Below are positions 1 to 64,000 of a stretch of 64,000 nt of DNA, piece after piece (positions within the stretch are counted from its first letter, which is position 1; each line of letters starts with the position of its first letter). The translations under genes were made by a program, and so were the position numbers. A model generated the notes under the pieces. That model made no database searches. It had not been told where the DNA came from and was given only the letters and a program-made list of their open reading frames with translations. Source of the stretch: Terriglobus albidus (lineage in GTDB: Bacteria > Acidobacteriota > Terriglobia > Terriglobales > Acidobacteriaceae); assembly GCF_008000815.1 (NCBI RefSeq), contig NZ_CP042806.1:4216001-4280000 (forward strand), read 5' to 3'.

Positions 1-858
1 TTTGTGGCGGTCAACTGTGCCGCCATTCCGGAGACGCTAATCGAGAGCGAGATCTTCGGCCACGAAAAAGGCGCATTCACCGGAGCGCAGGAACGCCGCG
101 CCGGTTGCTTTGAGCTGGCAGAGGAAGGCACGCTCCTGCTCGATGAGATCGGCGAGATGCCGGCGGCAACCCAGGCCAAGCTGCTGCGTGTCCTGGAAGA
201 CCGCAAACTCCGCCGCCTGGGCGCAAAGGCAGAGACACCGGTCGACGTCCGTGTTATCGCGGCGACCAACAAAAACCCGCAGACGGCAGTCGGCGCCGGC
301 GAGCTGCGAGGCGATCTCTACTATCGTCTGAATGTCTTCAACATCCACATGCCTCCCCTGCGCGACCACCTCAGCGATATTCCATCGATCGCGCAATCGA
401 TGATCGAGGACATGAACCATCGTCACCACTGCACTGTCTCCGGCCTGACGGATACGCTCATGGCCCGGCTGATGCACTATCCCTGGCCCGGCAACGTCCG
501 CGAACTCCGCAATACGATTGAGCGTGCAGTGATTCTTGCCGGCAGCGGAGCTCTGGATATGAAGCATCTGCCCGCGAACTTCGGAGAGCACGGCTTTATT
601 CCTCCAAGTCATACGGCATTCCAAAGGCCCGTACCGCAGGTTCCGCCGGCATTCCGGGAATCCGCCTCCGGGGCAGGAAACGATATCGTAGAACTAGAGG
701 TCGGCACGACGGTTGATGAAGCCGAGCGCCAACTTATCCTGAAGACACTGGAGTCAACGAACAACAATAAGACCCGCGCCGCCGAGATTCTTGGTATCAG
801 CTCAAAGACATTGCAGAACAAGCTGAAGGAATACGCCAGCGCGGGCGATGAGGCGTAA
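1..858 (+). CDS. Sigma-54-dependent response regulator (NtrC family), 5' truncated by window edge
   Basis: The reading frame is open from base 1, so the start and presumably the receiver domain lie outside the window. What remains is the AAA+ sigma-54 activator core and a DNA-binding tail. The sigma-54-contacting loop GAFTGA is encoded at 70-87. A Walker B stretch ([10 protein letters not shown]) follows, then the sensor region and the [10 protein letters not shown] motif. The C-terminus carries a Fis-type helix-turn-helix ([21 protein letters not shown] region). Proteins of this family hydrolyse ATP to open promoters bound by RNA polymerase-sigma54. The sensor kinase gene starts 18 bp downstream, so the two very likely form a two-component pair. 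The stimulus is unknown. Confidence 0.93.
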
Positions 859-876
859 CCCCCTCCCCCGATCGAC

Positions 877-2769
877 ATGCGCCTGAAAACCAAGCTCGTT
901 CTCGCGTTTACCGCGCTTACTTTCGCCGTCGTGCTGGTGTTATGCCTGGTTTTTCTGGGCGAACTGCTGCGCCAGCGCATCTCCCAGACGGGCGACAGCA
1001 ATGACGTGTTGGTACGCGAGGTCACCCTCAGCACCCGCCAGGCACTCGTGAGCGGCCTGCGGGAGCATCCCCCTGCCGACAACTCCGACGATGCGTTTCA
1101 GAGTGCTGTGGCCAATGCCATTCGCGGATACCAACCGCTCGCCGACGAGATGAATGCCATTGTGCGTTACTCTCCCCCGGTACAGGACGTCACTGTCACC
1201 GGCGCCCATGGCGTCGTTCTCTCGTCGACGGATCCGACACTGCTGGATCAGCAATTTCCTTATCGCTCGCCCTTCAGCCGCATTAGTGGAGGTGGCGTAC
1301 TGGAACAGGCACGGGCCGTCTTTGGCCGTCCACAGGTGCTGGATGTCACTCTTCCTCTGGATCGCAACGGTCAGCCGTTCCTCACGATCCACCTGGGGGT
1401 TCGTTCGACCTTTCTGCGCAGCAGCTATGCACCATGGTTGAAGGCCGCGGTTATCTTTGCACTGGTGGCGCTTGCCGCCTGCGTCTTGATCGCTGCCCTG
1501 CTCTCCAGTCTTGCCCTTCACCCCATCGAGCGCATCAACCAGCAGCTTGAACAACTCATGCTGGCAAACTCGTCGACACCACTGATCGAAGGTCCGCGCG
1601 ATCAACCTGACGCCGTCGTCCGTGCCTCGCAGAGCATCGCCAAACTCGGAGAAAAGATTCGCACCACGGAGCAGATCTATTCTGCCTTACAGACGAACCT
1701 GAACCAGATGCTGGAGACCCTGCGCGACGGAGTCATCCTTTTCACCGCCGACCGGCGTGCCGTCATGGTCTCTGAAGCTGTTGAAGGATTTCTCGGGCGC
1801 GATCGTGACGCCATTCTGGGCAGCACCGCCGAAGACATCTTCCATCGCGGAACGGTGCTGGGACAGGCCGTCCGCGATTGCTTCGCCATGCATACCAATC
1901 TGATTGAAGAGCCGGTGGTCCTGGAAGATGGCCGTGAAGCGAAGGTCTCTCTTCAGTTCATCCACGGCGAGCAGACCGGCAGCGGAGAACGTCTGGGAGC
2001 CCTGCTCACCCTGCATGACGCGCACTCCGCCAAGCAGCTGGAACAGGAGATCGAGGTCTCGCGCCGCCTGGCTGCAATCGGACGCCTTACCGCCGGTGTT
2101 GGACACGAGGTCAAAAACCCGATCAATGCCATGGTGGTCCACCTGGAGCTGCTGCGCAGCAAACTCGCGGAAGCGACCGATGACAGCGCGCAGAAACACG
2201 TCGATATCCTTGCCCAGGAGATGCAGCGCCTGGATCGTGTGGTACAGACCCTGGCGGACTTCTCTCGTCCGATCGACCTTCGTCTCTATGACTACGATCT
2301 GCGTGAGATCGTGCGTAAAGTCGGCGCCCTCACCGCCGAGTCCTTTTCGCACCAGAAGATTACCCTGGTTGAAGAGCTGCCCTCTACTCCGCTGATGGTC
2401 CTGGTCGATGCGGAGCTGCTGCAACAAGCTGTGCTGAACATCGTCTTAAATGGTGCACAGGCTATGCCAAAAGGCGGCACGCTGCGTATTGTGCTTGACC
2501 GTAACGATGGAGACGCGCGACTGCGTATTATGGATGAGGGAGTTGGTATTCCCACTGAACTTCTGCCGAAGGTTTTCGATCTGTACTTTACTACCAAGCC
2601 CAAAGGAAGCGGCATTGGTCTCGCCATGACGTATCGCATGTTGCAATTGCACGGTGGCTCGATCGACGTTATGTCGAACACGAACCAGACTGCGCCGGAC
2701 CATGGAAGCACCTTCACGATTCTGCTTCCCCTGAGTCACGGAGTACCAGGCGAAAGGAGCCGTGTATGA
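877..2769 (+). CDS. Membrane sensor histidine kinase (PAS-HisKA-HATPase)
   Basis: A 630-residue kinase. There is one transmembrane helix at residues 7-30 and another at about 187-212. They bracket a periplasmic sensor segment of about 155 residues. A HAMP-like linker and a PAS-like region (about 275-385) follow. The phosphoacceptor H-box has His410 (GHEVKNPINAM). The C-terminal ATPase has N, G1 and G2 boxes (NIVLNGAQAM, MDEGVGIP, GSGIGLAM). It lies 18 bp after the NtrC-type regulator, its probable phosphotransfer partner. Its stop overlaps the start of the lipoprotein gene (ATGA), so the three genes are probably one transcript. The ligand cannot be read from sequence. Confidence 0.92.
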   Translation: MRLKTKLVLAFTALTFAVVLVLCLVFLGELLRQRISQTGDSNDVLVREVTLSTRQALVSGLREHPPADNSDDAFQSAVANAIRGYQPLADEMNAIVRYSPPVQDVTVTGAHGVVLSSTDPTLLDQQFPYRSPFSRISGGGVLEQARAVFGRPQVLDVTLPLDRNGQPFLTIHLGVRSTFLRSSYAPWLKAAVIFALVALAACVLIAALLSSLALHPIERINQQLEQLMLANSSTPLIEGPRDQPDAVVRASQSIAKLGEKIRTTEQIYSALQTNLNQMLETLRDGVILFTADRRAVMVSEAVEGFLGRDRDAILGSTAEDIFHRGTVLGQAVRDCFAMHTNLIEEPVVLEDGREAKVSLQFIHGEQTGSGERLGALLTLHDAHSAKQLEQEIEVSRRLAAIGRLTAGVGHEVKNPINAMVVHLELLRSKLAEATDDSAQKHVDILAQEMQRLDRVVQTLADFSRPIDLRLYDYDLREIVRKVGALTAESFSHQKITLVEELPSTPLMVLVDAELLQQAVLNIVLNGAQAMPKGGTLRIVLDRNDGDARLRIMDEGVGIPTELLPKVFDLYFTTKPKGSGIGLAMTYRMLQLHGGSIDVMSNTNQTAPDHGSTFTILLPLSHGVPGERSRV

Positions 2770-3347
2770 CACGCCGCTATCCAGTGCTGCTTACACTTGC
2801 AGCCGCCTGCATCGTGATCCAGGGTTGCAAACACTCCCCCAAGGCGGTTCAGGCGGCCACGGCTCCCGTAATCACGGCCCCCCCGATCCAGGTGCCTCCA
2901 GCTACTGTCCGGGACGCAGAACGCCGCGCGGAAGCCGACATCCCTGCTCCGCCACCACCGGCGCCACCGAAACAGGAAGAGCCGCAGCACCCCCCTAAGA
3001 CGCAAGGCCGGCGACGGCCGCAAACACAACCCACTACGACACCGCCTCCTACCCAGAGCGCGAGTACAGGGACACCTGCGCCCGATACCGCATCGGTGAT
3101 TGGAGAGCTCTCTACAGGCGGCGACACCTCGGCCCAGGCCCGACAGCAGGCAGCGGAACTCATAGCCGCAACGCAACGGCGACTTGAGGGTCTCTCAGGC
3201 TCTGTGGCGGGTTCGCACAAAACCGCTGTCGATCAGATTAAGGATTTTCTCTTGAAAGCGCGTGAAGCGCTGAAGGCCGGCGACGTGGACGGAGCAAATA
3301 CTCTGACGACCAAAGCCAAGCTGCTGCTTGACGATATCGCGCGCTGA
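2766..3347 (+). CDS. Proline-rich predicted lipoprotein
   Basis: A 193-residue protein of unknown function. The N-terminus has a short positively charged stretch, a hydrophobic helix and a lipobox ending in Cys21 (VIQGC), so it is probably a lipoprotein. Residues about 35-100 are rich in Pro, Thr and Ala and probably disordered. The C-terminal third (about 115-193) is predicted helical, with a DGANTLTTKAKLLLDDI tail resembling short helical-repeat segments. The gene overlaps the kinase stop by 4 bp and is therefore probably translationally coupled to it. It may be an envelope accessory of the two-component system. That role is inferred only from position. Confidence 0.75.
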   Translation: MTRRYPVLLTLAAACIVIQGCKHSPKAVQAATAPVITAPPIQVPPATVRDAERRAEADIPAPPPPAPPKQEEPQHPPKTQGRRRPQTQPTTTPPPTQSASTGTPAPDTASVIGELSTGGDTSAQARQQAAELIAATQRRLEGLSGSVAGSHKTAVDQIKDFLLKAREALKAGDVDGANTLTTKAKLLLDDIAR

Positions 3348-3446
3348 GTAATTCAATGATCGAAATAATTGAATAATTGAAGGAAAAACCCGGCGGAGCT
3401 GGCCAGATGTGCTTCGTTTCCCTTCAACAAGGACCGTTCTCGGGGC

Positions 3447-6452
<3,006 letters not shown>

Positions 6453-6496
6453 AATGCGCCCATCTATCAGTTTAGACGAAAGCTTCCGCCGGCGCT

Positions 6497-7318
6497 CTAC
6501 CGGAGGTACGTAGTCAGCGGCGAGTTTGCGCGCCGCAGCGCCTCCACCACAGCCCCTGCATTCAGCTCCGCGCCCTCGGAGCTGGTATGCGTGTGGTCGA
6601 TGGGAAATAAAAGCTTTGTCTTTTCAGCACCCATCGCCTCCAGCTTGTCGGCCTCGACCGTTGCCATGTCGACAAACGCCACATGTTCCGCCTCAGCCGT
6701 CTGCCCGATAAAGCCGTCATACCCCATATCCCGTTCGATTCGGCCATCCGTCCAGATGTTGCGTACCGTCAGGCTCAGCAGAATCGGCGTCGCGCCTCTG
6801 GCGCGCGTGTCCGCAATGTACTTCCGCAGATACCAGCCGTAGGTGTGAACGACTTCCTTTGATCCATCCAGCAGCGCCACCTCTTTCTGCTCTTCGCCGA
6901 TTCCTTTCAGAGTGCCCCGCGGCTTTTCCCCATCCAGTTGGCCGCCGTCATTGTGTCCCATCTGAATCAGGACAAAATCGCCTTTCTTGAGCTGCGAAAG
7001 CACAGCGTCCCATGCACCTTCGTGGATGAAGGTCCGACTGCTACGCCCCGCGCGGGCTCGATTCGCTACATTGACGCGCGAGGTATCGAAATAGTGAGCG
7101 AAATGATCGCCCCAGCCAAGATCTGCCTTATTTTGCGCGGTAGAGTCTCCCACGATGAAGATGGTCGGCAGTGCCGGATTCAGAGGTGGTGCAGCGTTGT
7201 CGTACTTTGTGACCGGCCGGGCGACAGCATCGTCCGGATTCGTTTGGGTTGCCTGCCCCAGCACAGCGCTAGAGCACACAAAGAGCAGAAAGACAGGCAA
7301 TGCACGCATACGCGCCAC
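6497..7318 (-). CDS. Secreted SGNH/GDSL esterase, rhamnogalacturonan acetylesterase-like
   Basis: A 273-residue protein with an N-terminal signal peptide ([22 protein letters not shown]). The SGNH blocks are present: block I with the nucleophile Ser ([10 protein letters not shown]), block II Gly (GRSSRTF), block III Asn (QMGHNDGG) and block V Asp-x-x-His ([10 protein letters not shown]). This arrangement matches the rhamnogalacturonan acetylesterase branch (CE12-type), which deacetylates pectic side chains. The substrate is inferred from family likeness only. It starts 7 bp after the xerC stop and precedes secA, so it may share a transcript with genes of unrelated function. The Met at residue 4 is an alternative start. 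Confidence 0.85.
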
Positions 7319-7325
7319 TTTACTA

Positions 7326-8261
7326 CTATCTCGCTCGAGGGTGCGTCTCGTCGTAGACGCGCTGCACCTGATTCACCGTAAGTTGCGTATATCGCTGGGT
7401 CGTCGAGAGCCGTTCGTGGCCGAGAATCTCCTGGATGGCACGCAGATCGGCTCCCTCTTCCAGCATGTGTGCCCCAAAGGCGTGCCTCAGCGTATGCGGA
7501 TGCACGTCCGCCGGCAGACCTTTGCTAACCGCAATTGCCTTCACGATGCGGCCGATGCTACGCGTGGTCAACCGCGCCGAACCACGGATCCGCGCATTTA
7601 CCAATAGGGGCCCCGCTTCCACCAGAGCTCCCTTACCCGCAGATGTCAGGCGCTGCTCCCGCTCCGGAAGATAGGCGCGAATCGCCTCTGCGGCAGCGTC
7701 TCCCAGGGGAACGAACCGCTCCTTGCGCCCTTTGCCGCGAATAAGAATGACTTCGTTCTTCCACTGAATGTCTGCAAGATCCATGCCCACCAGCTCCGAG
7801 TTGCGGATGCCGCAGCCATAGAGCAGCTCCCAGATCATGCGCTCACGCGCCGGCCAGGTTGCAGCCTCCTCATCGCTATCCATCGAGTCAAGAACGCGAT
7901 TGACCTCTTCCACGCTGGGAACACGCGGCAGATGCTTCGGCAATTTCGGTGTGGAGACCAGGAGCGCCGGGTTTTGTTGCACATGGCCCGTCTTCGCCAG
8001 CCACTTGAACCACGATCGGATGGCTGCGAGAGCGCGCGCGGCTGATGGCTTTCCCAGACCCCGATCGAACAAGACCGCCAGGTAGTTCCGGATGTGTGTG
8101 TGCTCGACCTTGAGGATGCTTCTCTGCTCGCCGAATGTCTCCGCCAGATACGTTGCGAAGTCTTTCAACTCGCGGCGGTACGCACGCAGGGTATGCGGCG
8201 AAGCTCCACGTTCGCCTTCGATCACTCGCAGAAACTCTTCCGCCAGGTCCGCAAAACTCAT
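7326..8261 (-). CDS. xerC: Tyrosine recombinase, XerC-like
   Basis: A 311-residue tyrosine recombinase. The N-terminal SAM-like core-binding domain covers about residues 1-90. The catalytic domain has Arg near 151 (GCGIRNSEL), a Lys in the beta-hairpin (IRGKGRKER), HTLRH with the second Arg near 255, the [10 protein letters not shown] box and the nucleophile Tyr near 288 (QRYTQL). Length and motif order fit XerC/XerD, which resolve chromosome dimers at dif. The start overlaps the stop of the upstream xerD-like gene (ATGA), so the two paralogues are co-translated. Which is functionally XerC and which XerD cannot be decided from sequence alone. Confidence 0.88.
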
Positions 8262-9193
8262 GACACAGCTCCTTCACGACGCTTTGCGCGCGGATGATGC
8301 AGCCGGTGCACCTGCTTCAAGCGGCCGAGAGCGACATGCGTATAGACCTGGGTCGTGGCGATATCGGCATGGCCCAACAGGGTCTGCACGCTGCGAAGGT
8401 CGGCGCCGTGCTCCACCATGTGAGTGGCGCAGCTATGCCGCAGCATGTGCGGGCTGGCGCGTTTGTCCCACTTCTTCACCATCGCCCATATCCAGTCGCG
8501 TGTCAGCGGCTTGCCTCGCACACTCAGAAACAGGGTACGCTCAAACTGTTTTCCGCAGAGGGCCGGACGAGCTTCTTTGAGATAACGCTCCAAAGCTTTG
8601 ATGGATGGGACACCAAGAGGCACAATGCGTTCTTTGTCGCCTTTACCGCGGACTTGAACACGCGCCTGGTCCAGGTGCAGATCAGCCTCGCGCAATGTCG
8701 TAATCTCGCTGACCCGCAATCCGCCGGCATACAGCAGCTCCAGGATGGCGTAATCGCGCAGCATCTGCGGCTCGGCCTGGGGGTGAGCCGCCATTTGAGC
8801 AGCTCGCGTCAGCACGTCACCCACTTCTGTCTCGGCCAGCGACTTCGGCAGAACCTTCCAAGAAGCCGGCGTCTCCAGATTTACGGTCGGATCATGCTGG
8901 ATGCGCTTGTCTTTCAGCAGCCAGCGATAGAAGCCACGCCAGCAACTCAGCTTCCGCGCAATGGAGCGCGACTCGACATGCCGCGACCGCATGTCTTCCA
9001 TGAACGCACTTACCTGCGTCTGAGTCGCTGATAACAGCGAGGTGTGCGTCGTCTCCAGAAACTCGGCCAACTGCTCCAGATCCCGCAGGTAGCTCTCGCG
9101 GGAGAGAGGACGCAGCCCCTTCTCCACGCTGAGGTACGTCATGTACTCGCGCAGCAGTGGCGAATTGTGGGCAGCATCGCTCATCCTTGTCAT
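8258..9193 (-). CDS. xerD: Tyrosine recombinase, XerD-like
   Basis: A tyrosine recombinase paralogue of about 311 residues from the chosen ATG. The open frame extends to 9223, but the conserved N-terminus ([30 protein letters not shown] region) needs only the start at 9193 or 9184. Catalytic elements are Arg in AGGLRVSEI, Lys in [29 protein letters not shown] and the Tyr in QVYTHV. It overlaps xerC by 4 bp. The adjacent pair could form the XerCD heterotetramer, though most bacteria keep these genes apart. The HAD phosphatase gene is divergent about 60 bp away. Confidence 0.87.
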
Positions 9194-9253
9194 TATCCGG
9201 CGATGTGTACGCCGCGCCGCCATGGAGGAACCAAGGTGGATAGCAGGGCGATC

Positions 9254-9976
9254 ATGCAGAATAGAGAGATGCCCGTATCACTCAGCACGGACCAGTTTCT
9301 CGCCTCCATCCGCACACTCGCGCCGAGAGTCGCCGTCTTCGACTGCGACGGCACCTTGTGGCATCCGGACTCAGGTTCGGGCTTCATGCGCTGGAGCACC
9401 CAGACCGGCCTCTTCTCCCCGGAGCAGAGCGCGTGGATTGAGGGCCGTCATGCTGCCTATCGCAACGGCGATGTCGACGAGATCACGATCTGCGGCGAAA
9501 TGGTGCAGGTCTACGAAGGACTGACCGACGAGGCCATCCGATCCTCCGCGGCCGAGTTCTTCCGTACCGAGATCGAACCCTTTATCTTCCCCGAGATGTT
9601 TGATCTGGTTGCGGAGCTGCAGAAGAACGGAACCGAGATCTGGGCTGTCTCCTCCACGTGCGACTGGGTTGTGGAAGAGGGCGCCAGCCGCTTTCATATT
9701 CCCCCCGAGCGCGTTCTGGCGGCCTGCGTTGAGGTCAAGGGCGGTATCGCCACCCGAACACTTCGGGATGTTCCGTCGGACGAAAATAAGGCCACCTCAC
9801 TGCGCCGTGTCGGCCTTCCCCAGCCTGATGCCGTCTTCGGGAACTCGGTCCACGATGCGGCCATGCTTGAGATCGCACGGAAGCCCTATCCCGTAAACCC
9901 CACCGTCGCCCTCGCCGAGATCAGCCATACAAACGGCTGGGCAGTTTACTATCCGGCTGCCGTCAGAACTCTCTGA
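9254..9976 (+). CDS. HAD-superfamily phosphatase, SerB-like
   Basis: A HAD hydrolase of about 240 residues. The catalytic motif I is DCDGT (VAVFDCDGTLWHP), with the two Asp that form and protonate the phospho-aspartyl intermediate. Motif II Ser/Thr is in WAVSSTCDWV. Motif III/IV is around GNSVHDAAML near the C-terminus. The cap arrangement suggests the phosphoserine-phosphatase-like branch. The substrate is unknown. The open frame begins at 9044, inside the divergent recombinase gene. I choose the ATG at 9254 because family similarity starts shortly after it. An ATG at 9269 is equally possible. It sits 32 bp before a Nudix hydrolase gene. Confidence 0.8.
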   Translation: MQNREMPVSLSTDQFLASIRTLAPRVAVFDCDGTLWHPDSGSGFMRWSTQTGLFSPEQSAWIEGRHAAYRNGDVDEITICGEMVQVYEGLTDEAIRSSAAEFFRTEIEPFIFPEMFDLVAELQKNGTEIWAVSSTCDWVVEEGASRFHIPPERVLAACVEVKGGIATRTLRDVPSDENKATSLRRVGLPQPDAVFGNSVHDAAMLEIARKPYPVNPTVALAEISHTNGWAVYYPAAVRTL

Positions 9977-10008
9977 GGCTCAGAGGCCCTCTCGGGCGTC
10001 TAACCTTT

Positions 10009-10479
10009 GTGTACGTGAGCCGAGCCGCGAAAAAAAGCCGACGCCGTCCTGGAGCCAAGGAAGCCGCGAAGCAGATTCGTCTTGTTGTCGCCGCACTGAT
10101 CCTGCGCGAGACGGAGACTGGCCGCGAAGTCCTTGTCTGTCAGCGACGTCCGGAACAGGCGATGGCCCTCAAGTGGGAGTTCCCAGGGGGCAAGATCGAG
10201 GCCGGCGAATCCCCTGAGGCTGCCTTGCGCCGCGAGCTGAATGAAGAACTTGGGATCGAGGCCGTCATCGGCCCACGCATTACCCGCCTGCGCCATAATT
10301 ACCGCAACGGCGGGGCCGTCGACCTTCAGTTCTTTACCGTCCACGAGTTCAAAGGGGCGCTGGAAAATCGTATTTTCAACGACATGCAGTGGACCCTGCT
10401 GCCTCGGCTACCCGAGTTCGACTTTCTCGCCGCAGATTTGTCCTTGATTCAGGACCTTGCCTCCGGGAAGTTGCTTTAG
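10009..10479 (+). CDS. Nudix hydrolase, MutT/8-oxo-dGTP diphosphatase-like
   Basis: A 156-residue protein with a complete Nudix box (GGKIEAGESPEAALRRELNE then ELGI), giving the G-x5-E-x7-REUXEEXGU pattern that binds Mg2+. It is close to MutT-type enzymes, which hydrolyse oxidised purine nucleotides and so prevent mutations. A different nucleotide substrate is possible. The start is GTG, and the basic N-terminal 20 residues (RAAKKSRRRPGAKEA) precede the Nudix fold. An alternative GTG start lies two codons in. The 3' end overlaps the convergent Nramp gene by 4 bp, so no intergenic terminator can separate them. Confidence 0.88.
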   Translation: MYVSRAAKKSRRRPGAKEAAKQIRLVVAALILRETETGREVLVCQRRPEQAMALKWEFPGGKIEAGESPEAALRRELNEELGIEAVIGPRITRLRHNYRNGGAVDLQFFTVHEFKGALENRIFNDMQWTLLPRLPEFDFLAADLSLIQDLASGKLL

Positions 10480-11738
10480 AACAAACCCTGGATCGTATTC
10501 CACAGCATCACAGCGGTCAGCCCGATCACAACGACCGCTGTTGTCCACGCGACCAGGTTCAGCCACAGATTGTTCGTCCAGGTGCCCATTAGCTCCTTCC
10601 GGTTGATGAGCTTGAGCATGAAGATCAGGACGATTGGCAGCAGTACGCCGTTCAGCACCTGCGACAGAATCGTCATTGGCACCAGCGGGAAGTTGGGAAT
10701 CAACACCACCGCAGCTCCCGCCACAATCAGGATCGTATAGAGCCAGTAGAAGAATGGCGCCTGGCCAAACCGCTTATCGACACCGCTCTCGAAGCCCAGT
10801 CCCTCGCATACTGTGTAGGCCGTGGAGAGAGGCAGAATCGACGCCGCGAAGAGACTGGCATTGAATAGCCCGGCAGCAAACAGGATGAACGCGTAGTCGC
10901 CGGCCACCGGTTTCATTGCTTCCGCGGCGTCGGCTGGAACTTGAATATCGCGCATACCGTGCGTGTAGAGCGTCACGGCGCACACCACTACGATGAACCA
11001 GGCCACGATGTCGGTAAAGATGGAGCCGACGATGACATCCAGACGCGATGCGCGATACTGCCTGACGGAGACACCCTTCTCGACGATCGACGACTGCAGA
11101 TAGAACTGCATCCAGGGCGTAATGGTGGTGCCGATCACACCGATCGTCATGTAGATGTACTTGCGGTCGCTCCAGACTTCGCGCCCTGGAAGCTTCACCG
11201 TCTCGACCAGCGCCGTATGCCAGTCCGGGCGTCCCAATACGCCGGCGATGATATAGGCGATGTAGAAGACACTAGCCACGAGAAAGATCTTCTCGACGTT
11301 CTTGTAATCGCCAAGCACGACCAGCGCCCATACCAGCGCCGCGCAGATGGGTACGCTGATGTACTTACTCATATGGAAAAGCTGGAGACTGCCGGCGATA
11401 CCGGAGAACTCGGCAATCACATTGCCGAAGTTGACGATGACCAGCAGCACCATCATCACGAAGGTTATCCGCAACCCGAATTCTTCACGGATCAGGTCGC
11501 TAAGCCCCTTGCCGGTCACTGCGCCCATGCGGGCGCACATCTCTTGCACCACAATCAGAGCCAGCGTGATGGGGATCATGGTCCACAGCAGCTTGTAACC
11601 GTACTGTGCCCCTGCCAGTGAGTAGGTAAAAATACCACCAGCGTCGTTGTCGACGTTCGCCGTGATAAATCCAGGCCCCAGCACCGCCAAGAGCATCATG
11701 ATGCTGGTGCGCCAGCGTTTCAAACGGCTTGTCGTCAC
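10476..11738 (-). CDS. Nramp-family divalent metal transporter, variant metal-site motifs
   Basis: A 420-residue polytopic membrane protein with about 11 hydrophobic helices and the Nramp fold signature. In canonical Mn2+/Fe2+ Nramps the first helix carries DPGN and the sixth carries a Met-Pro-His motif. Here the first helix reads NVDNDAGG (residues 29-35) and the sixth GTTITPWMQ (about 204-212). The canonical Pro and metal-ligand Met are therefore not where expected. Such substitutions occur in Nramp-related clades that move other ions, including Mg2+-type transporters. The ion here is open. Two genes upstream on the same strand is a soluble MgtE-N/CBS protein that may regulate it. It is convergent with the Nudix gene. 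Confidence 0.85.
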   Translation of the reverse strand: MTTSRLKRWRTSIMMLLAVLGPGFITANVDNDAGGIFTYSLAGAQYGYKLLWTMIPITLALIVVQEMCARMGAVTGKGLSDLIREEFGLRITFVMMVLLVIVNFGNVIAEFSGIAGSLQLFHMSKYISVPICAALVWALVVLGDYKNVEKIFLVASVFYIAYIIAGVLGRPDWHTALVETVKLPGREVWSDRKYIYMTIGVIGTTITPWMQFYLQSSIVEKGVSVRQYRASRLDVIVGSIFTDIVAWFIVVVCAVTLYTHGMRDIQVPADAAEAMKPVAGDYAFILFAAGLFNASLFAASILPLSTAYTVCEGLGFESGVDKRFGQAPFFYWLYTILIVAGAAVVLIPNFPLVPMTILSQVLNGVLLPIVLIFMLKLINRKELMGTWTNNLWLNLVAWTTAVVVIGLTAVMLWNTIQGLF

Positions 11739-11762
11739 CCAATCTTCTCCTGCCTCTTCCGG

Positions 11763-12803
11763 TTACTTGCTGGATTTGTGAATCGCCGCAACACGGTCCG
11801 TAATCAGGCGCATCTGCGAATCGTTGTCGTATCCGCTCTCTCTTGCCCTGCGGCAGCCGGCAGCAGCGATTCTTTCGCGGGCGGGCTCATCATTCAGGTA
11901 GCGCAGGATCTGCTGTTTCATCTCTTCGATACCGTCAAAGAAGACGGCCTCTTCCCCTTCGGCAAAGCGGTCTGTATGTCCTTTGGATCGCTCCGCCAGC
12001 AGGAACCCCCCGCAGCCGGCAATCTCAAAGCTCTTCTGCGTAAATTCGTCCTGGTTGGATTTAGTGAGAAAGCTGATATTGACCTTGGAGCGCCACACGC
12101 CCTCGCGGTAGGCGTCGTCCTTGAGTTCCCCTTCGCGGTACACCTTCTCGAAGATTTCCGGCGCCAGTGCCCGCTTCCACGAGCGTTCCGACCCCGAGAT
12201 CACTAGCGGAATGCCGGCCTTTGCAAGTTCCGTCAGCACTTCTGCTCGCTGATCGTAAGGGGTGCCGATAAATGACACCTCGCGGTTGCGGTCTTTATCG
12301 CTCCAGCCGGCAGGTGGCGGAAAGTGAATCGTCTGCTCGTAGGCTGTCTGAATTTTGACCACATCCCCGGCTCCACGCTTTTTGTACTCAGGAATACTGA
12401 CGTCGCGCTGTGTGCAATGAAGATCGAAGTATGGAATGTCCTTCATGTACAGACGCCAGCCGGGATCCTTACGCGGCCCGAATGGGTTATCGATCATATA
12501 GCTCACCGTGGTAATCCCCATCGAACGCAGTTTCTTCAGCGTGGAGGGTTGCAGAGCCATGACCTTGTCGGCCCAGAAGCAATCGGGCTTGATCTCTCGA
12601 GCAACTCGCAGAATCTCCTGGTTCAAACGGCGAACATGAGGCCCTACCAGAATGCGGAAGACGATCTTGAATAACAGAGAATTTGTAGGCCAGAACGGTT
12701 TGGCGTCCATGCGCACCACTTCATGTCCGGCTCGCTCCAGCGCTCGCATACGCATGGGGGCTGTACTACCCGGCGAAAATTCGCTGATGTACAAGATCTT
12801 CAC
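11763..12803 (-). CDS. CgeB-like glycosyltransferase
   Basis: A 346-residue cytoplasmic protein with a GT-B layout. The N-terminal Rossmann half begins MKILYISEFSPGSTAPMRM. The C-terminal half carries a sugar-nucleotide-binding stretch (KSFEIAGCGGFLLAERS) and a C-terminal cap (YLNDEPARERIAAAG). This matches the CgeB/glycosyltransferase family 1-like group seen in spore-coat and surface-glycan loci. Donor and acceptor are unknown. It lies 48 bp after the MgtE-N/CBS gene and 24 bp before the Nramp gene, all on the minus strand. The three may share a transcript, although no functional link to metal transport is evident. Confidence 0.78.
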   Translation of the reverse strand: MKILYISEFSPGSTAPMRMRALERAGHEVVRMDAKPFWPTNSLLFKIVFRILVGPHVRRLNQEILRVAREIKPDCFWADKVMALQPSTLKKLRSMGITTVSYMIDNPFGPRKDPGWRLYMKDIPYFDLHCTQRDVSIPEYKKRGAGDVVKIQTAYEQTIHFPPPAGWSDKDRNREVSFIGTPYDQRAEVLTELAKAGIPLVISGSERSWKRALAPEIFEKVYREGELKDDAYREGVWRSKVNISFLTKSNQDEFTQKSFEIAGCGGFLLAERSKGHTDRFAEGEEAVFFDGIEEMKQQILRYLNDEPARERIAAAGCRRARESGYDNDSQMRLITDRVAAIHKSSK

Positions 12804-12851
12804 GTTCTGGCTTTCCTCTCTTTTACTGTTTATGAATCCGACAGGTGTGCA

Positions 12852-14114
12852 CTACTCTTCCCGAAGCTGAGTAATGACCTGCTCAGCATGAATCACGCCA
12901 GCGATCTTGCCTTCGTCATCCAACACCGGCAACGACCGCAGATTGTACTTATCGAACAACTCCGCTACGGCCTTGTCCCGCGCGTGCAGACCGGAGCTGA
13001 CAATGTAGGTTTCGGCTAACCCCTGCAGCAGAGTGTCACGGCTTGCAAGCAAAAGCCGCGGCAGGGTCACCACTCCCTTCAATCTATCGTCATCGTCCAC
13101 CAGATACACCTCGGTGACCGTATCGGCATCCCCTTCAAAACCACGTAGCGCCTCAACGGCCTGCTCCACCGTCGCGTTCAGATGCACGCTCACGAAATCT
13201 GTGGTCATGCTGCCGGCAGCGGAGCGGTCAGAGAACTCCAAAAGGCCTTCGACCTCTTCGCGCTCTTCCGGCTCCATCTCCTCGAGAATCGCTTCGGAAC
13301 GCTCGTCCGGGAGCTCCGCCAGAAGATCGGCTGCGGCCCCGGGATCCATCTCTTCTACGATCTCGGCGACGCGCTCCGAGTCCAGACCCTCCAGCAGGGC
13401 CTTCTGCAGCTTCGGATCGACCTCTTCCAGGGCTTCGGCGGCGACCTCTTCATCCAGGCTGGCAAAGATAGCTTCGCGCTCTGCCGGGGCAAGCTCTTCG
13501 AGGATGTCCGCGATATCGGCCGGGTGCATCTTGGCAAGTCGGTTCTGCTCAATCTTCAGGCGAACCCGGCGCGCGGGATCGCGTTCGATCAGATCCACAA
13601 ACTCCCACGGAATAATCCGCGCAGCCGCTTGCTCACTTAACGAGGCCAAAGGCCGCGGCAGTCCCTTCATCAGCCGGCGCAGAGCACCGCGAAGGCCAAC
13701 CTCAACCTCGGCGATGCGCAGCCGCAATGGAGCGTGCCCGTTCTCCCCCTCCCACGCGAGATCTACATCGTTCACGCGGACGACTTTGTGGCCGTGCACG
13801 TCAATGATCTGCTGGTCCAACAGATCGCGGTCCAGGAGCAGATATTCGTGATCGGTAGCGACGGGCCTTACCTCGGCACCGGGACGCAACCGCAGATCTC
13901 CCGCCTGGGTCCGCTCCAGAGATTCAATGGAGACCCAGCCTGGCGCCCGTTCTTTTCCGGCGCGGCGCAGGACAAAACCCGCAACGTGGTTGGTGTCTTT
14001 CGCCGGATCGACAGCCAGGTCCCGCACCTTTCCAAGAACGCCCCCATGGGCATTCTTCACCGGCATGCCGATCATGGCGGCAGCGCTGGTCCGGAGATGG
14101 AGGGGAGTGTGCAT
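12852..14114 (-). CDS. Soluble PRC-barrel / MgtE N-domain / CBS-pair protein
   Basis: A 420-residue protein without transmembrane helices. Residues about 10-130 resemble two PRC-barrel segments (GMPVKNAHGGVLGKVRDLAVD and a second copy). Residues about 190-300 are a superhelical MgtE N-domain (MHPADIADILEEL, LDSERVAEIVEEM, LPDERSEAILEEM repeats). Residues about 305-420 form a CBS pair (SVHLNATVEQAVEAL; YIVSSGLHARDKAVAEL). In MgtE channels the N and CBS domains sense Mg2+ and gate the pore, but the pore domain is absent here. Proximity to an Nramp gene suggests it is a stand-alone metal or nucleotide sensor for that transporter. This is inference. Confidence 0.85.
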   Translation of the reverse strand: MHTPLHLRTSAAAMIGMPVKNAHGGVLGKVRDLAVDPAKDTNHVAGFVLRRAGKERAPGWVSIESLERTQAGDLRLRPGAEVRPVATDHEYLLLDRDLLDQQIIDVHGHKVVRVNDVDLAWEGENGHAPLRLRIAEVEVGLRGALRRLMKGLPRPLASLSEQAAARIIPWEFVDLIERDPARRVRLKIEQNRLAKMHPADIADILEELAPAEREAIFASLDEEVAAEALEEVDPKLQKALLEGLDSERVAEIVEEMDPGAAADLLAELPDERSEAILEEMEPEEREEVEGLLEFSDRSAAGSMTTDFVSVHLNATVEQAVEALRGFEGDADTVTEVYLVDDDDRLKGVVTLPRLLLASRDTLLQGLAETYIVSSGLHARDKAVAELFDKYNLRSLPVLDDEGKIAGVIHAEQVITQLREE

Positions 14115-14182
14115 CCTGTTCGCAGTCTACCCAAGCATTTCGATGCGCACCACCAGCGCTATGTAATAGAACCAAAAAGAGA

Positions 14183-14211
14183 AAGCCGGCCCTCAAAAAG
14201 AGGGCCGGCTT
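14183..14211 (-). terminator. Rho-independent terminator of the M13 peptidase gene
   Basis: A perfect 12 bp inverted repeat (AAGCCGGCCCTC, loop AAAAA, GAGGGCCGGCTT). On the minus strand it is followed by TCTCTTTTTGG. It lies 134 bp beyond the peptidase stop, with repeat element copy 1 between them. It also separates that transcript from the downstream MgtE-N/CBS gene. Confidence 0.85.
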
Positions 14212-14232
14212 CCGGTGCTTCAGGCGTGCGCT

Positions 14233-14346
14233 AGAGCGTTTTTCCTGTTGCCGGGTATCCCGGGAGGAGCGTGCAGAGGCGTTTTCATTGAGGAAAACGC
14301 CCATAGATGCACTAGCCCGGCACTACACCTACAGGAAAAATGCTCT
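14233..14346 (+). repeat. Palindromic MITE-like element, copy 1
   Basis: A 114 bp element with terminal inverted repeats (AGAGCGTTTTTCCTGT at the left, ACAGGAAAAATGCTCT at the right) and a central hairpin (GGCGTTTTC ... GAAAACGCC). TA dinucleotides sit at both edges (14232-14233 and 14346-14347). The same sequence recurs at 28634, 46159 and 60940. The right edge overlaps the TAG stop codon of the M13 peptidase gene. I take this orientation as plus. Confidence 0.9.
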
Positions 14347-16408
14347 ACCACACCTTGCAGACCGCCTCTTTCACCATCGGCTGGCCCTTTTTGCATCCGA
14401 AGGCTGTGGCAAATTCGGGCATATTCGTCACGATACCGTTGATACGCGCATAGCCCGGAGAGTGGGGATTGGTGATCGCGCTCACCCGCAGATTCTCCGG
14501 CCGCTGGTTCTCGCATGCCCACTGGGCAAACCCAATAAAGAACCGCTGGTCGGGGGTGAATCCTTCCACCGGTGCGAGCCGCTGATTCTCCGTCGCCTTC
14601 TTCCAGGCAATATACGCGATCAGCGTTCCGCCCAGGTCGGCTACGTCTTCGCCGCTGGTCAGCTTCGAGTTGATCTTGATGTCGTCTACGATCGTGTAGG
14701 TAGCAAACTGGTCGCGAAGGCAGTTGATCTGCTTTTCAAAGCCTTCCGCGTCTTCCTTGGTCCACCAGTCCTTCAAATTCCCTGCTCCGTCAAACTGCCT
14801 GCCTTCATCATCAAAGGCGTGCGTCAGTTCGTGGCCGATGGTTGATCCTGTATTGCCATAGTTCGGAGCGTCGTCGAGCTTGGCATCGTACAAGGGCGGC
14901 TGCAGCACGCCGGCTGGGAAGTTGATGTCGTTCATCTGGGGGTTGTAATAGGCATTGACGGTCGGCGGCGTCATGTCCCACTCGTTCTTGTCGACCGGTT
15001 TACCCACCTTGGCCCACTGGCGCTGGTCTTCGAAAAGCGAAGCCCGCAGCATGTTGTCGAAGTAGTCATCAGCCTTGACCTCCAGCTTTGAGTAGTCGCG
15101 CCACGTGTCCGGATACCCGATCTTGTTCCGGACCATATGCAGCTTCTCGATCGCGCGCTGCTTGGTGGCATCGCCCATCCAGCTCAGTCCTTTGATCTCC
15201 CCGGCCATCGCCTGCTCGACCTCATCGGTCATCTTCACGGTCTTTGCCTTGGTGTCTGGACCGAAGGTACGGCGGACGAACTCCTGCCCGAGGGCCTCGC
15301 CCAGCATGTTGTCTACCTGGCGCGTACAGCGCTTCCACCGGGGCTGCTGTTGCTGCACGCCACGCAGATACTTCGAATAGAAGTTGAACTGCGCCTCATC
15401 GAAATCCTTCGACAGTGACGAAGCCGCAGCCGTAATCGCATGGAAGCGCAGGTACGCCTTCAACGCCGGCAACGGTTCCGCAGTCAGCTCCGTCTGCAGC
15501 GCTTTCTGGAAGTCAGGCTGGTTCACATTCAGCGACTTCACTCCGGGTACATTCTGCGCCACAAAATAGCGATTCCAGTCGATCGACGGCGTCAGTTTGC
15601 CCAAGTCCTCGACCGACATCTTGTGGTACTCCTTGTACGGATCGCGACGTTCGACGCGGGTCAGCGAGGCCTTTGCGAGAGTGGTCTCGATCTTCATAAT
15701 CGCGGCGGCGTCAGCCTCCGCCGTTGCCTTCGGTTCTCCGGCGAGGGTCAACTGCTGTGCGATGTAGGCAACGTACTTCGCGCGGGTCTCTTCGCTCTTG
15801 GCATCGGTCTTGGTGTAGTAGTCGCGGTCGGGCAATCCCAGGCCTCCCGCGGCGATAAATGCGATCACCTGCGAGGAATCGCCGAGATCCTGTCCGGAGC
15901 CGGAACCGAAGAAAAAGTTCCCCACCTGTTCGTGGTGCAACGCCGGAAGATAGGCCACCAGTTCCTCGCGCGTCTTCAAGCCGTCGATCCGGGTTAGCAG
16001 AGGCTTTAGAGGGGCCAGGCCGCGCTTGTTAATCGAATCTTCATCCATGCAGGCGCCGAAATAATCGCCGACCTTCTGCTCGCTGGGCGTGCGATTGGTA
16101 GCCTTCGAAGCATCCACCAGGATGCCCCACAAAAACTGGAGATTGTCCTGCGCCAGCTTGCCGTAGACGCTCCACGCGGCCTGATCCGCGGGAATCGGAT
16201 TGCTCTTTATCCATCCGCCGCAGGAGTACTGGTAAAAGTCCACGCACGGATCGACCGACTTATCCATATCGGCCACATTCAGGCTGGGGGAGTACGGCAT
16301 CGCCTGCAAGGGTTTCAGCGATGTCGATTGCGCGGCTGTTGATTGCGCAAAGACACCACCTGCCAGGCCACACCACATCGCGACCGCTAAACCAAAGCGC
16401 AAACGCAT
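14345..16408 (-). CDS. Secreted M13 family metallopeptidase (neprilysin/PepO-like)
   Basis: A zinc endopeptidase of 687 residues from the chosen ATG. The open frame extends to 16600, but a signal peptide (MRLRFGLAVAMWCGLAGGVFAQ) begins at 16408, preceded by AGGAG. The N-terminal M13 domain includes VDPCVDFYQYSCGGWI. The catalytic domain has NAYYNPQMNDINFPAG, the zinc motif HELTH near residue 525 (IGHELTHAFDDEGRQFDG) and GEDVADLGG with the third zinc ligand Glu. The C-terminus ends in CKVW, typical of the family. It probably degrades peptides in the periplasm or outside the cell. The stop codon lies at the edge of repeat element copy 1. Confidence 0.95.
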   Translation of the reverse strand: MRLRFGLAVAMWCGLAGGVFAQSTAAQSTSLKPLQAMPYSPSLNVADMDKSVDPCVDFYQYSCGGWIKSNPIPADQAAWSVYGKLAQDNLQFLWGILVDASKATNRTPSEQKVGDYFGACMDEDSINKRGLAPLKPLLTRIDGLKTREELVAYLPALHHEQVGNFFFGSGSGQDLGDSSQVIAFIAAGGLGLPDRDYYTKTDAKSEETRAKYVAYIAQQLTLAGEPKATAEADAAAIMKIETTLAKASLTRVERRDPYKEYHKMSVEDLGKLTPSIDWNRYFVAQNVPGVKSLNVNQPDFQKALQTELTAEPLPALKAYLRFHAITAAASSLSKDFDEAQFNFYSKYLRGVQQQQPRWKRCTRQVDNMLGEALGQEFVRRTFGPDTKAKTVKMTDEVEQAMAGEIKGLSWMGDATKQRAIEKLHMVRNKIGYPDTWRDYSKLEVKADDYFDNMLRASLFEDQRQWAKVGKPVDKNEWDMTPPTVNAYYNPQMNDINFPAGVLQPPLYDAKLDDAPNYGNTGSTIGHELTHAFDDEGRQFDGAGNLKDWWTKEDAEGFEKQINCLRDQFATYTIVDDIKINSKLTSGEDVADLGGTLIAYIAWKKATENQRLAPVEGFTPDQRFFIGFAQWACENQRPENLRVSAITNPHSPGYARINGIVTNMPEFATAFGCKKGQPMVKEAVCKVW

Positions 16409-16627
16409 TTCGTTCTTTCTCCTTTTTAGACACTTCATCCTATCGCGGTGACAGGGCATACGCTCTCGCAGCGACGAAGGTTCCCCGCCCGGGGGAGGGC
16501 CTCCAATTCCATTTCTTGACTTTTGCTTCCCCGGGAAGCAAACTGCCTTTGCAAGCACCTTGGACGAAACTCCGGCTCCTCTGGGCGTCGGGAGCTCCAA
16601 AATCAGCTTCTCGCCTGCAGGAGTAAT

Positions 16628-17068
16628 TTGGCCGACTCAACCACAAGCCGCGCCAGTTTCACCCTCGACTCGACGCTCGACACCGTTAACCGGCTCGAGC
16701 TGGAAGCTGAGCAATTCGCCCAGCGTGCAGGATTTTCCGAGGACGACATCCCCAACATTGCAATGGCCGTGCGTGAGGCTGCAGTCAATGCTGTGCTTCA
16801 TGGCAATAACTACAGCACGGAGAAGCATGTAAGCGCGTCCTTTGAAACCACCTCGTCAGATCTGGTCATCAAGATTACGGACCAGGGGCCGGGACTCGAT
16901 CCTGACACCATTCCCGACCCGCTCGCGCCAGAAAACATCCTGCGCGGCTCCGGACGAGGCATCTTCCTCATCCGCGCTTTTATGGATGAGGTACACTTCC
17001 GCCAGACCCATCCTGGGACGGAACTGACCCTGATCAAACATCGCACTCCCGCACCAGCGGGCAATTAA
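16628..17068 (+). CDS. RsbW-like serine/threonine kinase (GHKL anti-sigma type)
   Basis: A GHKL-ATPase-fold protein of about 146 residues. The N-box reads REAAVNAVLHGNN and the G1 box TDQGPGLDP. A G2-like segment (GSGRGIFLIRAFMDEV) follows. Such small kinases bind and phosphorylate STAS antagonists and sequester sigma factors or other targets. The open frame starts at 16523 inside the divergent peptidase gene. I choose the TTG at 16628 because GGAG lies just upstream and the GHKL fold begins soon after. The STAS gene follows 17 bp later, giving a kinase-antagonist pair. No sigma factor gene is adjacent. Confidence 0.82.
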   Translation: MADSTTSRASFTLDSTLDTVNRLELEAEQFAQRAGFSEDDIPNIAMAVREAAVNAVLHGNNYSTEKHVSASFETTSSDLVIKITDQGPGLDPDTIPDPLAPENILRGSGRGIFLIRAFMDEVHFRQTHPGTELTLIKHRTPAPAGN

Positions 17069-17085
17069 CTAGGAGGAATCACCAC

Positions 17086-17433
17086 GTGAGCATGAAAGTC
17101 AGCACCCGCCAGGTAGACGGCGTCACTATCCTGGATCTGAGCGGCCGCATCACACTCGGAGAAGGCAGCGTCGTGTTGCGCGACGCCATCCGCGACCAGC
17201 TCGCTAAGGGCAATAAGAGCGTCCTGCTGAACCTGGGCGACGTCAGCTACATCGACTCCTCGGGCATCGGCGAGCTCGTCAGCTCCTTCACCACCGTCAA
17301 GAACTCCGGTGGCGAGCTGAAACTGCTGAATCTGACCAAGAAAGTCCACGACCTGCTCCAGATCACGAAGCTCTACACCGTCTTCGACGTCAAGGACGAT
17401 GAAGCTTCGGCCGTCGCTTCGTTCACGAAGTAA
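17086..17433 (+). CDS. STAS-domain anti-sigma factor antagonist
   Basis: A single STAS domain of 115 residues. The phosphorylatable Ser is in the loop SYIDSSGIGEL, followed by LKLLNLTKKVHDLLQITKL and a C-terminal helix. In RsbV/SpoIIAA-type proteins the unphosphorylated form binds the partner kinase and frees its target. The start is GTG at 17086, nine bases after a strong AGGAGG. The ATG at 17092 is spaced too far from it. It follows the RsbW-like gene by 17 bp and ends in a clear terminator, so the pair is one short operon. Confidence 0.9.
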   Translation: MSMKVSTRQVDGVTILDLSGRITLGEGSVVLRDAIRDQLAKGNKSVLLNLGDVSYIDSSGIGELVSSFTTVKNSGGELKLLNLTKKVHDLLQITKLYTVFDVKDDEASAVASFTK

Positions 17434-17475
17434 GCCGGTTAAGCTGATCTGCACTGAGACTTTGACGCAATGAAG

Positions 17476-17499
17476 AAGGCCGCCCACAAGGGCGGCCTT
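17476..17499. terminator. Rho-independent terminator between STAS and LemA genes
   Basis: A perfect 10 bp stem (AAGGCCGCCC, loop ACAA, GGGCGGCCTT) followed on the plus strand by TCTGTTTTGCTTT. It ends the RsbW-STAS operon. On the minus strand the tail is also moderately T-rich, so it may serve the convergent lemA gene as well. Confidence 0.9.
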
Positions 17500-17519
17500 T
17501 CTGTTTTGCTTTGATTCCT

Positions 17520-18092
17520 TTACTTACCGAAATCTACCTTCGGCGCAGTCTTCGAACCCGGATCGGCCGCATAGTAGCCCGTCTTCGGGGTGAACCCGGC
17601 CATACTCGCCCAGATGGAGTGCGGGAACTGCTGAATGTACACGTTGTAGTCCTTGATGGAATCGTTGTAACGGCGGCGCGCCACAGCAATGCGGTTTTCC
17701 GTCCCGCTCAACTCGTCTTCCAGGCGCTGAAACTGCTCATTGCTCTTCAGCTCCGGATAGGTCTCCTGCAGGCGGGTCAGCGGCAGCAAGGCGACACTCA
17801 GACGATCGTTCGCCGCCAGCTTCTCATCCGGAGTTCTCGCTGTCAGAAGGCCGGCGCGCGCATTGGAGATCGCCGTCAACACGTCCAGCTCCTGCTTGGC
17901 GTAGCCCTTCACGGTCGCCACCAGATTCGGGATCAGATCGGCACGGCGCTGCAGGTTTACATCAATCTCAGAGAAGGCAGCCGTCACCTCCTCATTCTTC
18001 TGCACCATGGTGTTTTTGGAGCCGGTATAGCTTCCGAATGCGAACACAACAATCAGTACAACGGCTACCAGCCCAATCAGAAAACCTTTCAT
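17520..18092 (-). CDS. LemA family protein
   Basis: A 190-residue protein from the ATG at 18092, preceded by GGAG and GAGG. The longer frame to 18134 lacks similarity at its N-terminus. One N-terminal transmembrane helix (FLIGLVAVVLIVVFAFGSY) is followed by the long helical LemA domain (DLIPNLVATVKGYAKQE; VARRRYNDSIKDYN). The C-terminus ends with a variant of the family motif FPHSIWASMAGF. Its biochemical role is poorly known, and it is often paired with TPM-domain proteins. Here the TPM gene lies 54 bp upstream on the same strand, supporting a shared envelope function. Confidence 0.92.
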   Translation of the reverse strand: MKGFLIGLVAVVLIVVFAFGSYTGSKNTMVQKNEEVTAAFSEIDVNLQRRADLIPNLVATVKGYAKQELDVLTAISNARAGLLTARTPDEKLAANDRLSVALLPLTRLQETYPELKSNEQFQRLEDELSGTENRIAVARRRYNDSIKDYNVYIQQFPHSIWASMAGFTPKTGYYAADPGSKTAPKVDFGK

Positions 18093-18146
18093 TTGCCTCG
18101 TCTCCTGTTTCTCCGGAGGCTTGCCTCCGGCCAACTCTAAAAATCT

Positions 18147-19013
18147 TTACCAGTCCCCGCTGGAACCACCGCCACCGGAGTCACCACCACCAAAACCGCC
18201 AAACCCGCCGCTGGAGTCGCCTCTGTCGCCACCACCCCCGCCGCCGCGTCCATCCCAGTCACGGCGTCCACCGCCACTGCCCAGGATATTGCCGAGAATC
18301 AGCCAGGGCAGCCAACCACCGCCACCTCCACCGCCGAAACCGCCAGGACCACCGCCGCCAAAGATACGGCGCAGGATGCTTACAACGATCAGGAAAAGGA
18401 TAAAGCCGACGACAAGAACACCGATCCCGATGCCGCCACCGGAGTGTACCGTCTCGCGATGATAGGTATGCGTCGTCTGCGGAGGATTGAGCGTGACACC
18501 GGCATCATCGGCGATCGTCTGTCCGATCTCGGTTACACCAAGACGAATAGCTTCGTCCCACTGATTCTGCTGCAGCAGCGGCCGCATCGCCCGCCCGATG
18601 TCGCCAGTCTTGGCGTCGGGCAGAATCCCTTCAAGACCGAAGCCCACTTCGATACGTCGCTTGCGGTCCTGCGTGGCAAACAACAGCAGGATTCCGCGAT
18701 CTTTGTATTTCGGATCCTTGGGTCCAATACCCCATGTGTGAAAGAGATTGTTCGCGTAGTCTTCGATCGGCTGGTCGTCGAGCGACTTGATGATGACCAC
18801 GGCAATCTGTGCGTGCGCCTGCCGCTCTACCTCGCCTGCATATTGATTGATCTGCGCTTTGGCCGGATCGGACAACACGTTCGCCAGATCGGTTACATAA
18901 GCCGTCGGTTTGGGGAGGTCGCTTACCTTCTCACCCACCGCCGCCAAAGGCGCCAGCACGATCAGCAGCGCCCACATCCACGATCTGGCCCATCGGCCCA
19001 TATCTGTCATCAT
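18147..19013 (-). CDS. TPM-domain membrane protein with Gly-rich tail (YgcG-like)
   Basis: A 288-residue protein with a signal peptide, then a TPM domain (about residues 35-165; YVTDLANVLSDPAKAQI, RGILLLFATQDRKRRIEVGFGLEG). A transmembrane helix follows near 195-215 (IGIGVLVVGFILFLIVVSIL). The C-terminus is very rich in Gly (GGGGPGGFGGGGGGGW and GGFGGFGGGDSGGGGSSGDW). TPM proteins in plants act in photosystem II repair. The bacterial relatives are uncharacterised envelope proteins, usually encoded with LemA as here. The Met residues at 2 and 5 are alternative starts. Confidence 0.9.
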   Translation of the reverse strand: MMTDMGRWARSWMWALLIVLAPLAAVGEKVSDLPKPTAYVTDLANVLSDPAKAQINQYAGEVERQAHAQIAVVIIKSLDDQPIEDYANNLFHTWGIGPKDPKYKDRGILLLFATQDRKRRIEVGFGLEGILPDAKTGDIGRAMRPLLQQNQWDEAIRLGVTEIGQTIADDAGVTLNPPQTTHTYHRETVHSGGGIGIGVLVVGFILFLIVVSILRRIFGGGGPGGFGGGGGGGWLPWLILGNILGSGGGRRDWDGRGGGGGGDRGDSSGGFGGFGGGDSGGGGSSGDW

Positions 19014-19054
19014 TCTACGCTTTCACCCCGCAAGAGGTTCCGCAGGGCAAAACA

Positions 19055-19076
19055 AAGGCGGGCGTTCGCCCGCCTT
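19055..19076 (-). terminator. Terminator of the DUF4142 gene
   Basis: A GC-rich inverted repeat (AAGGCGGGCG / CGCCCGCCTT, two-base centre). On the minus strand it is followed by TGTTTTG. It sits 19 bp past the DUF4142 stop and separates that gene from the TPM-LemA pair. Confidence 0.85.
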
Positions 19077-19094
19077 GTCTTCCAGCATCTTACC

Positions 19095-19742
19095 TTACTG
19101 CATGGCAAGGTAACCGTTCTTACGCGCTACCGAATCCGCCTGCATGATGTGGTCCTGAATCACAGGGATTGTGCGGTCGAGAGCGTCTTTGAGTGAATTA
19201 TTCGACGTGGCGAACATGGTGTCGCGAAAGAGCTTCAGATCTTCGCGATGGCTTTCTGCCATCGCCATCATGTATTCCTTGTCGAACTGCTCTCCTGAAA
19301 GACCGCTCAACCGGTCATACAGCTTCTGGTCCTTCCTGGAAAGCTCCCGGGCCGGAGGACCTCCGAGTTCCTGTGCCAGCGGCTTCCAGGTGCGCGCGAG
19401 CGCGGCATGGTCTGTCATGATCTTCTGCGCGAATGTCTTTACATCGTCGTTGCTGGACTTCGCGAGAGCAAGCTGGCTCATTCGAACAACTCCCCTGCTG
19501 CTCTGAGCCGCGGTCTTCAGGAAGAACCGGTCCCGCATACGCTCACCGGTATCCCCCAGCGGCGCCGAGGTATCTTCCGGTCTCGCATTGGAAACACCAA
19601 CACCTGCCGGCTTCTCCTGCCGCTGCTGCTGCGGTGTTGGATTGGTGTTGTAGATGCTGCCGCTCGTATCCTGCTGTGCGGCTAAAGTTGCCGCACCAAA
19701 TCCCAACATCACAACAAAGGCTGAAACGCCTGATATTCGCAT
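19095..19742 (-). CDS. Secreted DUF4142 protein
   Basis: A 215-residue protein from the ATG at 19742, preceded by AGGAGGG. A signal peptide (ISGVSAFVVMLGFGAATLAAQ) is followed by a low-complexity segment (TNPTPQQQRQEKPAG). The DUF4142 helical domain covers residues about 75-212 (DRFFLKTAAQSSRGVVRMSQLAL; DNEFD-like YMMAMAESHREDLKLF). The domain is a ferritin-like four-helix arrangement of unknown biochemical role and is often found in periplasmic proteins. It is divergent from the oligopeptidase gene and has its own terminator. Confidence 0.88.
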   Translation of the reverse strand: MRISGVSAFVVMLGFGAATLAAQQDTSGSIYNTNPTPQQQRQEKPAGVGVSNARPEDTSAPLGDTGERMRDRFFLKTAAQSSRGVVRMSQLALAKSSNDDVKTFAQKIMTDHAALARTWKPLAQELGGPPARELSRKDQKLYDRLSGLSGEQFDKEYMMAMAESHREDLKLFRDTMFATSNNSLKDALDRTIPVIQDHIMQADSVARKNGYLAMQ

Positions 19743-19865
19743 CTTTTGGGGCCCTCCTGTAGCTCTACGATCTCTACGATGAGGCACAATACTCCTCTCT
19801 TTCTTAGGGTGGCAACATCCATCTGCGGTTGCCTGTATCCTCTACCTTTGGAGCCGAATCAAGAC

Positions 19866-21950
19866 ATGCAACCCCCTGTCGCCCGCCGCGAGCCGCATCC
19901 CACCAACATCCACGGACAAACACTCGAAGACGATTACTTCTGGCTCCGTAACAAGGACTCAGAAGAGGTGATCGATTACCTGAAGGCCGAGAACGCCTAC
20001 ACCCATGCCTTCATGGAGCCCACCAAGGGGCTGCAGGACAAGCTCTATCGCGAGATGCTGTCGCACATCAAGGAGACCGATGTTTCGGTTCCCTATCTCG
20101 CGAATGGGTACTTCTATTACACCCGCACGGTTGAAGGGCTGCAGTACCCCATCTACTGCCGCAAGCCATCCCCTGCTCCGGGCGATCCGAACGCCGTCTA
20201 CAACGACGATGTCGCGGAGCAGATCATCCTTGACGTCAATGAACTGGCCAAAGACCAGCCCTTCATGGCCATTGGAGGCCTTGCGGTCTCGCCGGATAAT
20301 ACGCTGCTTGCCTATTCGACTGACAATACCGGCTTCCGCCAATACACGCTGCATATCCGCTCTCTCGTCACGGGAGAAGACCTTCCGGATACTGCGCCGC
20401 GCACCGGCTCTCTGGTGTGGGCCGACGATTCGAAGACGCTCTTCTACACCCTCGAAGACGAACAGACCAAGCGACACTATCGCCTTTACCGTCACACGCT
20501 GGGAGAGGATACGGCCAAAGACGCCGTGATCTTTGAAGAGACGGACGAGCGTTTCAACCTCGGCGCCGGACGCAGTCGTGACCGAAAGTACATCTTCATC
20601 GAGTCCGGCAGTCACACGACAACCGAGGTGCGGTTTGCGCCTGCCTCCAACCCGGCAACGTTCACGCTGCTGGCTCCGCGCATCAACGATCAGGAGTACT
20701 ACACCGACCATCGCAACGGTCGTTTCTATATCCGGGTGAATGACACAGGCAAGAACTTCCGCCTGGTTTCAGCAGACGTGAATGCTCCCGGACGCGAGCA
20801 TTGGATCGAAGAGCTCCCTGAGGATGCAGAGTATCCGCTCGAAGACTTCGATCTCTTCCGCGACTTTGCGGTCGCCTCCGACCGCGTGCTCGGCTTGCCT
20901 CGACTTCGCGTCTTCGGCTGGAGTGGCGACAAGCTGACATCCGCCTCGGAAGAAGTGACCTTCCCGGAGCCGACCTACTCCGCGGGGCTGCACGTCAATG
21001 CGGAGTTTGCTGCGGCTACCTTCCGCTACAGCTATCAGTCGCTGGTCTCGCCTTCTTCGGTCTACAGCTACGATGTCCTTACACATTCCTCCACACTGTT
21101 GAAGCAACAGGAGGTTCCGGGCGGTTTCGACCGTTCCCGTTATGCCTCTGAGCGCATCTGGGCCACGGCATCTGACGGTACAAAGATCCCTGTCTCGCTG
21201 GTCTATCGTCGTGATGAGTTCGTCCGCAATGGCGAGAATCCGCTTTACGTCTACGGCTACGGTTCCTACGGTTACGCACTGCCGGTTGGCTTCAACCCGA
21301 ACCGTCTTTCTCTGCTTGATCGCGGCCTGGTACTGGCCTACGCACATATCCGCGGAGGCGGCGATCTTGGCGACAAGTGGCACGACGCCGGCAAGATGCA
21401 GGTAAAGATGAATACCTTCACCGACTTCATCGCAGCCACCGAGTATCTTGTAGCTGAGGGCTATGGTGATCCAAAACGAGTGGCCATCGAAGGCGGCTCC
21501 GCGGGCGGCCTGCTGATGGGCGCGGTCACCAATCTTCGTTCTGATCTCTTCAGCGTTGTGCTGTCGCATGTGCCCTTCGTCGATGCGATGAACACCATGC
21601 TGGATGACTCGCTCCCGCTCACCGTTGGTGAGTATGAGGAGTGGGGCAATCCGAACGAGCCGGAGGCGTTCGCCACCATGCACGCCTATTCGCCGTACGA
21701 CAACCTGAAGCCGGGCGACTACCCGGCAACACTGGTGAAAACCAGCCTGAACGATTCGCAGGTGATGTACTGGGAACCGGCCAAATATATCGCCAAGCTG
21801 CGCACCCTGAAGAATAACGGCACTCCGCTTCTGCTTGAGACCAATATGGACGCGGGCCATGGAGGAGCTTCAGGCCGTTATGACTACCTGAAGGAGATCG
21901 CCTTCGATTACGCCTTCCTGCTGACTCAGTTAGGAGTTGAAAAACCATAA
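19866..21950 (+). CDS. S9A prolyl oligopeptidase family peptidase (oligopeptidase B-like)
   Basis: A cytoplasmic serine peptidase of 694 residues from the ATG at 19866. The open frame starts further upstream at 19746 without family similarity. The N-terminal seven-bladed propeller domain begins with the conserved DDYFWLRNKDSEEVIDYL. The alpha/beta hydrolase domain has the nucleophile in GGSAGG near residue 543, and the catalytic His in DAGHGGASGRY near 663. The RGGGDLGDKWHDAGK segment resembles oligopeptidase B, which cleaves short peptides after basic residues. Exact specificity is not readable. The stop overlaps the next gene's ATG by one base, coupling it to the isoaspartyl peptidase. Confidence 0.92.
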   Translation: MQPPVARREPHPTNIHGQTLEDDYFWLRNKDSEEVIDYLKAENAYTHAFMEPTKGLQDKLYREMLSHIKETDVSVPYLANGYFYYTRTVEGLQYPIYCRKPSPAPGDPNAVYNDDVAEQIILDVNELAKDQPFMAIGGLAVSPDNTLLAYSTDNTGFRQYTLHIRSLVTGEDLPDTAPRTGSLVWADDSKTLFYTLEDEQTKRHYRLYRHTLGEDTAKDAVIFEETDERFNLGAGRSRDRKYIFIESGSHTTTEVRFAPASNPATFTLLAPRINDQEYYTDHRNGRFYIRVNDTGKNFRLVSADVNAPGREHWIEELPEDAEYPLEDFDLFRDFAVASDRVLGLPRLRVFGWSGDKLTSASEEVTFPEPTYSAGLHVNAEFAAATFRYSYQSLVSPSSVYSYDVLTHSSTLLKQQEVPGGFDRSRYASERIWATASDGTKIPVSLVYRRDEFVRNGENPLYVYGYGSYGYALPVGFNPNRLSLLDRGLVLAYAHIRGGGDLGDKWHDAGKMQVKMNTFTDFIAATEYLVAEGYGDPKRVAIEGGSAGGLLMGAVTNLRSDLFSVVLSHVPFVDAMNTMLDDSLPLTVGEYEEWGNPNEPEAFATMHAYSPYDNLKPGDYPATLVKTSLNDSQVMYWEPAKYIAKLRTLKNNGTPLLLETNMDAGHGGASGRYDYLKEIAFDYAFLLTQLGVEKP

Positions 21951-23047
21951 TGAGAAAGAGAGCACTCTTTACGGTGGCTGCGGCTGCCATGATCTCCATG
22001 ACCACACACGGCCAAACACCACAGACACCTCACAAATGGGCCATCGTCATCCACGGGGGCGCCGGCGTCATCGAACGCAAGAACATGACGCCCGAGGCGG
22101 AAAAGGCCTACCGCGCGGCTCTCGACAAGGTGCTGCAGACCGGCGCGGATGTGCTGGCTAAAGGCGGATCTTCCCTCGATGCCATTGAAGCCTCCATCAA
22201 ACTGATGGAAGACGATCCGTTGTTTAACGCCGGACGCGGCGCAGTCTTTACCGCTGCCGGACGCAACGAACTGGACGCTGCCATCATGGACGGCAAGACC
22301 CTGAACGCAGGCGCAGTCGCCGAAGTCACCCGGACACGGCACCCTATCTCGCTCGCGCGCGCGGTCATGGAGAAGTCGCCGCACGTCATGCTGATTGGCA
22401 ACGGAGCAGACGAGTTCGCCGCCGAGCGAGGCCTGGAGCAGGTTGACCCCAGCTACTTCTTCACCGAGCGCCGTTGGCAGCAGCTTGTAAAAGCGCTCAA
22501 GGCCAAGGGCAAACCGATTCCTCCGCGCCCGGCAGGCGCTCCTTCCGAACCAAAGGAACCGATCTCTTTCTTACAACCCGATGAGCTGCCTGCTGCGGCG
22601 TGGCCCGATGAAAGCCAGACTCACAAATACGGGACCGTCGGCGTCGTCGCTCTCGACCGGGACGGCAATGTAGCTGCCGGCACCTCCACAGGAGGCACAA
22701 CGGCGAAGCTCTATGGCCGCGTCGGCGATTCGCCCATTATCGGGGCGGGTACGTACGCCTCCAATGAGAGCTGCGCTGTTTCTGCCACAGGCACCGGCGA
22801 GTATTTCATCCGCCTCACAGTCGCCCGCGAGATCTGCGCGCTTGTTCAGTACAAGGGAATGAGGTTGCAGGCCGCGGCCGACGAGGTAATTCAGAAGCGC
22901 CTTACAGCGCTTAAGGGTGATGGAGGCATCATTGCCGTCACACCCGATGGACAACTTGCATGGAGCTTCAATACGCCGGGGATGTACCGCGCCAGACTGG
23001 CAGAAGGCGGCAAGGCGCAGGTCAGCATCTATCACGACGAACCATAA
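21950..23047 (+). CDS. Isoaspartyl peptidase/L-asparaginase (Ntn-hydrolase), exported
   Basis: A 365-residue plant-type asparaginase precursor. A signal peptide (RALFTVAAAAMISMTTHGQ) precedes the alpha-chain start (HKWAIVIHGGAGVIE). The autocleavage site is Gly-Thr in KYGTVGVVALDRDG, with Thr about 228 as the new N-terminal nucleophile. The AAGTSTGG stretch in the beta chain forms the active site. The enzyme removes isoaspartyl peptides or asparagine. The TAATG overlap with the upstream oligopeptidase gene suggests coupled peptide turnover, although this protein appears exported and the oligopeptidase cytoplasmic. A strong bidirectional terminator follows. Confidence 0.93.
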   Translation: MRKRALFTVAAAAMISMTTHGQTPQTPHKWAIVIHGGAGVIERKNMTPEAEKAYRAALDKVLQTGADVLAKGGSSLDAIEASIKLMEDDPLFNAGRGAVFTAAGRNELDAAIMDGKTLNAGAVAEVTRTRHPISLARAVMEKSPHVMLIGNGADEFAAERGLEQVDPSYFFTERRWQQLVKALKAKGKPIPPRPAGAPSEPKEPISFLQPDELPAAAWPDESQTHKYGTVGVVALDRDGNVAAGTSTGGTTAKLYGRVGDSPIIGAGTYASNESCAVSATGTGEYFIRLTVAREICALVQYKGMRLQAAADEVIQKRLTALKGDGGIIAVTPDGQLAWSFNTPGMYRARLAEGGKAQVSIYHDEP

Positions 23048-23066
23048 GGGTTCGGGGATTTCAAAA

Positions 23067-23101
23067 AGCAGAAGAGGGGGCAAAATGCCCCCTCTTCTGC
23101 T
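23067..23101. terminator. Bidirectional rho-independent terminator
   Basis: A perfect 15 bp stem (AGCAGAAGAGGGGGC, loop AAAAT, GCCCCCTCTTCTGCT) between the convergent isoaspartyl peptidase and ABC exporter genes. Short T- or A-rich runs flank both sides, so it can stop both transcripts. Confidence 0.9.
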
Positions 23102-23121
23102 TTGTAACCGTTGGTCTTTGA

Positions 23122-25014
23122 CTATGCCTTAGCTTCTTCTTCCAGCTTGTCGCCTTCGCCGGGAGCCAGGAACATATTCATCTCTACGCCGTGCTGCCGT
23201 GTGTAAAGCTCGTAGTAGCGTCCGCCCATTGCCAGCAGTTCCTCATGGCGTCCACGCTCCCGGATGCGGCCTTGTTCCACCACCAGAATCTGATCTGCCC
23301 TGCGAATGGTTGAGAGCCGGTGAGCGATGACGAAGGTGGTGCGTCCTCGCATCAGGTAGTTCAGGCCTTCCTGGATCAGCGCCTCGCTCTCCGAATCAAG
23401 CGAACTGGTCGCTTCATCCAGAATCAGGATGCGAGGATCCGCAAGGATGGCGCGAGCGATGGAGAGCCGCTGCCTCTGGCCTCCGCTCAGTTTCACGCCG
23501 CGCTCGCCGACGATGGTTTCATAGCCTTCCGGGAAGCGCTCCACAAACTCATCCACGCGCGCGATGCGGCAAGCTTCTCTCCACTGCTCTTCCGTAGCTT
23601 CCGGACGTGAGAACAGCACGTTTTCACGCACAGTACCATCAAAGAGGAAGGTTTCCTGCAGAACCACGCCAAGCTGCGACCGATAGCTGCTCAGCTTTAC
23701 ATCTGCCAGATCCACGCCGTCCACGACGACCCGGCCCTGCTGTGCAGTGTGGAAGGCACATACCAGGCTGATGATGGTTGACTTGCCGGAACCGGACGAG
23801 CCCACCAGCGCCGTCGAGGTCCCGGGCCTGGCCACGAAGTCGATATCGTGCAGCACAGGTTTGCCTTCTTCATACTCAAAGCTGACGTGTTCAAAGCGGA
23901 CATCCCCACGCAACGTTCCCAGCTCCGCCTTGCGCTTCGAGCCTGCATCTTCGGTCAGCTCCGCCAGCACTTCATTGGTCCGATCCAGGCCGGCTGCGGC
24001 TTCCGTCAACTGCGTTCCAATCGAAACCAGTTGCACCATGGGAGCGATCATGAAGGTCAGGAACATGGTGTATTCCACGTATCCACCAACGGTCAGGCGC
24101 CCCGCCGTATGCTCCCTGCCGCCGAGGTACATCACCAGGCCGCCGACCACGCCCAGCACCATCGTGCTCGATAATGTCATCATCGACTGGGCCCGCAGCG
24201 AGCTCAGCACGTTCGTCAGTAATCGCTGGACGCCACCCGCAAAGACATTCGCCTCACTCTCCTCGGCGTGATATCCCTTGACGACCCGGACGCCGCCTAA
24301 CGACTCAGTCAGGCGTCCTGTCACCTCTGCAGAGATAGCTCCGCGCTGCCGGAAGATGGGACGGATCGTCTTGAAGGCACGCATCAGGATCACCGCAAAG
24401 ATCAGCAGGATCGAGAAGGTCAGAAGCGTCATCCGCGTGCTCAGGCGGATGAGCACGACAAATGCAATCGACGCTGTCAGCAGTCCGCCGACAAACTCCA
24501 CCAGCCCCGTGCCGATGATGTTGCGAACGCCTTCCACGTCGGTCATGATGCGCGAGACCAGCACACCCGTACGATTACGGTCATAAAACTCCACAGGGAG
24601 CCGGCCGATATGCTCCTGCACCTTCCGCCGCAGCTCAGCGATAAGCTTCTGGCCTTCTGTCGAGAGCAACTGCGATAGAGCATAGGTTGTGATGCCCTGG
24701 ATCATGGTCGCAGCAGCGACCATAGCGATGATCTTCGGCAACAACGATGACTGCCCGTGGTACATCACGTTGTCGATCAGGTAGCGAGAGGAAGCGGGAA
24801 GCACTAAACCGCAGGCACGGTTGACGATCATCAACAGAAAGCTGCCGACCACCAGACCGAGCCGTGGTCGAAACAGCGCCCATACCTGCGGCAGTACTTT
24901 CTTCAGAGGAGGCTTTGGCCTCTTCTCTCCTCCGGGAGGGGTCTTATGACTGCGGATCGGCCGGTCGCCGGCGTGCATCCGCGGTGCTCCTAATGACGAC
25001 GACATTCCGCCCAT
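23122..25014 (-). CDS. ABC exporter, fused permease-ATPase (MsbA-type)
   Basis: A half-transporter of 630 residues. The start at 25014 is preceded by GGAG at proper spacing, and the longer frame to 25059 is not needed. The transmembrane domain (six helices, about residues 45-340) starts PLKKVLPQVWALFRPRLGLV. The nucleotide-binding domain has Walker A (VGSSGSGKST, about 405), signature LSGGQRQR (about 508), Walker B (ILILDEATSS) and the H-loop His in VIAHRLST. It probably forms a homodimer that exports lipids or drugs. The substrate is unknown. It stands alone, convergent with the peptidase operon. Confidence 0.93.
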   Translation of the reverse strand: MGGMSSSLGAPRMHAGDRPIRSHKTPPGGEKRPKPPLKKVLPQVWALFRPRLGLVVGSFLLMIVNRACGLVLPASSRYLIDNVMYHGQSSLLPKIIAMVAAATMIQGITTYALSQLLSTEGQKLIAELRRKVQEHIGRLPVEFYDRNRTGVLVSRIMTDVEGVRNIIGTGLVEFVGGLLTASIAFVVLIRLSTRMTLLTFSILLIFAVILMRAFKTIRPIFRQRGAISAEVTGRLTESLGGVRVVKGYHAEESEANVFAGGVQRLLTNVLSSLRAQSMMTLSSTMVLGVVGGLVMYLGGREHTAGRLTVGGYVEYTMFLTFMIAPMVQLVSIGTQLTEAAAGLDRTNEVLAELTEDAGSKRKAELGTLRGDVRFEHVSFEYEEGKPVLHDIDFVARPGTSTALVGSSGSGKSTIISLVCAFHTAQQGRVVVDGVDLADVKLSSYRSQLGVVLQETFLFDGTVRENVLFSRPEATEEQWREACRIARVDEFVERFPEGYETIVGERGVKLSGGQRQRLSIARAILADPRILILDEATSSLDSESEALIQEGLNYLMRGRTTFVIAHRLSTIRRADQILVVEQGRIRERGRHEELLAMGGRYYELYTRQHGVEMNMFLAPGEGDKLEEEAKA

Positions 25015-25082
25015 ATTTCGCTCCACTCCGCTATTGCCGCAGTAGTCCACACCAGCCACGGCCGTACCTCAGAAAATCGACG

Positions 25083-25451
25083 TTATGCTACCCGTGCGCG
25101 GCGCGCAGCGATGAACGACCGCACACACAGCAGCGTGTAAATCAGGCAGATCACTGCCATCAGAACCTCTTCACGAACTGCCAACGGACGAAGGATCGGA
25201 CCGGACAGGTAGGCCTTCAGGGCGCGAATGGCCGGAAACAGGAAGCCCAGCAGACCGATAGTGACCGCGATATGCATGACGATCATGCGCATCTTTGCGT
25301 CTTCCGTACGGGCGACCATTCCCAGGATCGCCAACGCAATCCCGAACCATGCCGGGATAAGTGCAGTAAACGCGGTGTGTCCAGTGATCCAGAAGAAGAT
25401 CACTCCAAGCAGAATCAGCAACACACCAAACCGAATTGTTACATTTGCCAT
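25083..25451 (-). CDS. Small four-helix membrane protein, unknown function
   Basis: A 122-residue hydrophobic protein with four predicted transmembrane helices (FGVLLILLGVIFFWI; LIPAWFGIALAILGMVA; MIVMHIAVTIGLLGFLF; EEVLMAVICLIYTLLCV). The C-terminus is basic (SFIAARRARVA). I do not recognise a named family. The start is the ATG at 25451, after GAGAGG. It begins 12 bp after the stop of the CusF-SCO1 gene on the same strand, so it may be co-transcribed and have a role near the copper or respiratory chain system. That link rests on position alone. Confidence 0.75.
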   Translation of the reverse strand: MANVTIRFGVLLILLGVIFFWITGHTAFTALIPAWFGIALAILGMVARTEDAKMRMIVMHIAVTIGLLGFLFPAIRALKAYLSGPILRPLAVREEVLMAVICLIYTLLCVRSFIAARRARVA

Positions 25452-25463
25452 CAACGTTTCCTC

Positions 25464-26345
25464 TCAGGCCGCACGGGCCAGTTCTTTCATCCGCGCTGCG
25501 ACCTGCGCAGCCGTCCAGTCATTCCCCGGAAACCACTCGGCCACACGTCCGCTTTTATCCACGACTACCGTAGATAACGAATGAGTGAGCGATTTATTGT
25601 CGTCCGAAGTCACTCCCAGGTCGAAAAACTCCTCCATGGGCCGCAGATCGCTCTGCAAAGGCACTGCAAACTCCCAGTGCCGGAAGTCCGTCTTCCCGGC
25701 ATAGATTTCGCCGTAGCTCTTCAGCACCTTCGGTGAATCGAAGGCCGGATCGAAGCTAATGCTCAGCAGGTGCGTCCCTGACGCCGCATCCTTATCCGTT
25801 GCGAGCGTCTTCTCGATCTCCGCAAAGTTGCGGCTCATCTTCGGGCAGTAGTCATCCAACGGGCAGCGCGTATAGACAAAGGTGATCAACAGAACCCGGC
25901 CCTGGAACTCATTCAGGTGAATCGCCTTCCCGTTCTGATTGGTCAGCTTGAAGTCCGGGACGACGTCGCCTTTCGCGGGCGCATGAAACTGCATTGTCGG
26001 TTTGTAGTCCGGTTTCCCCTGGGCGATTACGACAATCTGATCGAGCTTGGCGTTCTTGTAGACCTCGCCGTCGTACTCGACAAAGAGCTTTGCCGTAATC
26101 CGGTCCCCCGGATGAAGCTCCTTCAGTACCGCCGAATCTTTCACCTTGTACGGCATGATCATGGCTTCCATAAAGCCTGGAATGGCTTCATGATCCAGCG
26201 TCACCTCGCTGCGGGCGGGATTCGTCTCGATCACCTTACCGCGAACATCAAACGTCTTCGTCGTGCTCGGAGGTTGGGGGGGCTTTTTGCACCCAGCCAT
26301 GCAGACCACGACAGCCAGCAGGATCGCAAAAGAAATCTTTCTCAC
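25464..26345 (-). CDS. CusF-like copper-binding domain fused to SCO1/SenC domain, lipoprotein
   Basis: About 293 residues from a GTG that gives a good lipoprotein signal (ISFAILLAVVVCMAGC). The open frame extends to 26387 with an alternative ATG. The first domain (about residues 30-115) has the small beta-barrel pattern of CusF-type Cu-binding proteins (FDVRGKVIETNPARSEVTLDH; GFMEAMIMPYKV with clustered Met). The second is a SCO1/SenC thioredoxin fold with cysteines in TRCPLDDYCP (C-x5-C rather than C-x3-C) and the metal His in LTHSLSTVVVD. SCO proteins deliver copper to cytochrome oxidase Cu-A sites. The fusion suggests capture and delivery in one chain. Confidence 0.87.
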   Translation of the reverse strand: MRKISFAILLAVVVCMAGCKKPPQPPSTTKTFDVRGKVIETNPARSEVTLDHEAIPGFMEAMIMPYKVKDSAVLKELHPGDRITAKLFVEYDGEVYKNAKLDQIVVIAQGKPDYKPTMQFHAPAKGDVVPDFKLTNQNGKAIHLNEFQGRVLLITFVYTRCPLDDYCPKMSRNFAEIEKTLATDKDAASGTHLLSISFDPAFDSPKVLKSYGEIYAGKTDFRHWEFAVPLQSDLRPMEEFFDLGVTSDDNKSLTHSLSTVVVDKSGRVAEWFPGNDWTAAQVAARMKELARAA

Positions 26346-26396
26346 ACCCTCATGATAGTCCTCGGCCCCTGCCATCCCGCGTGACACACTGGAGAG

Positions 26397-27536
26397 GTGC
26401 GCTCGAGAGCCCAGGCACCGTCACTTCCGCTGCTCGCCTATGGATTTCTGCTGACCGGCCTGGGTACGGCTCTATTGGGTCCCATCCTTCCCCTGCTTGC
26501 AGCCAGGCACCATCTGTCGGACGCCTCCATCGGCCTGCTGCCGTTGGCGCAGTTTCTGGGGGCTACCGTCGGCGGCATGACAGTCTTTCGCCGGCCGCAA
26601 TACAGCTTCGGAACCGGAGCCTTCGCCGCAGCGGCCGGGCTTGCTCTCTTTGCGATTGCACCTGCTCTCCCGATGCTCATGGCCGTGCTCTTTGGCGGAG
26701 CCTGGGGTATCGGCCAGATGATCGCTTCCTCCAATGTGATTACAGGCTCACGCTATACGCAGAATCGCGCCTCCGCTCTCACATTGCTCAATGCCCTGTT
26801 CAGCGCCGGTGCGTTGCTGTCGCCGCTGTTCGCCTCCTGGCTTACACCTCACATGCGGCTGCGATCGATGCTGTTGGGTTTCGCGGCTCTCTTCGCGATT
26901 GCGGCGCTGCTGTTTGCTTTCGAACGCAGCCGGACCCCGATCGACGTTCCAGAAAACACCTCCGCGGCCGCTTCGGACGTTCCGCCGGTTGGTCTTCATC
27001 TGTTCCTTTTCTTTGCCCTTCTGCTTGCCCTGTACGGAGCGTATGAGAGCAGCTTCAACGTCTGGCTTACGACCTACATGCTCCGCTATGGAGGGCGTTC
27101 GCTTTCTGAAAGCCAGGCCGTGACCTCCGTGTTCTGGATCGCCCTCGCCTGCGCCCGTCCCCTCTCGTCAGCCGTCCTTCTGCGTCTGAAGGACACGCTC
27201 CTGCAGCGTCTTGCGCTGGTGGCGCTGGTGATCAGTACACTGGCGCTGCTCTTCGCTCACACTGCTGTCGAAATCACCGTCGTGGCCGTCATTCTGGGGC
27301 TTTCGCTCGGTCCGGTCTTTCCCGTGACCTTCGCCCTCATCCTCGGCCGCAAACCTTCTCCACGGCAGGCAGGTGTCATCCTTGCCGCCTCCGGCCTGGG
27401 AGCCGCCCTTCTGCCATGGCTTATGGGAGTTCTCTCACGGCAGTCGGACTCGCTGCGTACGGCATTCCTGCTTCCGCTTGCCGTCGCTGTGGGCCTGTTG
27501 ATCTTCTCGTTCCGCCTCAGCCGTTCAGCACAATAG
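26397..27536 (+). CDS. MFS transporter
   Basis: A 379-residue protein with about 12 hydrophobic helices in two halves and a short central loop (FERSRTPIDVPENTSAAASD). The first helix begins PLLAYGFLLTGLGTALLGPILPLLA. The layout resembles sugar or drug MFS permeases such as the FucP/YbjJ-like groups. The substrate cannot be assigned. The start is GTG at 26397, just after GGAGAG, and it is divergent from the CusF-SCO1 gene with about 50 bp between them. It ends 4 bp before the stop of the convergent hypothetical gene. Confidence 0.85.
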   Translation: MRSRAQAPSLPLLAYGFLLTGLGTALLGPILPLLAARHHLSDASIGLLPLAQFLGATVGGMTVFRRPQYSFGTGAFAAAAGLALFAIAPALPMLMAVLFGGAWGIGQMIASSNVITGSRYTQNRASALTLLNALFSAGALLSPLFASWLTPHMRLRSMLLGFAALFAIAALLFAFERSRTPIDVPENTSAAASDVPPVGLHLFLFFALLLALYGAYESSFNVWLTTYMLRYGGRSLSESQAVTSVFWIALACARPLSSAVLLRLKDTLLQRLALVALVISTLALLFAHTAVEITVVAVILGLSLGPVFPVTFALILGRKPSPRQAGVILAASGLGAALLPWLMGVLSRQSDSLRTAFLLPLAVAVGLLIFSFRLSRSAQ

Positions 27537-27540
27537 CGAG

Positions 27541-28518
27541 CTATCGGCTGCCGGCAGACAGCTCCCCTGAGATCTCCGCCTCACGCGCAGCCTCCACGTC
27601 CTCGATACGGAAGACATGTGTTTCCTTCGGAGGCTCGAACCGTCCCGACCCCAGATACGCGGCAACGATGCCCGCCGTTAACTCCGGATGCAGGAATGCC
27701 AGCGGAACCAGATATTTCTTAGACTTCACCAGCGATTCGGCAACTCCGTTCACGCGGGTACTGCGAGGGATATCGCCAGGCACCTGCGGAATGACGAAGG
27801 TAGTCAGATCCAGCTCATCGTGTTTGCGGGCGTACTTCACGAAGGATTTCGCAATCTGCTTCGGCGTGGTGATGCCGCCATCCGCCAGAATATTGCGGTG
27901 AACCGCCTTCGGGAAGTACAGATTCAGCAGCTTGCGCGAGAAGTCGGCACAGTTCTGAAACAGCAGGTTGAAGTGGCTGCGATTGTGGCCTTCGTTGTAA
28001 GCCGTAATCAGCTCCGCATCCTGCGCAGCCGTCGTTCTTACCTGGAAGCCGTAGATCTTGCGGTCGTACGAAGATCCCACCATCTGGATCCAGTCGCCTT
28101 CCGGGGTGCTTCCATCCGCCTCATCCGGCACAATCTCACGCAGGTGGCGACGCCGGTACGCATCCCGAAGATCCGTCTCTAGCTGTGCTGTCGCAGCCAA
28201 CGGGATGTCGCTTCTGTCTTCCACGGCGTACAGGTATGGAATCAAAGGAATGGCTACCCAGTCGTAGTGATTGACCTTGTAATAGCGGCTGATCACCACT
28301 CCCAGCTCGCCAGGCGCGCATGTCCGCAGGCTGACCGGAGTCTCGGCGCAGACATGGTCAAGATATATGGCAGCGTGGCCCGTCGGATTCATCTCTCCGA
28401 ACCGGCCGAAAGGTTCCTCCACGAGCAGTGCGACACTGCCCTGCGCGGCAAAAGAGGCAAAAAACAGTGCCGCATATATTCCCCAACGGAAAAGTCTCCC
28501 AAACCCAAATAAGCTCAT
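27541..28518 (-). CDS. Exported hypothetical protein with permuted-papain-like His/Cys pattern
   Basis: A 325-residue protein with an N-terminal hydrophobic signal (WGIYAALFFASFAAQGSVALL). Residues about 40-55 contain TGHAAIYLDHVC and about 200-215 contain HFNLLFQNCADFSRKLL. A His in GHxAIY followed much later by NC-x-x-F is the arrangement of circularly permuted NlpC/P60 (YiiX-like) cysteine hydrolases. I infer that His44 and the Cys near 207 could form the catalytic pair. No named family is certain. It is convergent with the MFS gene. A repeat element (copy 2) lies between its start and ubiX, 115 bp upstream. Confidence 0.65.
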   Translation of the reverse strand: MSLFGFGRLFRWGIYAALFFASFAAQGSVALLVEEPFGRFGEMNPTGHAAIYLDHVCAETPVSLRTCAPGELGVVISRYYKVNHYDWVAIPLIPYLYAVEDRSDIPLAATAQLETDLRDAYRRRHLREIVPDEADGSTPEGDWIQMVGSSYDRKIYGFQVRTTAAQDAELITAYNEGHNRSHFNLLFQNCADFSRKLLNLYFPKAVHRNILADGGITTPKQIAKSFVKYARKHDELDLTTFVIPQVPGDIPRSTRVNGVAESLVKSKKYLVPLAFLHPELTAGIVAAYLGSGRFEPPKETHVFRIEDVEAAREAEISGELSAGSR

Positions 28519-28633
28519 CAGTCCCGTATTTATTTCGATGCAACTTAAACAACCTGTTTACGGCTTCTTAAGGCTTCAACCGCCACAACAGAAAAAAGTC
28601 GCGACGGGATTGGTTGCTCACATTGCCTGCGAT

Positions 28634-28745
28634 AGAGCATTTTTCCTGTAGATGTCGCGCGGGCTTCCGCATCTATGGGCGTTTTCCGCAATGAAAACGC
28701 CACAGCACACCCTTCCGGGATACCCAGCAACAGGGAAAATGCTCT
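28634..28745 (-). repeat. Palindromic MITE-like element, copy 2
   Basis: A 112 bp element in the opposite orientation to copy 1. Its ends are AGAGCATTTTTCCTGT and ACAGGGAAAATGCTCT, with the central GGCGTTTTC...GAAAACGCC hairpin and TA at both edges (28633-28634 and 28745-28746). The right edge touches the ubiX start codon at 28747. Any ribosome-binding site for that start would lie inside the element. Confidence 0.92.
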
Positions 28746-28746
28746 A

Positions 28747-29370
28747 ATGATTATTGTGAGCGAAGTTATTGTGCAAGAACGGGTTATCACGCTTGCGATT
28801 ACCGGCGCCAGTGGTGCGATCTTCGCACGTCTTGCGCTTAAGATGCTGGATACCGACGCCCGCGTTCGCCGCATCCATCTGGTTGCATCGGATGCGGCTC
28901 TCCGCGTTTTTGCCGAAGAGCTGCAACTTGCCGGTCGCGCCCAACTCGTGGAACGGCTTCTTGGCCGAAGCTCAGACAAGATCGTGCATCACGGACAGGA
29001 CGACATAGGAGCAGCGATCGCCAGTGGAAGTCATCTTAGTCACGGCATGATTGTGCTTCCCTGTTCCATGGGTACCTTGGCAGGCATCGCCAACGGCCTT
29101 GCCTCTAACCTGATTGAGCGCGCGGCGGATGTCATGCTGAAAGAGCGCCGTCCACTGGTGCTGTGTGTGCGTGAGACGCCTTTCAACCGCATCCATCTAC
29201 GGAATATGCAGCTTGCGGCAGAGGCCGGTGCGACCATCTATCCCGTTATTCCGACCTTCTATAACCATCCTCAGAGCGTCGAGGATATCGCTCGCAACTT
29301 TGTTCATCGAGTTCTGGCGCATATCGATCTGCCACAGGCCGGGGCGTATGAATGGAAGCCGGAAGACTAA
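28747..29370 (+). CDS. ubiX: Flavin prenyltransferase UbiX
   Basis: A 207-residue UbiX/Pad1-type enzyme that attaches a dimethylallyl group to FMN to make the prenyl-FMN cofactor of UbiD decarboxylases. The flavin-binding start is ITGASGAIFARLAL. The active-site stretch is VLPCSMGTLAGIANGLASNLIERAADV. Conserved RRPLVLCVRETPFNRIHLRNM and a C-terminal FYNHPQSVEDI follow. The ATG at 28747 abuts repeat element copy 2. A GTG at 28771 is an alternative start closer to the family's usual N-terminus. The partner ubiD lies 1.1 kb away on the opposite strand. Confidence 0.93.
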   Translation: MIIVSEVIVQERVITLAITGASGAIFARLALKMLDTDARVRRIHLVASDAALRVFAEELQLAGRAQLVERLLGRSSDKIVHHGQDDIGAAIASGSHLSHGMIVLPCSMGTLAGIANGLASNLIERAADVMLKERRPLVLCVRETPFNRIHLRNMQLAAEAGATIYPVIPTFYNHPQSVEDIARNFVHRVLAHIDLPQAGAYEWKPED

Positions 29371-29527
29371 GTAGTGGTTTCGCTTCGTGCAGCCATACTT
29401 CCTACGCGAACGACTCTTCAAAAGAGATCGGCGCCAGTGATTGGGACAGTAAAAGCCGGGCCCATGTCCCCGAGGGACGAGGGGCACCCAGTGCATGGGT
29501 TGTTCGAGATTGGTTGATTCCCTTCGA

Positions 29528-29555
29528 GCAACCAGGAACTAACAACCAGCAACTC
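29528..29555 (+). repeat. Degenerate heptad array (NAACYRG family), 4 units
   Basis: Four consecutive 7-base units (GCAACCA, GGAACTA, ACAACCA, GCAACTC) in the 3' intergenic space between ubiX and the alpha/beta hydrolase. They match the same heptad found at five other places in this window. The rest of 29371-29558 shows no gene or clear hairpin. Confidence 0.75.
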
Positions 29556-29558
29556 GCT

Positions 29559-30509
29559 TTACTTCGGCCATTCCCTGCGGCCGCCGGCAGTTGCAGGCTC
29601 TGACGCGAGGAATTCCTTCGTCGCTGCAAAGACTGGTACGGGGCACTCGCGGGGAGCCAGATGTCCGCAGCCATCCACGATCTCCAGCCGCGCCTGCGGC
29701 ACCAGTTGCTGTAACCGCTCTCCGGTCGCGGGCGGAATCAGACGATCCATCTCTCCCCACACGACCAGCATGGGCATCTTCAAGCCGCTCAAGCGGAAGT
29801 CCATCAACTCGCGTCCGATGGTCATCGCGTGAATACTCCGCTGCGTCACCCATCCATTCTCGGCGGCACGCCGTACAACATCACGGGATACGAAGTCCGG
29901 CAGGCGTGTCGGCACCGGCTCCAAAACGCGCAGCAGCTCGGTTACCTCGTCGATGCTCTTCGGCGTGAAGTTGTCGAACGAGAAGTCCACCTGGAAGTAG
30001 AGACCGGCGGTGTCATACAACACCAGACGCCGAATGCGCTGCGGATAATCGACCGCCAGACGCATGCTTACCCAGCCACCCATCGACCAGCCGATCACGT
30101 CCGGCTGTGCCAGGTGCATAGCGTCCATGAACTGAGCCACCATCTTCTCTTCTTCAGCGATGGAGTAGTCGGAGCCCTGGGGCTTTGCAGACCGGCCGTA
30201 GCCCAGCAGATCAGGCGCGTAGACGTGATATCCCTCACCGGCGAACCTAGGCATCAACTCAGCCCAGTCCTCGACGCGGCTTCCCAGTCCGTGAACCAGC
30301 AATAGCTGCTTCCCGTTCACAGGCCCGGCTTCGACGTAGTGAATCCGGTGACCGTCAAGCTCGATGTAATGGCTGCTTACGCCCTGCCGCCACATCTTGT
30401 AGCGCAGCAATTGATCGCTCACCCACAGGGGCCGTAGATAAAACACTGCACCAGCGACGAGAACCACCAGCAGAAAACTTCCAAGGATGCGTAAGAACCA
30501 GCTCTTCAT
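29559..30509 (-). CDS. Membrane-anchored alpha/beta hydrolase
   Basis: A 316-residue alpha/beta hydrolase with an N-terminal hydrophobic anchor (ILGSFLLVVLVAGAVFYL). The oxyanion motif is VHGLGSR, the nucleophile Ser is in the elbow GWSMGG, the acid Asp in VWGEMDRLIPP and the His in DGCGHLAPRE. Substrate is unknown. Its relatives include lipases, epoxide hydrolases and C-C bond hydrolases. It begins 4 bp after the ubiD stop on the same strand, so the two are almost certainly co-transcribed and may act on the same aromatic or quinone-related compound. That link is inference. Confidence 0.88.
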   Translation of the reverse strand: MKSWFLRILGSFLLVVLVAGAVFYLRPLWVSDQLLRYKMWRQGVSSHYIELDGHRIHYVEAGPVNGKQLLLVHGLGSRVEDWAELMPRFAGEGYHVYAPDLLGYGRSAKPQGSDYSIAEEEKMVAQFMDAMHLAQPDVIGWSMGGWVSMRLAVDYPQRIRRLVLYDTAGLYFQVDFSFDNFTPKSIDEVTELLRVLEPVPTRLPDFVSRDVVRRAAENGWVTQRSIHAMTIGRELMDFRLSGLKMPMLVVWGEMDRLIPPATGERLQQLVPQARLEIVDGCGHLAPRECPVPVFAATKEFLASEPATAGGRREWPK

Positions 30510-30513
30510 CAGG

Positions 30514-32079
30514 TCAGTTGAACCCCAGCTTGCGGCAGAGACTGTCGACCCGTGCCTTTACCTCTGACGGCATTTCCAGCATCTCCGGCCATTCGCGGGT
30601 GAAGCCTTCGGCGGCCCACTTCCGTGTTGCGTCGATGCCCATCTTGCTGCCGTAGTTCGGCAGACGCGATGCGTGATCCAGAGAGTCCAGCGGCCCCAGT
30701 GTGAACTGGATATCGCGCTCCGGATCGATGTTGTTGGTTACGCGTAGCGTCACTTCGGCCAGATCCTGCACATCGCAGTCCTCATCTACCACGATCACGA
30801 TCTTGGTGAACATTGCCTGCCCCATCGACCAGATGGCGTTCATCACCTTGCGCGCCTGTCCGGCGTAGCTCTTCTTGATGGAGACGATCATCAGGTTATG
30901 GAAGACACCCTCCGGCGGCAGATTCACATCCACAATCTCCGGACAGGTCAGCTTCATCAAAGGCAGGAAGATACGCTCCACCGCCTTCCCCATCCATGCA
31001 TCTTCCATTGGAGGCTTGCCCACTATCGTGGCAGCATACACGGGGTCTCTGCGATGCGTGATGCACGTAATGTGAAAAACGGGATATTCGTCCTTCATGG
31101 TGTAGAAGCCAGTGTGATCGCCGAAGGGGCCTTCGGTACGCAACTCCGTCAGATCGACATAGCCTTCCAACGCGATCTCCGCATGCGCCGGCACCTCCAG
31201 ATCGACCGTCTCGCACTTCACCAGTTCCAGCGGCTGCTGCCGCAGGAAGCCAGAGATCAGATACTCCTCCACCTCAGGCGGAGCGGGCACAATCGCGGCG
31301 AAGGTCGTCGCCGGATCGGCGCCAATTGCTACCGCGACCTCCATCCGGCTGCCGCGAATCTTCGTCAGCACCTGCTGCGGCACGCTGCTTATATCGGCCG
31401 CGGCTGCCGTTCCCCCCTGCGTCAGGGCCATCACGTTCACCGCATCGGTGCTATTACCGGCAGCCTCACGCAGGACCTCCCGCAGGTGCTCCGCGGCGTT
31501 CTTCTGCCGCTGCCAGTGCATGCCGGTCGTCTGACCGTCGTAGACCTGCATGCGATACATACCCAGGTTGCGCTTACCGCTCTTCGGATCTTTCGTCGTT
31601 ACCAGCGGCAGCGTAATAAAACGCCCTCCGTCCTGCGGCCAGGTCTTCAACACCGGAAACTCAAGGACGTCGAAGTTCTCGCGCCGGATCACCTCTTTGC
31701 ACGACGCGTCCTTATTGCTGACGACTTTGGGGAAGAACCGGCCGACCTCTGCCAGCTTGGGCAGCATCTTCAGCTTGTCCATCAGGCCACCGGGCATTGG
31801 CGGATGCAGCAGCTCCTCAATGCGTCCTGCGACTTCGTCGAGCGAGTTCACGCCCAGCGCCATCATCATGCGGCGTTCTGAACCGAACTGGTTCATCAGG
31901 ACGCGGCTTCCTGAGTATCCCTTCACGTTCTCGAAGAGAAGCGCCGGACCATCGCTTTTGACCGCACGGTCGGCGATCTCGGCCATATCAAGAATCGGAT
32001 CGACCTGCTCGCGGATCCGCACGAGTTCCCCAGCCTGCTCCAACGCCTTGATCCAATCCCGCAAATCCCGAAATGCCAC
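30514..32079 (-). CDS. ubiD: UbiD family decarboxylase
   Basis: A prenyl-FMN-dependent decarboxylase of 521 residues from a GTG at 32079, which has AGGAG at good spacing. The longer frame to 32226 runs into the divergent GNAT gene. UbiD hallmarks include FENVKGYSGSRVLMN, WPQDGGRFITLPLV, the catalytic EGPFGDHTGFY near residue 316 and the C-terminal DPERDIQFTLGPLDSLDHA. Enzymes of this type remove a carboxyl from 4-hydroxybenzoate-like intermediates in ubiquinone or menaquinone synthesis, or from other aromatics. Its cofactor would come from the nearby UbiX. The alpha/beta hydrolase follows 4 bp later. Confidence 0.93.
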   Translation of the reverse strand: MAFRDLRDWIKALEQAGELVRIREQVDPILDMAEIADRAVKSDGPALLFENVKGYSGSRVLMNQFGSERRMMMALGVNSLDEVAGRIEELLHPPMPGGLMDKLKMLPKLAEVGRFFPKVVSNKDASCKEVIRRENFDVLEFPVLKTWPQDGGRFITLPLVTTKDPKSGKRNLGMYRMQVYDGQTTGMHWQRQKNAAEHLREVLREAAGNSTDAVNVMALTQGGTAAAADISSVPQQVLTKIRGSRMEVAVAIGADPATTFAAIVPAPPEVEEYLISGFLRQQPLELVKCETVDLEVPAHAEIALEGYVDLTELRTEGPFGDHTGFYTMKDEYPVFHITCITHRRDPVYAATIVGKPPMEDAWMGKAVERIFLPLMKLTCPEIVDVNLPPEGVFHNLMIVSIKKSYAGQARKVMNAIWSMGQAMFTKIVIVVDEDCDVQDLAEVTLRVTNNIDPERDIQFTLGPLDSLDHASRLPNYGSKMGIDATRKWAAEGFTREWPEMLEMPSEVKARVDSLCRKLGFN

Positions 32080-32127
32080 TCGACTCTCCTTACCACCCCT
32101 TATCCTACCCTGCGCTACGCTGGAGGC

Positions 32128-32619
32128 ATGCTCCTTCAGCCAGCCTTGCGTGACGATATTCCGGCCATCTGCGCGATTGAGTCGCTCTATCCCGCATACA
32201 TCACCGTGCAGCCGGCGGAACAACACCTTGCCGCCCTCGATGACCCGAATCTCGCTTACCTTGTTGCGCGTGACGCGGACGGCAGCGTTGCAGGATACGT
32301 GATCATGGCCGGACGTCGTTCACTGCACCACATCATCGAGCTGCGCCGTATCGCAGTAGGCAATCCGAGCCAGCGTCTGGGCCGTCCGATGCTGCTTGAA
32401 GCCATGCGGCTCGCCTTCCGCAAGTATGGTGCGCATCGGCTATGGCTGGATGTCGCCGAAGATAACGAACGTGCACACGCGCTCTACCGTTCCGCCGGCT
32501 TCCAGAAGGAAGGCGTTCTGCGAGAAGCCCACTATCACGACGGGAACTATAGCTCGTTGGTGCTGATGTCGATGCTGGAACAGGAATACAAGGAACAAGA
32601 AGGCAAGGAACAAACTTAG
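32128..32619 (+). CDS. GNAT N-acetyltransferase
   Basis: A 163-residue protein with the GNAT fold. The N-terminal strand is LLQPALRDDIPAICAIESLYP. The acetyl-CoA-binding loop is GNPSQRLGRPMLLEAM (an R/Q-x-x-G-x-G/A variant). The C-terminal ALYRSAGFQKEGVLREAHYHDG is typical of RimI/RimJ-like enzymes. The acceptor is unknown. It is divergent from ubiD with about 48 bp between them. The last residues (EQEYKEQEGKEQT) come from a short AAGGAACAA-like repeat at the 3' end. Confidence 0.87.
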   Translation: MLLQPALRDDIPAICAIESLYPAYITVQPAEQHLAALDDPNLAYLVARDADGSVAGYVIMAGRRSLHHIIELRRIAVGNPSQRLGRPMLLEAMRLAFRKYGAHRLWLDVAEDNERAHALYRSAGFQKEGVLREAHYHDGNYSSLVLMSMLEQEYKEQEGKEQT

Positions 32620-32689
32620 ATCCGACAGTGTCTAAGGCAGCGTACGCATTCCTCGCTGGATGCGCACTCACTTGAAGGAGAGTGCCATC

Positions 32690-33418
32690 ATGCTTGAGTC
32701 TGCCCTGATCGAATCCACAGGACGCATTCACACCGCCCGCCGCTACACCGCCATCGCCTCGATTGGTCTCCAGCTAGTTATCGGAGCAGCTTGCATTACC
32801 TATCCGCTGCTCTACCCAGAAGCACTTCCAAAGTCGGCGATCACACCGCTGCCCCTTCAGCCGCCGATGCTTACCAAAGCGCCTCAGGTCGTTACCCAGG
32901 CAGCAGCCAGAACCGTAACTCAATCGACGCCTCTGATAGATCGCACATTTACGGTCCCACGGCAGATACCAACGACCATTGATACAACCCCAGATCCAGA
33001 TGTGGCAAAGATCGGGATTCCTGACATGAACATGGCCTCCGGAAATACAAACGATGTCATCGGAGCGCTCCTTCGCAACGCAGGCCCGGTACCTTCCGTT
33101 GTCAGCGTCACACCAAAACCCAAGGCGGCCATGCCGCGTGTCACGGAGGGCGTTACACGCGGCCTTCTGCTGAAGTCCATCACTCCTGTCTATCCAGCTA
33201 TCGCCCGCGCGGCGGGTGTCCGGGGCACAGTTGTCGTTACGGCGGTGATCTCGAAGTCGGGAGCAATCGAGAGCCTGCAGGTGGTCAGCGGCCCTGAAAT
33301 GCTACGCGGCGCCGCCCTTGATGCCATCCGCGCTGCACGCTACCGGCCCTATCTTCTGAACGGCGAACCTACGGAAGTACAGACCACCATCACGATCAAC
33401 TTCATCATGGGCGGCTAG
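32690..33418 (+). CDS. TonB-like protein with C-terminal TonB domain
   Basis: A 242-residue protein from the ATG at 32690, preceded by GAAGGAGAG. An N-terminal transmembrane helix (IASIGLQLVIGAACITYPLLYP) anchors it. A Pro/Thr-rich spacer crosses the periplasm. The C-terminal TonB domain covers about residues 155-242 (LLLKSITPVYPAIARAAGVRGTVVVTAVI; ALDAIRAARYRPYLLNGEPTEVQTTITINF). TonB transmits proton-motive energy to outer-membrane receptors. ExbB and ExbD genes are not nearby. Many acidobacterial proteins carry this domain in other roles, so a true TonB function is not certain. Confidence 0.85.
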   Translation: MLESALIESTGRIHTARRYTAIASIGLQLVIGAACITYPLLYPEALPKSAITPLPLQPPMLTKAPQVVTQAAARTVTQSTPLIDRTFTVPRQIPTTIDTTPDPDVAKIGIPDMNMASGNTNDVIGALLRNAGPVPSVVSVTPKPKAAMPRVTEGVTRGLLLKSITPVYPAIARAAGVRGTVVVTAVISKSGAIESLQVVSGPEMLRGAALDAIRAARYRPYLLNGEPTEVQTTITINFIMGG

Positions 33419-33513
33419 AAAAGCAGTTGCTCGATAGGTATCGGTAGCGAAGCAGATTTCTCCGCTTCGCTACGAAATGACAAAAAGTTTGTTGGAACCG
33501 ACAATGCTGACGA

Positions 33514-33534
33514 ACAACCAGCAACCAGCAACTA
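33514..33534 (+). repeat. Degenerate heptad array (NAACYRG family), 3 units
   Basis: Three 7-base units (ACAACCA, GCAACCA, GCAACTA) at the 3' ends of the convergent TonB-like and DedA-rhodanese genes. They finish 3 bp before the DedA-rhodanese stop codon. Confidence 0.75.
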
Positions 33535-33537
33535 GAA

Positions 33538-34527
33538 TCAGGCGCTCACCGCAAGCTTTGACCCGGTGGAAGCCGGCTCGACGTACTCTTCCAGGGGGTA
33601 TCCGGCCTGCTTCCACCCGTCAAAGCCGCCCTTCAGAGGTCTTACGCGGTAGATGCCCAGCTTGTGCAGCCGCAGCGCCACCTTCGCGCTGGTCTCCTCG
33701 CTCGGACAGGTGCAGTACAGCACCACATCCCGGTCGCGCGGAATTTGGTCGTGCTGCTTCTCCAGCTCTGCCGGCTGAATGCGGACGGCGCCCGGCAGGA
33801 CCCGAGGGTCCGGGAGGTAGTCCAGCGGATGCCGCAGATCCACGATGAACGGCGCTACAGTTCCGTCTTCCAACGCTGTATCGATCATCTTTTTCAGCTC
33901 AGAAGCGTCCAGACGGAGTTCGCGCACGCTCAAAAGGAACTTGCGCTGCCGCCAGATCTTCTGCACAAGGAAGCCGATGACAAGCAGAACGAACAGAACC
34001 CCTGCGAACCGTCCCATCCAGTGGAAGAAAGCTGCGTTCCTTTTGGCGATATCGCCAAAGAACCTACCTGCGAAGATATATGCGCTTCCCCAGATCAGTG
34101 CCCCAAGCCCATCCATGACCAGGAACTTCGGATAAGACATGCCGGTTTGCCCGGCAACAGGAGGGGCGAGGGTATTCAAACCCGGCACGAACTTGGCGAA
34201 CAGCAGGGTTACGCCGCCGCGGCGGCCAAAATATCCCTCGGTCTTCTTGACGCAGGCGCTCGCCTCCAGGCTCAACCGGCAGACCAGCTTTACGACCTTG
34301 CCGCCGAACCGGCGTCCCAACCACCACCAGACAGAGTCCGCCAGAAGACACGCTACGACCACTGCCGCCAGAGAGAAGGAGGCGTGTAGCTTGTGAGCAG
34401 CCGAAAGGGTTCCCACCGTAAGCAGAGCGGGCGTCGTCGGAATAGGAATGCCGAGCTGCTCCAGCAGGACCCACGTAAACAAAATCACGTAGGCGTACTG
34501 CACAAAGAACTCGATGGCGATAGGCAT
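33538..34527 (-). CDS. DedA-family membrane protein fused to rhodanese domain
   Basis: A 329-residue fusion. Residues about 1-205 are a DedA/SNARE-associated (VTT) membrane domain (EQLGIPIPTTPALLTVGTL; GGVTLLFAKFVPGLNTLAPPVAG; final helix GVLFVLLVIGFLV). Residues about 215-320 are a rhodanese domain with the active-site loop YCTCPSEETSA, whose second Cys is the likely sulfur acceptor. DedA proteins act in lipid scrambling and membrane homeostasis. Rhodaneses carry sulfane sulfur. Why they are joined is unknown. The gene is monocistronic, with heptad repeats just beyond its stop. Confidence 0.9.
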   Translation of the reverse strand: MPIAIEFFVQYAYVILFTWVLLEQLGIPIPTTPALLTVGTLSAAHKLHASFSLAAVVVACLLADSVWWWLGRRFGGKVVKLVCRLSLEASACVKKTEGYFGRRGGVTLLFAKFVPGLNTLAPPVAGQTGMSYPKFLVMDGLGALIWGSAYIFAGRFFGDIAKRNAAFFHWMGRFAGVLFVLLVIGFLVQKIWRQRKFLLSVRELRLDASELKKMIDTALEDGTVAPFIVDLRHPLDYLPDPRVLPGAVRIQPAELEKQHDQIPRDRDVVLYCTCPSEETSAKVALRLHKLGIYRVRPLKGGFDGWKQAGYPLEEYVEPASTGSKLAVSA

Positions 34528-34603
34528 GAAAGTGGCCCCGGAGGAGGTTACATCCTAACTCACTAGATGTATGGATGGGTAAAGAAGGTGCAAAGCAGCA
34601 AAA

Positions 34604-34631
34604 AGAGCCTGCCCCGCCAGGGACAGGCTCT
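34604..34631 (-). terminator. Terminator of the dps-like gene
   Basis: An inverted repeat of 12 bp with one mismatch (AGAGCCTGCCCC / GGGACAGGCTCT). On the minus strand a TTTTTGCTGCTTT tail follows. It lies 26 bp after the dps stop. Confidence 0.85.
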
Positions 34632-34657
34632 CATATTTTAGGGCTTCCGGGGTAGAT

Positions 34658-35251
34658 TTACTCCGCAAAGGTCAGAGGCATCTCCACCAGGTGTTGGCTG
34701 AGGAACCAGCTCTGCAGCTCGTTCGGGCGGAGCACATCGCTGACCGCCAGATCATTGGTGCCATCATCGCCCGCCTTATCGGCAGCCTCGGCCAGCTTGC
34801 GGCACTCCTCGATGATGACCCGGTGGGCATCCAGCAGGCGTGAGATCTGCACTGGAACCTCTTCCCGGCCGCGGGGCGGACGCTGAATCTGCGATACTTC
34901 AGCGACATCCGCTCCCATCGCGATCGTGACACCACCCAGCAACTGGATGCGCTCGGCGATCACGTCGACGATCTCCACCTGCTCTTCGAAGTGTTTATCA
35001 AACAGAAGGTGAAGCTGGTAGAAGGTAGGTCCCGCCACCTGCCAATGGTGCTTTTTATACATGTCACGGAGGGTGATCGAGTCCGCCAAAAGCTGATTCA
35101 GCTTAGCGCACATCGCTTCACGAACATCGGACTCCAGAGCGTTCGGAAGATCCTTCACTACCGAACCGTACTTCTGGATCTCCTTCGCCTTCTCATGCCA
35201 GTGGGGCGTGATCAGGTCTTTGCTCTCAACCTTCTTCATAGCGACAGCCAT
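34658..35251 (-). CDS. dps: Dps-like DNA-protection ferritin
   Basis: A 197-residue protein from the ATG at 35251, preceded by AAGGAGA. The Dps ferroxidase signature is present at the dimer interface (KKHHWQVAGPTFYQLHLLFDKHFEEQVEIVDVIAER, with His, Asp and Glu ligands at the usual spacing). Dps shells oxidise and store iron with H2O2 and protect DNA. The N-terminus is Lys/Glu rich and may be the DNA-binding tail. It follows the EmrA-like gene on the same strand. A strong intercistronic hairpin (35265-35302) lies between them, so it may be separately regulated. Confidence 0.9.
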   Translation of the reverse strand: MAVAMKKVESKDLITPHWHEKAKEIQKYGSVVKDLPNALESDVREAMCAKLNQLLADSITLRDMYKKHHWQVAGPTFYQLHLLFDKHFEEQVEIVDVIAERIQLLGGVTIAMGADVAEVSQIQRPPRGREEVPVQISRLLDAHRVIIEECRKLAEAADKAGDDGTNDLAVSDVLRPNELQSWFLSQHLVEMPLTFAE

Positions 35252-35264
35252 TGTTGTTCTCCTT

Positions 35265-35302
35265 GGGGAATCCCACATCGTGCTTAGGATGCGGGCTTCC
35301 CC
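35265..35302 (-). promoter_or_regulatory. Strong hairpin just upstream of dps
   Basis: A 15 bp stem with one mismatch and one G-U pair on the minus-strand RNA (arms 35265-35279 and 35288-35302, loop of 8). No U-tract follows. It ends only a few bases before the dps ribosome-binding site, so it could stabilise the dps message, act as an attenuator, or mark the 3' end of the EmrA transcript. Confidence 0.5.
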
Positions 35303-35316
35303 AATTCGGATTGCCG

Positions 35317-36588
35317 CTACTTGATCCGTACCTCCGGCACAACCGAATAGCCGGGCCGCAAGGAAAGATCCTTGTTTTCTTCCTTCAGGTTGGTGAAGTC
35401 AATGCGTACCGGAATACGCTGCACGACCTTTACGTAGTTACCCGTGGCGTTCTCCGGCGGGAAAAGGCTCAGTCGCGAGCCGGTCGCTCCACCGATCTGC
35501 GTCACCTTGCCCTTGTACTCACGTCCACCCAGAGCGTCTACCTTGATCACGACTTTCTGATCAGGGTGCATCTTCTCGAGCTGGGTTTCCTTGAAGTTTG
35601 CGGTCACCCAGAGGTTCTCCAGAGGCACAATGGTCAGCAGATTCTGCCCGATGGACAGATTTGCCCCCACCTGAACGTTCTTCTTGTTCACAATGCCCGT
35701 CACCGGAGCCAGGATCTTGGTGTAGCTCAAGTTCAGTTTGGCCTGATCGACCCGGGCCTGGGCCTGCTTGACTTCGGCTGCCGCAGCAGTGGCGCGAGCC
35801 TCCTGCACTTTGACCTGTTGAGGACCATTCTTGGCGGCCTGCGCAGCACTGGCCTGAGACTGTATCAGCTTCTGCTGCGACTGGCGGACTGCTTCCTGCT
35901 GCGCTACCAGGGACGACTGGGCTTCGAGGTACTGCGCCTTCTGTGCGGCAGCAGTCGCGACAGCAGCGTCGAACTGCTGCTTCGAGATCACGTCCTTAGC
36001 CACCAGGGGCGTATACCGTTGTACATCCAGATCGGCTTTGGTCAGGTTCGCCTTCGCCTGTTCCACCCGGGCCTCGGCAGCAGCTACCTGCTTCTGCGCC
36101 TGCGCCACGGCGGCGATCGATCCCTGGACGTCCGAACTTGTAGTCGAGGTTTCTGTAAGAGTGCTCAGGCTCGTGATCGGTACGTTGACCGTTGCCTGCT
36201 CATAGGAGGCCTGGGCATTCGCCAACTGCGCCTCGGCCTGTTGCAGCGCTACCTCGTAGTCCTTCGGATCGATCTCCGCCAGCACCTTGCCAGCCTCAAC
36301 CGTCTGGTTGTCTTCTACGTAGACCTTGATGACCTGGCCGGTCACACGTGAGCTCACCTGGTACAGATCGCCATCCACCTGGGCATCATCGGTGTCTTCG
36401 GTGAAGGTGCTGCGCCAGTAGAACAAGCCGCCCGCCAGTGCCAGCAGCACCAGCACCGCAATCACGATGACGCGCCGCTTGGCCTTCTTCTCCGGCTGCT
36501 CGGGCGCCGTATCATCGCTGCGCTCCTGCACAGCCTGCGGCTGAATCCTCTGCTGTTCCTGATTCTGTTGTCCGTCCGCCACGGTCAC
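35317..36588 (-). CDS. HlyD/EmrA-type membrane fusion protein
   Basis: A 423-residue periplasmic adaptor. There is an N-terminal cytoplasmic tail and one transmembrane helix (VIVIAVLVLLALAGGLFYW), then half of a lipoyl domain (VSSRVTGQVIKVYVEDNQTVEAGKVLAEID). A long coiled-coil hairpin (about residues 115-275, Gln/Ala rich) follows. The rest is the second lipoyl half and beta-barrel (ILAPVTGIVNKKNVQVGANL; VTANFKETQLEKMHPDQKVVIKVDAL). EmrA joins an inner-membrane MFS pump to TolC. The gene overlaps the TolC-type gene by 4 bp (ATGA). No EmrB gene is adjacent, so the pump partner is encoded elsewhere. Confidence 0.92.
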   Translation of the reverse strand: MTVADGQQNQEQQRIQPQAVQERSDDTAPEQPEKKAKRRVIVIAVLVLLALAGGLFYWRSTFTEDTDDAQVDGDLYQVSSRVTGQVIKVYVEDNQTVEAGKVLAEIDPKDYEVALQQAEAQLANAQASYEQATVNVPITSLSTLTETSTTSSDVQGSIAAVAQAQKQVAAAEARVEQAKANLTKADLDVQRYTPLVAKDVISKQQFDAAVATAAAQKAQYLEAQSSLVAQQEAVRQSQQKLIQSQASAAQAAKNGPQQVKVQEARATAAAAEVKQAQARVDQAKLNLSYTKILAPVTGIVNKKNVQVGANLSIGQNLLTIVPLENLWVTANFKETQLEKMHPDQKVVIKVDALGGREYKGKVTQIGGATGSRLSLFPPENATGNYVKVVQRIPVRIDFTNLKEENKDLSLRPGYSVVPEVRIK

Positions 36589-38087
36589 TTTCCTCCCACA
36601 TAATCTTTGTAGTTCGTCTGCGCCACACCCAAAGCACGCGCCAGTTCCAGCTTGGCGAGGTTGTGTTGATACAGCGCACTGATGTACTGATCGTTTGCCT
36701 GCGCGGACTGCGCCTGCGCCTGAGACACCGCAAGGTTATCGCTCACTCCGGACTTGAACCGCTCCTGAGCTTCACTCAAAGCCTCATTCGCCGTAAGCAC
36801 GTTGGTATGCGTTGCCTCTATCAGCTTCGCCGCAGACTGAATATCCAGAATCGCCGTGCGAATGTCCTGATTGACCTGCTGCACCTTATCGGAAAGCTGA
36901 GCCCGTGCCGTCTGGTAACTCGCATCGGCTACTTCTTCGTCGCCGTGCGTCTTCGCAATCTGCAGTAGCGGAGCCTTGACATTGCCGCTCGCCGTATAGG
37001 TTCCATGCGAGTGTCCTGGCGTGGGTCCAATGTCGCCATAGTCACCGCTCACCGTCACGGCCGGTAGCTGCTGCGCCCATGCTGCCGTCTTCTGTGCATC
37101 CGCGCCTTTCAGCGTTTCCTCTGCAGCAGCCAGATCCTTCCGGTTCTTCAGCGCCTGCTGGAAAGCAGCATCCGCATTCAGATTCTCCAGCGGAGCGAAC
37201 GGAGCCGTATCCGTAAGCCGGAACTCCTGCTCCAGAGGGAGACCGATCGTGCGTGCAAGAGCCAGTTTGTCCTTTGCCAGGTCGTTCTTCGCTGAGATCA
37301 GTTGCTGCTGCTGGTTCTGATAGTCCACCTGGGCCCTCAGAACATCGAGCTTCGGGCTCGTACCGGCATCGTGGGCGGCTGTCGCCTGATCCAGGCTCAC
37401 CTTCGACGAGTCCACCTGGGCCTGCACGCTCTCCACGCGCGAGGCATCCGCTATGCATAGCAGATATGCATTACCTACTGTCAGCGTGACCATGTCACGG
37501 GCATCTTCCGCGTTCAGCTTCGATGCCGCGAAGTTATGTTTCGCCGCGATGTAGTTCTCCAGCGATTGAACATTGATCACAGACTGTGACAGGTATCCAC
37601 GGAAATCGAAGACCTGGAACGGTCCGACAATCGGGCTCACTCCGGGGAAACTAAGACCAAATGCCGCAAGGTTAACCTGCTGCACGTTATAGGTCATCTC
37701 ACCACGTGCCGTCGGCAACAGAGCCTGCAACTCCTGCAGCCGCTTGCCCCCGGACTCTTTCACCGAAGAGGTTTCCAAAATCAGTCCGAGGTTCGTCTTC
37801 AGTCCACGTTGAATAGCGTTAGCGAGACTCAAATCGAGAACTCCGTCCGTGGCTTTTCCCTCCACGACCGAGCCCTTGAAGTTGTCTTGCCCACTCGTCC
37901 CTGTCGTGCTCCGCGACTGCTGTTGCAGCACACCTTGTGCTGTCTGCACCGCCGCGGCGCCAGAACCCGGCGAAGTATTCCCCCCGCCCGAAGGCGCCAC
38001 ACCGCTGCGCGATTGCTGCGCACCGAGGGCTCCAGCCAGGAGCATCGCCGGCAAAACCAAGATCTTTCTCTGCGCCATTGTCCTCAT
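36585..38087 (-). CDS. TolC-type outer-membrane efflux protein
   Basis: A 500-residue outer-membrane channel protein. A signal peptide (RKILVLPAMLLAGALGAQQ) precedes a Gly/Ser/Gln-rich stretch. Two tandem OEP domains follow (DGVLDLSLANAIQRGLKTNLGLILET and, near residue 290, LNADAAFQQALKNRKDLAAAEETL). Long Ala/Gln/Leu helices form the tunnel. It would trimerise with the EmrA-like adaptor encoded immediately downstream to export toxic compounds or metabolites. The Met at residue 4 is an alternative start. It is divergent from the oxidoreductase gene across 198 bp that contain no other gene. Confidence 0.92.
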   Translation of the reverse strand: MRTMAQRKILVLPAMLLAGALGAQQSRSGVAPSGGGNTSPGSGAAAVQTAQGVLQQQSRSTTGTSGQDNFKGSVVEGKATDGVLDLSLANAIQRGLKTNLGLILETSSVKESGGKRLQELQALLPTARGEMTYNVQQVNLAAFGLSFPGVSPIVGPFQVFDFRGYLSQSVINVQSLENYIAAKHNFAASKLNAEDARDMVTLTVGNAYLLCIADASRVESVQAQVDSSKVSLDQATAAHDAGTSPKLDVLRAQVDYQNQQQQLISAKNDLAKDKLALARTIGLPLEQEFRLTDTAPFAPLENLNADAAFQQALKNRKDLAAAEETLKGADAQKTAAWAQQLPAVTVSGDYGDIGPTPGHSHGTYTASGNVKAPLLQIAKTHGDEEVADASYQTARAQLSDKVQQVNQDIRTAILDIQSAAKLIEATHTNVLTANEALSEAQERFKSGVSDNLAVSQAQAQSAQANDQYISALYQHNLAKLELARALGVAQTNYKDYVGGK

Positions 38088-38285
38088 GCTAATCGCAACC
38101 GCACATCACACTTTGCCGGTCTTGATCCGCCGGCCCTTTTTCATACGACTGGAGCGGTTGTTCTTCCTTTGGATGCAGGCCCCTGCGCTGAACGCTTCAA
38201 AAAAGTTGCATTTCATCTTCCATTTCGCCAAATCCCTCGTCCTGGCATCTTGCATATCGAGCTCTTTCACCTGCACCCTATACCC

Positions 38286-39371
38286 ATGATTCGCACCGGA
38301 CTCATCGGCTTTGGCCTCGGCGGCCGTGTTTTTCACGCGCCCTTTATCTCCGTCACCCCCGGCATGGAACTTACCGCGGTGCTGCAGCGCGGCCCATGGA
38401 AGCAACCCTTCCCATCGGCCTCAGAACAGTACCCAGGCGTCCGCATCGTCGGCTCCGTCGAGGAACTCCTGGCCATTGAGGAGATCGACCTTATCGTCAT
38501 CTCCACGCCGAACGAATCTCACTTCTCGCTGTGCCATGCCGCACTCTCCGCGGGAAAGCATGTTGTTATCGACAAACCCATCACGACCTCATCCGAGGAA
38601 GCCCGGCAGCTTATCGACCTCGCTGAGTCAAAGAACCTCATCTTCGCCCCCTTCCAGAACCGGCGCTTTGATGCGGACTTCCGCACAGTCGAACGCATTC
38701 TGGACTCCGACCGTCTCGGTCGCCTGGTCACCTTCCGCGCGCACTTCGATCGCTTCCGCCCCGGCATTCGTGCGAATACCTGGAAAGAGAGTGGCGCCCC
38801 GGTCAACGGCCTGCTCTTCGATCTCGGACCGCACCTTGCCGATCAGCCGCTTGCACTCTTCGGTAGGCCGGACTTCGTCACCGGCTCAGTCCGTACCGAT
38901 CGCGATAATTCTGCGATCGAAGATGCCTTCGATATTCGCCTCGACTATCCGCGCCTGACGGTTCACCTCTCGTCGAGCATGATCGCTGCCTCGGCGTCGC
39001 CGCGTTTCCTGCTGCACGGTACGGGTGGCAGCTTCGTAAAGTACGGTCTTGATCCGCAGGAGCCTGCTCTGCTTGCCGGTCAGCGGCCCACAGTGGACGG
39101 AGAATGGCTCTGCGAACCGGAATCGGCCTGGGGCACTCTGGTCCTTGCCGATCCAGCATCCGGCGGTACGGTTTCAGAAACTGTTCCGTCTGAGACCGGC
39201 GACTATCGTCTGTTCTTCGCAAACGTGCGCGACGCTATCACCGGTAAGGCGCCGCTCACAATTCCGGCCATTCACGGACTGCGTATCACCCGCACCCTCG
39301 AACTGGCCCGTCAGAGCAGCGCGGAAAAACGCTCCATCCCGTTTACCGAAGCTGAATGGAATTACAGGTAA
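38286..39371 (+). CDS. Gfo/Idh/MocA family oxidoreductase
   Basis: An NAD(P)-dependent oxidoreductase of 361 residues from the ATG at 38286. The frame is open upstream without similarity. The Rossmann start is IRTGLIGFGLGGRVFHAPFI, followed by the conserved EKP-like motif DKPIT (GKHVVIDKPITTSSEEA). The C-terminal domain has a QNRRFDADFRTV segment and the GPHLADQPLALFG active-site region. Members oxidise sugars, inositols or related polyols. It resembles E. coli YdgJ/YhhX-like enzymes. Substrate is unknown. It is followed 13 bp later by argJ on the same strand, with no functional link evident. Confidence 0.9.
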   Translation: MIRTGLIGFGLGGRVFHAPFISVTPGMELTAVLQRGPWKQPFPSASEQYPGVRIVGSVEELLAIEEIDLIVISTPNESHFSLCHAALSAGKHVVIDKPITTSSEEARQLIDLAESKNLIFAPFQNRRFDADFRTVERILDSDRLGRLVTFRAHFDRFRPGIRANTWKESGAPVNGLLFDLGPHLADQPLALFGRPDFVTGSVRTDRDNSAIEDAFDIRLDYPRLTVHLSSSMIAASASPRFLLHGTGGSFVKYGLDPQEPALLAGQRPTVDGEWLCEPESAWGTLVLADPASGGTVSETVPSETGDYRLFFANVRDAITGKAPLTIPAIHGLRITRTLELARQSSAEKRSIPFTEAEWNYR

Positions 39372-39384
39372 ACTCAACCGAGTA

Positions 39385-40602
39385 ATGAACGAATCACAGC
39401 CTTCCTCACTTCCTGCCGGCTTTCTGTGGTCTGCCACGAAAGCCGGTATTAAGGCCTCCGGGAAACCCGATCTGGCCCTGGCTCTGGCGCCCGAAGGCGC
39501 CACCGCGGCAGCAGCTTTTACCAGCAATCAAATGGTCGCCGCTCCCATCATCATTGGGCGGCAGCATATCGCCGCTTCCGATGGCCGCGTCACGGCGCTG
39601 TTGATCAACGCCGGCAACGCCAATTGCGCTACTGGACAGCACGGACTGGATGCCTGCGTAACCTCCTGCGATACATTGGCGGCCCTGGCCAACTGCCGCC
39701 GGGAAAATATCTTCCCTTCCTCCACCGGCATCATCGGAGTTCCCCTTCCAGCTGAGAAGATTACCGCTGCCCTCCCCACCGCCTTCGCTGCCCTCGCCGG
39801 TACCGAAGAGGCTGCGGACAGCTTCCGCCGCGCCATTATGACGACGGATACCAAACCGAAGTCGGCACGCGCCACTGTCATCTATAAGGGCAGGTCAGCC
39901 TCGATTTTCGGTGTCTGCAAAGGAGCAGGCATGATCGGCCCACAGCTCGGGCCGCCGCACGCCACCATGCTGGTGTATCTGTTTACGGATATCGCAGCTA
40001 CTCCTGCCCAGCTTCGCGAAGCGCTCGGCCCGGCGGTAGAGGCCAGCTTCAACTCCATTTCGATCGACGGCGATACCTCCACGAACGATACGGTGCTCCT
40101 GCTTGCCTCCGGGGCCAGTGGTCTGACGTTGGATAGCGACACCACGGACGCCTTCCGGAGCGCCCTGAATCAGGTTACCCAGGATCTGGCTCACCAGATC
40201 GTCGACGACGGCGAAGGCGTAACGCATGTGGTCACGCTGCACGTCACCGGAGCTGCCTCTGTCGCAGACGCCCGGGCGATCGCCCGCACGATCGCCAATT
40301 CTCCGCTCTGCAAGACCGCGTGGTCCTCCGGCGATCCGAACTGGGGACGCATTATTGCGGCGGCCGGCCGTTCGGGCGTCGTCTTCGACCCCGCCCTTGT
40401 GTCCATCCATATCGGCGATCAGGCGGTCTTTGAAGCAGGTACGCGGTCACCGCATTTCGACGAGGCCGCAGCGCATGCCGTCATGCTGCAGCGTGAGTAC
40501 ACTATCCGGCTGGATCTCCACGCCGGCCAGGCTGAGACCCGCTTTCTGACCTGCGACCTTACGCACGAGTACGTCAGCATCAACGCCGACTATTCCAGCT
40601 AG
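39385..40602 (+). CDS. argJ: Bifunctional ornithine acetyltransferase/N-acetylglutamate synthase ArgJ
   Basis: A 405-residue ArgJ, which moves acetyl from N-acetylornithine to glutamate in the cyclic arginine pathway. It starts at the ATG at 39385. The frame is open further back into the oxidoreductase gene. Conserved blocks include TSNQMVAAPIIIGRQH, INAGNANCATG, STGIIG and the autoproteolysis region KGAGMIGPQLGPPHATML, where cleavage before Thr generates the nucleophile. That region is a few residues longer than the common MIxPNMATML form. The C-terminus ends HEYVSINADYSS. A terminator hairpin follows. Other arg genes are not nearby. Confidence 0.95.
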   Translation: MNESQPSSLPAGFLWSATKAGIKASGKPDLALALAPEGATAAAAFTSNQMVAAPIIIGRQHIAASDGRVTALLINAGNANCATGQHGLDACVTSCDTLAALANCRRENIFPSSTGIIGVPLPAEKITAALPTAFAALAGTEEAADSFRRAIMTTDTKPKSARATVIYKGRSASIFGVCKGAGMIGPQLGPPHATMLVYLFTDIAATPAQLREALGPAVEASFNSISIDGDTSTNDTVLLLASGASGLTLDSDTTDAFRSALNQVTQDLAHQIVDDGEGVTHVVTLHVTGAASVADARAIARTIANSPLCKTAWSSGDPNWGRIIAAAGRSGVVFDPALVSIHIGDQAVFEAGTRSPHFDEAAAHAVMLQREYTIRLDLHAGQAETRFLTCDLTHEYVSINADYSS

Positions 40603-40614
40603 TATTCCCTCTGT

Positions 40615-40638
40615 CCGCTCCTGGAAAACCGGGAGCGG
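40615..40638 (+). terminator. Probable argJ terminator
   Basis: A 10 bp stem with one G-T wobble (CCGCTCCTGG, loop AAAA, CCGGGAGCGG), 12 bp past the argJ stop. A modest T-rich run (GATTTTCTCC) follows a few bases later. Confidence 0.7.
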
Positions 40639-40686
40639 GCCCTGATTTTCTCCTCTTCCGGCAAGAACTCCCAAAAGTTCGCACAC

Positions 40687-40705
40687 CCGTGCGGTGATCG
40701 CACGG
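40687..40705. promoter_or_regulatory. Inverted repeat upstream of aceE, possible operator
   Basis: A perfect 7 bp inverted repeat with a five-base spacer (CCGTGCG, GTGAT, CGCACGG), 89 bp before the aceE start. It has no T-run, so an operator or RNA hairpin is more likely than a terminator. No regulator is known from the sequence. Confidence 0.4.
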
Positions 40706-40794
40706 AAACGGTGACGCGCGTATGGGTAACGGTTTATCGTGGTAGGCGGCAGGCTGATATCCGCCCAAACTTCTACTTATAGGGGTGCCCCGTA

Positions 40795-43473
40795 ATGTCC
40801 ACGAAGCTCGATAACCCTCCGGCGACCGCCAACCCGGATTTCCTGGCTGAAGTCTCCGAGTGGATTGAAGCATTTGACGAGCTCGTCGTCGCCGAAGGCC
40901 ACGAACCCGCCGCTGAGCTGCTGTCTGCGCTGAAACAGCGCGCTGCCGAAGCCGGCGTGGCCGCTACCGGCGAACTGACGACCCCATATCGCAACACCAT
41001 CCATGCCCATGATGAGGTTCCTTATCCCGGCGATCGCAATCAGGAGCGCCGCGTCGAGGCCCTGATCCGCTGGAACGCCATGGCCATGGTGCACGGCCAG
41101 AACAAGAAGGATGCCGGCATCGGCGGTCATATTTCGACCTACTCGTCGCTGTGCACCCTGCTTGAAGTTGGTTATAACCACTTCTTCCGCGGCAAGTACG
41201 GCGACCAGCCCGGCGATTTCATCTACTTCCAGGGCCATGCCTCGCCCGGTGTCTACGCCCGCGCCTTCCTTGAAGGGCGCCTGAGTGAAGACCACCTGAA
41301 GAACTTCCGTCACGAGCTCCGTTCTAAGCCCGGCCTGTCGTCCTATCCCCACCCTTGGCTGATGCCGGAATTCTGGAACTTCCCCACCGTTTCCATGGGC
41401 ATCGGCCCGCTGAATGCGATTTACCAGGCACGCTTCATGCGTTACCTGGAGAACCGAAATCTGATCCAGAAGACCGGCCGCAAGGTCTGGGCCTTCGTCG
41501 GCGACGGCGAGTCGGACGAAGTGGATACCCTGGGCGCGATCGGTCTTGCTTCGCGTGAGAAGCTCGACAACCTGATCTTCGTCGTCAACTGCAACCTGCA
41601 GCGCCTGGACGGTCCGGTCCGCGGCAACAAGCGCATTATCGACGAGTTGGAAGGCGTCTTCCGTGGCGCCGGCTGGAATGTCATCAAAGTGGTCTGGGGC
41701 GCGGACTGGGATGAGCTCTTTGCCCGTGACTACAAGGGCCTGTTGCTCAAACGCATGGAAGAGTGTGTCGACGGCGATTTCCAGACGTTCAAGGCCAAAG
41801 GCGGCGCCTACCTTCGTCAGCACTTCTTCGGTAAATATCCGGAGCTTCTGGAGATGGTCGCCGACAAGACGGACGAGCAGCTTGCTCGCCTGCACCGCGG
41901 CGGCCACGACCCCGCCAAGATCTTCAACGCCTACAAGCGTGCGACCGAATACACCGGCGGCCCGACCGTCATCCTGGCCAAGACTGTCAAAGGTTATGGC
42001 CTGGGAACGACGGAGGCTCGTAACGCCAGCCACCAGGAGAAGAAGCTTACCGACGAGGGGCTGGCGGCATTCGTCAAACGTTTCGACATTCCCGTGTCAG
42101 AGCAGACTGCTAAGGATGCCGGTCTCTATCACCCTGGACAGGATGCTCCCGAGATCCAGTACCTGCAGGCTCGCCGTAAAGAACTTGGCGGTTACCTGCC
42201 GGTTCGCGAAGTCCCCGCGTTGAACTTCAAGGCGCCGGGGCTCGACTTCTTCAAGGAGTGGATGGCCGGCAGCAAGGGCCGCGAAGTCTCCACCACCATG
42301 GGCTTCGTCTCCATGCTCCGCTCTCTGCTCAAGGAGCCGAACTTCGGCAAGTATGTTGTGCCGATCGTTCCTGACGAGGGCCGCACCTTCGGTCTTGAGT
42401 CTGTGATCAAGCAGGTCGGCATCTATGCCTGCGAAGGTCAGAAGTACACGCCGCACGATGCCGACATGCTTCTGAGCTATCGCGAAGAGAAGGATGGCCA
42501 GATCCTTGAGGAAGGCATCACCGAGGCAGGTTCAATGGCCAGCTTCACCGCTGCGGGAACTGCCTACTCCAACTACGGCATTCCTTCGATCCCGTTCTAC
42601 ATGTACTACTCGATGTTCGGCTTCCAGCGCGTCGGAGACATGGCCTGGGCATTTGCGGATTCTCGCGGAAAAGGCTTCCTGATGGGCGGGACAGCTGGAC
42701 GCACCACCATGCTGGGCGAAGGCCTGCAGCACCAGGACGGCCACTCGCCTGTACTGGCAAGCACCGTTCCAACCTGCCTGAGCTACGATCCTGCCTTCCT
42801 CTTCGAAATGGCAGTCGTCATTCAGGATGGCCTGAAGCGGATGTACGAACAGGGTGAGAACGTCTTCTACTACATCACCATGTACAACGAGGACTACGTT
42901 CAGCCTGAGGCGCCGGCGAATCTGGACGTCAACGGTATTCTCAAGGGTCTGTACCTTTACAAGCCTGCTGCCGGTGAAGCGACGGTGCAGCTCTTCGGCT
43001 CGGGCACCATCCTGAACGAGGTGGTCAAGGCGCAGCAGATTCTGGCCGACGAGTACAAGATCCAGGCAAGCGTATGGTCCGTCCCCAGCTACACCGAGCT
43101 CCGCCGCGACGCACTTGCGATTGAGCGGTGGAATCGCCTGCACCCCGCAGAGCCGGAGAAGAAGCCGTATCTGCTGGAGGCTCTCGGCAACGCTCAGGGG
43201 CCGGTCATCGCGGCCTCGGACTACATGAAGGTCATGCCGGATGCTCTGGCTCCGTGGCTCGGCCAGCGTCTGGTCGCGCTCGGTACAGACGGCTTTGGCC
43301 GCTCTGACAACCGTGAGTACCTGCGTGCGCACTTCGAGATTGGCGCCAAGGATATCGTCGCAGCCGCGCTCTCCAAGCTGGTTCGCGACGGTAAGGTGAA
43401 AGCCAAAACCGCGCTCAAGGCGTTTGCAGACCTCGGCATCAACACCGAGAAGAAGGACGCTGCCCGCGCCTGA
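40795..43473 (+). CDS. aceE: Pyruvate dehydrogenase E1 component, homodimeric type
   Basis: An 892-residue E1 of the homodimeric AceE type, close in length to the E. coli enzyme. It decarboxylates pyruvate with thiamine diphosphate and reductively acetylates the lipoyl groups of E2. The ThDP-Mg motif is GDGESDEVDTLGAIG (about residue 236) with the Asn in VVNCNLQRLDG. Other marks are the N-terminal WIEAFDELVV, HISTYSSLCTLLEVG and IVPDEGRTFGLESV. The C-terminal domain ends EIGAKDIVAAAL region. E2 and E3 genes are not adjacent. It is preceded by AGGGG near the ATG and followed by a strong terminator. Confidence 0.97.
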   Translation: MSTKLDNPPATANPDFLAEVSEWIEAFDELVVAEGHEPAAELLSALKQRAAEAGVAATGELTTPYRNTIHAHDEVPYPGDRNQERRVEALIRWNAMAMVHGQNKKDAGIGGHISTYSSLCTLLEVGYNHFFRGKYGDQPGDFIYFQGHASPGVYARAFLEGRLSEDHLKNFRHELRSKPGLSSYPHPWLMPEFWNFPTVSMGIGPLNAIYQARFMRYLENRNLIQKTGRKVWAFVGDGESDEVDTLGAIGLASREKLDNLIFVVNCNLQRLDGPVRGNKRIIDELEGVFRGAGWNVIKVVWGADWDELFARDYKGLLLKRMEECVDGDFQTFKAKGGAYLRQHFFGKYPELLEMVADKTDEQLARLHRGGHDPAKIFNAYKRATEYTGGPTVILAKTVKGYGLGTTEARNASHQEKKLTDEGLAAFVKRFDIPVSEQTAKDAGLYHPGQDAPEIQYLQARRKELGGYLPVREVPALNFKAPGLDFFKEWMAGSKGREVSTTMGFVSMLRSLLKEPNFGKYVVPIVPDEGRTFGLESVIKQVGIYACEGQKYTPHDADMLLSYREEKDGQILEEGITEAGSMASFTAAGTAYSNYGIPSIPFYMYYSMFGFQRVGDMAWAFADSRGKGFLMGGTAGRTTMLGEGLQHQDGHSPVLASTVPTCLSYDPAFLFEMAVVIQDGLKRMYEQGENVFYYITMYNEDYVQPEAPANLDVNGILKGLYLYKPAAGEATVQLFGSGTILNEVVKAQQILADEYKIQASVWSVPSYTELRRDALAIERWNRLHPAEPEKKPYLLEALGNAQGPVIAASDYMKVMPDALAPWLGQRLVALGTDGFGRSDNREYLRAHFEIGAKDIVAAALSKLVRDGKVKAKTALKAFADLGINTEKKDAARA

Positions 43474-43490
43474 GATCCACTATCATCCGT

Positions 43491-43516
43491 AAAAGCCCGG
43501 CTGTCGCCGGGCTTTT
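43491..43516 (+). terminator. Rho-independent terminator of aceE
   Basis: A stem of 11 bp (AAAAGCCCGGC / GCCGGGCTTTT) with loop TGTC, ending in a T-run then GCTTG, 17 bp after the aceE stop. It separates aceE from the E1-alpha-like gene. Confidence 0.9.
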
Positions 43517-43585
43517 GCTTGCCAAGCACAAGCACCATCTTGCTCTTTTGGCGGTGTGTGCTACCTTGCAGAGAAACAGGTCGAA

Positions 43586-44212
43586 ATGTCTGCCGCTACT
43601 TTTGAAAACCCACTGATTCCTAATCAGCGTCTCAAGCAGCTCTACAACGCCATGCGCGATCTGCGCTCCGGCAGCAAACGTACACGCGGTCTTGAGGCCG
43701 GTATCGCGGCTACAGCGAACCACCTGCGGCCGCAGGACACGATCGCCGCCTCCGCCGCCCTGGCGCCGGCTGTCGGCATCGTGCAACAAAGCAGCGGCAA
43801 TCTTTTGCCCAGCACGCTGGACGCTGCGCAACAGTTCGCTGCTGTACATGGCGCTGCCTTTGCGAACATGCACTTCACTCCTGGCTTTGTGGCTGTGCTC
43901 TATCTGGATAGTGCACTCCCTGCCGGATGTGAAAGGTTCATTGAAATGACTGCGAAGCGCGAGTTACCCGTGCTGTATCTCCAGCTTCCAGGACATACTC
44001 CTCATCCCTCCGCCGCGAAACATAAGATCCCGGTCATTCCTGTCGATGTACACGATGCTGTCGCGTGTTATCGCGTGGCACAGGAGGCGTTTACGCGGGC
44101 TCGTACGCTGCATCTACCCACGTGGATCAGCTTCCAGCAGATTGGTAAAGAAGATTCTCTCGATGCAATGCGCGGGTATCTTAAGGCCAAGGGCCTGCTG
44201 GCGCGTTCCTGA
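43586..44212 (+). CDS. Degenerate E1-alpha-like protein (dehydrogenase E1 remnant)
   Basis: A 208-residue protein from the ATG at 43586. The N-terminus (NPLIPNQRLKQLYNAMRDLR) and the C-terminal stretch (KIPVIPVDVHDAVACYRVAQEAFTRAR, then LPTWI) resemble the start and the post-ThDP region of 2-oxo-acid dehydrogenase E1 alpha subunits. The ThDP-binding GDG...N motif is not seen and the middle is shortened, so it is probably not catalytic. It may be a structural or regulatory paralogue, or a decaying gene. The intact frame and reasonable spacing argue against a pseudogene. It lies 112 bp after aceE, behind a terminator, and 22 bp before the Wzi-type gene. Confidence 0.6.
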   Translation: MSAATFENPLIPNQRLKQLYNAMRDLRSGSKRTRGLEAGIAATANHLRPQDTIAASAALAPAVGIVQQSSGNLLPSTLDAAQQFAAVHGAAFANMHFTPGFVAVLYLDSALPAGCERFIEMTAKRELPVLYLQLPGHTPHPSAAKHKIPVIPVDVHDAVACYRVAQEAFTRARTLHLPTWISFQQIGKEDSLDAMRGYLKAKGLLARS

Positions 44213-44234
44213 GCAAAGGTAAACTGAAAGCAGC

Positions 44235-46145
44235 ATGCGCCGCTTCCCTACAGCACTCTCCCTCGCTTTCGGTTTCGTCTTTTTATATTCCGCCAGTGCG
44301 CAGCAGAACGATTCGGCGCAGCAGAACCTTCCTGCGCAACAACCCGGTTATAACCAGCAACAGCAGACCAATCCCCCGGCTCTGCCTCCTTACAATCCGG
44401 ACCAGAAGCAGCCTCCGACCCTGCCGAAGCCGCAACCCGTACCTCCTCCAGTCGTTGCACCGCAGCCGACAGAGCAACATCCATTCACGGCGCGCAACCA
44501 GTACGGGCCGCCAGCAACGATCCGCAAAATAGACTTCCTGGGGTCTGTCTATATACCCGTCGATAGCTGGATCTATCCAGCCATGCTGCGTCTGCATGCC
44601 TACGGATATCTCAACACGGCTTTCATCAGCATGCGGCCCTGGACCCGGCGTAGCGCCATCAATATGCTGGTGGACTCAGAGCAGGACATTCGCGCCAGCG
44701 ATAATGAAGAAGCGAAGGCTATTCTTGATTCGCTGCTTCATGAGTTCGATGCGGAACTAGCCGCGAACTTTGATGGCATTGGCGCAGTGAACGGACTTTA
44801 TTCGGCGTACACCCGCCTCGGTTATATCTCCGGACCTGTGCTCCGCGATAGTTTTCACCTGGGGCAGACTGTCAGCAATGACTATGGGCGCCCGTATCAG
44901 AACGGCTTCAATAACATCACTGGGTTCTCTACCGTCAATGAGATCGGACGGCTCTCATTGTCAGTTCGTGGAGAGTACCAGCATGCGCCTTCGGCCGATG
45001 GATACAGTTACGCACTTGCGCAACAACTGGCGGCAGTCGACAGAATTTCTTACGACGGGTTCAATCGCCCCCAAAGCACGATTCCTGAAGGTCCTATTGC
45101 AGCAACGAATACGTTTCGGATCCAGGAAGCAAATCTCTCATTTCACCTTGCCAAGCACGAGTTCTCACTCGGAAAGTCCGATGCCTGGAATGGTCCTGGC
45201 GTGGGAGGTGCCTTCTCCTGGACCAACAATGCCGAGAATATTTATTCGTTCCGCATCAACCGAGTCGAACCCATGTACATTCCGTTCATCCGTAATGTCC
45301 TGGGACCTGTTCGCTATGACATCTTTGTCGGCAGCCTGAAGGGACACACGTATCCGAATTCTCCGTGGGTACATTCCACTACGTTTAGCTTCGCACCTAC
45401 GAAGAACTTCCAGTTTGGATTTTCCCGTACCGCGATCTGGGGCGGTAAGGGGCATACGCCGATCACCTTCCACACGTTCCTGAAGAGCTTCTTCCACTTC
45501 CAGGATACGAATGGGTCTGAAAAATTCTCCCGCTCCGACCCGGGAGCTCGTTTCAGTATGTTTACGGCGTCGTGGCGCCTTCCCATTCCGAAGCACCTTG
45601 TGACCTTCTATCTCGATTCCATGGTGCACGACGATGTCACGCCAATAAGCGCTCCGCATCGTGCCTCGTTTCGTCCGGGGCTCTATCTGGCGCAGCTTCC
45701 CTATCTTCCGAAGCTCGACCTCCGCCTCGAAGGCGTCAACACCGATCCTCCGGTCGTTAACAGCGGGAACGGCGAGTTTATGTACTACGAAGTTGTTCAG
45801 CGCCAGGGTTACACCAACAAAGGCTTCATCATGGGAGACTCAATCGGCCGCGAAGCCAAAGGAGGCCAGGCATGGCTTACCTGGCACTTCTCCGGCAACG
45901 AATGGTTACAACTGCAGTACCTGAACAAGAAAACCGCTAAGGACTTTGTCCCCGGCGGCACTACGCAGAACCAGTTCTCCGTCAACCTCGTCAAGCGCTT
46001 TGCCAAAGAAGTGGAACTCAATGCGACCTTGCAGCACGAGATCTGGAAGGCACCCATCTACAAGCAAGGCCAGCAGAACAATACACTCGTCCAGTTTCAG
46101 CTCACCTGGTACCCGCGCCTGCGTCAGGGACTGGGCATGCACTAA
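44235..46145 (+). CDS. Capsule-assembly Wzi family outer-membrane protein
   Basis: A 636-residue exported protein. A signal peptide (LSLAFGFVFLYSASAQQ) is followed by a Gln/Pro-rich linker (residues about 25-90). A beta-barrel-like domain rich in alternating strands then starts at VYIPVDSWIYPAMLRLHAYGY. The domain matches the Wzi family, outer-membrane proteins that help attach capsule or exopolysaccharide to the cell surface. Strands such as FQFGFSRTAIWGGKGHTP and the aromatic C-terminus (QLTWYPRLRQGLGMH) fit an outer-membrane barrel. It belongs functionally with the polysaccharide genes downstream. Repeat element copy 3 and a bidirectional terminator follow. Confidence 0.85.
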   Translation: MRRFPTALSLAFGFVFLYSASAQQNDSAQQNLPAQQPGYNQQQQTNPPALPPYNPDQKQPPTLPKPQPVPPPVVAPQPTEQHPFTARNQYGPPATIRKIDFLGSVYIPVDSWIYPAMLRLHAYGYLNTAFISMRPWTRRSAINMLVDSEQDIRASDNEEAKAILDSLLHEFDAELAANFDGIGAVNGLYSAYTRLGYISGPVLRDSFHLGQTVSNDYGRPYQNGFNNITGFSTVNEIGRLSLSVRGEYQHAPSADGYSYALAQQLAAVDRISYDGFNRPQSTIPEGPIAATNTFRIQEANLSFHLAKHEFSLGKSDAWNGPGVGGAFSWTNNAENIYSFRINRVEPMYIPFIRNVLGPVRYDIFVGSLKGHTYPNSPWVHSTTFSFAPTKNFQFGFSRTAIWGGKGHTPITFHTFLKSFFHFQDTNGSEKFSRSDPGARFSMFTASWRLPIPKHLVTFYLDSMVHDDVTPISAPHRASFRPGLYLAQLPYLPKLDLRLEGVNTDPPVVNSGNGEFMYYEVVQRQGYTNKGFIMGDSIGREAKGGQAWLTWHFSGNEWLQLQYLNKKTAKDFVPGGTTQNQFSVNLVKRFAKEVELNATLQHEIWKAPIYKQGQQNNTLVQFQLTWYPRLRQGLGMH

Positions 46146-46158
46146 ACAACCAGCGATT

Positions 46159-46266
46159 AGAGCATTTTCCCTGTAGGTGTAGAGTGAGTCTTCCGCATCT
46201 ATAAGTGTTTTCCGCAATGAAAACGCAGCTGTACTCCTCTATACCCAGCAACAGGGAACATGCTTT
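46159..46266 (-). repeat. Palindromic MITE-like element, copy 3
   Basis: A 108 bp element in the same orientation as copy 2. Ends are AGAGCATTTTCCCTGT and ACAGGGAACATGCTTT (two substitutions). The central hairpin is slightly degraded (GTGTTTTCCGCAATGAAAACGC). TA lies at both edges (46158-46159 and 46266-46267). It sits between the Wzi stop and the terminator. Confidence 0.9.
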
Positions 46267-46270
46267 AAAC

Positions 46271-46309
46271 AGAAAAGGCTCGCTCACTTGAAGTGCGCAG
46301 GCCTTTTCT
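46271..46309. terminator. Bidirectional terminator between Wzi and UDP-xylose synthase genes
   Basis: A long imperfect stem (AGAAAAGGC..CACTT / AAGTG..GCCTTTTCT, three internal mismatches). A T-run (CGTTTTTA) follows on the plus strand and TTTTCTGTTT on the minus strand. It lies between the two convergent genes. Confidence 0.75.
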
Positions 46310-46320
46310 TCGTTTTTATG

Positions 46321-47283
46321 CTAGATCGAAGCTGCGGACTTCTCTGCCTCGACACAGCTTTTGAAATACGTCAACGAGAGTCCAAGCCCTTCATGCAGCA
46401 TTACCTTCGGTTCCCATCCCAGCAATGTTCGTGCCTTGGTGATGTCGGGACGGCGCTGCTTGGGATCGTCCTGAGGAAGAGGCTGGAAGCTGATATCACT
46501 CTTCGAGCCTGTGATTGCCAACACCTCTTTGGCGCACTCCAGAATCGTCCACTCCACCGGATTGCCAATATTCGTCGGCAGGTGCTCGTCGCTCCACGCC
46601 AACTTGACGATTCCATCAATCAGGTCGGAGACATAGCAGAAGCTGCGCGTCTGGGATCCATCCCCGTAAATCGTGAGGGGTTCACCACGAAGCGCCTGCA
46701 TCATGAAGTTGGAGATGACACGGCCATCATTTGCCTGCAAACGAGGACCGTAGGTGTTGAAGATACGCACCATGTGCGTATTGACGCCGTGATAGCGCTG
46801 ATACGCAGCAATGGCAGCCTCGCTGAAGCGTTTGGCCTCGTCATACACGCTGCGAGGGCCAATCGGATTGACATTGCCCCAATACGTCTCCACCTGTGGA
46901 TGCACGAGGGGGTCCCCATAGCACTCCGATGTAGAGGCGTGAAGATATCCAGCCTTGTATTTCTTCGCGAGTTCCAGTGTGTTCAGCGTACCGGCAGAAC
47001 CGACTTGCAGCGTCTCGATGCCGAGACGCATATAGTCGGCGGGACTGGCAGGTGATGCCATGTTGAAGATGTAGTCGAACGGGCCGGGATCGAAGCTCTG
47101 GCAGATGTCCTGCTCGGCAAAAGAAAACCGCGGTTCACTGGCAAGATGGGCCAGATTGGCCATCTTGCCAGTCGCCAGGTTGTCGATGCCGTGCACGTCA
47201 TGCCCTTCACTCAGAAGCACATCGCATAGATGCGACGCGAGAAATCCTGCAGCTCCGGTGACAACAATGCGGCGTTTGCCCAT
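46321..47283 (-). CDS. UDP-glucuronate decarboxylase (UDP-xylose synthase), SDR family
   Basis: A 320-residue extended SDR. The NAD-binding start is [18 protein letters not shown]; the third Gly of GxxGxxG is replaced by Ala. Catalytic elements are the Ser/Thr in [11 protein letters not shown] and Tyr-x-x-x-Lys (YDEAK) near residue 150. UXS-type features include [27 protein letters not shown] and the C-terminal [18 protein letters not shown]. It converts UDP-glucuronate to UDP-xylose. The substrate would come from the UDP-glucose dehydrogenase gene immediately upstream (39 bp), forming a two-step pathway that feeds the exopolysaccharide genes. Confidence 0.92.
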
Positions 47284-47322
47284 GCTTTTGGGTCTTCTCC
47301 TTATGCGCGTTACGTTCGAAAT

Positions 47323-48711
47323 TTAGTGAGCCGGATGAGCCGAAGGACGTCCAACACTGGTGTAGTGGAACCCAGCTTCCGCCATCGCTTCAGGCTCGTA
47401 CATATTGCGGCCGTCCACAATGATGGAATAGCGCATTGATTTATTCAGCCGCGCCAGATCGAGCTGGCCAAACTCCGCCCAGTCTGTAAGGATCAATAGC
47501 GCATCAGCATCGTTTGCCGCTTCATAGGGATCGCACACATACTTGCAGTTCGGCCCCTCAGGCAATTCCAGCTTAGCGCGGCCCATGGCAGCTGGATCGA
47601 ATGCTGCAACCGAGCAGCCCTCAGCCAACAACGTCTGGACCAGATCAATCGCAGGGCTCTCGCGGATGTCATCCGTGTCACCCTTGAAAGCAAGTCCGAG
47701 CACGGCCAGTTTCTTACCGCGCAACGTCCAGAGGGTAGAACGAACCTTGGCGATAAAACGCTTCTTCTGTTGTTCGTTGATCCGCTCGACCTCTGCCAGC
47801 AGATTGAAGCCCAGGCCCATCTGCTCAGCCACCGAACGGAACGCCGAAACATCCTTCGGGAAGCAGGAGCCACCGTATCCGATCCCAGGCCGCAGGAAGC
47901 GAGGCCCGATACGTGCGTCCAGCCCCATGCCCTTTGCCACCTGCTCGACATTTGCGTCAGCTTCTTCGCAGATATTGGCCACGGCATTGATAAAGCTGAT
48001 CTTCAATGCCAGAAAGGCATTGGAGGCATGCTTGATGATCTCTGCACTCTTGGTAGAGGTAAGAAGAATCGGAGGAAGCTCCTCTGTATTGCAGATACCG
48101 GTGATGTGCCCTTCCTGCTTGTAATAGGCACCTTCCGTCAGGGGAGCATAAATAGCTCTGAGAAGCTCGGCTGCACGCGGGCTGTCAGAACCTACGACAA
48201 TGCGGTCAGGATGGAGGAAGTCCTCAACCGCGGTACCCTCGCGCAGGAATTCGGGGTTTGATACGACATCAAAGAGATGCTTATCTACGCCATTGCGCTC
48301 AATGACGCGGCGAATCCATTCATTGGTGTAAACAGGCACAGTGCTCTTCTCGACAATGACCTTATACCCATTGATGGAACGCGCAATCTCGGCGGCAACA
48401 GCTTCAACATAGGACAGATCAGCATCGCCTGTCTCGCTTTGCGGTGTACCTACAGCAACAAAAATGACATCAGAGTTCTTAGTGGCTTCGCCCAGGTCGG
48501 TCGTAAAGGTGACCCGGCCATTTCGATACTTGCCCAGCAGTTCGGGCAAGTGGTTTTCGTGGATCAGCGTGTCACCGCCCTGTAATGCCTTCACCTTGCG
48601 CTCGTCGTTGTCGACACATACGACCGAGTGCCCGATCTCAGCGAAACAGACCGCCGCCACCAGCCCCACATACCCTGAACCGACTACTGCGATGCGAACG
48701 TTTTGCGCCAT
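47323..48711 (-). CDS. UDP-glucose 6-dehydrogenase
   Basis: A 462-residue UDP-glucose dehydrogenase (Ugd/TuaD family) that oxidises UDP-glucose to UDP-glucuronate with two NAD+. The Rossmann start is RIAVVGSGYVGLVAAVCFAEIGH. The substrate-domain signature contains the catalytic Cys near residue 280 (RPGIGYGGSCFPKDVSAF). The second nucleotide domain includes KLAVLGLAFKGDTDDIRESPA. It heads the ugd-uxs pair on the minus strand and is divergent, across 131 bp, from the Wzc-type kinase operon, so both arms could share a regulatory region. Confidence 0.95.
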   Translation of the reverse strand: MAQNVRIAVVGSGYVGLVAAVCFAEIGHSVVCVDNDERKVKALQGGDTLIHENHLPELLGKYRNGRVTFTTDLGEATKNSDVIFVAVGTPQSETGDADLSYVEAVAAEIARSINGYKVIVEKSTVPVYTNEWIRRVIERNGVDKHLFDVVSNPEFLREGTAVEDFLHPDRIVVGSDSPRAAELLRAIYAPLTEGAYYKQEGHITGICNTEELPPILLTSTKSAEIIKHASNAFLALKISFINAVANICEEADANVEQVAKGMGLDARIGPRFLRPGIGYGGSCFPKDVSAFRSVAEQMGLGFNLLAEVERINEQQKKRFIAKVRSTLWTLRGKKLAVLGLAFKGDTDDIRESPAIDLVQTLLAEGCSVAAFDPAAMGRAKLELPEGPNCKYVCDPYEAANDADALLILTDWAEFGQLDLARLNKSMRYSIIVDGRNMYEPEAMAEAGFHYTSVGRPSAHPAH

Positions 48712-48842
48712 AGGCTCCCTATCAAAATTTGATCTACTGGCTCCAGTCTAGGGCATAGCAAGGCTTTTTTAATCATTTGCGGCATTTGATGCAGTACTTT
48801 TCAAATTCCATGAACCTAGGGTCTCGGTTAGACTGAGTAAAC

Positions 48843-51086
48843 ATGGGTCCGCAAAATCCTCAGCAACCTCTCCCGCCGACGACGGATTACCGTGCTGCTG
48901 CGTCTGCGCCTACGGATGCATCGCTTTCTGAAGCAATCCTCGTCCTGCGCAAACGCCGTTGGGTTCTGCTCATCGCCATTGCAGTGGGCTTAGCGTACGG
49001 CATGTACCGGTCGGTCTCCCAACCGCGCTTATATATAGCGACCGGCCGTATTGAGGTGCGTTCAGGCTCCTCGAACGAGTACCGACTCACGACTGTAGGC
49101 GCTCCCGACACGAGCAATCACCTCACGACCCAGTCGTCCATCCTGACCAGCGAAACCCTGCTGCTGACGGTTGCTCGCGAGCTGAATCTTAATAACGAAC
49201 CGGCTTTCCTGGGCGTACGTCCCCCCGTACCTGTGACATCCCTCGATACGCCGATGATCCGCCAGGCCACATTGTCGCGGTTGAAGGCAAATCTCACAGT
49301 GTCGATCGTGGCACGTACGAACCTGATCACGATCAACTATCGCAGTCTCGATGCGCATCTGTCGGCTAACATTATCAACACGCTGATCAAAGATTACATC
49401 CAGCGCAGCTACCAGACCCGGTTCAACTCAGCACAGCACGCCAGTCAATGGCTGACCGGTCAGCTTGATGATCTCAAACAGCAGGTAGAGACTTCGCAGG
49501 AACAGCTTCTCGAGTTACAACGCCGCCTCGGTTCTGTGGGCGTGAGCATCGATCCAACCCATAGCCAAAGCGAGATCACTTCCCTGATCGACAGCCTCAC
49601 GAAGGCGGCCGGCGATGCCCGCATCAACCGCATCATCGCCGAATCCCGCTATCGCGCGCTGGCCCAGGCGGATCCGGCATCGATGGAAGGCCTCATCGAT
49701 GCAACCCCCAGCATCCAACCGGCGCCTCTGAATGCTTTGCGTAGTCAGCTGGCTACCGCCCGCGCGCACTATGCCGAACTGACATCGCAGCTTGGTCCGA
49801 ACCACCCTCAGGTCAAGGCAGCCAAAGCGCAGATGGATGAGCTGGCTACCGAGATCAATACCGAGCAGGGACGTCTACTCAATCAGGCAAAACAAACGTA
49901 TCTCGCTGCTAAGGCCACTGAAGAGCAGACCCAGGCCGCACTCGAGGCACAGAAGGCCGACGCATATAAACTACGCGACGAGCTGGTGGAATATACGCTG
50001 CGCCAGCGTGAGTTCGAATCGGGACGACAGCTTTATGACAGCCTGCTGCAGCGCTTGCGTGCTGCGGGTATTCAGGCGGGTCTCGAATCCCTTGAAATTG
50101 ACGTCGTCGATCAGGCGCTGATTCCGGCGGCACCTACGCTTCAGTCAGCAACCACCATCATTATCGTGACGCTGCTGTTCAGCCTGTTTGGAGGCATCGT
50201 CATTGCCTTCCTGCTTGAGAGCCTCGACACGGGCCTGCGTACGATTGCTGAAGTCGAAGGCATCACGGAACTACCGGCATTGGCCATCATCCCGAGGTCA
50301 CGCCGCACCGTCAGCGAATTGCCTGCCGGCATGAGTGTGACACAACTCAATATGGGTGTGCTTACCATGCCCAAATCCCAGTTTGCTGAAGCATTCCGTT
50401 CGCTTCGGACCTCCATCCTGCTGGCCGATACGGCTCATCCACCCCGGACGATCCTGTTTACCAGTGCGACGCCGTCGGAAGGCAAGACCACCTGCTCTAC
50501 AAACCTGTCCTGCATTCTGGCTCAACGTGAGACCAGGGTGCTTCTTATCGATGCCGATCTTCGGCGTCCCAGCGTCCATCATCGTTTTGGATTGAATGGC
50601 AAGGTTGGTCTCTCTACAGTACTGAGCGGGTCCACCAGCCTCGAAGAAGCGGTGCAACAGGTGGCCGATGTTCCGAACCTTGACATTCTGGCCAGCGGTC
50701 CGGTTCCTCCCTTCCCGACCGAGATGCTCAGCTCAGAAGGCATGCAGCATCTCATCGAGAGCGCAAAGACGAAATACACGCATGTCGTCATCGACTCCCC
50801 CCCAATTCTTTCCGTTACGGATGGTGTGATCCTTGGTCGCCAGACGGATGCCGCGGTACTTGTCATTCGGCACGGCAAATCCAGCAAACAGGTTGTCCGC
50901 CGTGCAAGAGACCTTCTCGTCCGCTCCGGTATCCGTGTGACTGGTTTTGTATTGAACGCGGTCGATATCAACTCGCCTGAATACTATGGCTACTACGGCT
51001 ACTCGGGTTATTCCTACGCGAACCTTGACTCTGACACGTGGGAGACAGCAGCCACACCCAAGAAGCGTCAGGGGGAAGGAGAGTGA
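48843..51086 (+). CDS. Wzc-type polysaccharide co-polymerase/tyrosine autokinase
   Basis: A 747-residue inner-membrane protein joining a Wzz chain-length domain to a BY-kinase. The first transmembrane helix (RWVLLIAIAVGLAYGMY) and the second near residue 440 (TIIIVTLLFSLFGGIVIAF) bracket a long periplasmic coiled coil. The cytoplasmic kinase has Walker A (SATPSEGKTT, about 541), A' (VLLIDADLRRP, about 566) and Walker B (HVVIDSPP, about 648). The C-terminal Tyr cluster (YYGYYGYSGYSYANL) is the autophosphorylation site. It governs polymer length and export with Wza. The GTGA overlap with the wza-like gene couples their translation. Confidence 0.94.
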   Translation: MGPQNPQQPLPPTTDYRAAASAPTDASLSEAILVLRKRRWVLLIAIAVGLAYGMYRSVSQPRLYIATGRIEVRSGSSNEYRLTTVGAPDTSNHLTTQSSILTSETLLLTVARELNLNNEPAFLGVRPPVPVTSLDTPMIRQATLSRLKANLTVSIVARTNLITINYRSLDAHLSANIINTLIKDYIQRSYQTRFNSAQHASQWLTGQLDDLKQQVETSQEQLLELQRRLGSVGVSIDPTHSQSEITSLIDSLTKAAGDARINRIIAESRYRALAQADPASMEGLIDATPSIQPAPLNALRSQLATARAHYAELTSQLGPNHPQVKAAKAQMDELATEINTEQGRLLNQAKQTYLAAKATEEQTQAALEAQKADAYKLRDELVEYTLRQREFESGRQLYDSLLQRLRAAGIQAGLESLEIDVVDQALIPAAPTLQSATTIIIVTLLFSLFGGIVIAFLLESLDTGLRTIAEVEGITELPALAIIPRSRRTVSELPAGMSVTQLNMGVLTMPKSQFAEAFRSLRTSILLADTAHPPRTILFTSATPSEGKTTCSTNLSCILAQRETRVLLIDADLRRPSVHHRFGLNGKVGLSTVLSGSTSLEEAVQQVADVPNLDILASGPVPPFPTEMLSSEGMQHLIESAKTKYTHVVIDSPPILSVTDGVILGRQTDAAVLVIRHGKSSKQVVRRARDLLVRSGIRVTGFVLNAVDINSPEYYGYYGYSGYSYANLDSDTWETAATPKKRQGEGE

Positions 51087-52090
51087 AACTGACTATGCCG
51101 TTTCTCAAGGTTAAGATCGGATCTCCGGTTCTGCTGGCTGTCATCATGGCCGCATCGGTTCCCTCGATTCGTGCACAATTCGCAGGCCCGGCCCCGGGGA
51201 ATGATAGCGGTGTCAATCATCCGCTGAAGATCACTACGGACCCAGCTCTCCTCTTCCCCCCTGACCGCGAACCAACGATCGGCGGCGGCGACTTGCTATC
51301 GGTCCATATCTACGGAGCCACGGAGTACAATCCGACGGCTCGCGTCTCACTCGATGGCTCAATTGCTCTTCCCCTGGCCGGTGTTGTCCATATCCAAGGA
51401 TTGACCCTAACCCAGGCCGAACACGCCCTCGCCGAACGCCTGGTCGCCGGAGGGATGTATGTTGATCCGCAGGTTTCCATCCAGGTCATGGAGACCCCAA
51501 ATCAGATCATTACGGTCACTGGCGAGACAAGGGGCGTTGGAAGCGTTGTCCCGGCTTTGGGGCGGCGGCGTCTTTTTGATGTTATTGCAGCGGTCGGAGG
51601 GCTTCCTCCTACTGCGAGCCACGTGGTCACCATCCTACGGCCCGGCAAGGACGCCCCTCTGGTTGTCGATCTCGGCAATAACCCGGCTAACGGCTCCATG
51701 GCAAATGTGCCTCTCTTTGCGGGTGACACCCTGGTCATCGCAAAAACGGGCGTGATCTATGCTCTTGGAGCATTCCGCACACAAAGCGCGATTCCGATGA
51801 TCAGCAACTCGCCTCTTACCGTGCTGCAGGCCATCACGATGGCAGGCGGCCCGAACTTTGAGGGGAAGCGCGAGGATACCCGCATTATCCGCACCGAGGG
51901 AACACGCCGCATTGAAGTAAAGGTCAATATGTCTCGTGTGATTGCAGGCAAGGACCCAGACCCAGTCCTGCAGCCAGATGACATCCTTTACCTGCCGACA
52001 AGCGGAATAAAGGCCGCGATTCGCGCTGGCGGTATCGCCACACTGATGGGTATCGCACAGCTTTCGTCTTACATCACGCTCAGTCACTAA
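51083..52090 (+). CDS. Wza-type polysaccharide export protein
   Basis: About 335 residues from the GTG at 51083, which overlaps the upstream stop by 4 bp. An ATG at 51095 is the alternative. A signal peptide (VLLAVIMAASVPSIRA) precedes a Poly_export domain (GGGDLLSVHIYGATEYNPTARVSLDGSIALPLAG) and SLBB-type beta-grasp segments (VTGETRGVGSVVPALGRRRLFDVIAAVGG; YALGAFRTQSAIPMISNSPLTVLQAI). The protein forms the outer-membrane export channel with the Wzc-type kinase. A C-terminal hydrophobic segment (GGIATLMGIAQLSSYI) may be the barrel helix. No lipobox Cys is seen. Confidence 0.92.
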   Translation: MKLTMPFLKVKIGSPVLLAVIMAASVPSIRAQFAGPAPGNDSGVNHPLKITTDPALLFPPDREPTIGGGDLLSVHIYGATEYNPTARVSLDGSIALPLAGVVHIQGLTLTQAEHALAERLVAGGMYVDPQVSIQVMETPNQIITVTGETRGVGSVVPALGRRRLFDVIAAVGGLPPTASHVVTILRPGKDAPLVVDLGNNPANGSMANVPLFAGDTLVIAKTGVIYALGAFRTQSAIPMISNSPLTVLQAITMAGGPNFEGKREDTRIIRTEGTRRIEVKVNMSRVIAGKDPDPVLQPDDILYLPTSGIKAAIRAGGIATLMGIAQLSSYITLSH

Positions 52091-52130
52091 ACGCCACGAC
52101 GTCCATTCAGGAAAGGAGTTCAACGTCCGC

Positions 52131-53360
52131 ATGGTGGATGACCATCAAGTGTCCTCCAGGCGCAAGCTCCGGCTCGCATACCTGGTTACGCATCCGATCC
52201 AATATCAGGCCCCCCTGCTCCGCCGTATCTCTCAGGAGCCGGATATTGACCTGACTGTTTATTTCGGTTCGGACTTCTCCGTTCGCGGCTACAAAGACCA
52301 GGGGTTCGGCGTTGAGGTGAAATGGGACATTCCTCTCCTGGAAGGTTATAAATACGAATTCCTCCCCCGGATTCTGGACAACGTCGCTTCACCAGATCAT
52401 TTGCGTCCCCTGAACCGAGGTTTTTTCTCCAGAATCGCCCGGCACGACGTGCTTTGGACCCATGGATACTCCAGCGTGAATGCTCTCCATGCCATGGTGG
52501 CTGCCAGGGCGCTTGGGGTGCCGGTCCTGCTACGGGCCGAGCCATGGATGGCGGACCGGCCGAGAGCCGGATGGAAGCTGGGGATGAAGAAGGCCTACTT
52601 TGCGGCTCTGTCGCATCTGATCGATGCGACCCTGCCGATCGGAACCTTGAATAGCAAGTATTGGAGCTATTACTTCGGGGAGGATATTCCTCAGTTCCTC
52701 TTTCCGTATGCGGTCGATAACAGTTATTTCCAGCAGCGCGCGATTCCCGCCCGGGAGACTCGTGCGCAGTTGCAACAGGAGCTCAACCTGGATCCATCTC
52801 GCCCGGTGATCCTGTTCGCTTCCAAGCTGCAGCAGCGCAAGCACTGCGACCATCTGCTGGAAGCCTACCTTCGGCTGTCGCCGGGGACAGGAATCGATCC
52901 GCATCCCTACCTCGTCATCGTCGGAGACGGAGAACAGCGGGCGCATCTGGAAGCACGAGTCAAAGAGTCCGGATGCACCAGCGTCCGCTTTGCCGGTTTC
53001 CGCAACCAGGCAGAGCTTCCCCGTTTCTTCGATCTCTCAAGTGTCTTCGTTCTACCCTCACGGCATGAACCCTGGGGACTGATCGTCAACGAGGTCATGA
53101 ATGCCGGACGCGCGGTGATCGTTTCGACCGATGTGGGCTCTCAACCAGACCTTGTAACCGACGGCGTTGAAGGTTGCGTCTTTCCTGTTGGTAATATCGA
53201 TGCACTGACTGATGCCCTGCGGCGTGTTTTTGCGACACCGGATACTCCGGCGGCAATGGGTACCGCCGCCCTGGAGCGAATCAACCACTGGAGTTTTGAA
53301 GAAGATGTGCAGGGACTGCGGCAGGCGCTTGCACACGTTACCGGCAACTTTATCGCCTGA
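52131..53360 (+). CDS. GT4-type glycosyltransferase
   Basis: A 409-residue GT-B enzyme. The N-terminal half starts RKLRLAYLVTHPIQYQAPLLRRI. The C-terminal half has a retaining GT4 donor site (ILFASKLQQRKHCDHLLEAY; FVLPSRHEPWGLIVNEVMNAG with the E-x7-E pattern). It would add a sugar to the undecaprenyl-linked repeat unit of the exopolysaccharide. Donor and linkage are unknown. It follows the Wza gene by 40 bp in the same direction. Confidence 0.88.
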   Translation: MVDDHQVSSRRKLRLAYLVTHPIQYQAPLLRRISQEPDIDLTVYFGSDFSVRGYKDQGFGVEVKWDIPLLEGYKYEFLPRILDNVASPDHLRPLNRGFFSRIARHDVLWTHGYSSVNALHAMVAARALGVPVLLRAEPWMADRPRAGWKLGMKKAYFAALSHLIDATLPIGTLNSKYWSYYFGEDIPQFLFPYAVDNSYFQQRAIPARETRAQLQQELNLDPSRPVILFASKLQQRKHCDHLLEAYLRLSPGTGIDPHPYLVIVGDGEQRAHLEARVKESGCTSVRFAGFRNQAELPRFFDLSSVFVLPSRHEPWGLIVNEVMNAGRAVIVSTDVGSQPDLVTDGVEGCVFPVGNIDALTDALRRVFATPDTPAAMGTAALERINHWSFEEDVQGLRQALAHVTGNFIA

Positions 53361-53402
53361 ACTGTTTTATTACCTGTTGTCCCTGAGAATCTCTGCCAGA
53401 CC

Positions 53403-54578
53403 ATGCGCATTCTGCACATCATCCGGACGATCAACCCTGAAGCTGGCGGGCCGGCTGAAGCGGTCCGCACCCTGATCAGCTATAAGGACCTCGGTTATGA
53501 AGGGGAAGTCCTTACGCAGGACGATCCGAATGCTCCTTATCTCAAAGGGCTGCCCTTCCCCGTGCATGCCCTAGGGCCCGTCAATTCGACCTATGGCTAC
53601 ACCTCGAAGCTGATTCCATGGCTCAAGAAAAACCGTTCTCGCTTTGATGGAGCGGTGGTCAACGGACTTTGGAATTATGGGGGGCTCGCTGCCTATCGTG
53701 CGCTCTTCGGAGAGATTCCGTATCTTGTCTTCCCACATGGGATGCTTGACCCTTATTTCAAGTCGGCATACCCGCTGAAACACCTGAAGAAACTTGCCTA
53801 TTGGCTTTCGGCAGAGTACCGGGTCCTAAAAGGGGCCAACTACGTGCTCTTTACCTCTCAAGCAGAGAAAGAGCTTGCCGAGAAGACCTTTCCCATCTAC
53901 CGGTGGACGCCCCATATCGTTCCCTATGGGGCCGACACGCCGCGCATTCAAAAAGCGGAAGCGCTACGAGCCTTTTATGACCATGCGCCGGAGCTTAGAG
54001 GCAAACGTTTTCTACTTTTTCTGGGACGAATTCATCCTAAAAAGGGTGTCGATCTGATGCTTCAAGCCTTTGCACAAACTGCGGCGCTCGACCCCGAGTT
54101 GCATCTTGTGATCGCCGGCCCGGATCAGGTGGGATGGCGCCATGAATTACAAACTATCGTCGACAAGGCGGGCCTGACCAGCCGTGTCCATTGGCCCGGC
54201 ATGCTCAAAGGAGCACTCAAATGGGGGGCGTTTTACGCCTGTGAAGCATTTATTCTGCCGTCGCACCAGGAGAACTTCGGCATCGCGGTTGCCGAGGCTC
54301 TTGCCTGTGGTAAGCCAGTGCTTCTCTCCGACCAGGTAAACATCGCGCCCGATATCAAAGCAGATAGCGTCGGTCTGGTGGAGGCTGACACCCTGGATGG
54401 AACACTGAACCTCTTCCGGCGCTGGAATGCTCTTTCCGCAGACGAACGCACGCAGATGTATAAGCAGGCTCCAATCACTTTTCGTACACGGTACGACATG
54501 AAGGAAAACGCCAAGATTATCCTGGGCCTGTTTGGCAAAGAGCTGAAGAAGCATCCCCTCAACAACTCGGAGAGCTAG
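53403..54578 (+). CDS. GT4-type glycosyltransferase
   Basis: A 391-residue GT-B enzyme starting MRILHIIRTINPEAGGPAEAV, typical of GT4 enzymes in polysaccharide loci. The donor-binding half contains LLFLGRIHPKKGVDLML and the E-x7-E motif in ILPSHQENFGIAVAEALACGKPV. It resembles WcaI/mannosyl-type transferases, but donor and acceptor are not assigned. The stop overlaps the region before the acyltransferase gene by a few bases, placing it in the same operon. Confidence 0.89.
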   Translation: MRILHIIRTINPEAGGPAEAVRTLISYKDLGYEGEVLTQDDPNAPYLKGLPFPVHALGPVNSTYGYTSKLIPWLKKNRSRFDGAVVNGLWNYGGLAAYRALFGEIPYLVFPHGMLDPYFKSAYPLKHLKKLAYWLSAEYRVLKGANYVLFTSQAEKELAEKTFPIYRWTPHIVPYGADTPRIQKAEALRAFYDHAPELRGKRFLLFLGRIHPKKGVDLMLQAFAQTAALDPELHLVIAGPDQVGWRHELQTIVDKAGLTSRVHWPGMLKGALKWGAFYACEAFILPSHQENFGIAVAEALACGKPVLLSDQVNIAPDIKADSVGLVEADTLDGTLNLFRRWNALSADERTQMYKQAPITFRTRYDMKENAKIILGLFGKELKKHPLNNSES

Positions 54579-54580
54579 TG

Positions 54581-55204
54581 ATGGCCAGACAGATCGATTA
54601 CAAGTCGACAGAGGCACTGCCTTCTGACACTACGGGCGATCCATATCTTCGCCCCGCCTTCTCTGTCGGAAACCGCCTTAAGCGCCTGGTATGGAACATT
54701 ACCTGGCTGCTGCTGTATCGGCCCTCGCCTCGGCCATTTCATGCGTGGCGTAGCATGCTTCTGCGCCTCTTCGGCGCAACCATGGGGGCGCACTGCCACT
54801 TCTATCCCGGCTCGCGCGTCTGGGCTCCATGGAATCTCATCTGCGGTGAACAGGTAACCCTTGGCGACGGCGCAGAGGTCTACAACCCTTCGCCCATGAC
54901 CTTTGCCTCCCACGCCATCGTCTCGCAGAATGGCTATATCTGTGGCGCAACCCACGACTACGACGATCCGGCCTTTCCCCTGGTCAGCTACCGCATGCGC
55001 CTCGGCGAATACTCCTGGATCTGTGCCCACGCCAACGTCGCTCCTGGCGTCAATGTTGGTGACGGAGCCGTCCTCGGTCTGGCTTCTACCGCTACCCGAG
55101 ACATGGAACCCTGGACCGTCTACGCCGGTTCGCCCGCCGTCAAGATCAAAGACCGCAAGCGTGTCTACACCACCACGACACCCTCCGGAGACGAACGGGC
55201 ATGA
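54581..55204 (+). CDS. WcaF-like hexapeptide-repeat acyltransferase
   Basis: A 207-residue left-handed beta-helix enzyme. The N-terminus (YLRPAFSVGNRLKRLVWNITWLLLYRPSPRPFHAWR) and the hexapeptide-type turns (LICGEQVTLGDGAEVYN; GVNVGDGAVLGLAS) resemble colanic-acid acetyltransferase WcaF. It probably O-acetylates the exopolysaccharide. A His in ATHDYDDP is a plausible catalytic residue. It is set between the GT4 and GT2 genes, and its stop overlaps the GT2 start (ATGA). Confidence 0.87.
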   Translation: MARQIDYKSTEALPSDTTGDPYLRPAFSVGNRLKRLVWNITWLLLYRPSPRPFHAWRSMLLRLFGATMGAHCHFYPGSRVWAPWNLICGEQVTLGDGAEVYNPSPMTFASHAIVSQNGYICGATHDYDDPAFPLVSYRMRLGEYSWICAHANVAPGVNVGDGAVLGLASTATRDMEPWTVYAGSPAVKIKDRKRVYTTTTPSGDERA

Positions 55205-56034
55205 TCTCCATCCTCATCCTGACCAAGGACGAAGAGAAGAACCTTCCCGGATGCATTGAGTCTGTCCGCTGGTCCGACGATATCCACGTCCTCGATTCCG
55301 TCTCCCGCGACAACACCCAGGCCGTCGCTCGTAAGCTCGGAGCCATCGTCACCGAGCGCCCCTTCGATAACTGGGCCGCACACCAGAACTGGGCACTCGC
55401 CAATATTCCCTTCAAGCACATGTGGGTCTTCTACCTGGACGCCGACGAACGCTGCACACCCAGCCTAAAAGACGCCCTTCTGCAAGCCGTCGCCGCTCCG
55501 GGTGAGAACGTCGCCTTCCGTATCCAGCGCCGCGACTTCTTCCTCGGCACCTGGCTCAAGCACGTGCAGACGTCGCCCTTCTACATGCGCCTCTTCCGTC
55601 CCGAGTGCATGAAGTACGAGCGCCTGGTCAATCCCGTCTCTATTCCTTCCGGCCCGGTTGCCCAGCTCACCGGATACCTCGACCACTTTCCATTCAGCAA
55701 AGGCATCGGCCACTGGATCGAACGTCATAATCAATACAGCCGCTTTGAAGCCGAACAGATCGTCGCCAACCGCCGCGCCCAGAGCGAAGAAAGCCCCAAA
55801 GTCAGCATCCGCTCAGCTCTCTTCGAGAAGGACTTTCACAAGCGCCGCTTCCACCAGAAAGAACTCTTCTACAGAACACCCGGGCGCCCGCTCATCAAGT
55901 TCCTGGTCCTCTACCTGCTCAAGAAGGGCTTCCTCGACGGTCGCGCCGGCTTCACCTACGCCACGCTACAGGCCATCTACGAATATCTGATCGTCCTCAA
56001 AACCCGCGAGATCGAATACATCGGTCAACTTTAA
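55201..56034 (+). CDS. GT2-type glycosyltransferase (WaaE/KdtX-like)
   Basis: A 277-residue GT-A enzyme. The N-terminal nucleotide site is ISILILTKDEEKNLPGCIESV and the metal site is the DxD in FYLDADERCTPS. The C-terminal part (RFHQKELFYRTPGRPLIKFLVLYLLKKGFLDG) resembles the WaaE/KdtX group. Acceptor is unknown, but the position at the end of the polysaccharide operon suggests it builds the same polymer. No flippase (Wzx) or polymerase (Wzy) gene follows within the window. The next gene is on the opposite strand. Confidence 0.9.
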   Translation: MISILILTKDEEKNLPGCIESVRWSDDIHVLDSVSRDNTQAVARKLGAIVTERPFDNWAAHQNWALANIPFKHMWVFYLDADERCTPSLKDALLQAVAAPGENVAFRIQRRDFFLGTWLKHVQTSPFYMRLFRPECMKYERLVNPVSIPSGPVAQLTGYLDHFPFSKGIGHWIERHNQYSRFEAEQIVANRRAQSEESPKVSIRSALFEKDFHKRRFHQKELFYRTPGRPLIKFLVLYLLKKGFLDGRAGFTYATLQAIYEYLIVLKTREIEYIGQL

Positions 56035-56079
56035 GCGCCGTTCCATACGTCTCATCATTCAATCCTCTTAACAAAACAA

Positions 56080-56106
56080 AAAGCGCCCCTTCCCCAGGGA
56101 CGCTTT
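56080..56106 (-). terminator. Terminator of the receiver-only gene
   Basis: A hairpin with a 10 bp stem and one mismatch (AAAGCGCCCC / GGGACGCTTT). A TTTTTGTTTTG tail follows on the minus strand. It lies 20 bp past the stop. Confidence 0.8.
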
Positions 56107-56125
56107 CTGCTTACTTACTAAAAAT

Positions 56126-56506
56126 TTACCCGCGAAGCTTTGCCAACAGGTCGGTTGGGTGTACGGGCTTTGCCAGAATCTCGAACTCGTGCCCTTGGCT
56201 CCGTGCCTTGTCCAGCAGATCGGCCGTAGCGGCCTGTCCACTGAAGAGAAGAATTTTGCAGTGGGGAAGACGCGTACGCGTCTCAATTGCAGCTTCAATA
56301 CCCGTCATCCCGGTCATGATGACATCGCTGATCAGCATGTCCGGACGGAAGGAGTCCAACGCCTCCACGGCTTTTTCGCCGCTATAAACAGCCTTTGCCT
56401 CGAAACCGGCCTGGTTGAGAATGATCGCCAGCGTATTCGCGATCACCTGCTCATCGTCCGCCACCAGCACCTTGGCGCGTGGCTGATTCCCTGTGGTCTC
56501 TGTCAT
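56126..56506 (-). CDS. Single-domain response regulator (receiver only)
   Basis: A 126-residue CheY-like receiver with no output domain. The acidic pair is in VLVADDEQV and the phosphorylated Asp in DMLISDVIMTG (near residue 56). The switch Ser is in LLFSGQA and the Lys in LAKPVHP. Such proteins act by protein-protein contact or as phosphate sinks. No sensor kinase is adjacent, so it is an orphan here. It stands alone between the polysaccharide operon and the ABC system, with its own terminator. Confidence 0.92.
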   Translation of the reverse strand: MTETTGNQPRAKVLVADDEQVIANTLAIILNQAGFEAKAVYSGEKAVEALDSFRPDMLISDVIMTGMTGIEAAIETRTRLPHCKILLFSGQAATADLLDKARSQGHEFEILAKPVHPTDLLAKLRG

Positions 56507-56694
56507 GGGGGTGATTCCTTACCTCAAAGTCGAAAAATTTCAACCGGCAGCTTGCACGAACGTATTATCCTGCGCGAAAGCGTCTGACGCGCCCGCTGAA
56601 ACAATGATACGCTGTCCGCAGCGTCCCCGCTTGCAAGTTGTGAATTTTCAGCAACAAACGACTTATCAAACCTCAACATTAAAAATCAAGAAGC

Positions 56695-58077
56695 ATGCAG
56701 CCAGCCATCATTCGCGCCGAGCGCGTCGAGAAATATTATTCCCAACCGAGCGAGAACCGGATCCAGGTGATCTCGCCGACGGACCTCTCCATCGTCCAGG
56801 GAGAGATCATCGCCTTGCTTGGCCCTTCGGGCTCCGGCAAGTCGACCCTGCTGCGCATGCTCACTGGTCTCTCCACGCCTTCGGCGGGGCAGGTCTACTG
56901 GCACGAAGCGCCGATCCAGAGCGCTGATGTGAATGTCAGCATCGTCTTTCAGTCGTTCGCGCTCTTTCCATGGCTTACGGTTCTCGAAAACATCGAAGCA
57001 CCCTTGAAAGCACGTGGTGTCGATGCGGCGACACGCCGGAAACGCTCCCTCAAGATCCTCGATACTGTTGGTCTCGACGGCTTCCAGGCCGCCTATCCCA
57101 AGGAGCTCTCGGGAGGCATGCGACAGCGCGTCGGCTTTGCCCGTGCCCTGGTTGTCGAACCAGAGGTACTGTTCATGGACGAGCCGTTCTCCGCGCTGGA
57201 TGTCCTTACGGCGGAGAACCTGCGCTCAGAGCTGCTGGAGCTGTGGCACAAGAAGACAATCCCGACGAAGTCGATCTTCATCGTGACCCACAACATCGAA
57301 GAGGCGGTACTACTTGCAGACCGCATCATCGTGCTTGGCCGCAACCCCGGCCACATTCGTACGGACTTCCGCGTCAATCTGGCTCATCCTCGTGACCGCA
57401 AAGCCGCTGCCTTTACGCAGCTGGTTGACTACATCTACAAAGTGCTTACGCAGCCCGAGGCGCCCGCGCCGGCACTTCCGAATATCAACGGCCGCCGTGT
57501 TCGCGATCAACGCGAGATGAAGTACCAGATGCTGCCGCACGCACGTCCGGGCGGCATTGCGGGTCTGCTTGAGTTCTTGCTCGATCACGGCGGCAAATCG
57601 GATATCTATCGCCTGGCCGATGATCTTGCCTTTGAGATCGATGACCTGCTGCCGATCGTGGAAGCTGCATCGATCCTGAAGTTCCTCACAGTGACCGAAG
57701 GCGATGCCGCCATCACAGCCCTGGGCACCGAGTATGCCAACGCAGAGATCCTTCGCCAGAAAGAGATCTTCCGCGAAGCCGCGGTAGAGAACGTGTTGCT
57801 GCTGCGTCAAATCGTTCGCGCACTGCAATCGAAGTCTGACCATACCGTGCCGGAAGACTTCTTCCATGACACGCTTGACGAAGTCTTCTCCGAAGAAGAA
57901 ACCATCCGGCAGTTGGAAACAGCGATCACCTGGGGTCGTTATGCAGAGATCTTCGACTTCGACTCGACGCGTCGCCGCTTTATCCTTCCCGAGTCGGCTC
58001 TTGCAGAGCCGGAGAGCATCTTCGCCGATGCTCCAGAGGAAGAGGAAGAGAAAGACAAGCAGGAGACCGGTCTATGA
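56695..58077 (+). CDS. NitT/TauT-like ABC ATPase with C-terminal AAA-associated domain
   Basis: A 460-residue ATPase. The N-terminal NBD (about residues 1-245) resembles NrtD/SsuB/TauB-type subunits, with Walker A (GPSGSGKST, about 43), signature LSGGMRQR (about 139) and Walker B (VLFMDEPFSAL). The C-terminal part (about 300-460) matches an AAA-associated domain with a winged-helix look (GLLEFLLDHGGKSDIYRLADDLAFEIDDLLPIVEAASIL). It may sense a ligand or regulate transport. The tail is very acidic (EEEEKDKQETGL). It overlaps the permease gene by 4 bp (ATGA). No canonical ribosome-binding site is seen before its start. Confidence 0.9.
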   Translation: MQPAIIRAERVEKYYSQPSENRIQVISPTDLSIVQGEIIALLGPSGSGKSTLLRMLTGLSTPSAGQVYWHEAPIQSADVNVSIVFQSFALFPWLTVLENIEAPLKARGVDAATRRKRSLKILDTVGLDGFQAAYPKELSGGMRQRVGFARALVVEPEVLFMDEPFSALDVLTAENLRSELLELWHKKTIPTKSIFIVTHNIEEAVLLADRIIVLGRNPGHIRTDFRVNLAHPRDRKAAAFTQLVDYIYKVLTQPEAPAPALPNINGRRVRDQREMKYQMLPHARPGGIAGLLEFLLDHGGKSDIYRLADDLAFEIDDLLPIVEAASILKFLTVTEGDAAITALGTEYANAEILRQKEIFREAAVENVLLLRQIVRALQSKSDHTVPEDFFHDTLDEVFSEEETIRQLETAITWGRYAEIFDFDSTRRRFILPESALAEPESIFADAPEEEEEKDKQETGL

Positions 58078-59834
58078 TTCAGCTTCCTGCCGGCTTCCAC
58101 CTGCGGCGCGACACTCTCGCACGGTCTGTCGTTGTCCGTCGCAGCTGGCCGGTCTTCCTTGACCTCTGCGTCGCGGGCCTTCTGCTGGCTTGTTTTTACG
58201 CCGTCGTACAGATTGCCCGTTACTGGAACTCGACTCCACGTACGGATTTCGCCATCTCCCTCTCGCCGCATGCATTGCCGATGTATGCCTTTTTCTCGAT
58301 CGTGCGCATCGGCTTTGCTTACGTGCTGTCACTCGCCTTCGCGCTGACATACGGCTACATCGCCGCCTATACGCCACGGCTTGAGGGCCTGATGCTGGCA
58401 TGCCTGGACATTCTGCAATCGATCCCGGTCCTAAGTTTCCTTCCCGGAGTCATGCTGGCGATGGTGGCGCTCGTTCCTGGCCATCAGCTCGGCATCGAGA
58501 TGGGCGCCATCATCCTCATCTTCACGGGACAGGCGTGGAACATTGCATACAGCTTCTATGCATCGCTCAAGGCCATCCCGCGCGAGTTGACCGAAGCAGC
58601 CCGCATCTACAACTTCTCTCCGATGCAGCGGTTCTTCCATCTGGAACTTCCCTTCGCCACCATCGGTCTGATCTGGAACTCGATGGTCTCGGTCGCCGGG
58701 GGATGGTTCTTCCTGATGGCTTGCGAGATGTTCATCCTCGGCAGCCGCGACTTCCGCCTGCCGGGCCTCGGATCGTACCTGCAGACAGCGGCAGCGAGTG
58801 GGGACTTCCGCGCCATCACCTACGGTCTGCTTACGATGATCGCCATCATCGTGGCCACCGATCAGCTTCTGTGGAGACCGCTGATCGCATGGAGCGATAA
58901 GTTCAAGTTCGAGCAGACAGAGAGCTCGAACCGCGTCTCCTCGCCGCTGCTGCATCTACTGCAACACTCCTCGGCAATTCGTCACCTGCAGCAGCGCACG
59001 CTACGGCCGGTCAGCGAGTTCTTCTACCGCACCTCGTACAAACGCCGCGCAGCACAGCACCTGCAACCTGCTTCGAACTCCAAGGTGCAGAAGGTGCTTC
59101 GCTATATCGCGGCCGGCCTATTCATCGGCATCGTGCTGTTTGCAGCGACCCATGCCATCGTCCTGTTGCGCGAGGTGCAGCCGCGACAGATCGGAATGAT
59201 CTTCCTCGGTGCCGGAGCAACCTTTCTGCGTGTCTTTGCTGCGTTGCTGATCGGTTCCGCATGGACCATCCCCGCCGGTGTAGCAATCGGCCTGCATCCG
59301 CGCCTGGCCCGCATTGCACAACCCCTGGCGCAGATCGCGGCATCTGTGCCGGCGACCGCCGTCTTCCCGGTGTTACTGCTTGCGATCGTGAAGGCAGGCG
59401 GCGGACTGGGCATTGGATCCATCGCGCTGATGCTGTTGGGCACACAGTGGTACATCCTGTTCAACGTCATCGCTGGAGCGATCGCCATTCCGAGCGATCT
59501 GCGCGAGGTGGGCCGCCTCTTCCGATTCTCGACGGTCGAAAAGTGGAAGGTGATTATTCTGCCGTCGATCTTCCCTTACCTGATCACCGGCCTGGTGACA
59601 GCATCCGGCGGCGCATGGAATGCGTCCATCGTGGCGGAGTACTTCCGGTTAAAGAATCAGACCTTGTCCACCTTCGGCCTGGGAGCGCAGATCTCCGCGG
59701 CGACGGATGCCGGCCAGTTCCCGGTTCTGCTATGGGCGACGATCGTAATGGCGTTGATTGTCGTAACCATCAACCGGCTGCTGTGGCGGCCGATCTACCG
59801 GATTGCGGAGACCCGCTACAGACTCAGCGCGTAG
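58074..59834 (+). CDS. Fused double ABC permease (NitT/TauT-like)
   Basis: A 586-residue protein carrying two BPD-type permease domains in one chain. The first (about residues 15-290) has the EAA-like loop EAARIYNFSPMQRFFHLELPF. The second (about 340-580) has the related loop REVGRLFRFSTVEKWKVIILPS. Each has five to six hydrophobic helices, so the chain can form a complete heteromeric-like channel with two ATPase subunits. No periplasmic binding protein gene follows, so substrate is unknown (candidates are anions or metals). A small terminator lies just after its stop. Confidence 0.9.
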   Translation: MIQLPAGFHLRRDTLARSVVVRRSWPVFLDLCVAGLLLACFYAVVQIARYWNSTPRTDFAISLSPHALPMYAFFSIVRIGFAYVLSLAFALTYGYIAAYTPRLEGLMLACLDILQSIPVLSFLPGVMLAMVALVPGHQLGIEMGAIILIFTGQAWNIAYSFYASLKAIPRELTEAARIYNFSPMQRFFHLELPFATIGLIWNSMVSVAGGWFFLMACEMFILGSRDFRLPGLGSYLQTAAASGDFRAITYGLLTMIAIIVATDQLLWRPLIAWSDKFKFEQTESSNRVSSPLLHLLQHSSAIRHLQQRTLRPVSEFFYRTSYKRRAAQHLQPASNSKVQKVLRYIAAGLFIGIVLFAATHAIVLLREVQPRQIGMIFLGAGATFLRVFAALLIGSAWTIPAGVAIGLHPRLARIAQPLAQIAASVPATAVFPVLLLAIVKAGGGLGIGSIALMLLGTQWYILFNVIAGAIAIPSDLREVGRLFRFSTVEKWKVIILPSIFPYLITGLVTASGGAWNASIVAEYFRLKNQTLSTFGLGAQISAATDAGQFPVLLWATIVMALIVVTINRLLWRPIYRIAETRYRLSA

Positions 59835-59857
59835 AAAAACGGCCTTCGGCCGCTTTT
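59835..59857 (+). terminator. Probable terminator of the ABC permease gene
   Basis: A short hairpin (AAAACGGCC / GGCCGCTTTT, one mismatch) directly after the stop, ending in CTTTT. Heptad repeats begin a few bases later. Confidence 0.65.
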
Positions 59858-59860
59858 CAG

Positions 59861-59881
59861 TTGCTGGTTGCTAGTTGCTAG
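59861..59881 (-). repeat. Degenerate heptad array (NAACYRG family, reverse), 3 units
   Basis: Units TTGCTGG, TTGCTAG, TTGCTAG. A 14 bp part is complementary to the array at 59948-59982, so the two could pair across a 66 bp gap. Confidence 0.75.
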
Positions 59882-59947
59882 TGTCCTGAGTTTAAAGTTC
59901 GCACCATCAATGCCAAAGTGTAGACGACGACATTCTGGGTGTTCCAT

Positions 59948-59982
59948 CAACTAGCAACCAGAAACCAGTAACTAGGAACTAG
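59948..59982 (+). repeat. Degenerate heptad array (NAACYRG family), 5 units
   Basis: Units CAACTAG, CAACCAG, AAACCAG, TAACTAG, GAACTAG. The last contains the TAG stop codon (read on the minus strand) of the redoxin-like gene. The 66 bp between the two arrays (59882-59947) show no gene. Confidence 0.78.
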
Positions 59983-60584
59983 TTTGGGTACTTCACGGCA
60001 CATCCATAGGGCCGCGTTGATGTTACAGCAACCGGCTGACCAGCCATTGCCGCAGTCAAAGCATCGTTGAGATAGTTCTTCGCGCCCTTGAGCGTCGCCG
60101 GATCGGGCGACGGTTTATCATCGATCGCTCCCATGTACACGAGCTTTCCCTGTGGATCGATCACGAACATATGGGGTGTCGTCTTCGCGTCGTATAGATG
60201 GCCGATAGAGCCCGATGGATCGAGAACAACTGCCGAGGCAGCAACCTTCATCTTCCTGATGTACTCATTCTCCTGCGGTGCGGTGACATATCCCTGCTCT
60301 CCAGGAGCCGACGAGATAATACTCAGCCAAACCACACCTTTATCCGTCCATTGCTTCTGCAGGGCTTCCATGTTGCCGCTCTCGTAGTGCTTTCGCTCGA
60401 ACGGACATCCCTGGTTATGCCACTCAAGCACGACCCACTTGCCCTTGTACTGTGAGACCGACTGGGTTTTGCCGTTGGAGTCCGTTCCCTTGAAGTCCGG
60501 AGCGCTCTCCCCCGGCTTCACAGCCATCGCAGGCAGCGTCAATCCCGCTGCCAGGCCCAGTACCACTAGTCGACGAGCTATCAT
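59979..60584 (-). CDS. Exported thioredoxin-fold (AhpC/TSA-like) protein
   Basis: A 201-residue protein from the ATG at 60584, preceded by GGAGG. A signal peptide (RRLVVLGLAAGLTLPAMAV) precedes a thioredoxin fold (APDFKGTDSNGKTQSVSQYKGKWVVLEWHNQGCPFERKHYES). The peroxidatic-type Cys is in QGCPFER, and a second Cys occurs near the C-terminus (YGCAVKY). It lacks a CxxC motif, so a peroxiredoxin-like role in the periplasm is more likely than disulfide oxidation. The redox partner is unknown. The divergent glutaredoxin gene lies 88 bp away and may share regulation. Confidence 0.85.
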   Translation of the reverse strand: MIARRLVVLGLAAGLTLPAMAVKPGESAPDFKGTDSNGKTQSVSQYKGKWVVLEWHNQGCPFERKHYESGNMEALQKQWTDKGVVWLSIISSAPGEQGYVTAPQENEYIRKMKVAASAVVLDPSGSIGHLYDAKTTPHMFVIDPQGKLVYMGAIDDKPSPDPATLKGAKNYLNDALTAAMAGQPVAVTSTRPYGCAVKYPN

Positions 60585-60672
60585 ACGCACCTCCGCGTGC
60601 CCAATATTCTGCTCTGGAGGCGGCAGGTCCGGCAAATCCCTGAGGTGGGGCCTGTCCTAGTACACTGAAAGT

Positions 60673-60927
60673 ATGGAGCTTACTATTTACTCCGCCGGCT
60701 GGTGCCGGGACTGCCGCGAAGCCAAGCGCTTCCTCACCAAGCACAATATCCCCTTTACCGAGATCGACATTGAAAGCACTCCCGGAGCTTCGGACGAAGT
60801 GATCCGCAATGTTGGCAAACGCGCCATTCCGCAGTTCGTAATCAACGGGAAGTGGATTCAACCCTACCGCCCGGGCGAAGGCTTCCTGCACGACGAGATG
60901 TCCGAGCTCTTCGGCGTTACAGGCTGA
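60673..60927 (+). CDS. Glutaredoxin-like protein
   Basis: An 84-residue thioredoxin-fold protein with an N-terminal CxxC (GWCRDCREAKRFL) and the cis-Pro in KRAIPQFVINGKW. It resembles mycoredoxin/NrdH-like small redoxins, which reduce disulfides or mixed thiol adducts. Repeat element copy 4 lies 12 bp after its stop, on the way to the convergent DUF2007 gene. Confidence 0.9.
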   Translation: MELTIYSAGWCRDCREAKRFLTKHNIPFTEIDIESTPGASDEVIRNVGKRAIPQFVINGKWIQPYRPGEGFLHDEMSELFGVTG

Positions 60928-60939
60928 GTTCGCCTCTTT

Positions 60940-61052
60940 AGAGCATTTTCCCTGTTGCTGGGTAGCCCGAAAGAGGAGTGCAGCGGCGTTTTCATTGCGG
61001 AAAACGCCCTTAGATGCGGAAGCCCTACACCACACCTACAGGGAAAATGCTC
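60940..61052 (+). repeat. Palindromic MITE-like element, copy 4
   Basis: A 113 bp element in the orientation of copy 1. Ends are AGAGCATTTTCCCTGT and ACAGGGAAAATGCTC, with the intact hairpin GGCGTTTTC...GAAAACGCC. The left edge has TA (60939-60940) but the right edge reads CG, so the flank has diverged. The last codons and the TAG stop of the DUF2007 gene (minus strand) lie inside it. Confidence 0.9.
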
Positions 61053-61467
61053 CGCCGTCGTCTATCCATTCCACGCGGCAGCTCTCGCAATGCCAGCGGT
61101 CACTGGGTACAGGTACCGGAAAACCGAGCCAGAGCAGGAAATAGCTCCAGCCTTTGCGGATGCCTGGATGGGAGACATCGAGAGAACCGCAATGTGGGCA
61201 TCGAGGCTGCGGTTCAGGCTCTTCTCCATCCGCGACGTCCAGCTCTTCCGGAATGGGTGCGGCCAACAATTCCCTCGCCCTCTCGAGATCAGCAGGCGCC
61301 ACCTGTAGACGAATCCAGCCGATGAACTGCGAGTAGCCCCAGTCCATCCGGACAAAGTTTTCGTCCTGCAGAAAACACTGGATGCCATCGCTCTCCAACA
61401 AACTGCGCGCGATCATAGCAGCGGTCAGATCGCGAAACTTCTCGACATTTACCAGAGCTTCGGCCAT
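61036..61467 (-). CDS. DUF2007/zinc-ribbon protein
   Basis: A 143-residue protein. The N-terminal half (VNVEKFRDLTAAMIARSLLESDGIQCFLQDENFVRM) matches the DUF2007 putative signal-transducing domain. The C-terminal half has two Cys pairs (CPHCGSLDV and CESCRVEW) that form a zinc ribbon. Its function is unknown. The last four residues (AFSL) and the stop are encoded by repeat element copy 4, so the natural C-terminus may have been changed by that insertion. Confidence 0.83.
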   Translation of the reverse strand: MAEALVNVEKFRDLTAAMIARSLLESDGIQCFLQDENFVRMDWGYSQFIGWIRLQVAPADLERARELLAAPIPEELDVADGEEPEPQPRCPHCGSLDVSHPGIRKGWSYFLLWLGFPVPVPSDRWHCESCRVEWIDDGGAFSL

Positions 61468-61523
61468 GTGCCGCCCATCTTACCCGAGGACCCTCGCCCT
61501 ACTGACATATCTCGGCCCGAAGC

Positions 61524-61916
61524 TTATTTGCTCATGACCTTTTCCAGAGCCTGCTTGATCTGGGGACCGACGCGATCCAGCTCCAGGAGGTGCCGATCAA
61601 CAAGGCGCATGAGGATGCGCTCTCCGCGTGGCGTAAGCTTCAACACAACTCTGCGGGCATCAATCAGATCACGCTTGCGAAGCAAGAGCCCTTCTTCGAC
61701 GGCACGGCCAACCAGCTCCACCGCGGAGTTGTGCTTCAGGTACATCCGTTCGGCAACGTAGGCTATTGTTGGCTCCGTTGCCGCAAAGACAACCTGCATA
61801 AGCTGGTATTGCTGGGCATGAATTCCCTCTTCCGCAGCGGCTTCCTCACTGAAGAAGAGAAAGCCGCGCAGGGTGTGGCGGAACTCGACCAGGCGTTCAA
61901 AGCGATTCGCGTTCAT
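61524..61916 (-). CDS. MarR-family transcriptional regulator
   Basis: A 130-residue winged-helix regulator. The HTH is in EPTIAYVAERMYLKHNSAVELVGRAVEEGLLLRKRDLIDAR and the wing in VVLKLTPRGERILMRL. MarR proteins bind as dimers to palindromes and release DNA with phenolic or oxidative ligands. A perfect 7-3-7 inverted repeat starts 5 bp upstream of its ATG, a likely autoregulatory operator. No ribosome-binding site precedes the start, so the message may be leaderless. It lies 56 bp after the DUF2007 start on the same strand. Confidence 0.9.
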   Translation of the reverse strand: MNANRFERLVEFRHTLRGFLFFSEEAAAEEGIHAQQYQLMQVVFAATEPTIAYVAERMYLKHNSAVELVGRAVEEGLLLRKRDLIDARRVVLKLTPRGERILMRLVDRHLLELDRVGPQIKQALEKVMSK

Positions 61917-61920
61917 GTTT

Positions 61921-61937
61921 ATATCGTATCACGATAT
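61921..61937. promoter_or_regulatory. Probable MarR operator
   Basis: A perfect inverted repeat (ATATCGT, spacer ATC, ACGATAT) 5 bp before the MarR-type gene's ATG. A -10-like TACGAT lies within it on the minus strand. Both support repression of a leaderless autoregulated gene. This is inferred from position and symmetry only. Confidence 0.6.
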
Positions 61938-61944
61938 TTAAAAA

Positions 61945-61972
61945 CAGTTGCCAGTTTACAGTTTCCAGTTGA
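61945..61972 (-). repeat. Degenerate heptad array (NAACYRG family, reverse), 4 units
   Basis: Units CAGTTGC, CAGTTTA, CAGTTTC, CAGTTGA, reading as AACTG-type heptads on the minus strand. It lies between the MarR gene and the long array at 62047, in the opposite orientation to that array. Confidence 0.7.
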
Positions 61973-62046
61973 CGAGCTACGGCATGGGCGCGCCCTGCAT
62001 TCTCAACACACCAGCTCAGGCAACCCATCGCTGTATCGCTAGTCCA

Positions 62047-62242
62047 AACTGGCAACTGGCAACTGGCAACTGGCAACTGGCAACTGGCAACTGGCAACTG
62101 GCAACTGGCAACTGGCAACTGGCAACTGGCAACTGGCAACTGGCAACTGGCAACTGGCAACTGGCAACTGGCAACTGGCAACTGGCAACTGGCAACTGGC
62201 AACTGGCAACTGGCAACTGGCAACTGGCAACTGGCAACTGGC
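62047..62242 (+). repeat. Perfect tandem heptanucleotide array (AACTGGC)28
   Basis: Exactly 28 perfect copies of AACTGGC (196 bp) with no substitutions. It occupies most of the 365 bp MarR-purB interval, ending 39 bp before the purB start. The remaining parts of the interval hold the MarR operator, a short reverse heptad array and about 75 bp without recognisable features. Length should vary easily by slippage. Confidence 0.97.
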
Positions 62243-62281
62243 TCTCCGGTAAACTAGTGTTTTCAGGGAGAATTTCACGGA

Positions 62282-63592
62282 ATGATCGCGCGCTATACCC
62301 GCCCGGAGATGGGCAAGATCTGGTCTGACGAGAGCAAGTTTGGCTCCTGGCTGAAGGTGGAGCTGGCGGCCACAGATGTACTGGCCGAGCATGGCATTGT
62401 TCCCAAAGAGGCTGCCGTTGAGCTGCGCGCCAAGGCGAAGTTCGATGTCGACCGCATCCGTGAGATCGAGCTGGATACGCGCCATGACGTCATTGCGTTT
62501 ACGACCAACGTCGCCGAGAACGTAGGGCCTGCCTCGCGCTGGCTGCACTATGGCCTGACCTCGACCGATGTAGTCGATACCGCTCAGGCGCTGCAACTGG
62601 CCGCCGCCAATGCGATTCTCCGCGAGGGCATCCTGAAGCTGATCCTGGTGCTGAAGCGCCGCGCGCTCGAGTTCAAGCACACGCCCATGATCGGCCGCAC
62701 GCACGGCGTCCACGCCGAGCCGACGACTTATGGCCTGCGTCTGTTGCTCTGGTACGCCGAGATGCATCGCAACCTCAAGCGCTTCGACGCGGCAGCGGAA
62801 GATATGCGTGTCGGCAAGCTTTCGGGCGCCGTCGGCAGCTTCGGCCACCTGAAGCCAGAGCATGAAGAGCGCATCTGCGCGTCTCTTGGTTTGCAGTCTG
62901 CTTCGGTTTCGACTCAGGTGCTGCAACGCGACCGCCACGCCGCCTATATCGCCACGCTAGCCGTCATTGCGAGCACCCTGGACAAGATCGCGCTTGATAT
63001 CCGTCATCTGCAGCGCACGGAGGTGCGCGAGGCAGAGGAGTTCTTCTCTGCCAAACAGAAGGGGTCGAGCGCCATGCCGCACAAGCGCAATCCCATCACC
63101 TGCGAGAACATCTGCGGCCTGGCTCGCGTGATCCGCGGCAATGCGCAGGTCGCGCTGGAGAACGTGGCCCTATGGCACGAACGGGATATCTCCCACTCGT
63201 CGGCCGAACGCGTCATTTTGCCCGATACGACCATCGCCCTCGACTACATCCTGGATAAGACCTCCAACCTGATCGACAAGCTGCTGGTCTACCCGCACCG
63301 TATGATGAAGAACCTGGAGCTGACGGGCGGTCTGGTCTTCTCTGGCCAGCTTCTGTTGGATCTGGCGGAGTCCGGAATGCTGCGTGAGGATGCTTACAAG
63401 CTGGTCCAGTCGCATGCAATGGCCGCATGGGCAAGCGAAGGTGAAGGCCCCACGTTCAAGGACAGGATTGCCACCGATCCTGAGGTCACCAAGCGTCTGT
63501 CACCGGAGAAGATTGCACTGGCATTTACCTTTGAGCGGCAGCTTGCGAATGTAGACACAATCTTCGAGCGTGTATTAAGCGAACATGCTTAG
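62282..63592 (+). CDS. purB: Adenylosuccinate lyase
   Basis: A 436-residue fumarase/aspartase-superfamily lyase that cleaves SAICAR and adenylosuccinate in purine synthesis. The superfamily signature GSSAMPHKRNPI is near residue 261. TSTDVVDTAQALQL and IGRTHGVHAEPTTYGLRL carry active-site His and Thr. Start ATG at 62282 follows AGGGAG. A -10-like TAAACT lies at 62250-62255, so a -35 element would fall inside the heptanucleotide array upstream. The unknown small gene starts 2 bp after its stop. Confidence 0.97.
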   Translation: MIARYTRPEMGKIWSDESKFGSWLKVELAATDVLAEHGIVPKEAAVELRAKAKFDVDRIREIELDTRHDVIAFTTNVAENVGPASRWLHYGLTSTDVVDTAQALQLAAANAILREGILKLILVLKRRALEFKHTPMIGRTHGVHAEPTTYGLRLLLWYAEMHRNLKRFDAAAEDMRVGKLSGAVGSFGHLKPEHEERICASLGLQSASVSTQVLQRDRHAAYIATLAVIASTLDKIALDIRHLQRTEVREAEEFFSAKQKGSSAMPHKRNPITCENICGLARVIRGNAQVALENVALWHERDISHSSAERVILPDTTIALDYILDKTSNLIDKLLVYPHRMMKNLELTGGLVFSGQLLLDLAESGMLREDAYKLVQSHAMAAWASEGEGPTFKDRIATDPEVTKRLSPEKIALAFTFERQLANVDTIFERVLSEHA

Positions 63593-63594
63593 AT

Positions 63595-63966
63595 ATGGCG
63601 CGGATCTGGGTTGAACGTTCCAAGTATCAGCGGTCGATGCCAATGGGCTGGACTCGATTCCAAGAGAGACCTCGTTCACCCCATGACTTCCGCGGACTTG
63701 AAACCTGGTACGTCCGCGTATGTTCCTTTACGTTTCGATTTACAAACATCCAACAACTGGAGGCGTGTCTTTTGTATTACGGCCAGAAGACACGCTCGAC
63801 CAGCAAGCTCCCTTATCGCGAGATTAAGCCCTTCATCGAGTTAGGATTGCGCGGCTGGGAGATCGAACGCTGGTTTGAACGTCTTCCCATGTATCTTCTC
63901 GAAGAACCGAAGAGGCAGAAGGTTGTAAAAGCCCTAACATTGGCACACCGACAATGGAAGGCTTGA
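63595..63966 (+). CDS. Hypothetical protein
   Basis: A 123-residue basic protein that I do not recognise. It is rich in Arg, Trp, Phe and Tyr (WVERSKYQRSMPMGWTRF; VRVCSFTFRFTNIQQLEACLLYYGQKTR; ELGLRGWEIERWFERLP). There is no signal peptide or transmembrane helix. The start lies 2 bp after the purB stop, suggesting co-transcription. Codon use is plausible but somewhat less GC-biased than in purB, which could indicate a recent origin. Confidence in the gene is moderate. Confidence 0.55.
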   Translation: MARIWVERSKYQRSMPMGWTRFQERPRSPHDFRGLETWYVRVCSFTFRFTNIQQLEACLLYYGQKTRSTSKLPYREIKPFIELGLRGWEIERWFERLPMYLLEEPKRQKVVKALTLAHRQWKA

Positions 63967-64000
63967 AACGAGAAATTGGTCCGTCCACTTATTGACTCTT

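Follow-up and report, generated by a model that had tools for sequence, protein, structure and literature searches.

The perfect AACTGGC array upstream of purB in Terriglobus albidus belongs, as its right arm, to an imperfectly palindromic intergenic element that is dispersed in the genome and not specific to purB. We consider it probable (about 0.8) that this arm of the element was lengthened in place. The window analysed was a stretch of 64,000 nucleotides from the T. albidus genome (G000; a single contig of 6,405,582 bases, 99.74% complete). An earlier note on this DNA had described a perfect (AACTGGC)28 array, and the description was borne out: Tandem Repeats Finder placed the array at 62047-62242 on the forward strand with period 7, 28.0 copies, 100% matches, 0% indels and a score of 392, in agreement with the sequence. 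As also stated there, the array ends 39 bp before the ATG of the downstream gene (62282), and a -10-like TAAACT is present at 62250-62255 on the forward strand. The identification of this gene as purB was upheld by a match to TIGR00928 of 537 bits against a cut-off of 326.2; it encodes an adenylosuccinate lyase of 436 aa (62282-63592, forward strand) with PF00206 and PF10397 domains.

Upstream of the element, a 130 aa MarR-like regulator gene is divergent from purB (61524-61916, reverse strand). It was assigned by weak NCBIfam matches, all below cut-off (HpaR, 27.2 bits against a cut-off of 121.2), and the Pfam search with this protein gave no match. The palindrome ATATCGTATCACGATAT (61921-61937) precedes this gene and could be its autoregulatory operator. 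It is identical or similar in the sister species G403, G273 and G407. The array itself is beyond chance. It is the sole perfect period-7 array of at least four units in a sample of 464 kb of the T. albidus genome (20 stretches of 20 kb and the window), in which only one further perfect array, of four 8-base units, was seen at periods 4-12. With a seven-base unit in tandem between two genes, it resembles the heptameric long simple sequence repeats. In cyanobacteria such repeats carry the name STRR.

Three consecutive AACTGGC units occur 57 times in forward and 64 times in reverse orientation in the T. albidus genome, distributed over several arrays, and the reversed-pattern control gave 0. Most of the arrays inspected in this genome are parts of one dispersed element. 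In the window, (AACTGGC)28 is preceded by an inverted heptad run at a distance of 76 bp. This left arm (61945-61970, forward strand) has four CAGTT heptad units (CAGTTGC CAGTTTA CAGTTTC CAGTT) inverted with respect to the array; the scanner described below pairs the four-unit run with the array, and the run recurs in aligned copies. Between the arms is a core (61971-62046, forward strand) with the blocks GACGAG..TACGGCATGGGC, CTCAACACACC, CAGGCAACCC and TAGTCC, which are common to other copies. A DNA search with the window element found seven full or nearly full-length matches in the T. albidus genome, itself included, and partial ones in addition. In an alignment of 14 copies from T. albidus and G273, the typical left arm is the short inverted heptad run CAGTTGCCAGTTAACAGTTTCCAGTT and the minimal right arm is AACTGGCAACTG, followed in some copies by CTTTT. 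Arms and core together measure about 120 bp without expansion. Right arms of 9, 12-13, 26 and 35 units were seen in four other T. albidus copies. One copy in this genome carries 12-13 units of AACTGCC, and therefore a changed unit can be one that spreads. The window element lies between two gene starts. A DNA-similarity search of 150 genomes of the family, with at most five candidates scored per genome, found the element only in T. albidus, G273 and, weakly, G423. The region after purB also differs between species: in G273 a copy of the element begins at the purB stop codon (L104, 5622-5736), in G403 a degenerate element follows purB directly, and in T. albidus a 123 aa ORF with no Pfam or NCBIfam match is found there instead (window 63595-63966).

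The orthologous gaps between the MarR-like gene and purB contain 28 perfect AACTGGC units in T. albidus, 2 in G403 and 2 in G273. These numbers support the recent expansion proposed in the earlier note, in this lineage. At the nucleotide level, purB of G403, G273 and G407 is 90.4%, 89.4% and 82.2% identical to that of T. albidus. The G273 gap has the core with exactly two right-arm units and a left arm of another type. With arm type (C, A, T or G) taken as the base next to [AG]GTT, its left arm is of A type and its right arm of C type; thus, the arms do not always match. Two units without a recognisable core are present in the G403 gap, and no such element was seen on reading the G407 gap. T. 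albidus, G403 and G273 are identical in the final two units, in the spacer and in TAAACT, which is found in G407 as well. As in the heptameric long simple sequence repeats, length differs among close relatives, here between species, at purB and at several other sites. Longest perfect runs at three other orthologous sites are 26 (T. albidus), 11 (G403) and 9 (G405) units; 35 (T. albidus) and 16 (G403); and 2 (T. albidus) and 13 (G403). At another site T. albidus has no perfect run, G403 has 18 units (cut by a contig end), G405 has 10 and G273 has 7 variant units, and at yet another 9 units in T. albidus correspond to no perfect repeat in G273. At site c1574993 in G273 (L173), where G403 and G405 carry AACTGGC arrays, there are 7 units with a changed base in the register CATCTGG, so the mutated unit spread through the array.

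Among elements with the core of the window, all 12 runs of at least seven units lie in the right arm, as judged by reading the sequences (5 in T. albidus, 4 in G403, 2 in G405 and 1 in G273). The right arm would begin as about two identical AACTGGC units and reach seven or more at several sites, and the left arm, with units unlike one another, would stay at about four. Slippage during replication would be the simplest mechanism for this growth. It would need a pair of identical units, and such a pair is present next to a left arm whose units are unlike. For purB the expansion is probably near-neutral, because the two promoter-proximal units are unchanged in relatives that have only two. Against the in-place account, unequal recombination would leave the same trace as slippage. 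Two T. albidus arrays of 16 and 19 units (607054 and 614270) have no adjoining left arm in the stretch inspected; thus, not every array fits the element neatly. In G273 a T-type element at site o6400275 carries one arm of 9 units, and growth is therefore not confined to the core found in the window.

To place the element among similar ones, a scanner was used that pairs [AG]GTT and AAC[CT] at period 7, with at least five units in all and arms 15-260 bases apart. In stretches of five genomes it found 50 inverted heptad-arm pairs (T. albidus 21, G273 13, G403 6, G405 7 and G407 3) and 0 in the same stretches reversed; many of the stretches had been chosen for heptads, and the count of 50 is not a density. 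The types of the two arms agree in 44 of the 50 pairs, compared with 18.1 on average and at most 30 in 5000 shuffles. Runs of A and T type were enriched against the reversed control, at 72/2 in T. albidus, 177/4 in G273, 80/0 in G403, 110/2 in G405 and 6/0 in G407. With genes from our own ORF caller, an arm is found at 6 bp or less from 20 of 30 facing stop codons. The Xanthomonas-type arrangement, in which inverted pairs of about four units are placed near stop codons, is thus present here (50 against 0; 20/30). Convergent genes surround 10 of the 23 pairs classified, with genes from the same crude ORF caller and after 4 of 27 pairs that could not be placed had been dropped. The p value is 0.04 or 0.07 depending on the background used, and a strong preference for convergent genes is not claimed; adjacency to stop codons is the firmer result.

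The window holds a second heptad-armed element, of T type, between convergent ORFs (59859-59980). The stop codon of the right-hand ORF is inside its arm, and a T-type element is found at the corresponding place in G273. Heptad runs of T type without a detected inverted partner are seen at 29530-29554 and 33516-33534, the former after a REP-like palindrome near 29460-29500. In the 464 kb sample of T. albidus, 4 runs of at least four units were found, all of them in the window and 0 in the 20 stretches of 20 kb, with 0 in the reversed control; runs of three units numbered 8 against 2 in the control. No genome-wide density is therefore given.

Flanking sequences of 14 sites were searched for in G273, G403, G405 and G407, and the regions between them were read. 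At most readable sites each species has some insert, but its type often differs. Site s816647 of G407 is occupied by an ordinary hairpin, then T, instead of the element. For a table of turnover, 36 of the 50 arm pairs could be assigned to 12 sites where two or more genomes have pairs; the table omits the purB site and others whose arms are mixed, single or undetected, and c769140 in T. albidus, whose left arm has one G and one C unit, was entered as type C by hand. At 6 of the 12 orthologous sites compared, two or more species differ in arm type. Among orthologous cores the normalised score averaged 0.53 for pairs of the same type (n=19, range 0.13-0.96) and 0.14 for pairs of different type (n=23, at most 0.22); the latter value is also the median for cores from unrelated sites (0.14, n=588). 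Since cores of different type score as unrelated ones do, arms and core seem to be exchanged together, the neighbouring genes staying orthologous. In 6 of the 19 pairs of the same type the score is no higher than 0.26, and hence cores also diverge while the type stays the same. Some elements in G273 are mosaic or nested. A single core common to all elements was considered and rejected: scores above 0.45 between sites were obtained for 11/198 pairs of C type, 0/11 of A type and 0/18 of T type.

The earlier note had gone further and had proposed that the array and TAAACT form a promoter in which the array supplies the -35 region and upstream sequence, and that unit number could tune expression. 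A promoter at this position is plausible, TAAACT being kept in all four aligned orthologues, but the sigma-70 consensus scan upstream of purB gave no promoter match; a consensus scan of the gap found no terminator. Species with two units share the spacer and the final two units with T. albidus, and the -35/-10 interval is thus independent of unit number. Tuning of purB went unsupported, with comparable arm expansions at several unrelated T. albidus sites. The 26 extra units move the MarR side and the upstream DNA about 180 bp further from purB. Unit number might act on purB or on the MarR-like gene through regulator access or the geometry of upstream DNA, with selection keeping the variability. 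The place of the array between the two genes, with a palindrome before the MarR-like gene, its variable length among sister species and the conserved TAAACT are in line with such a contingency repeat. However, contingency repeats alter promoter spacing or reading frame, and this array lies outside purB with identical spacing in T. albidus, G403 and G273; the similar expansions at gene ends elsewhere in the genome and the missing consensus match also make the proposal improbable. Judged from sequence, tuning specific to purB would be possible but is unlikely. Still less credible is an artefact of assembly, with a small true unit number. Tandem arrays are error-prone and T. albidus was judged from its assembly, but the genome is a single contig at 99.74% completeness, arrays of differing lengths occur at several of its sites, and the assemblies of G403 and G405 have 9-18 perfect units at orthologous sites.

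The element may, tentatively, be a TA-targeting miniature transposable element (MITE) of the ERIC-like kind, with the array as a by-product of transposition. Its short size, inverted ends and intergenic location agree with this, as do the mosaic or nested elements in G273 and a TA in the 9 bases preceding the left arm, seen in 11 of the 14 copies with a matched left arm. The TA is confounded with the stop codons TAA and TAG, however, and none of the sister-species regions compared showed a clean empty site with target duplication. Cores of A and T types are not common to different sites, and the 7 Y1-transposase genes have no adjoining heptad runs of at least four units, in a search limited to this transposase family; on the whole we regard transposition as possible but doubtful. 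Type I end pairs listed, by exact patterns only, lie close together and none is at transposon length. Mobilisation by RAYT was rejected: no heptad run of at least four units lies within about 1.5 kb of the 7 PF01797 genes of T. albidus. A known RNA family was likewise rejected, Rfam giving one match below the gathering score (20.3 against 40 bits, E 2) and none above. Single copies fold better than shuffles (z -1.07 to -3.96 for six strands), but compensatory change is seen in only 1 of 21 predicted pairs of the 14-copy alignment, and a selected RNA structure is therefore not claimed. Lengthening of the right arm in place stands as the preferred reading.

A pattern of three units and two inverted ones separated by 50-80 bases was found in 148 of 398 genomes of the family; it may count the same element repeatedly and on either strand, and control matches were noticed in three genomes (G427, G433 and G680). 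In a phylum-wide draw it was present in 61 of 396 genomes, with control matches in several as well; G243, which is rich in the reversed motif, had 0 matches and 35 control matches. Because of the control matches outside the family, no claim is made for the phylum. Direct AACTGNN arrays of four units were present in 44 of 396 genomes. Many inverted AGTT-type heptad matches were seen in the distant Acidobacteriota G285 (116 forward, 147 reverse, control 0), G259, G063 and G172. An inverted arm of two units was found within 300 bp in 13 of 56 stretches from named genomes that contain three AACTGGC units, and the majority of these short arrays elsewhere are thus not assignable to the class. G405 is a public MAG, Acidobacteriaceae bacterium isolate Bin6.3: a 451-base stretch of G405:C97 is present letter for letter in JABFXN010000096.1.

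Taken by itself the array is of modest interest, less than the class of elements to which it belongs and the exchange of such elements between sister species. One odd array has exposed a class of elements that occurs across a bacterial family. The sister genomes provide natural experiments, with 2 against 28 units at one promoter and differing arm types at the same stop codon, and thus it can be tested directly how arrays expanded over time and how whole elements were exchanged. In the accessible text of the open-licence literature, no description of these elements in Acidobacteria was found. ERIC, RUP, Correia and similar repeats are below 200 bp, intergenic and strongly paired, with inverted ends and TA at many termini (PMC2229807, in the part available). 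The present element is like the ERIC-like repeats in size, inverted ends, TA termini, strong pairing and intergenic place, but its arms are heptad arrays able to expand, and target duplication and a partner transposase are putative here. BrickBuilt, a MITE of Porphyromonas gingivalis, has an internal minisatellite with a 23-base unit between leader and tail (PMC4596501, available portion). In both cases a tandem array lies within a dispersed intergenic inverted-repeat element, but here the array is itself one arm. REP or GTAG palindromes with RAYT or TIRYT transposases are also palindromic and intergenic, their termini may supply a stop codon, and TIRYT genes are reported in Acidobacteria (PMC3733652, in the text available); unlike these, no heptad runs accompany the 7 Y1-transposase genes of T. 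albidus.

Two heptamer systems come closer. TAACTGA direct repeats of Beggiatoaceae, Cyanobacteria and Bacteroidetes are intergenic and reach 43 copies in some species; according to the accessible part of PMC4679880 they lie mostly just before start codons and are almost never inverted, with one inverted repeat reported. They share with the present repeats the heptamer, the AACT centre (a TAACTGA tandem contains AACTGAT) and the intergenic place, whereas the arms described here are inverted and often abut stop codons. The nearest relative found is the GGGAATC heptad of Xanthomonas, which has the same layout of heptads, inverted pairs and proximity to stop codons (PMC4692102, as far as its available text extends; Calothrix heptanucleotides are mentioned there too). 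Those arrays mostly have four units, some being much longer; 70 and 75 inverted close pairs occur in two species, mostly intergenic and near or overlapping stop codons, with species-dependent lengths, and the G-rich unit forms quadruplexes. The centre here is AGTT/AACT without a G-tract, and the window array has no run of three G or C that could form a quadruplex. Exchange of arms and core as a whole at orthologous sites, as seen here, does not appear in the accessible text of PMC4692102. Heptad-armed inverted repeats at gene ends might form a recurrent bacterial class with units that differ between phyla (AGTT-centred here, GGGAATC in Xanthomonas, perhaps TAACTGA), in which some process renews arms and core together and swaps the type at the same site with the neighbouring genes fixed. 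We think such a class rather unlikely; if it were real, quadruplex formation would not be the reason for the Xanthomonas repeats. Heptads without G-tracts are in any case a counterpart to those of Xanthomonas and bear on whether quadruplexes explain them. We class the element as one of the heptad-repeat kind that works like a small palindromic intergenic repeat, its AGTT/AACT-centred variant without a G-tract being new.
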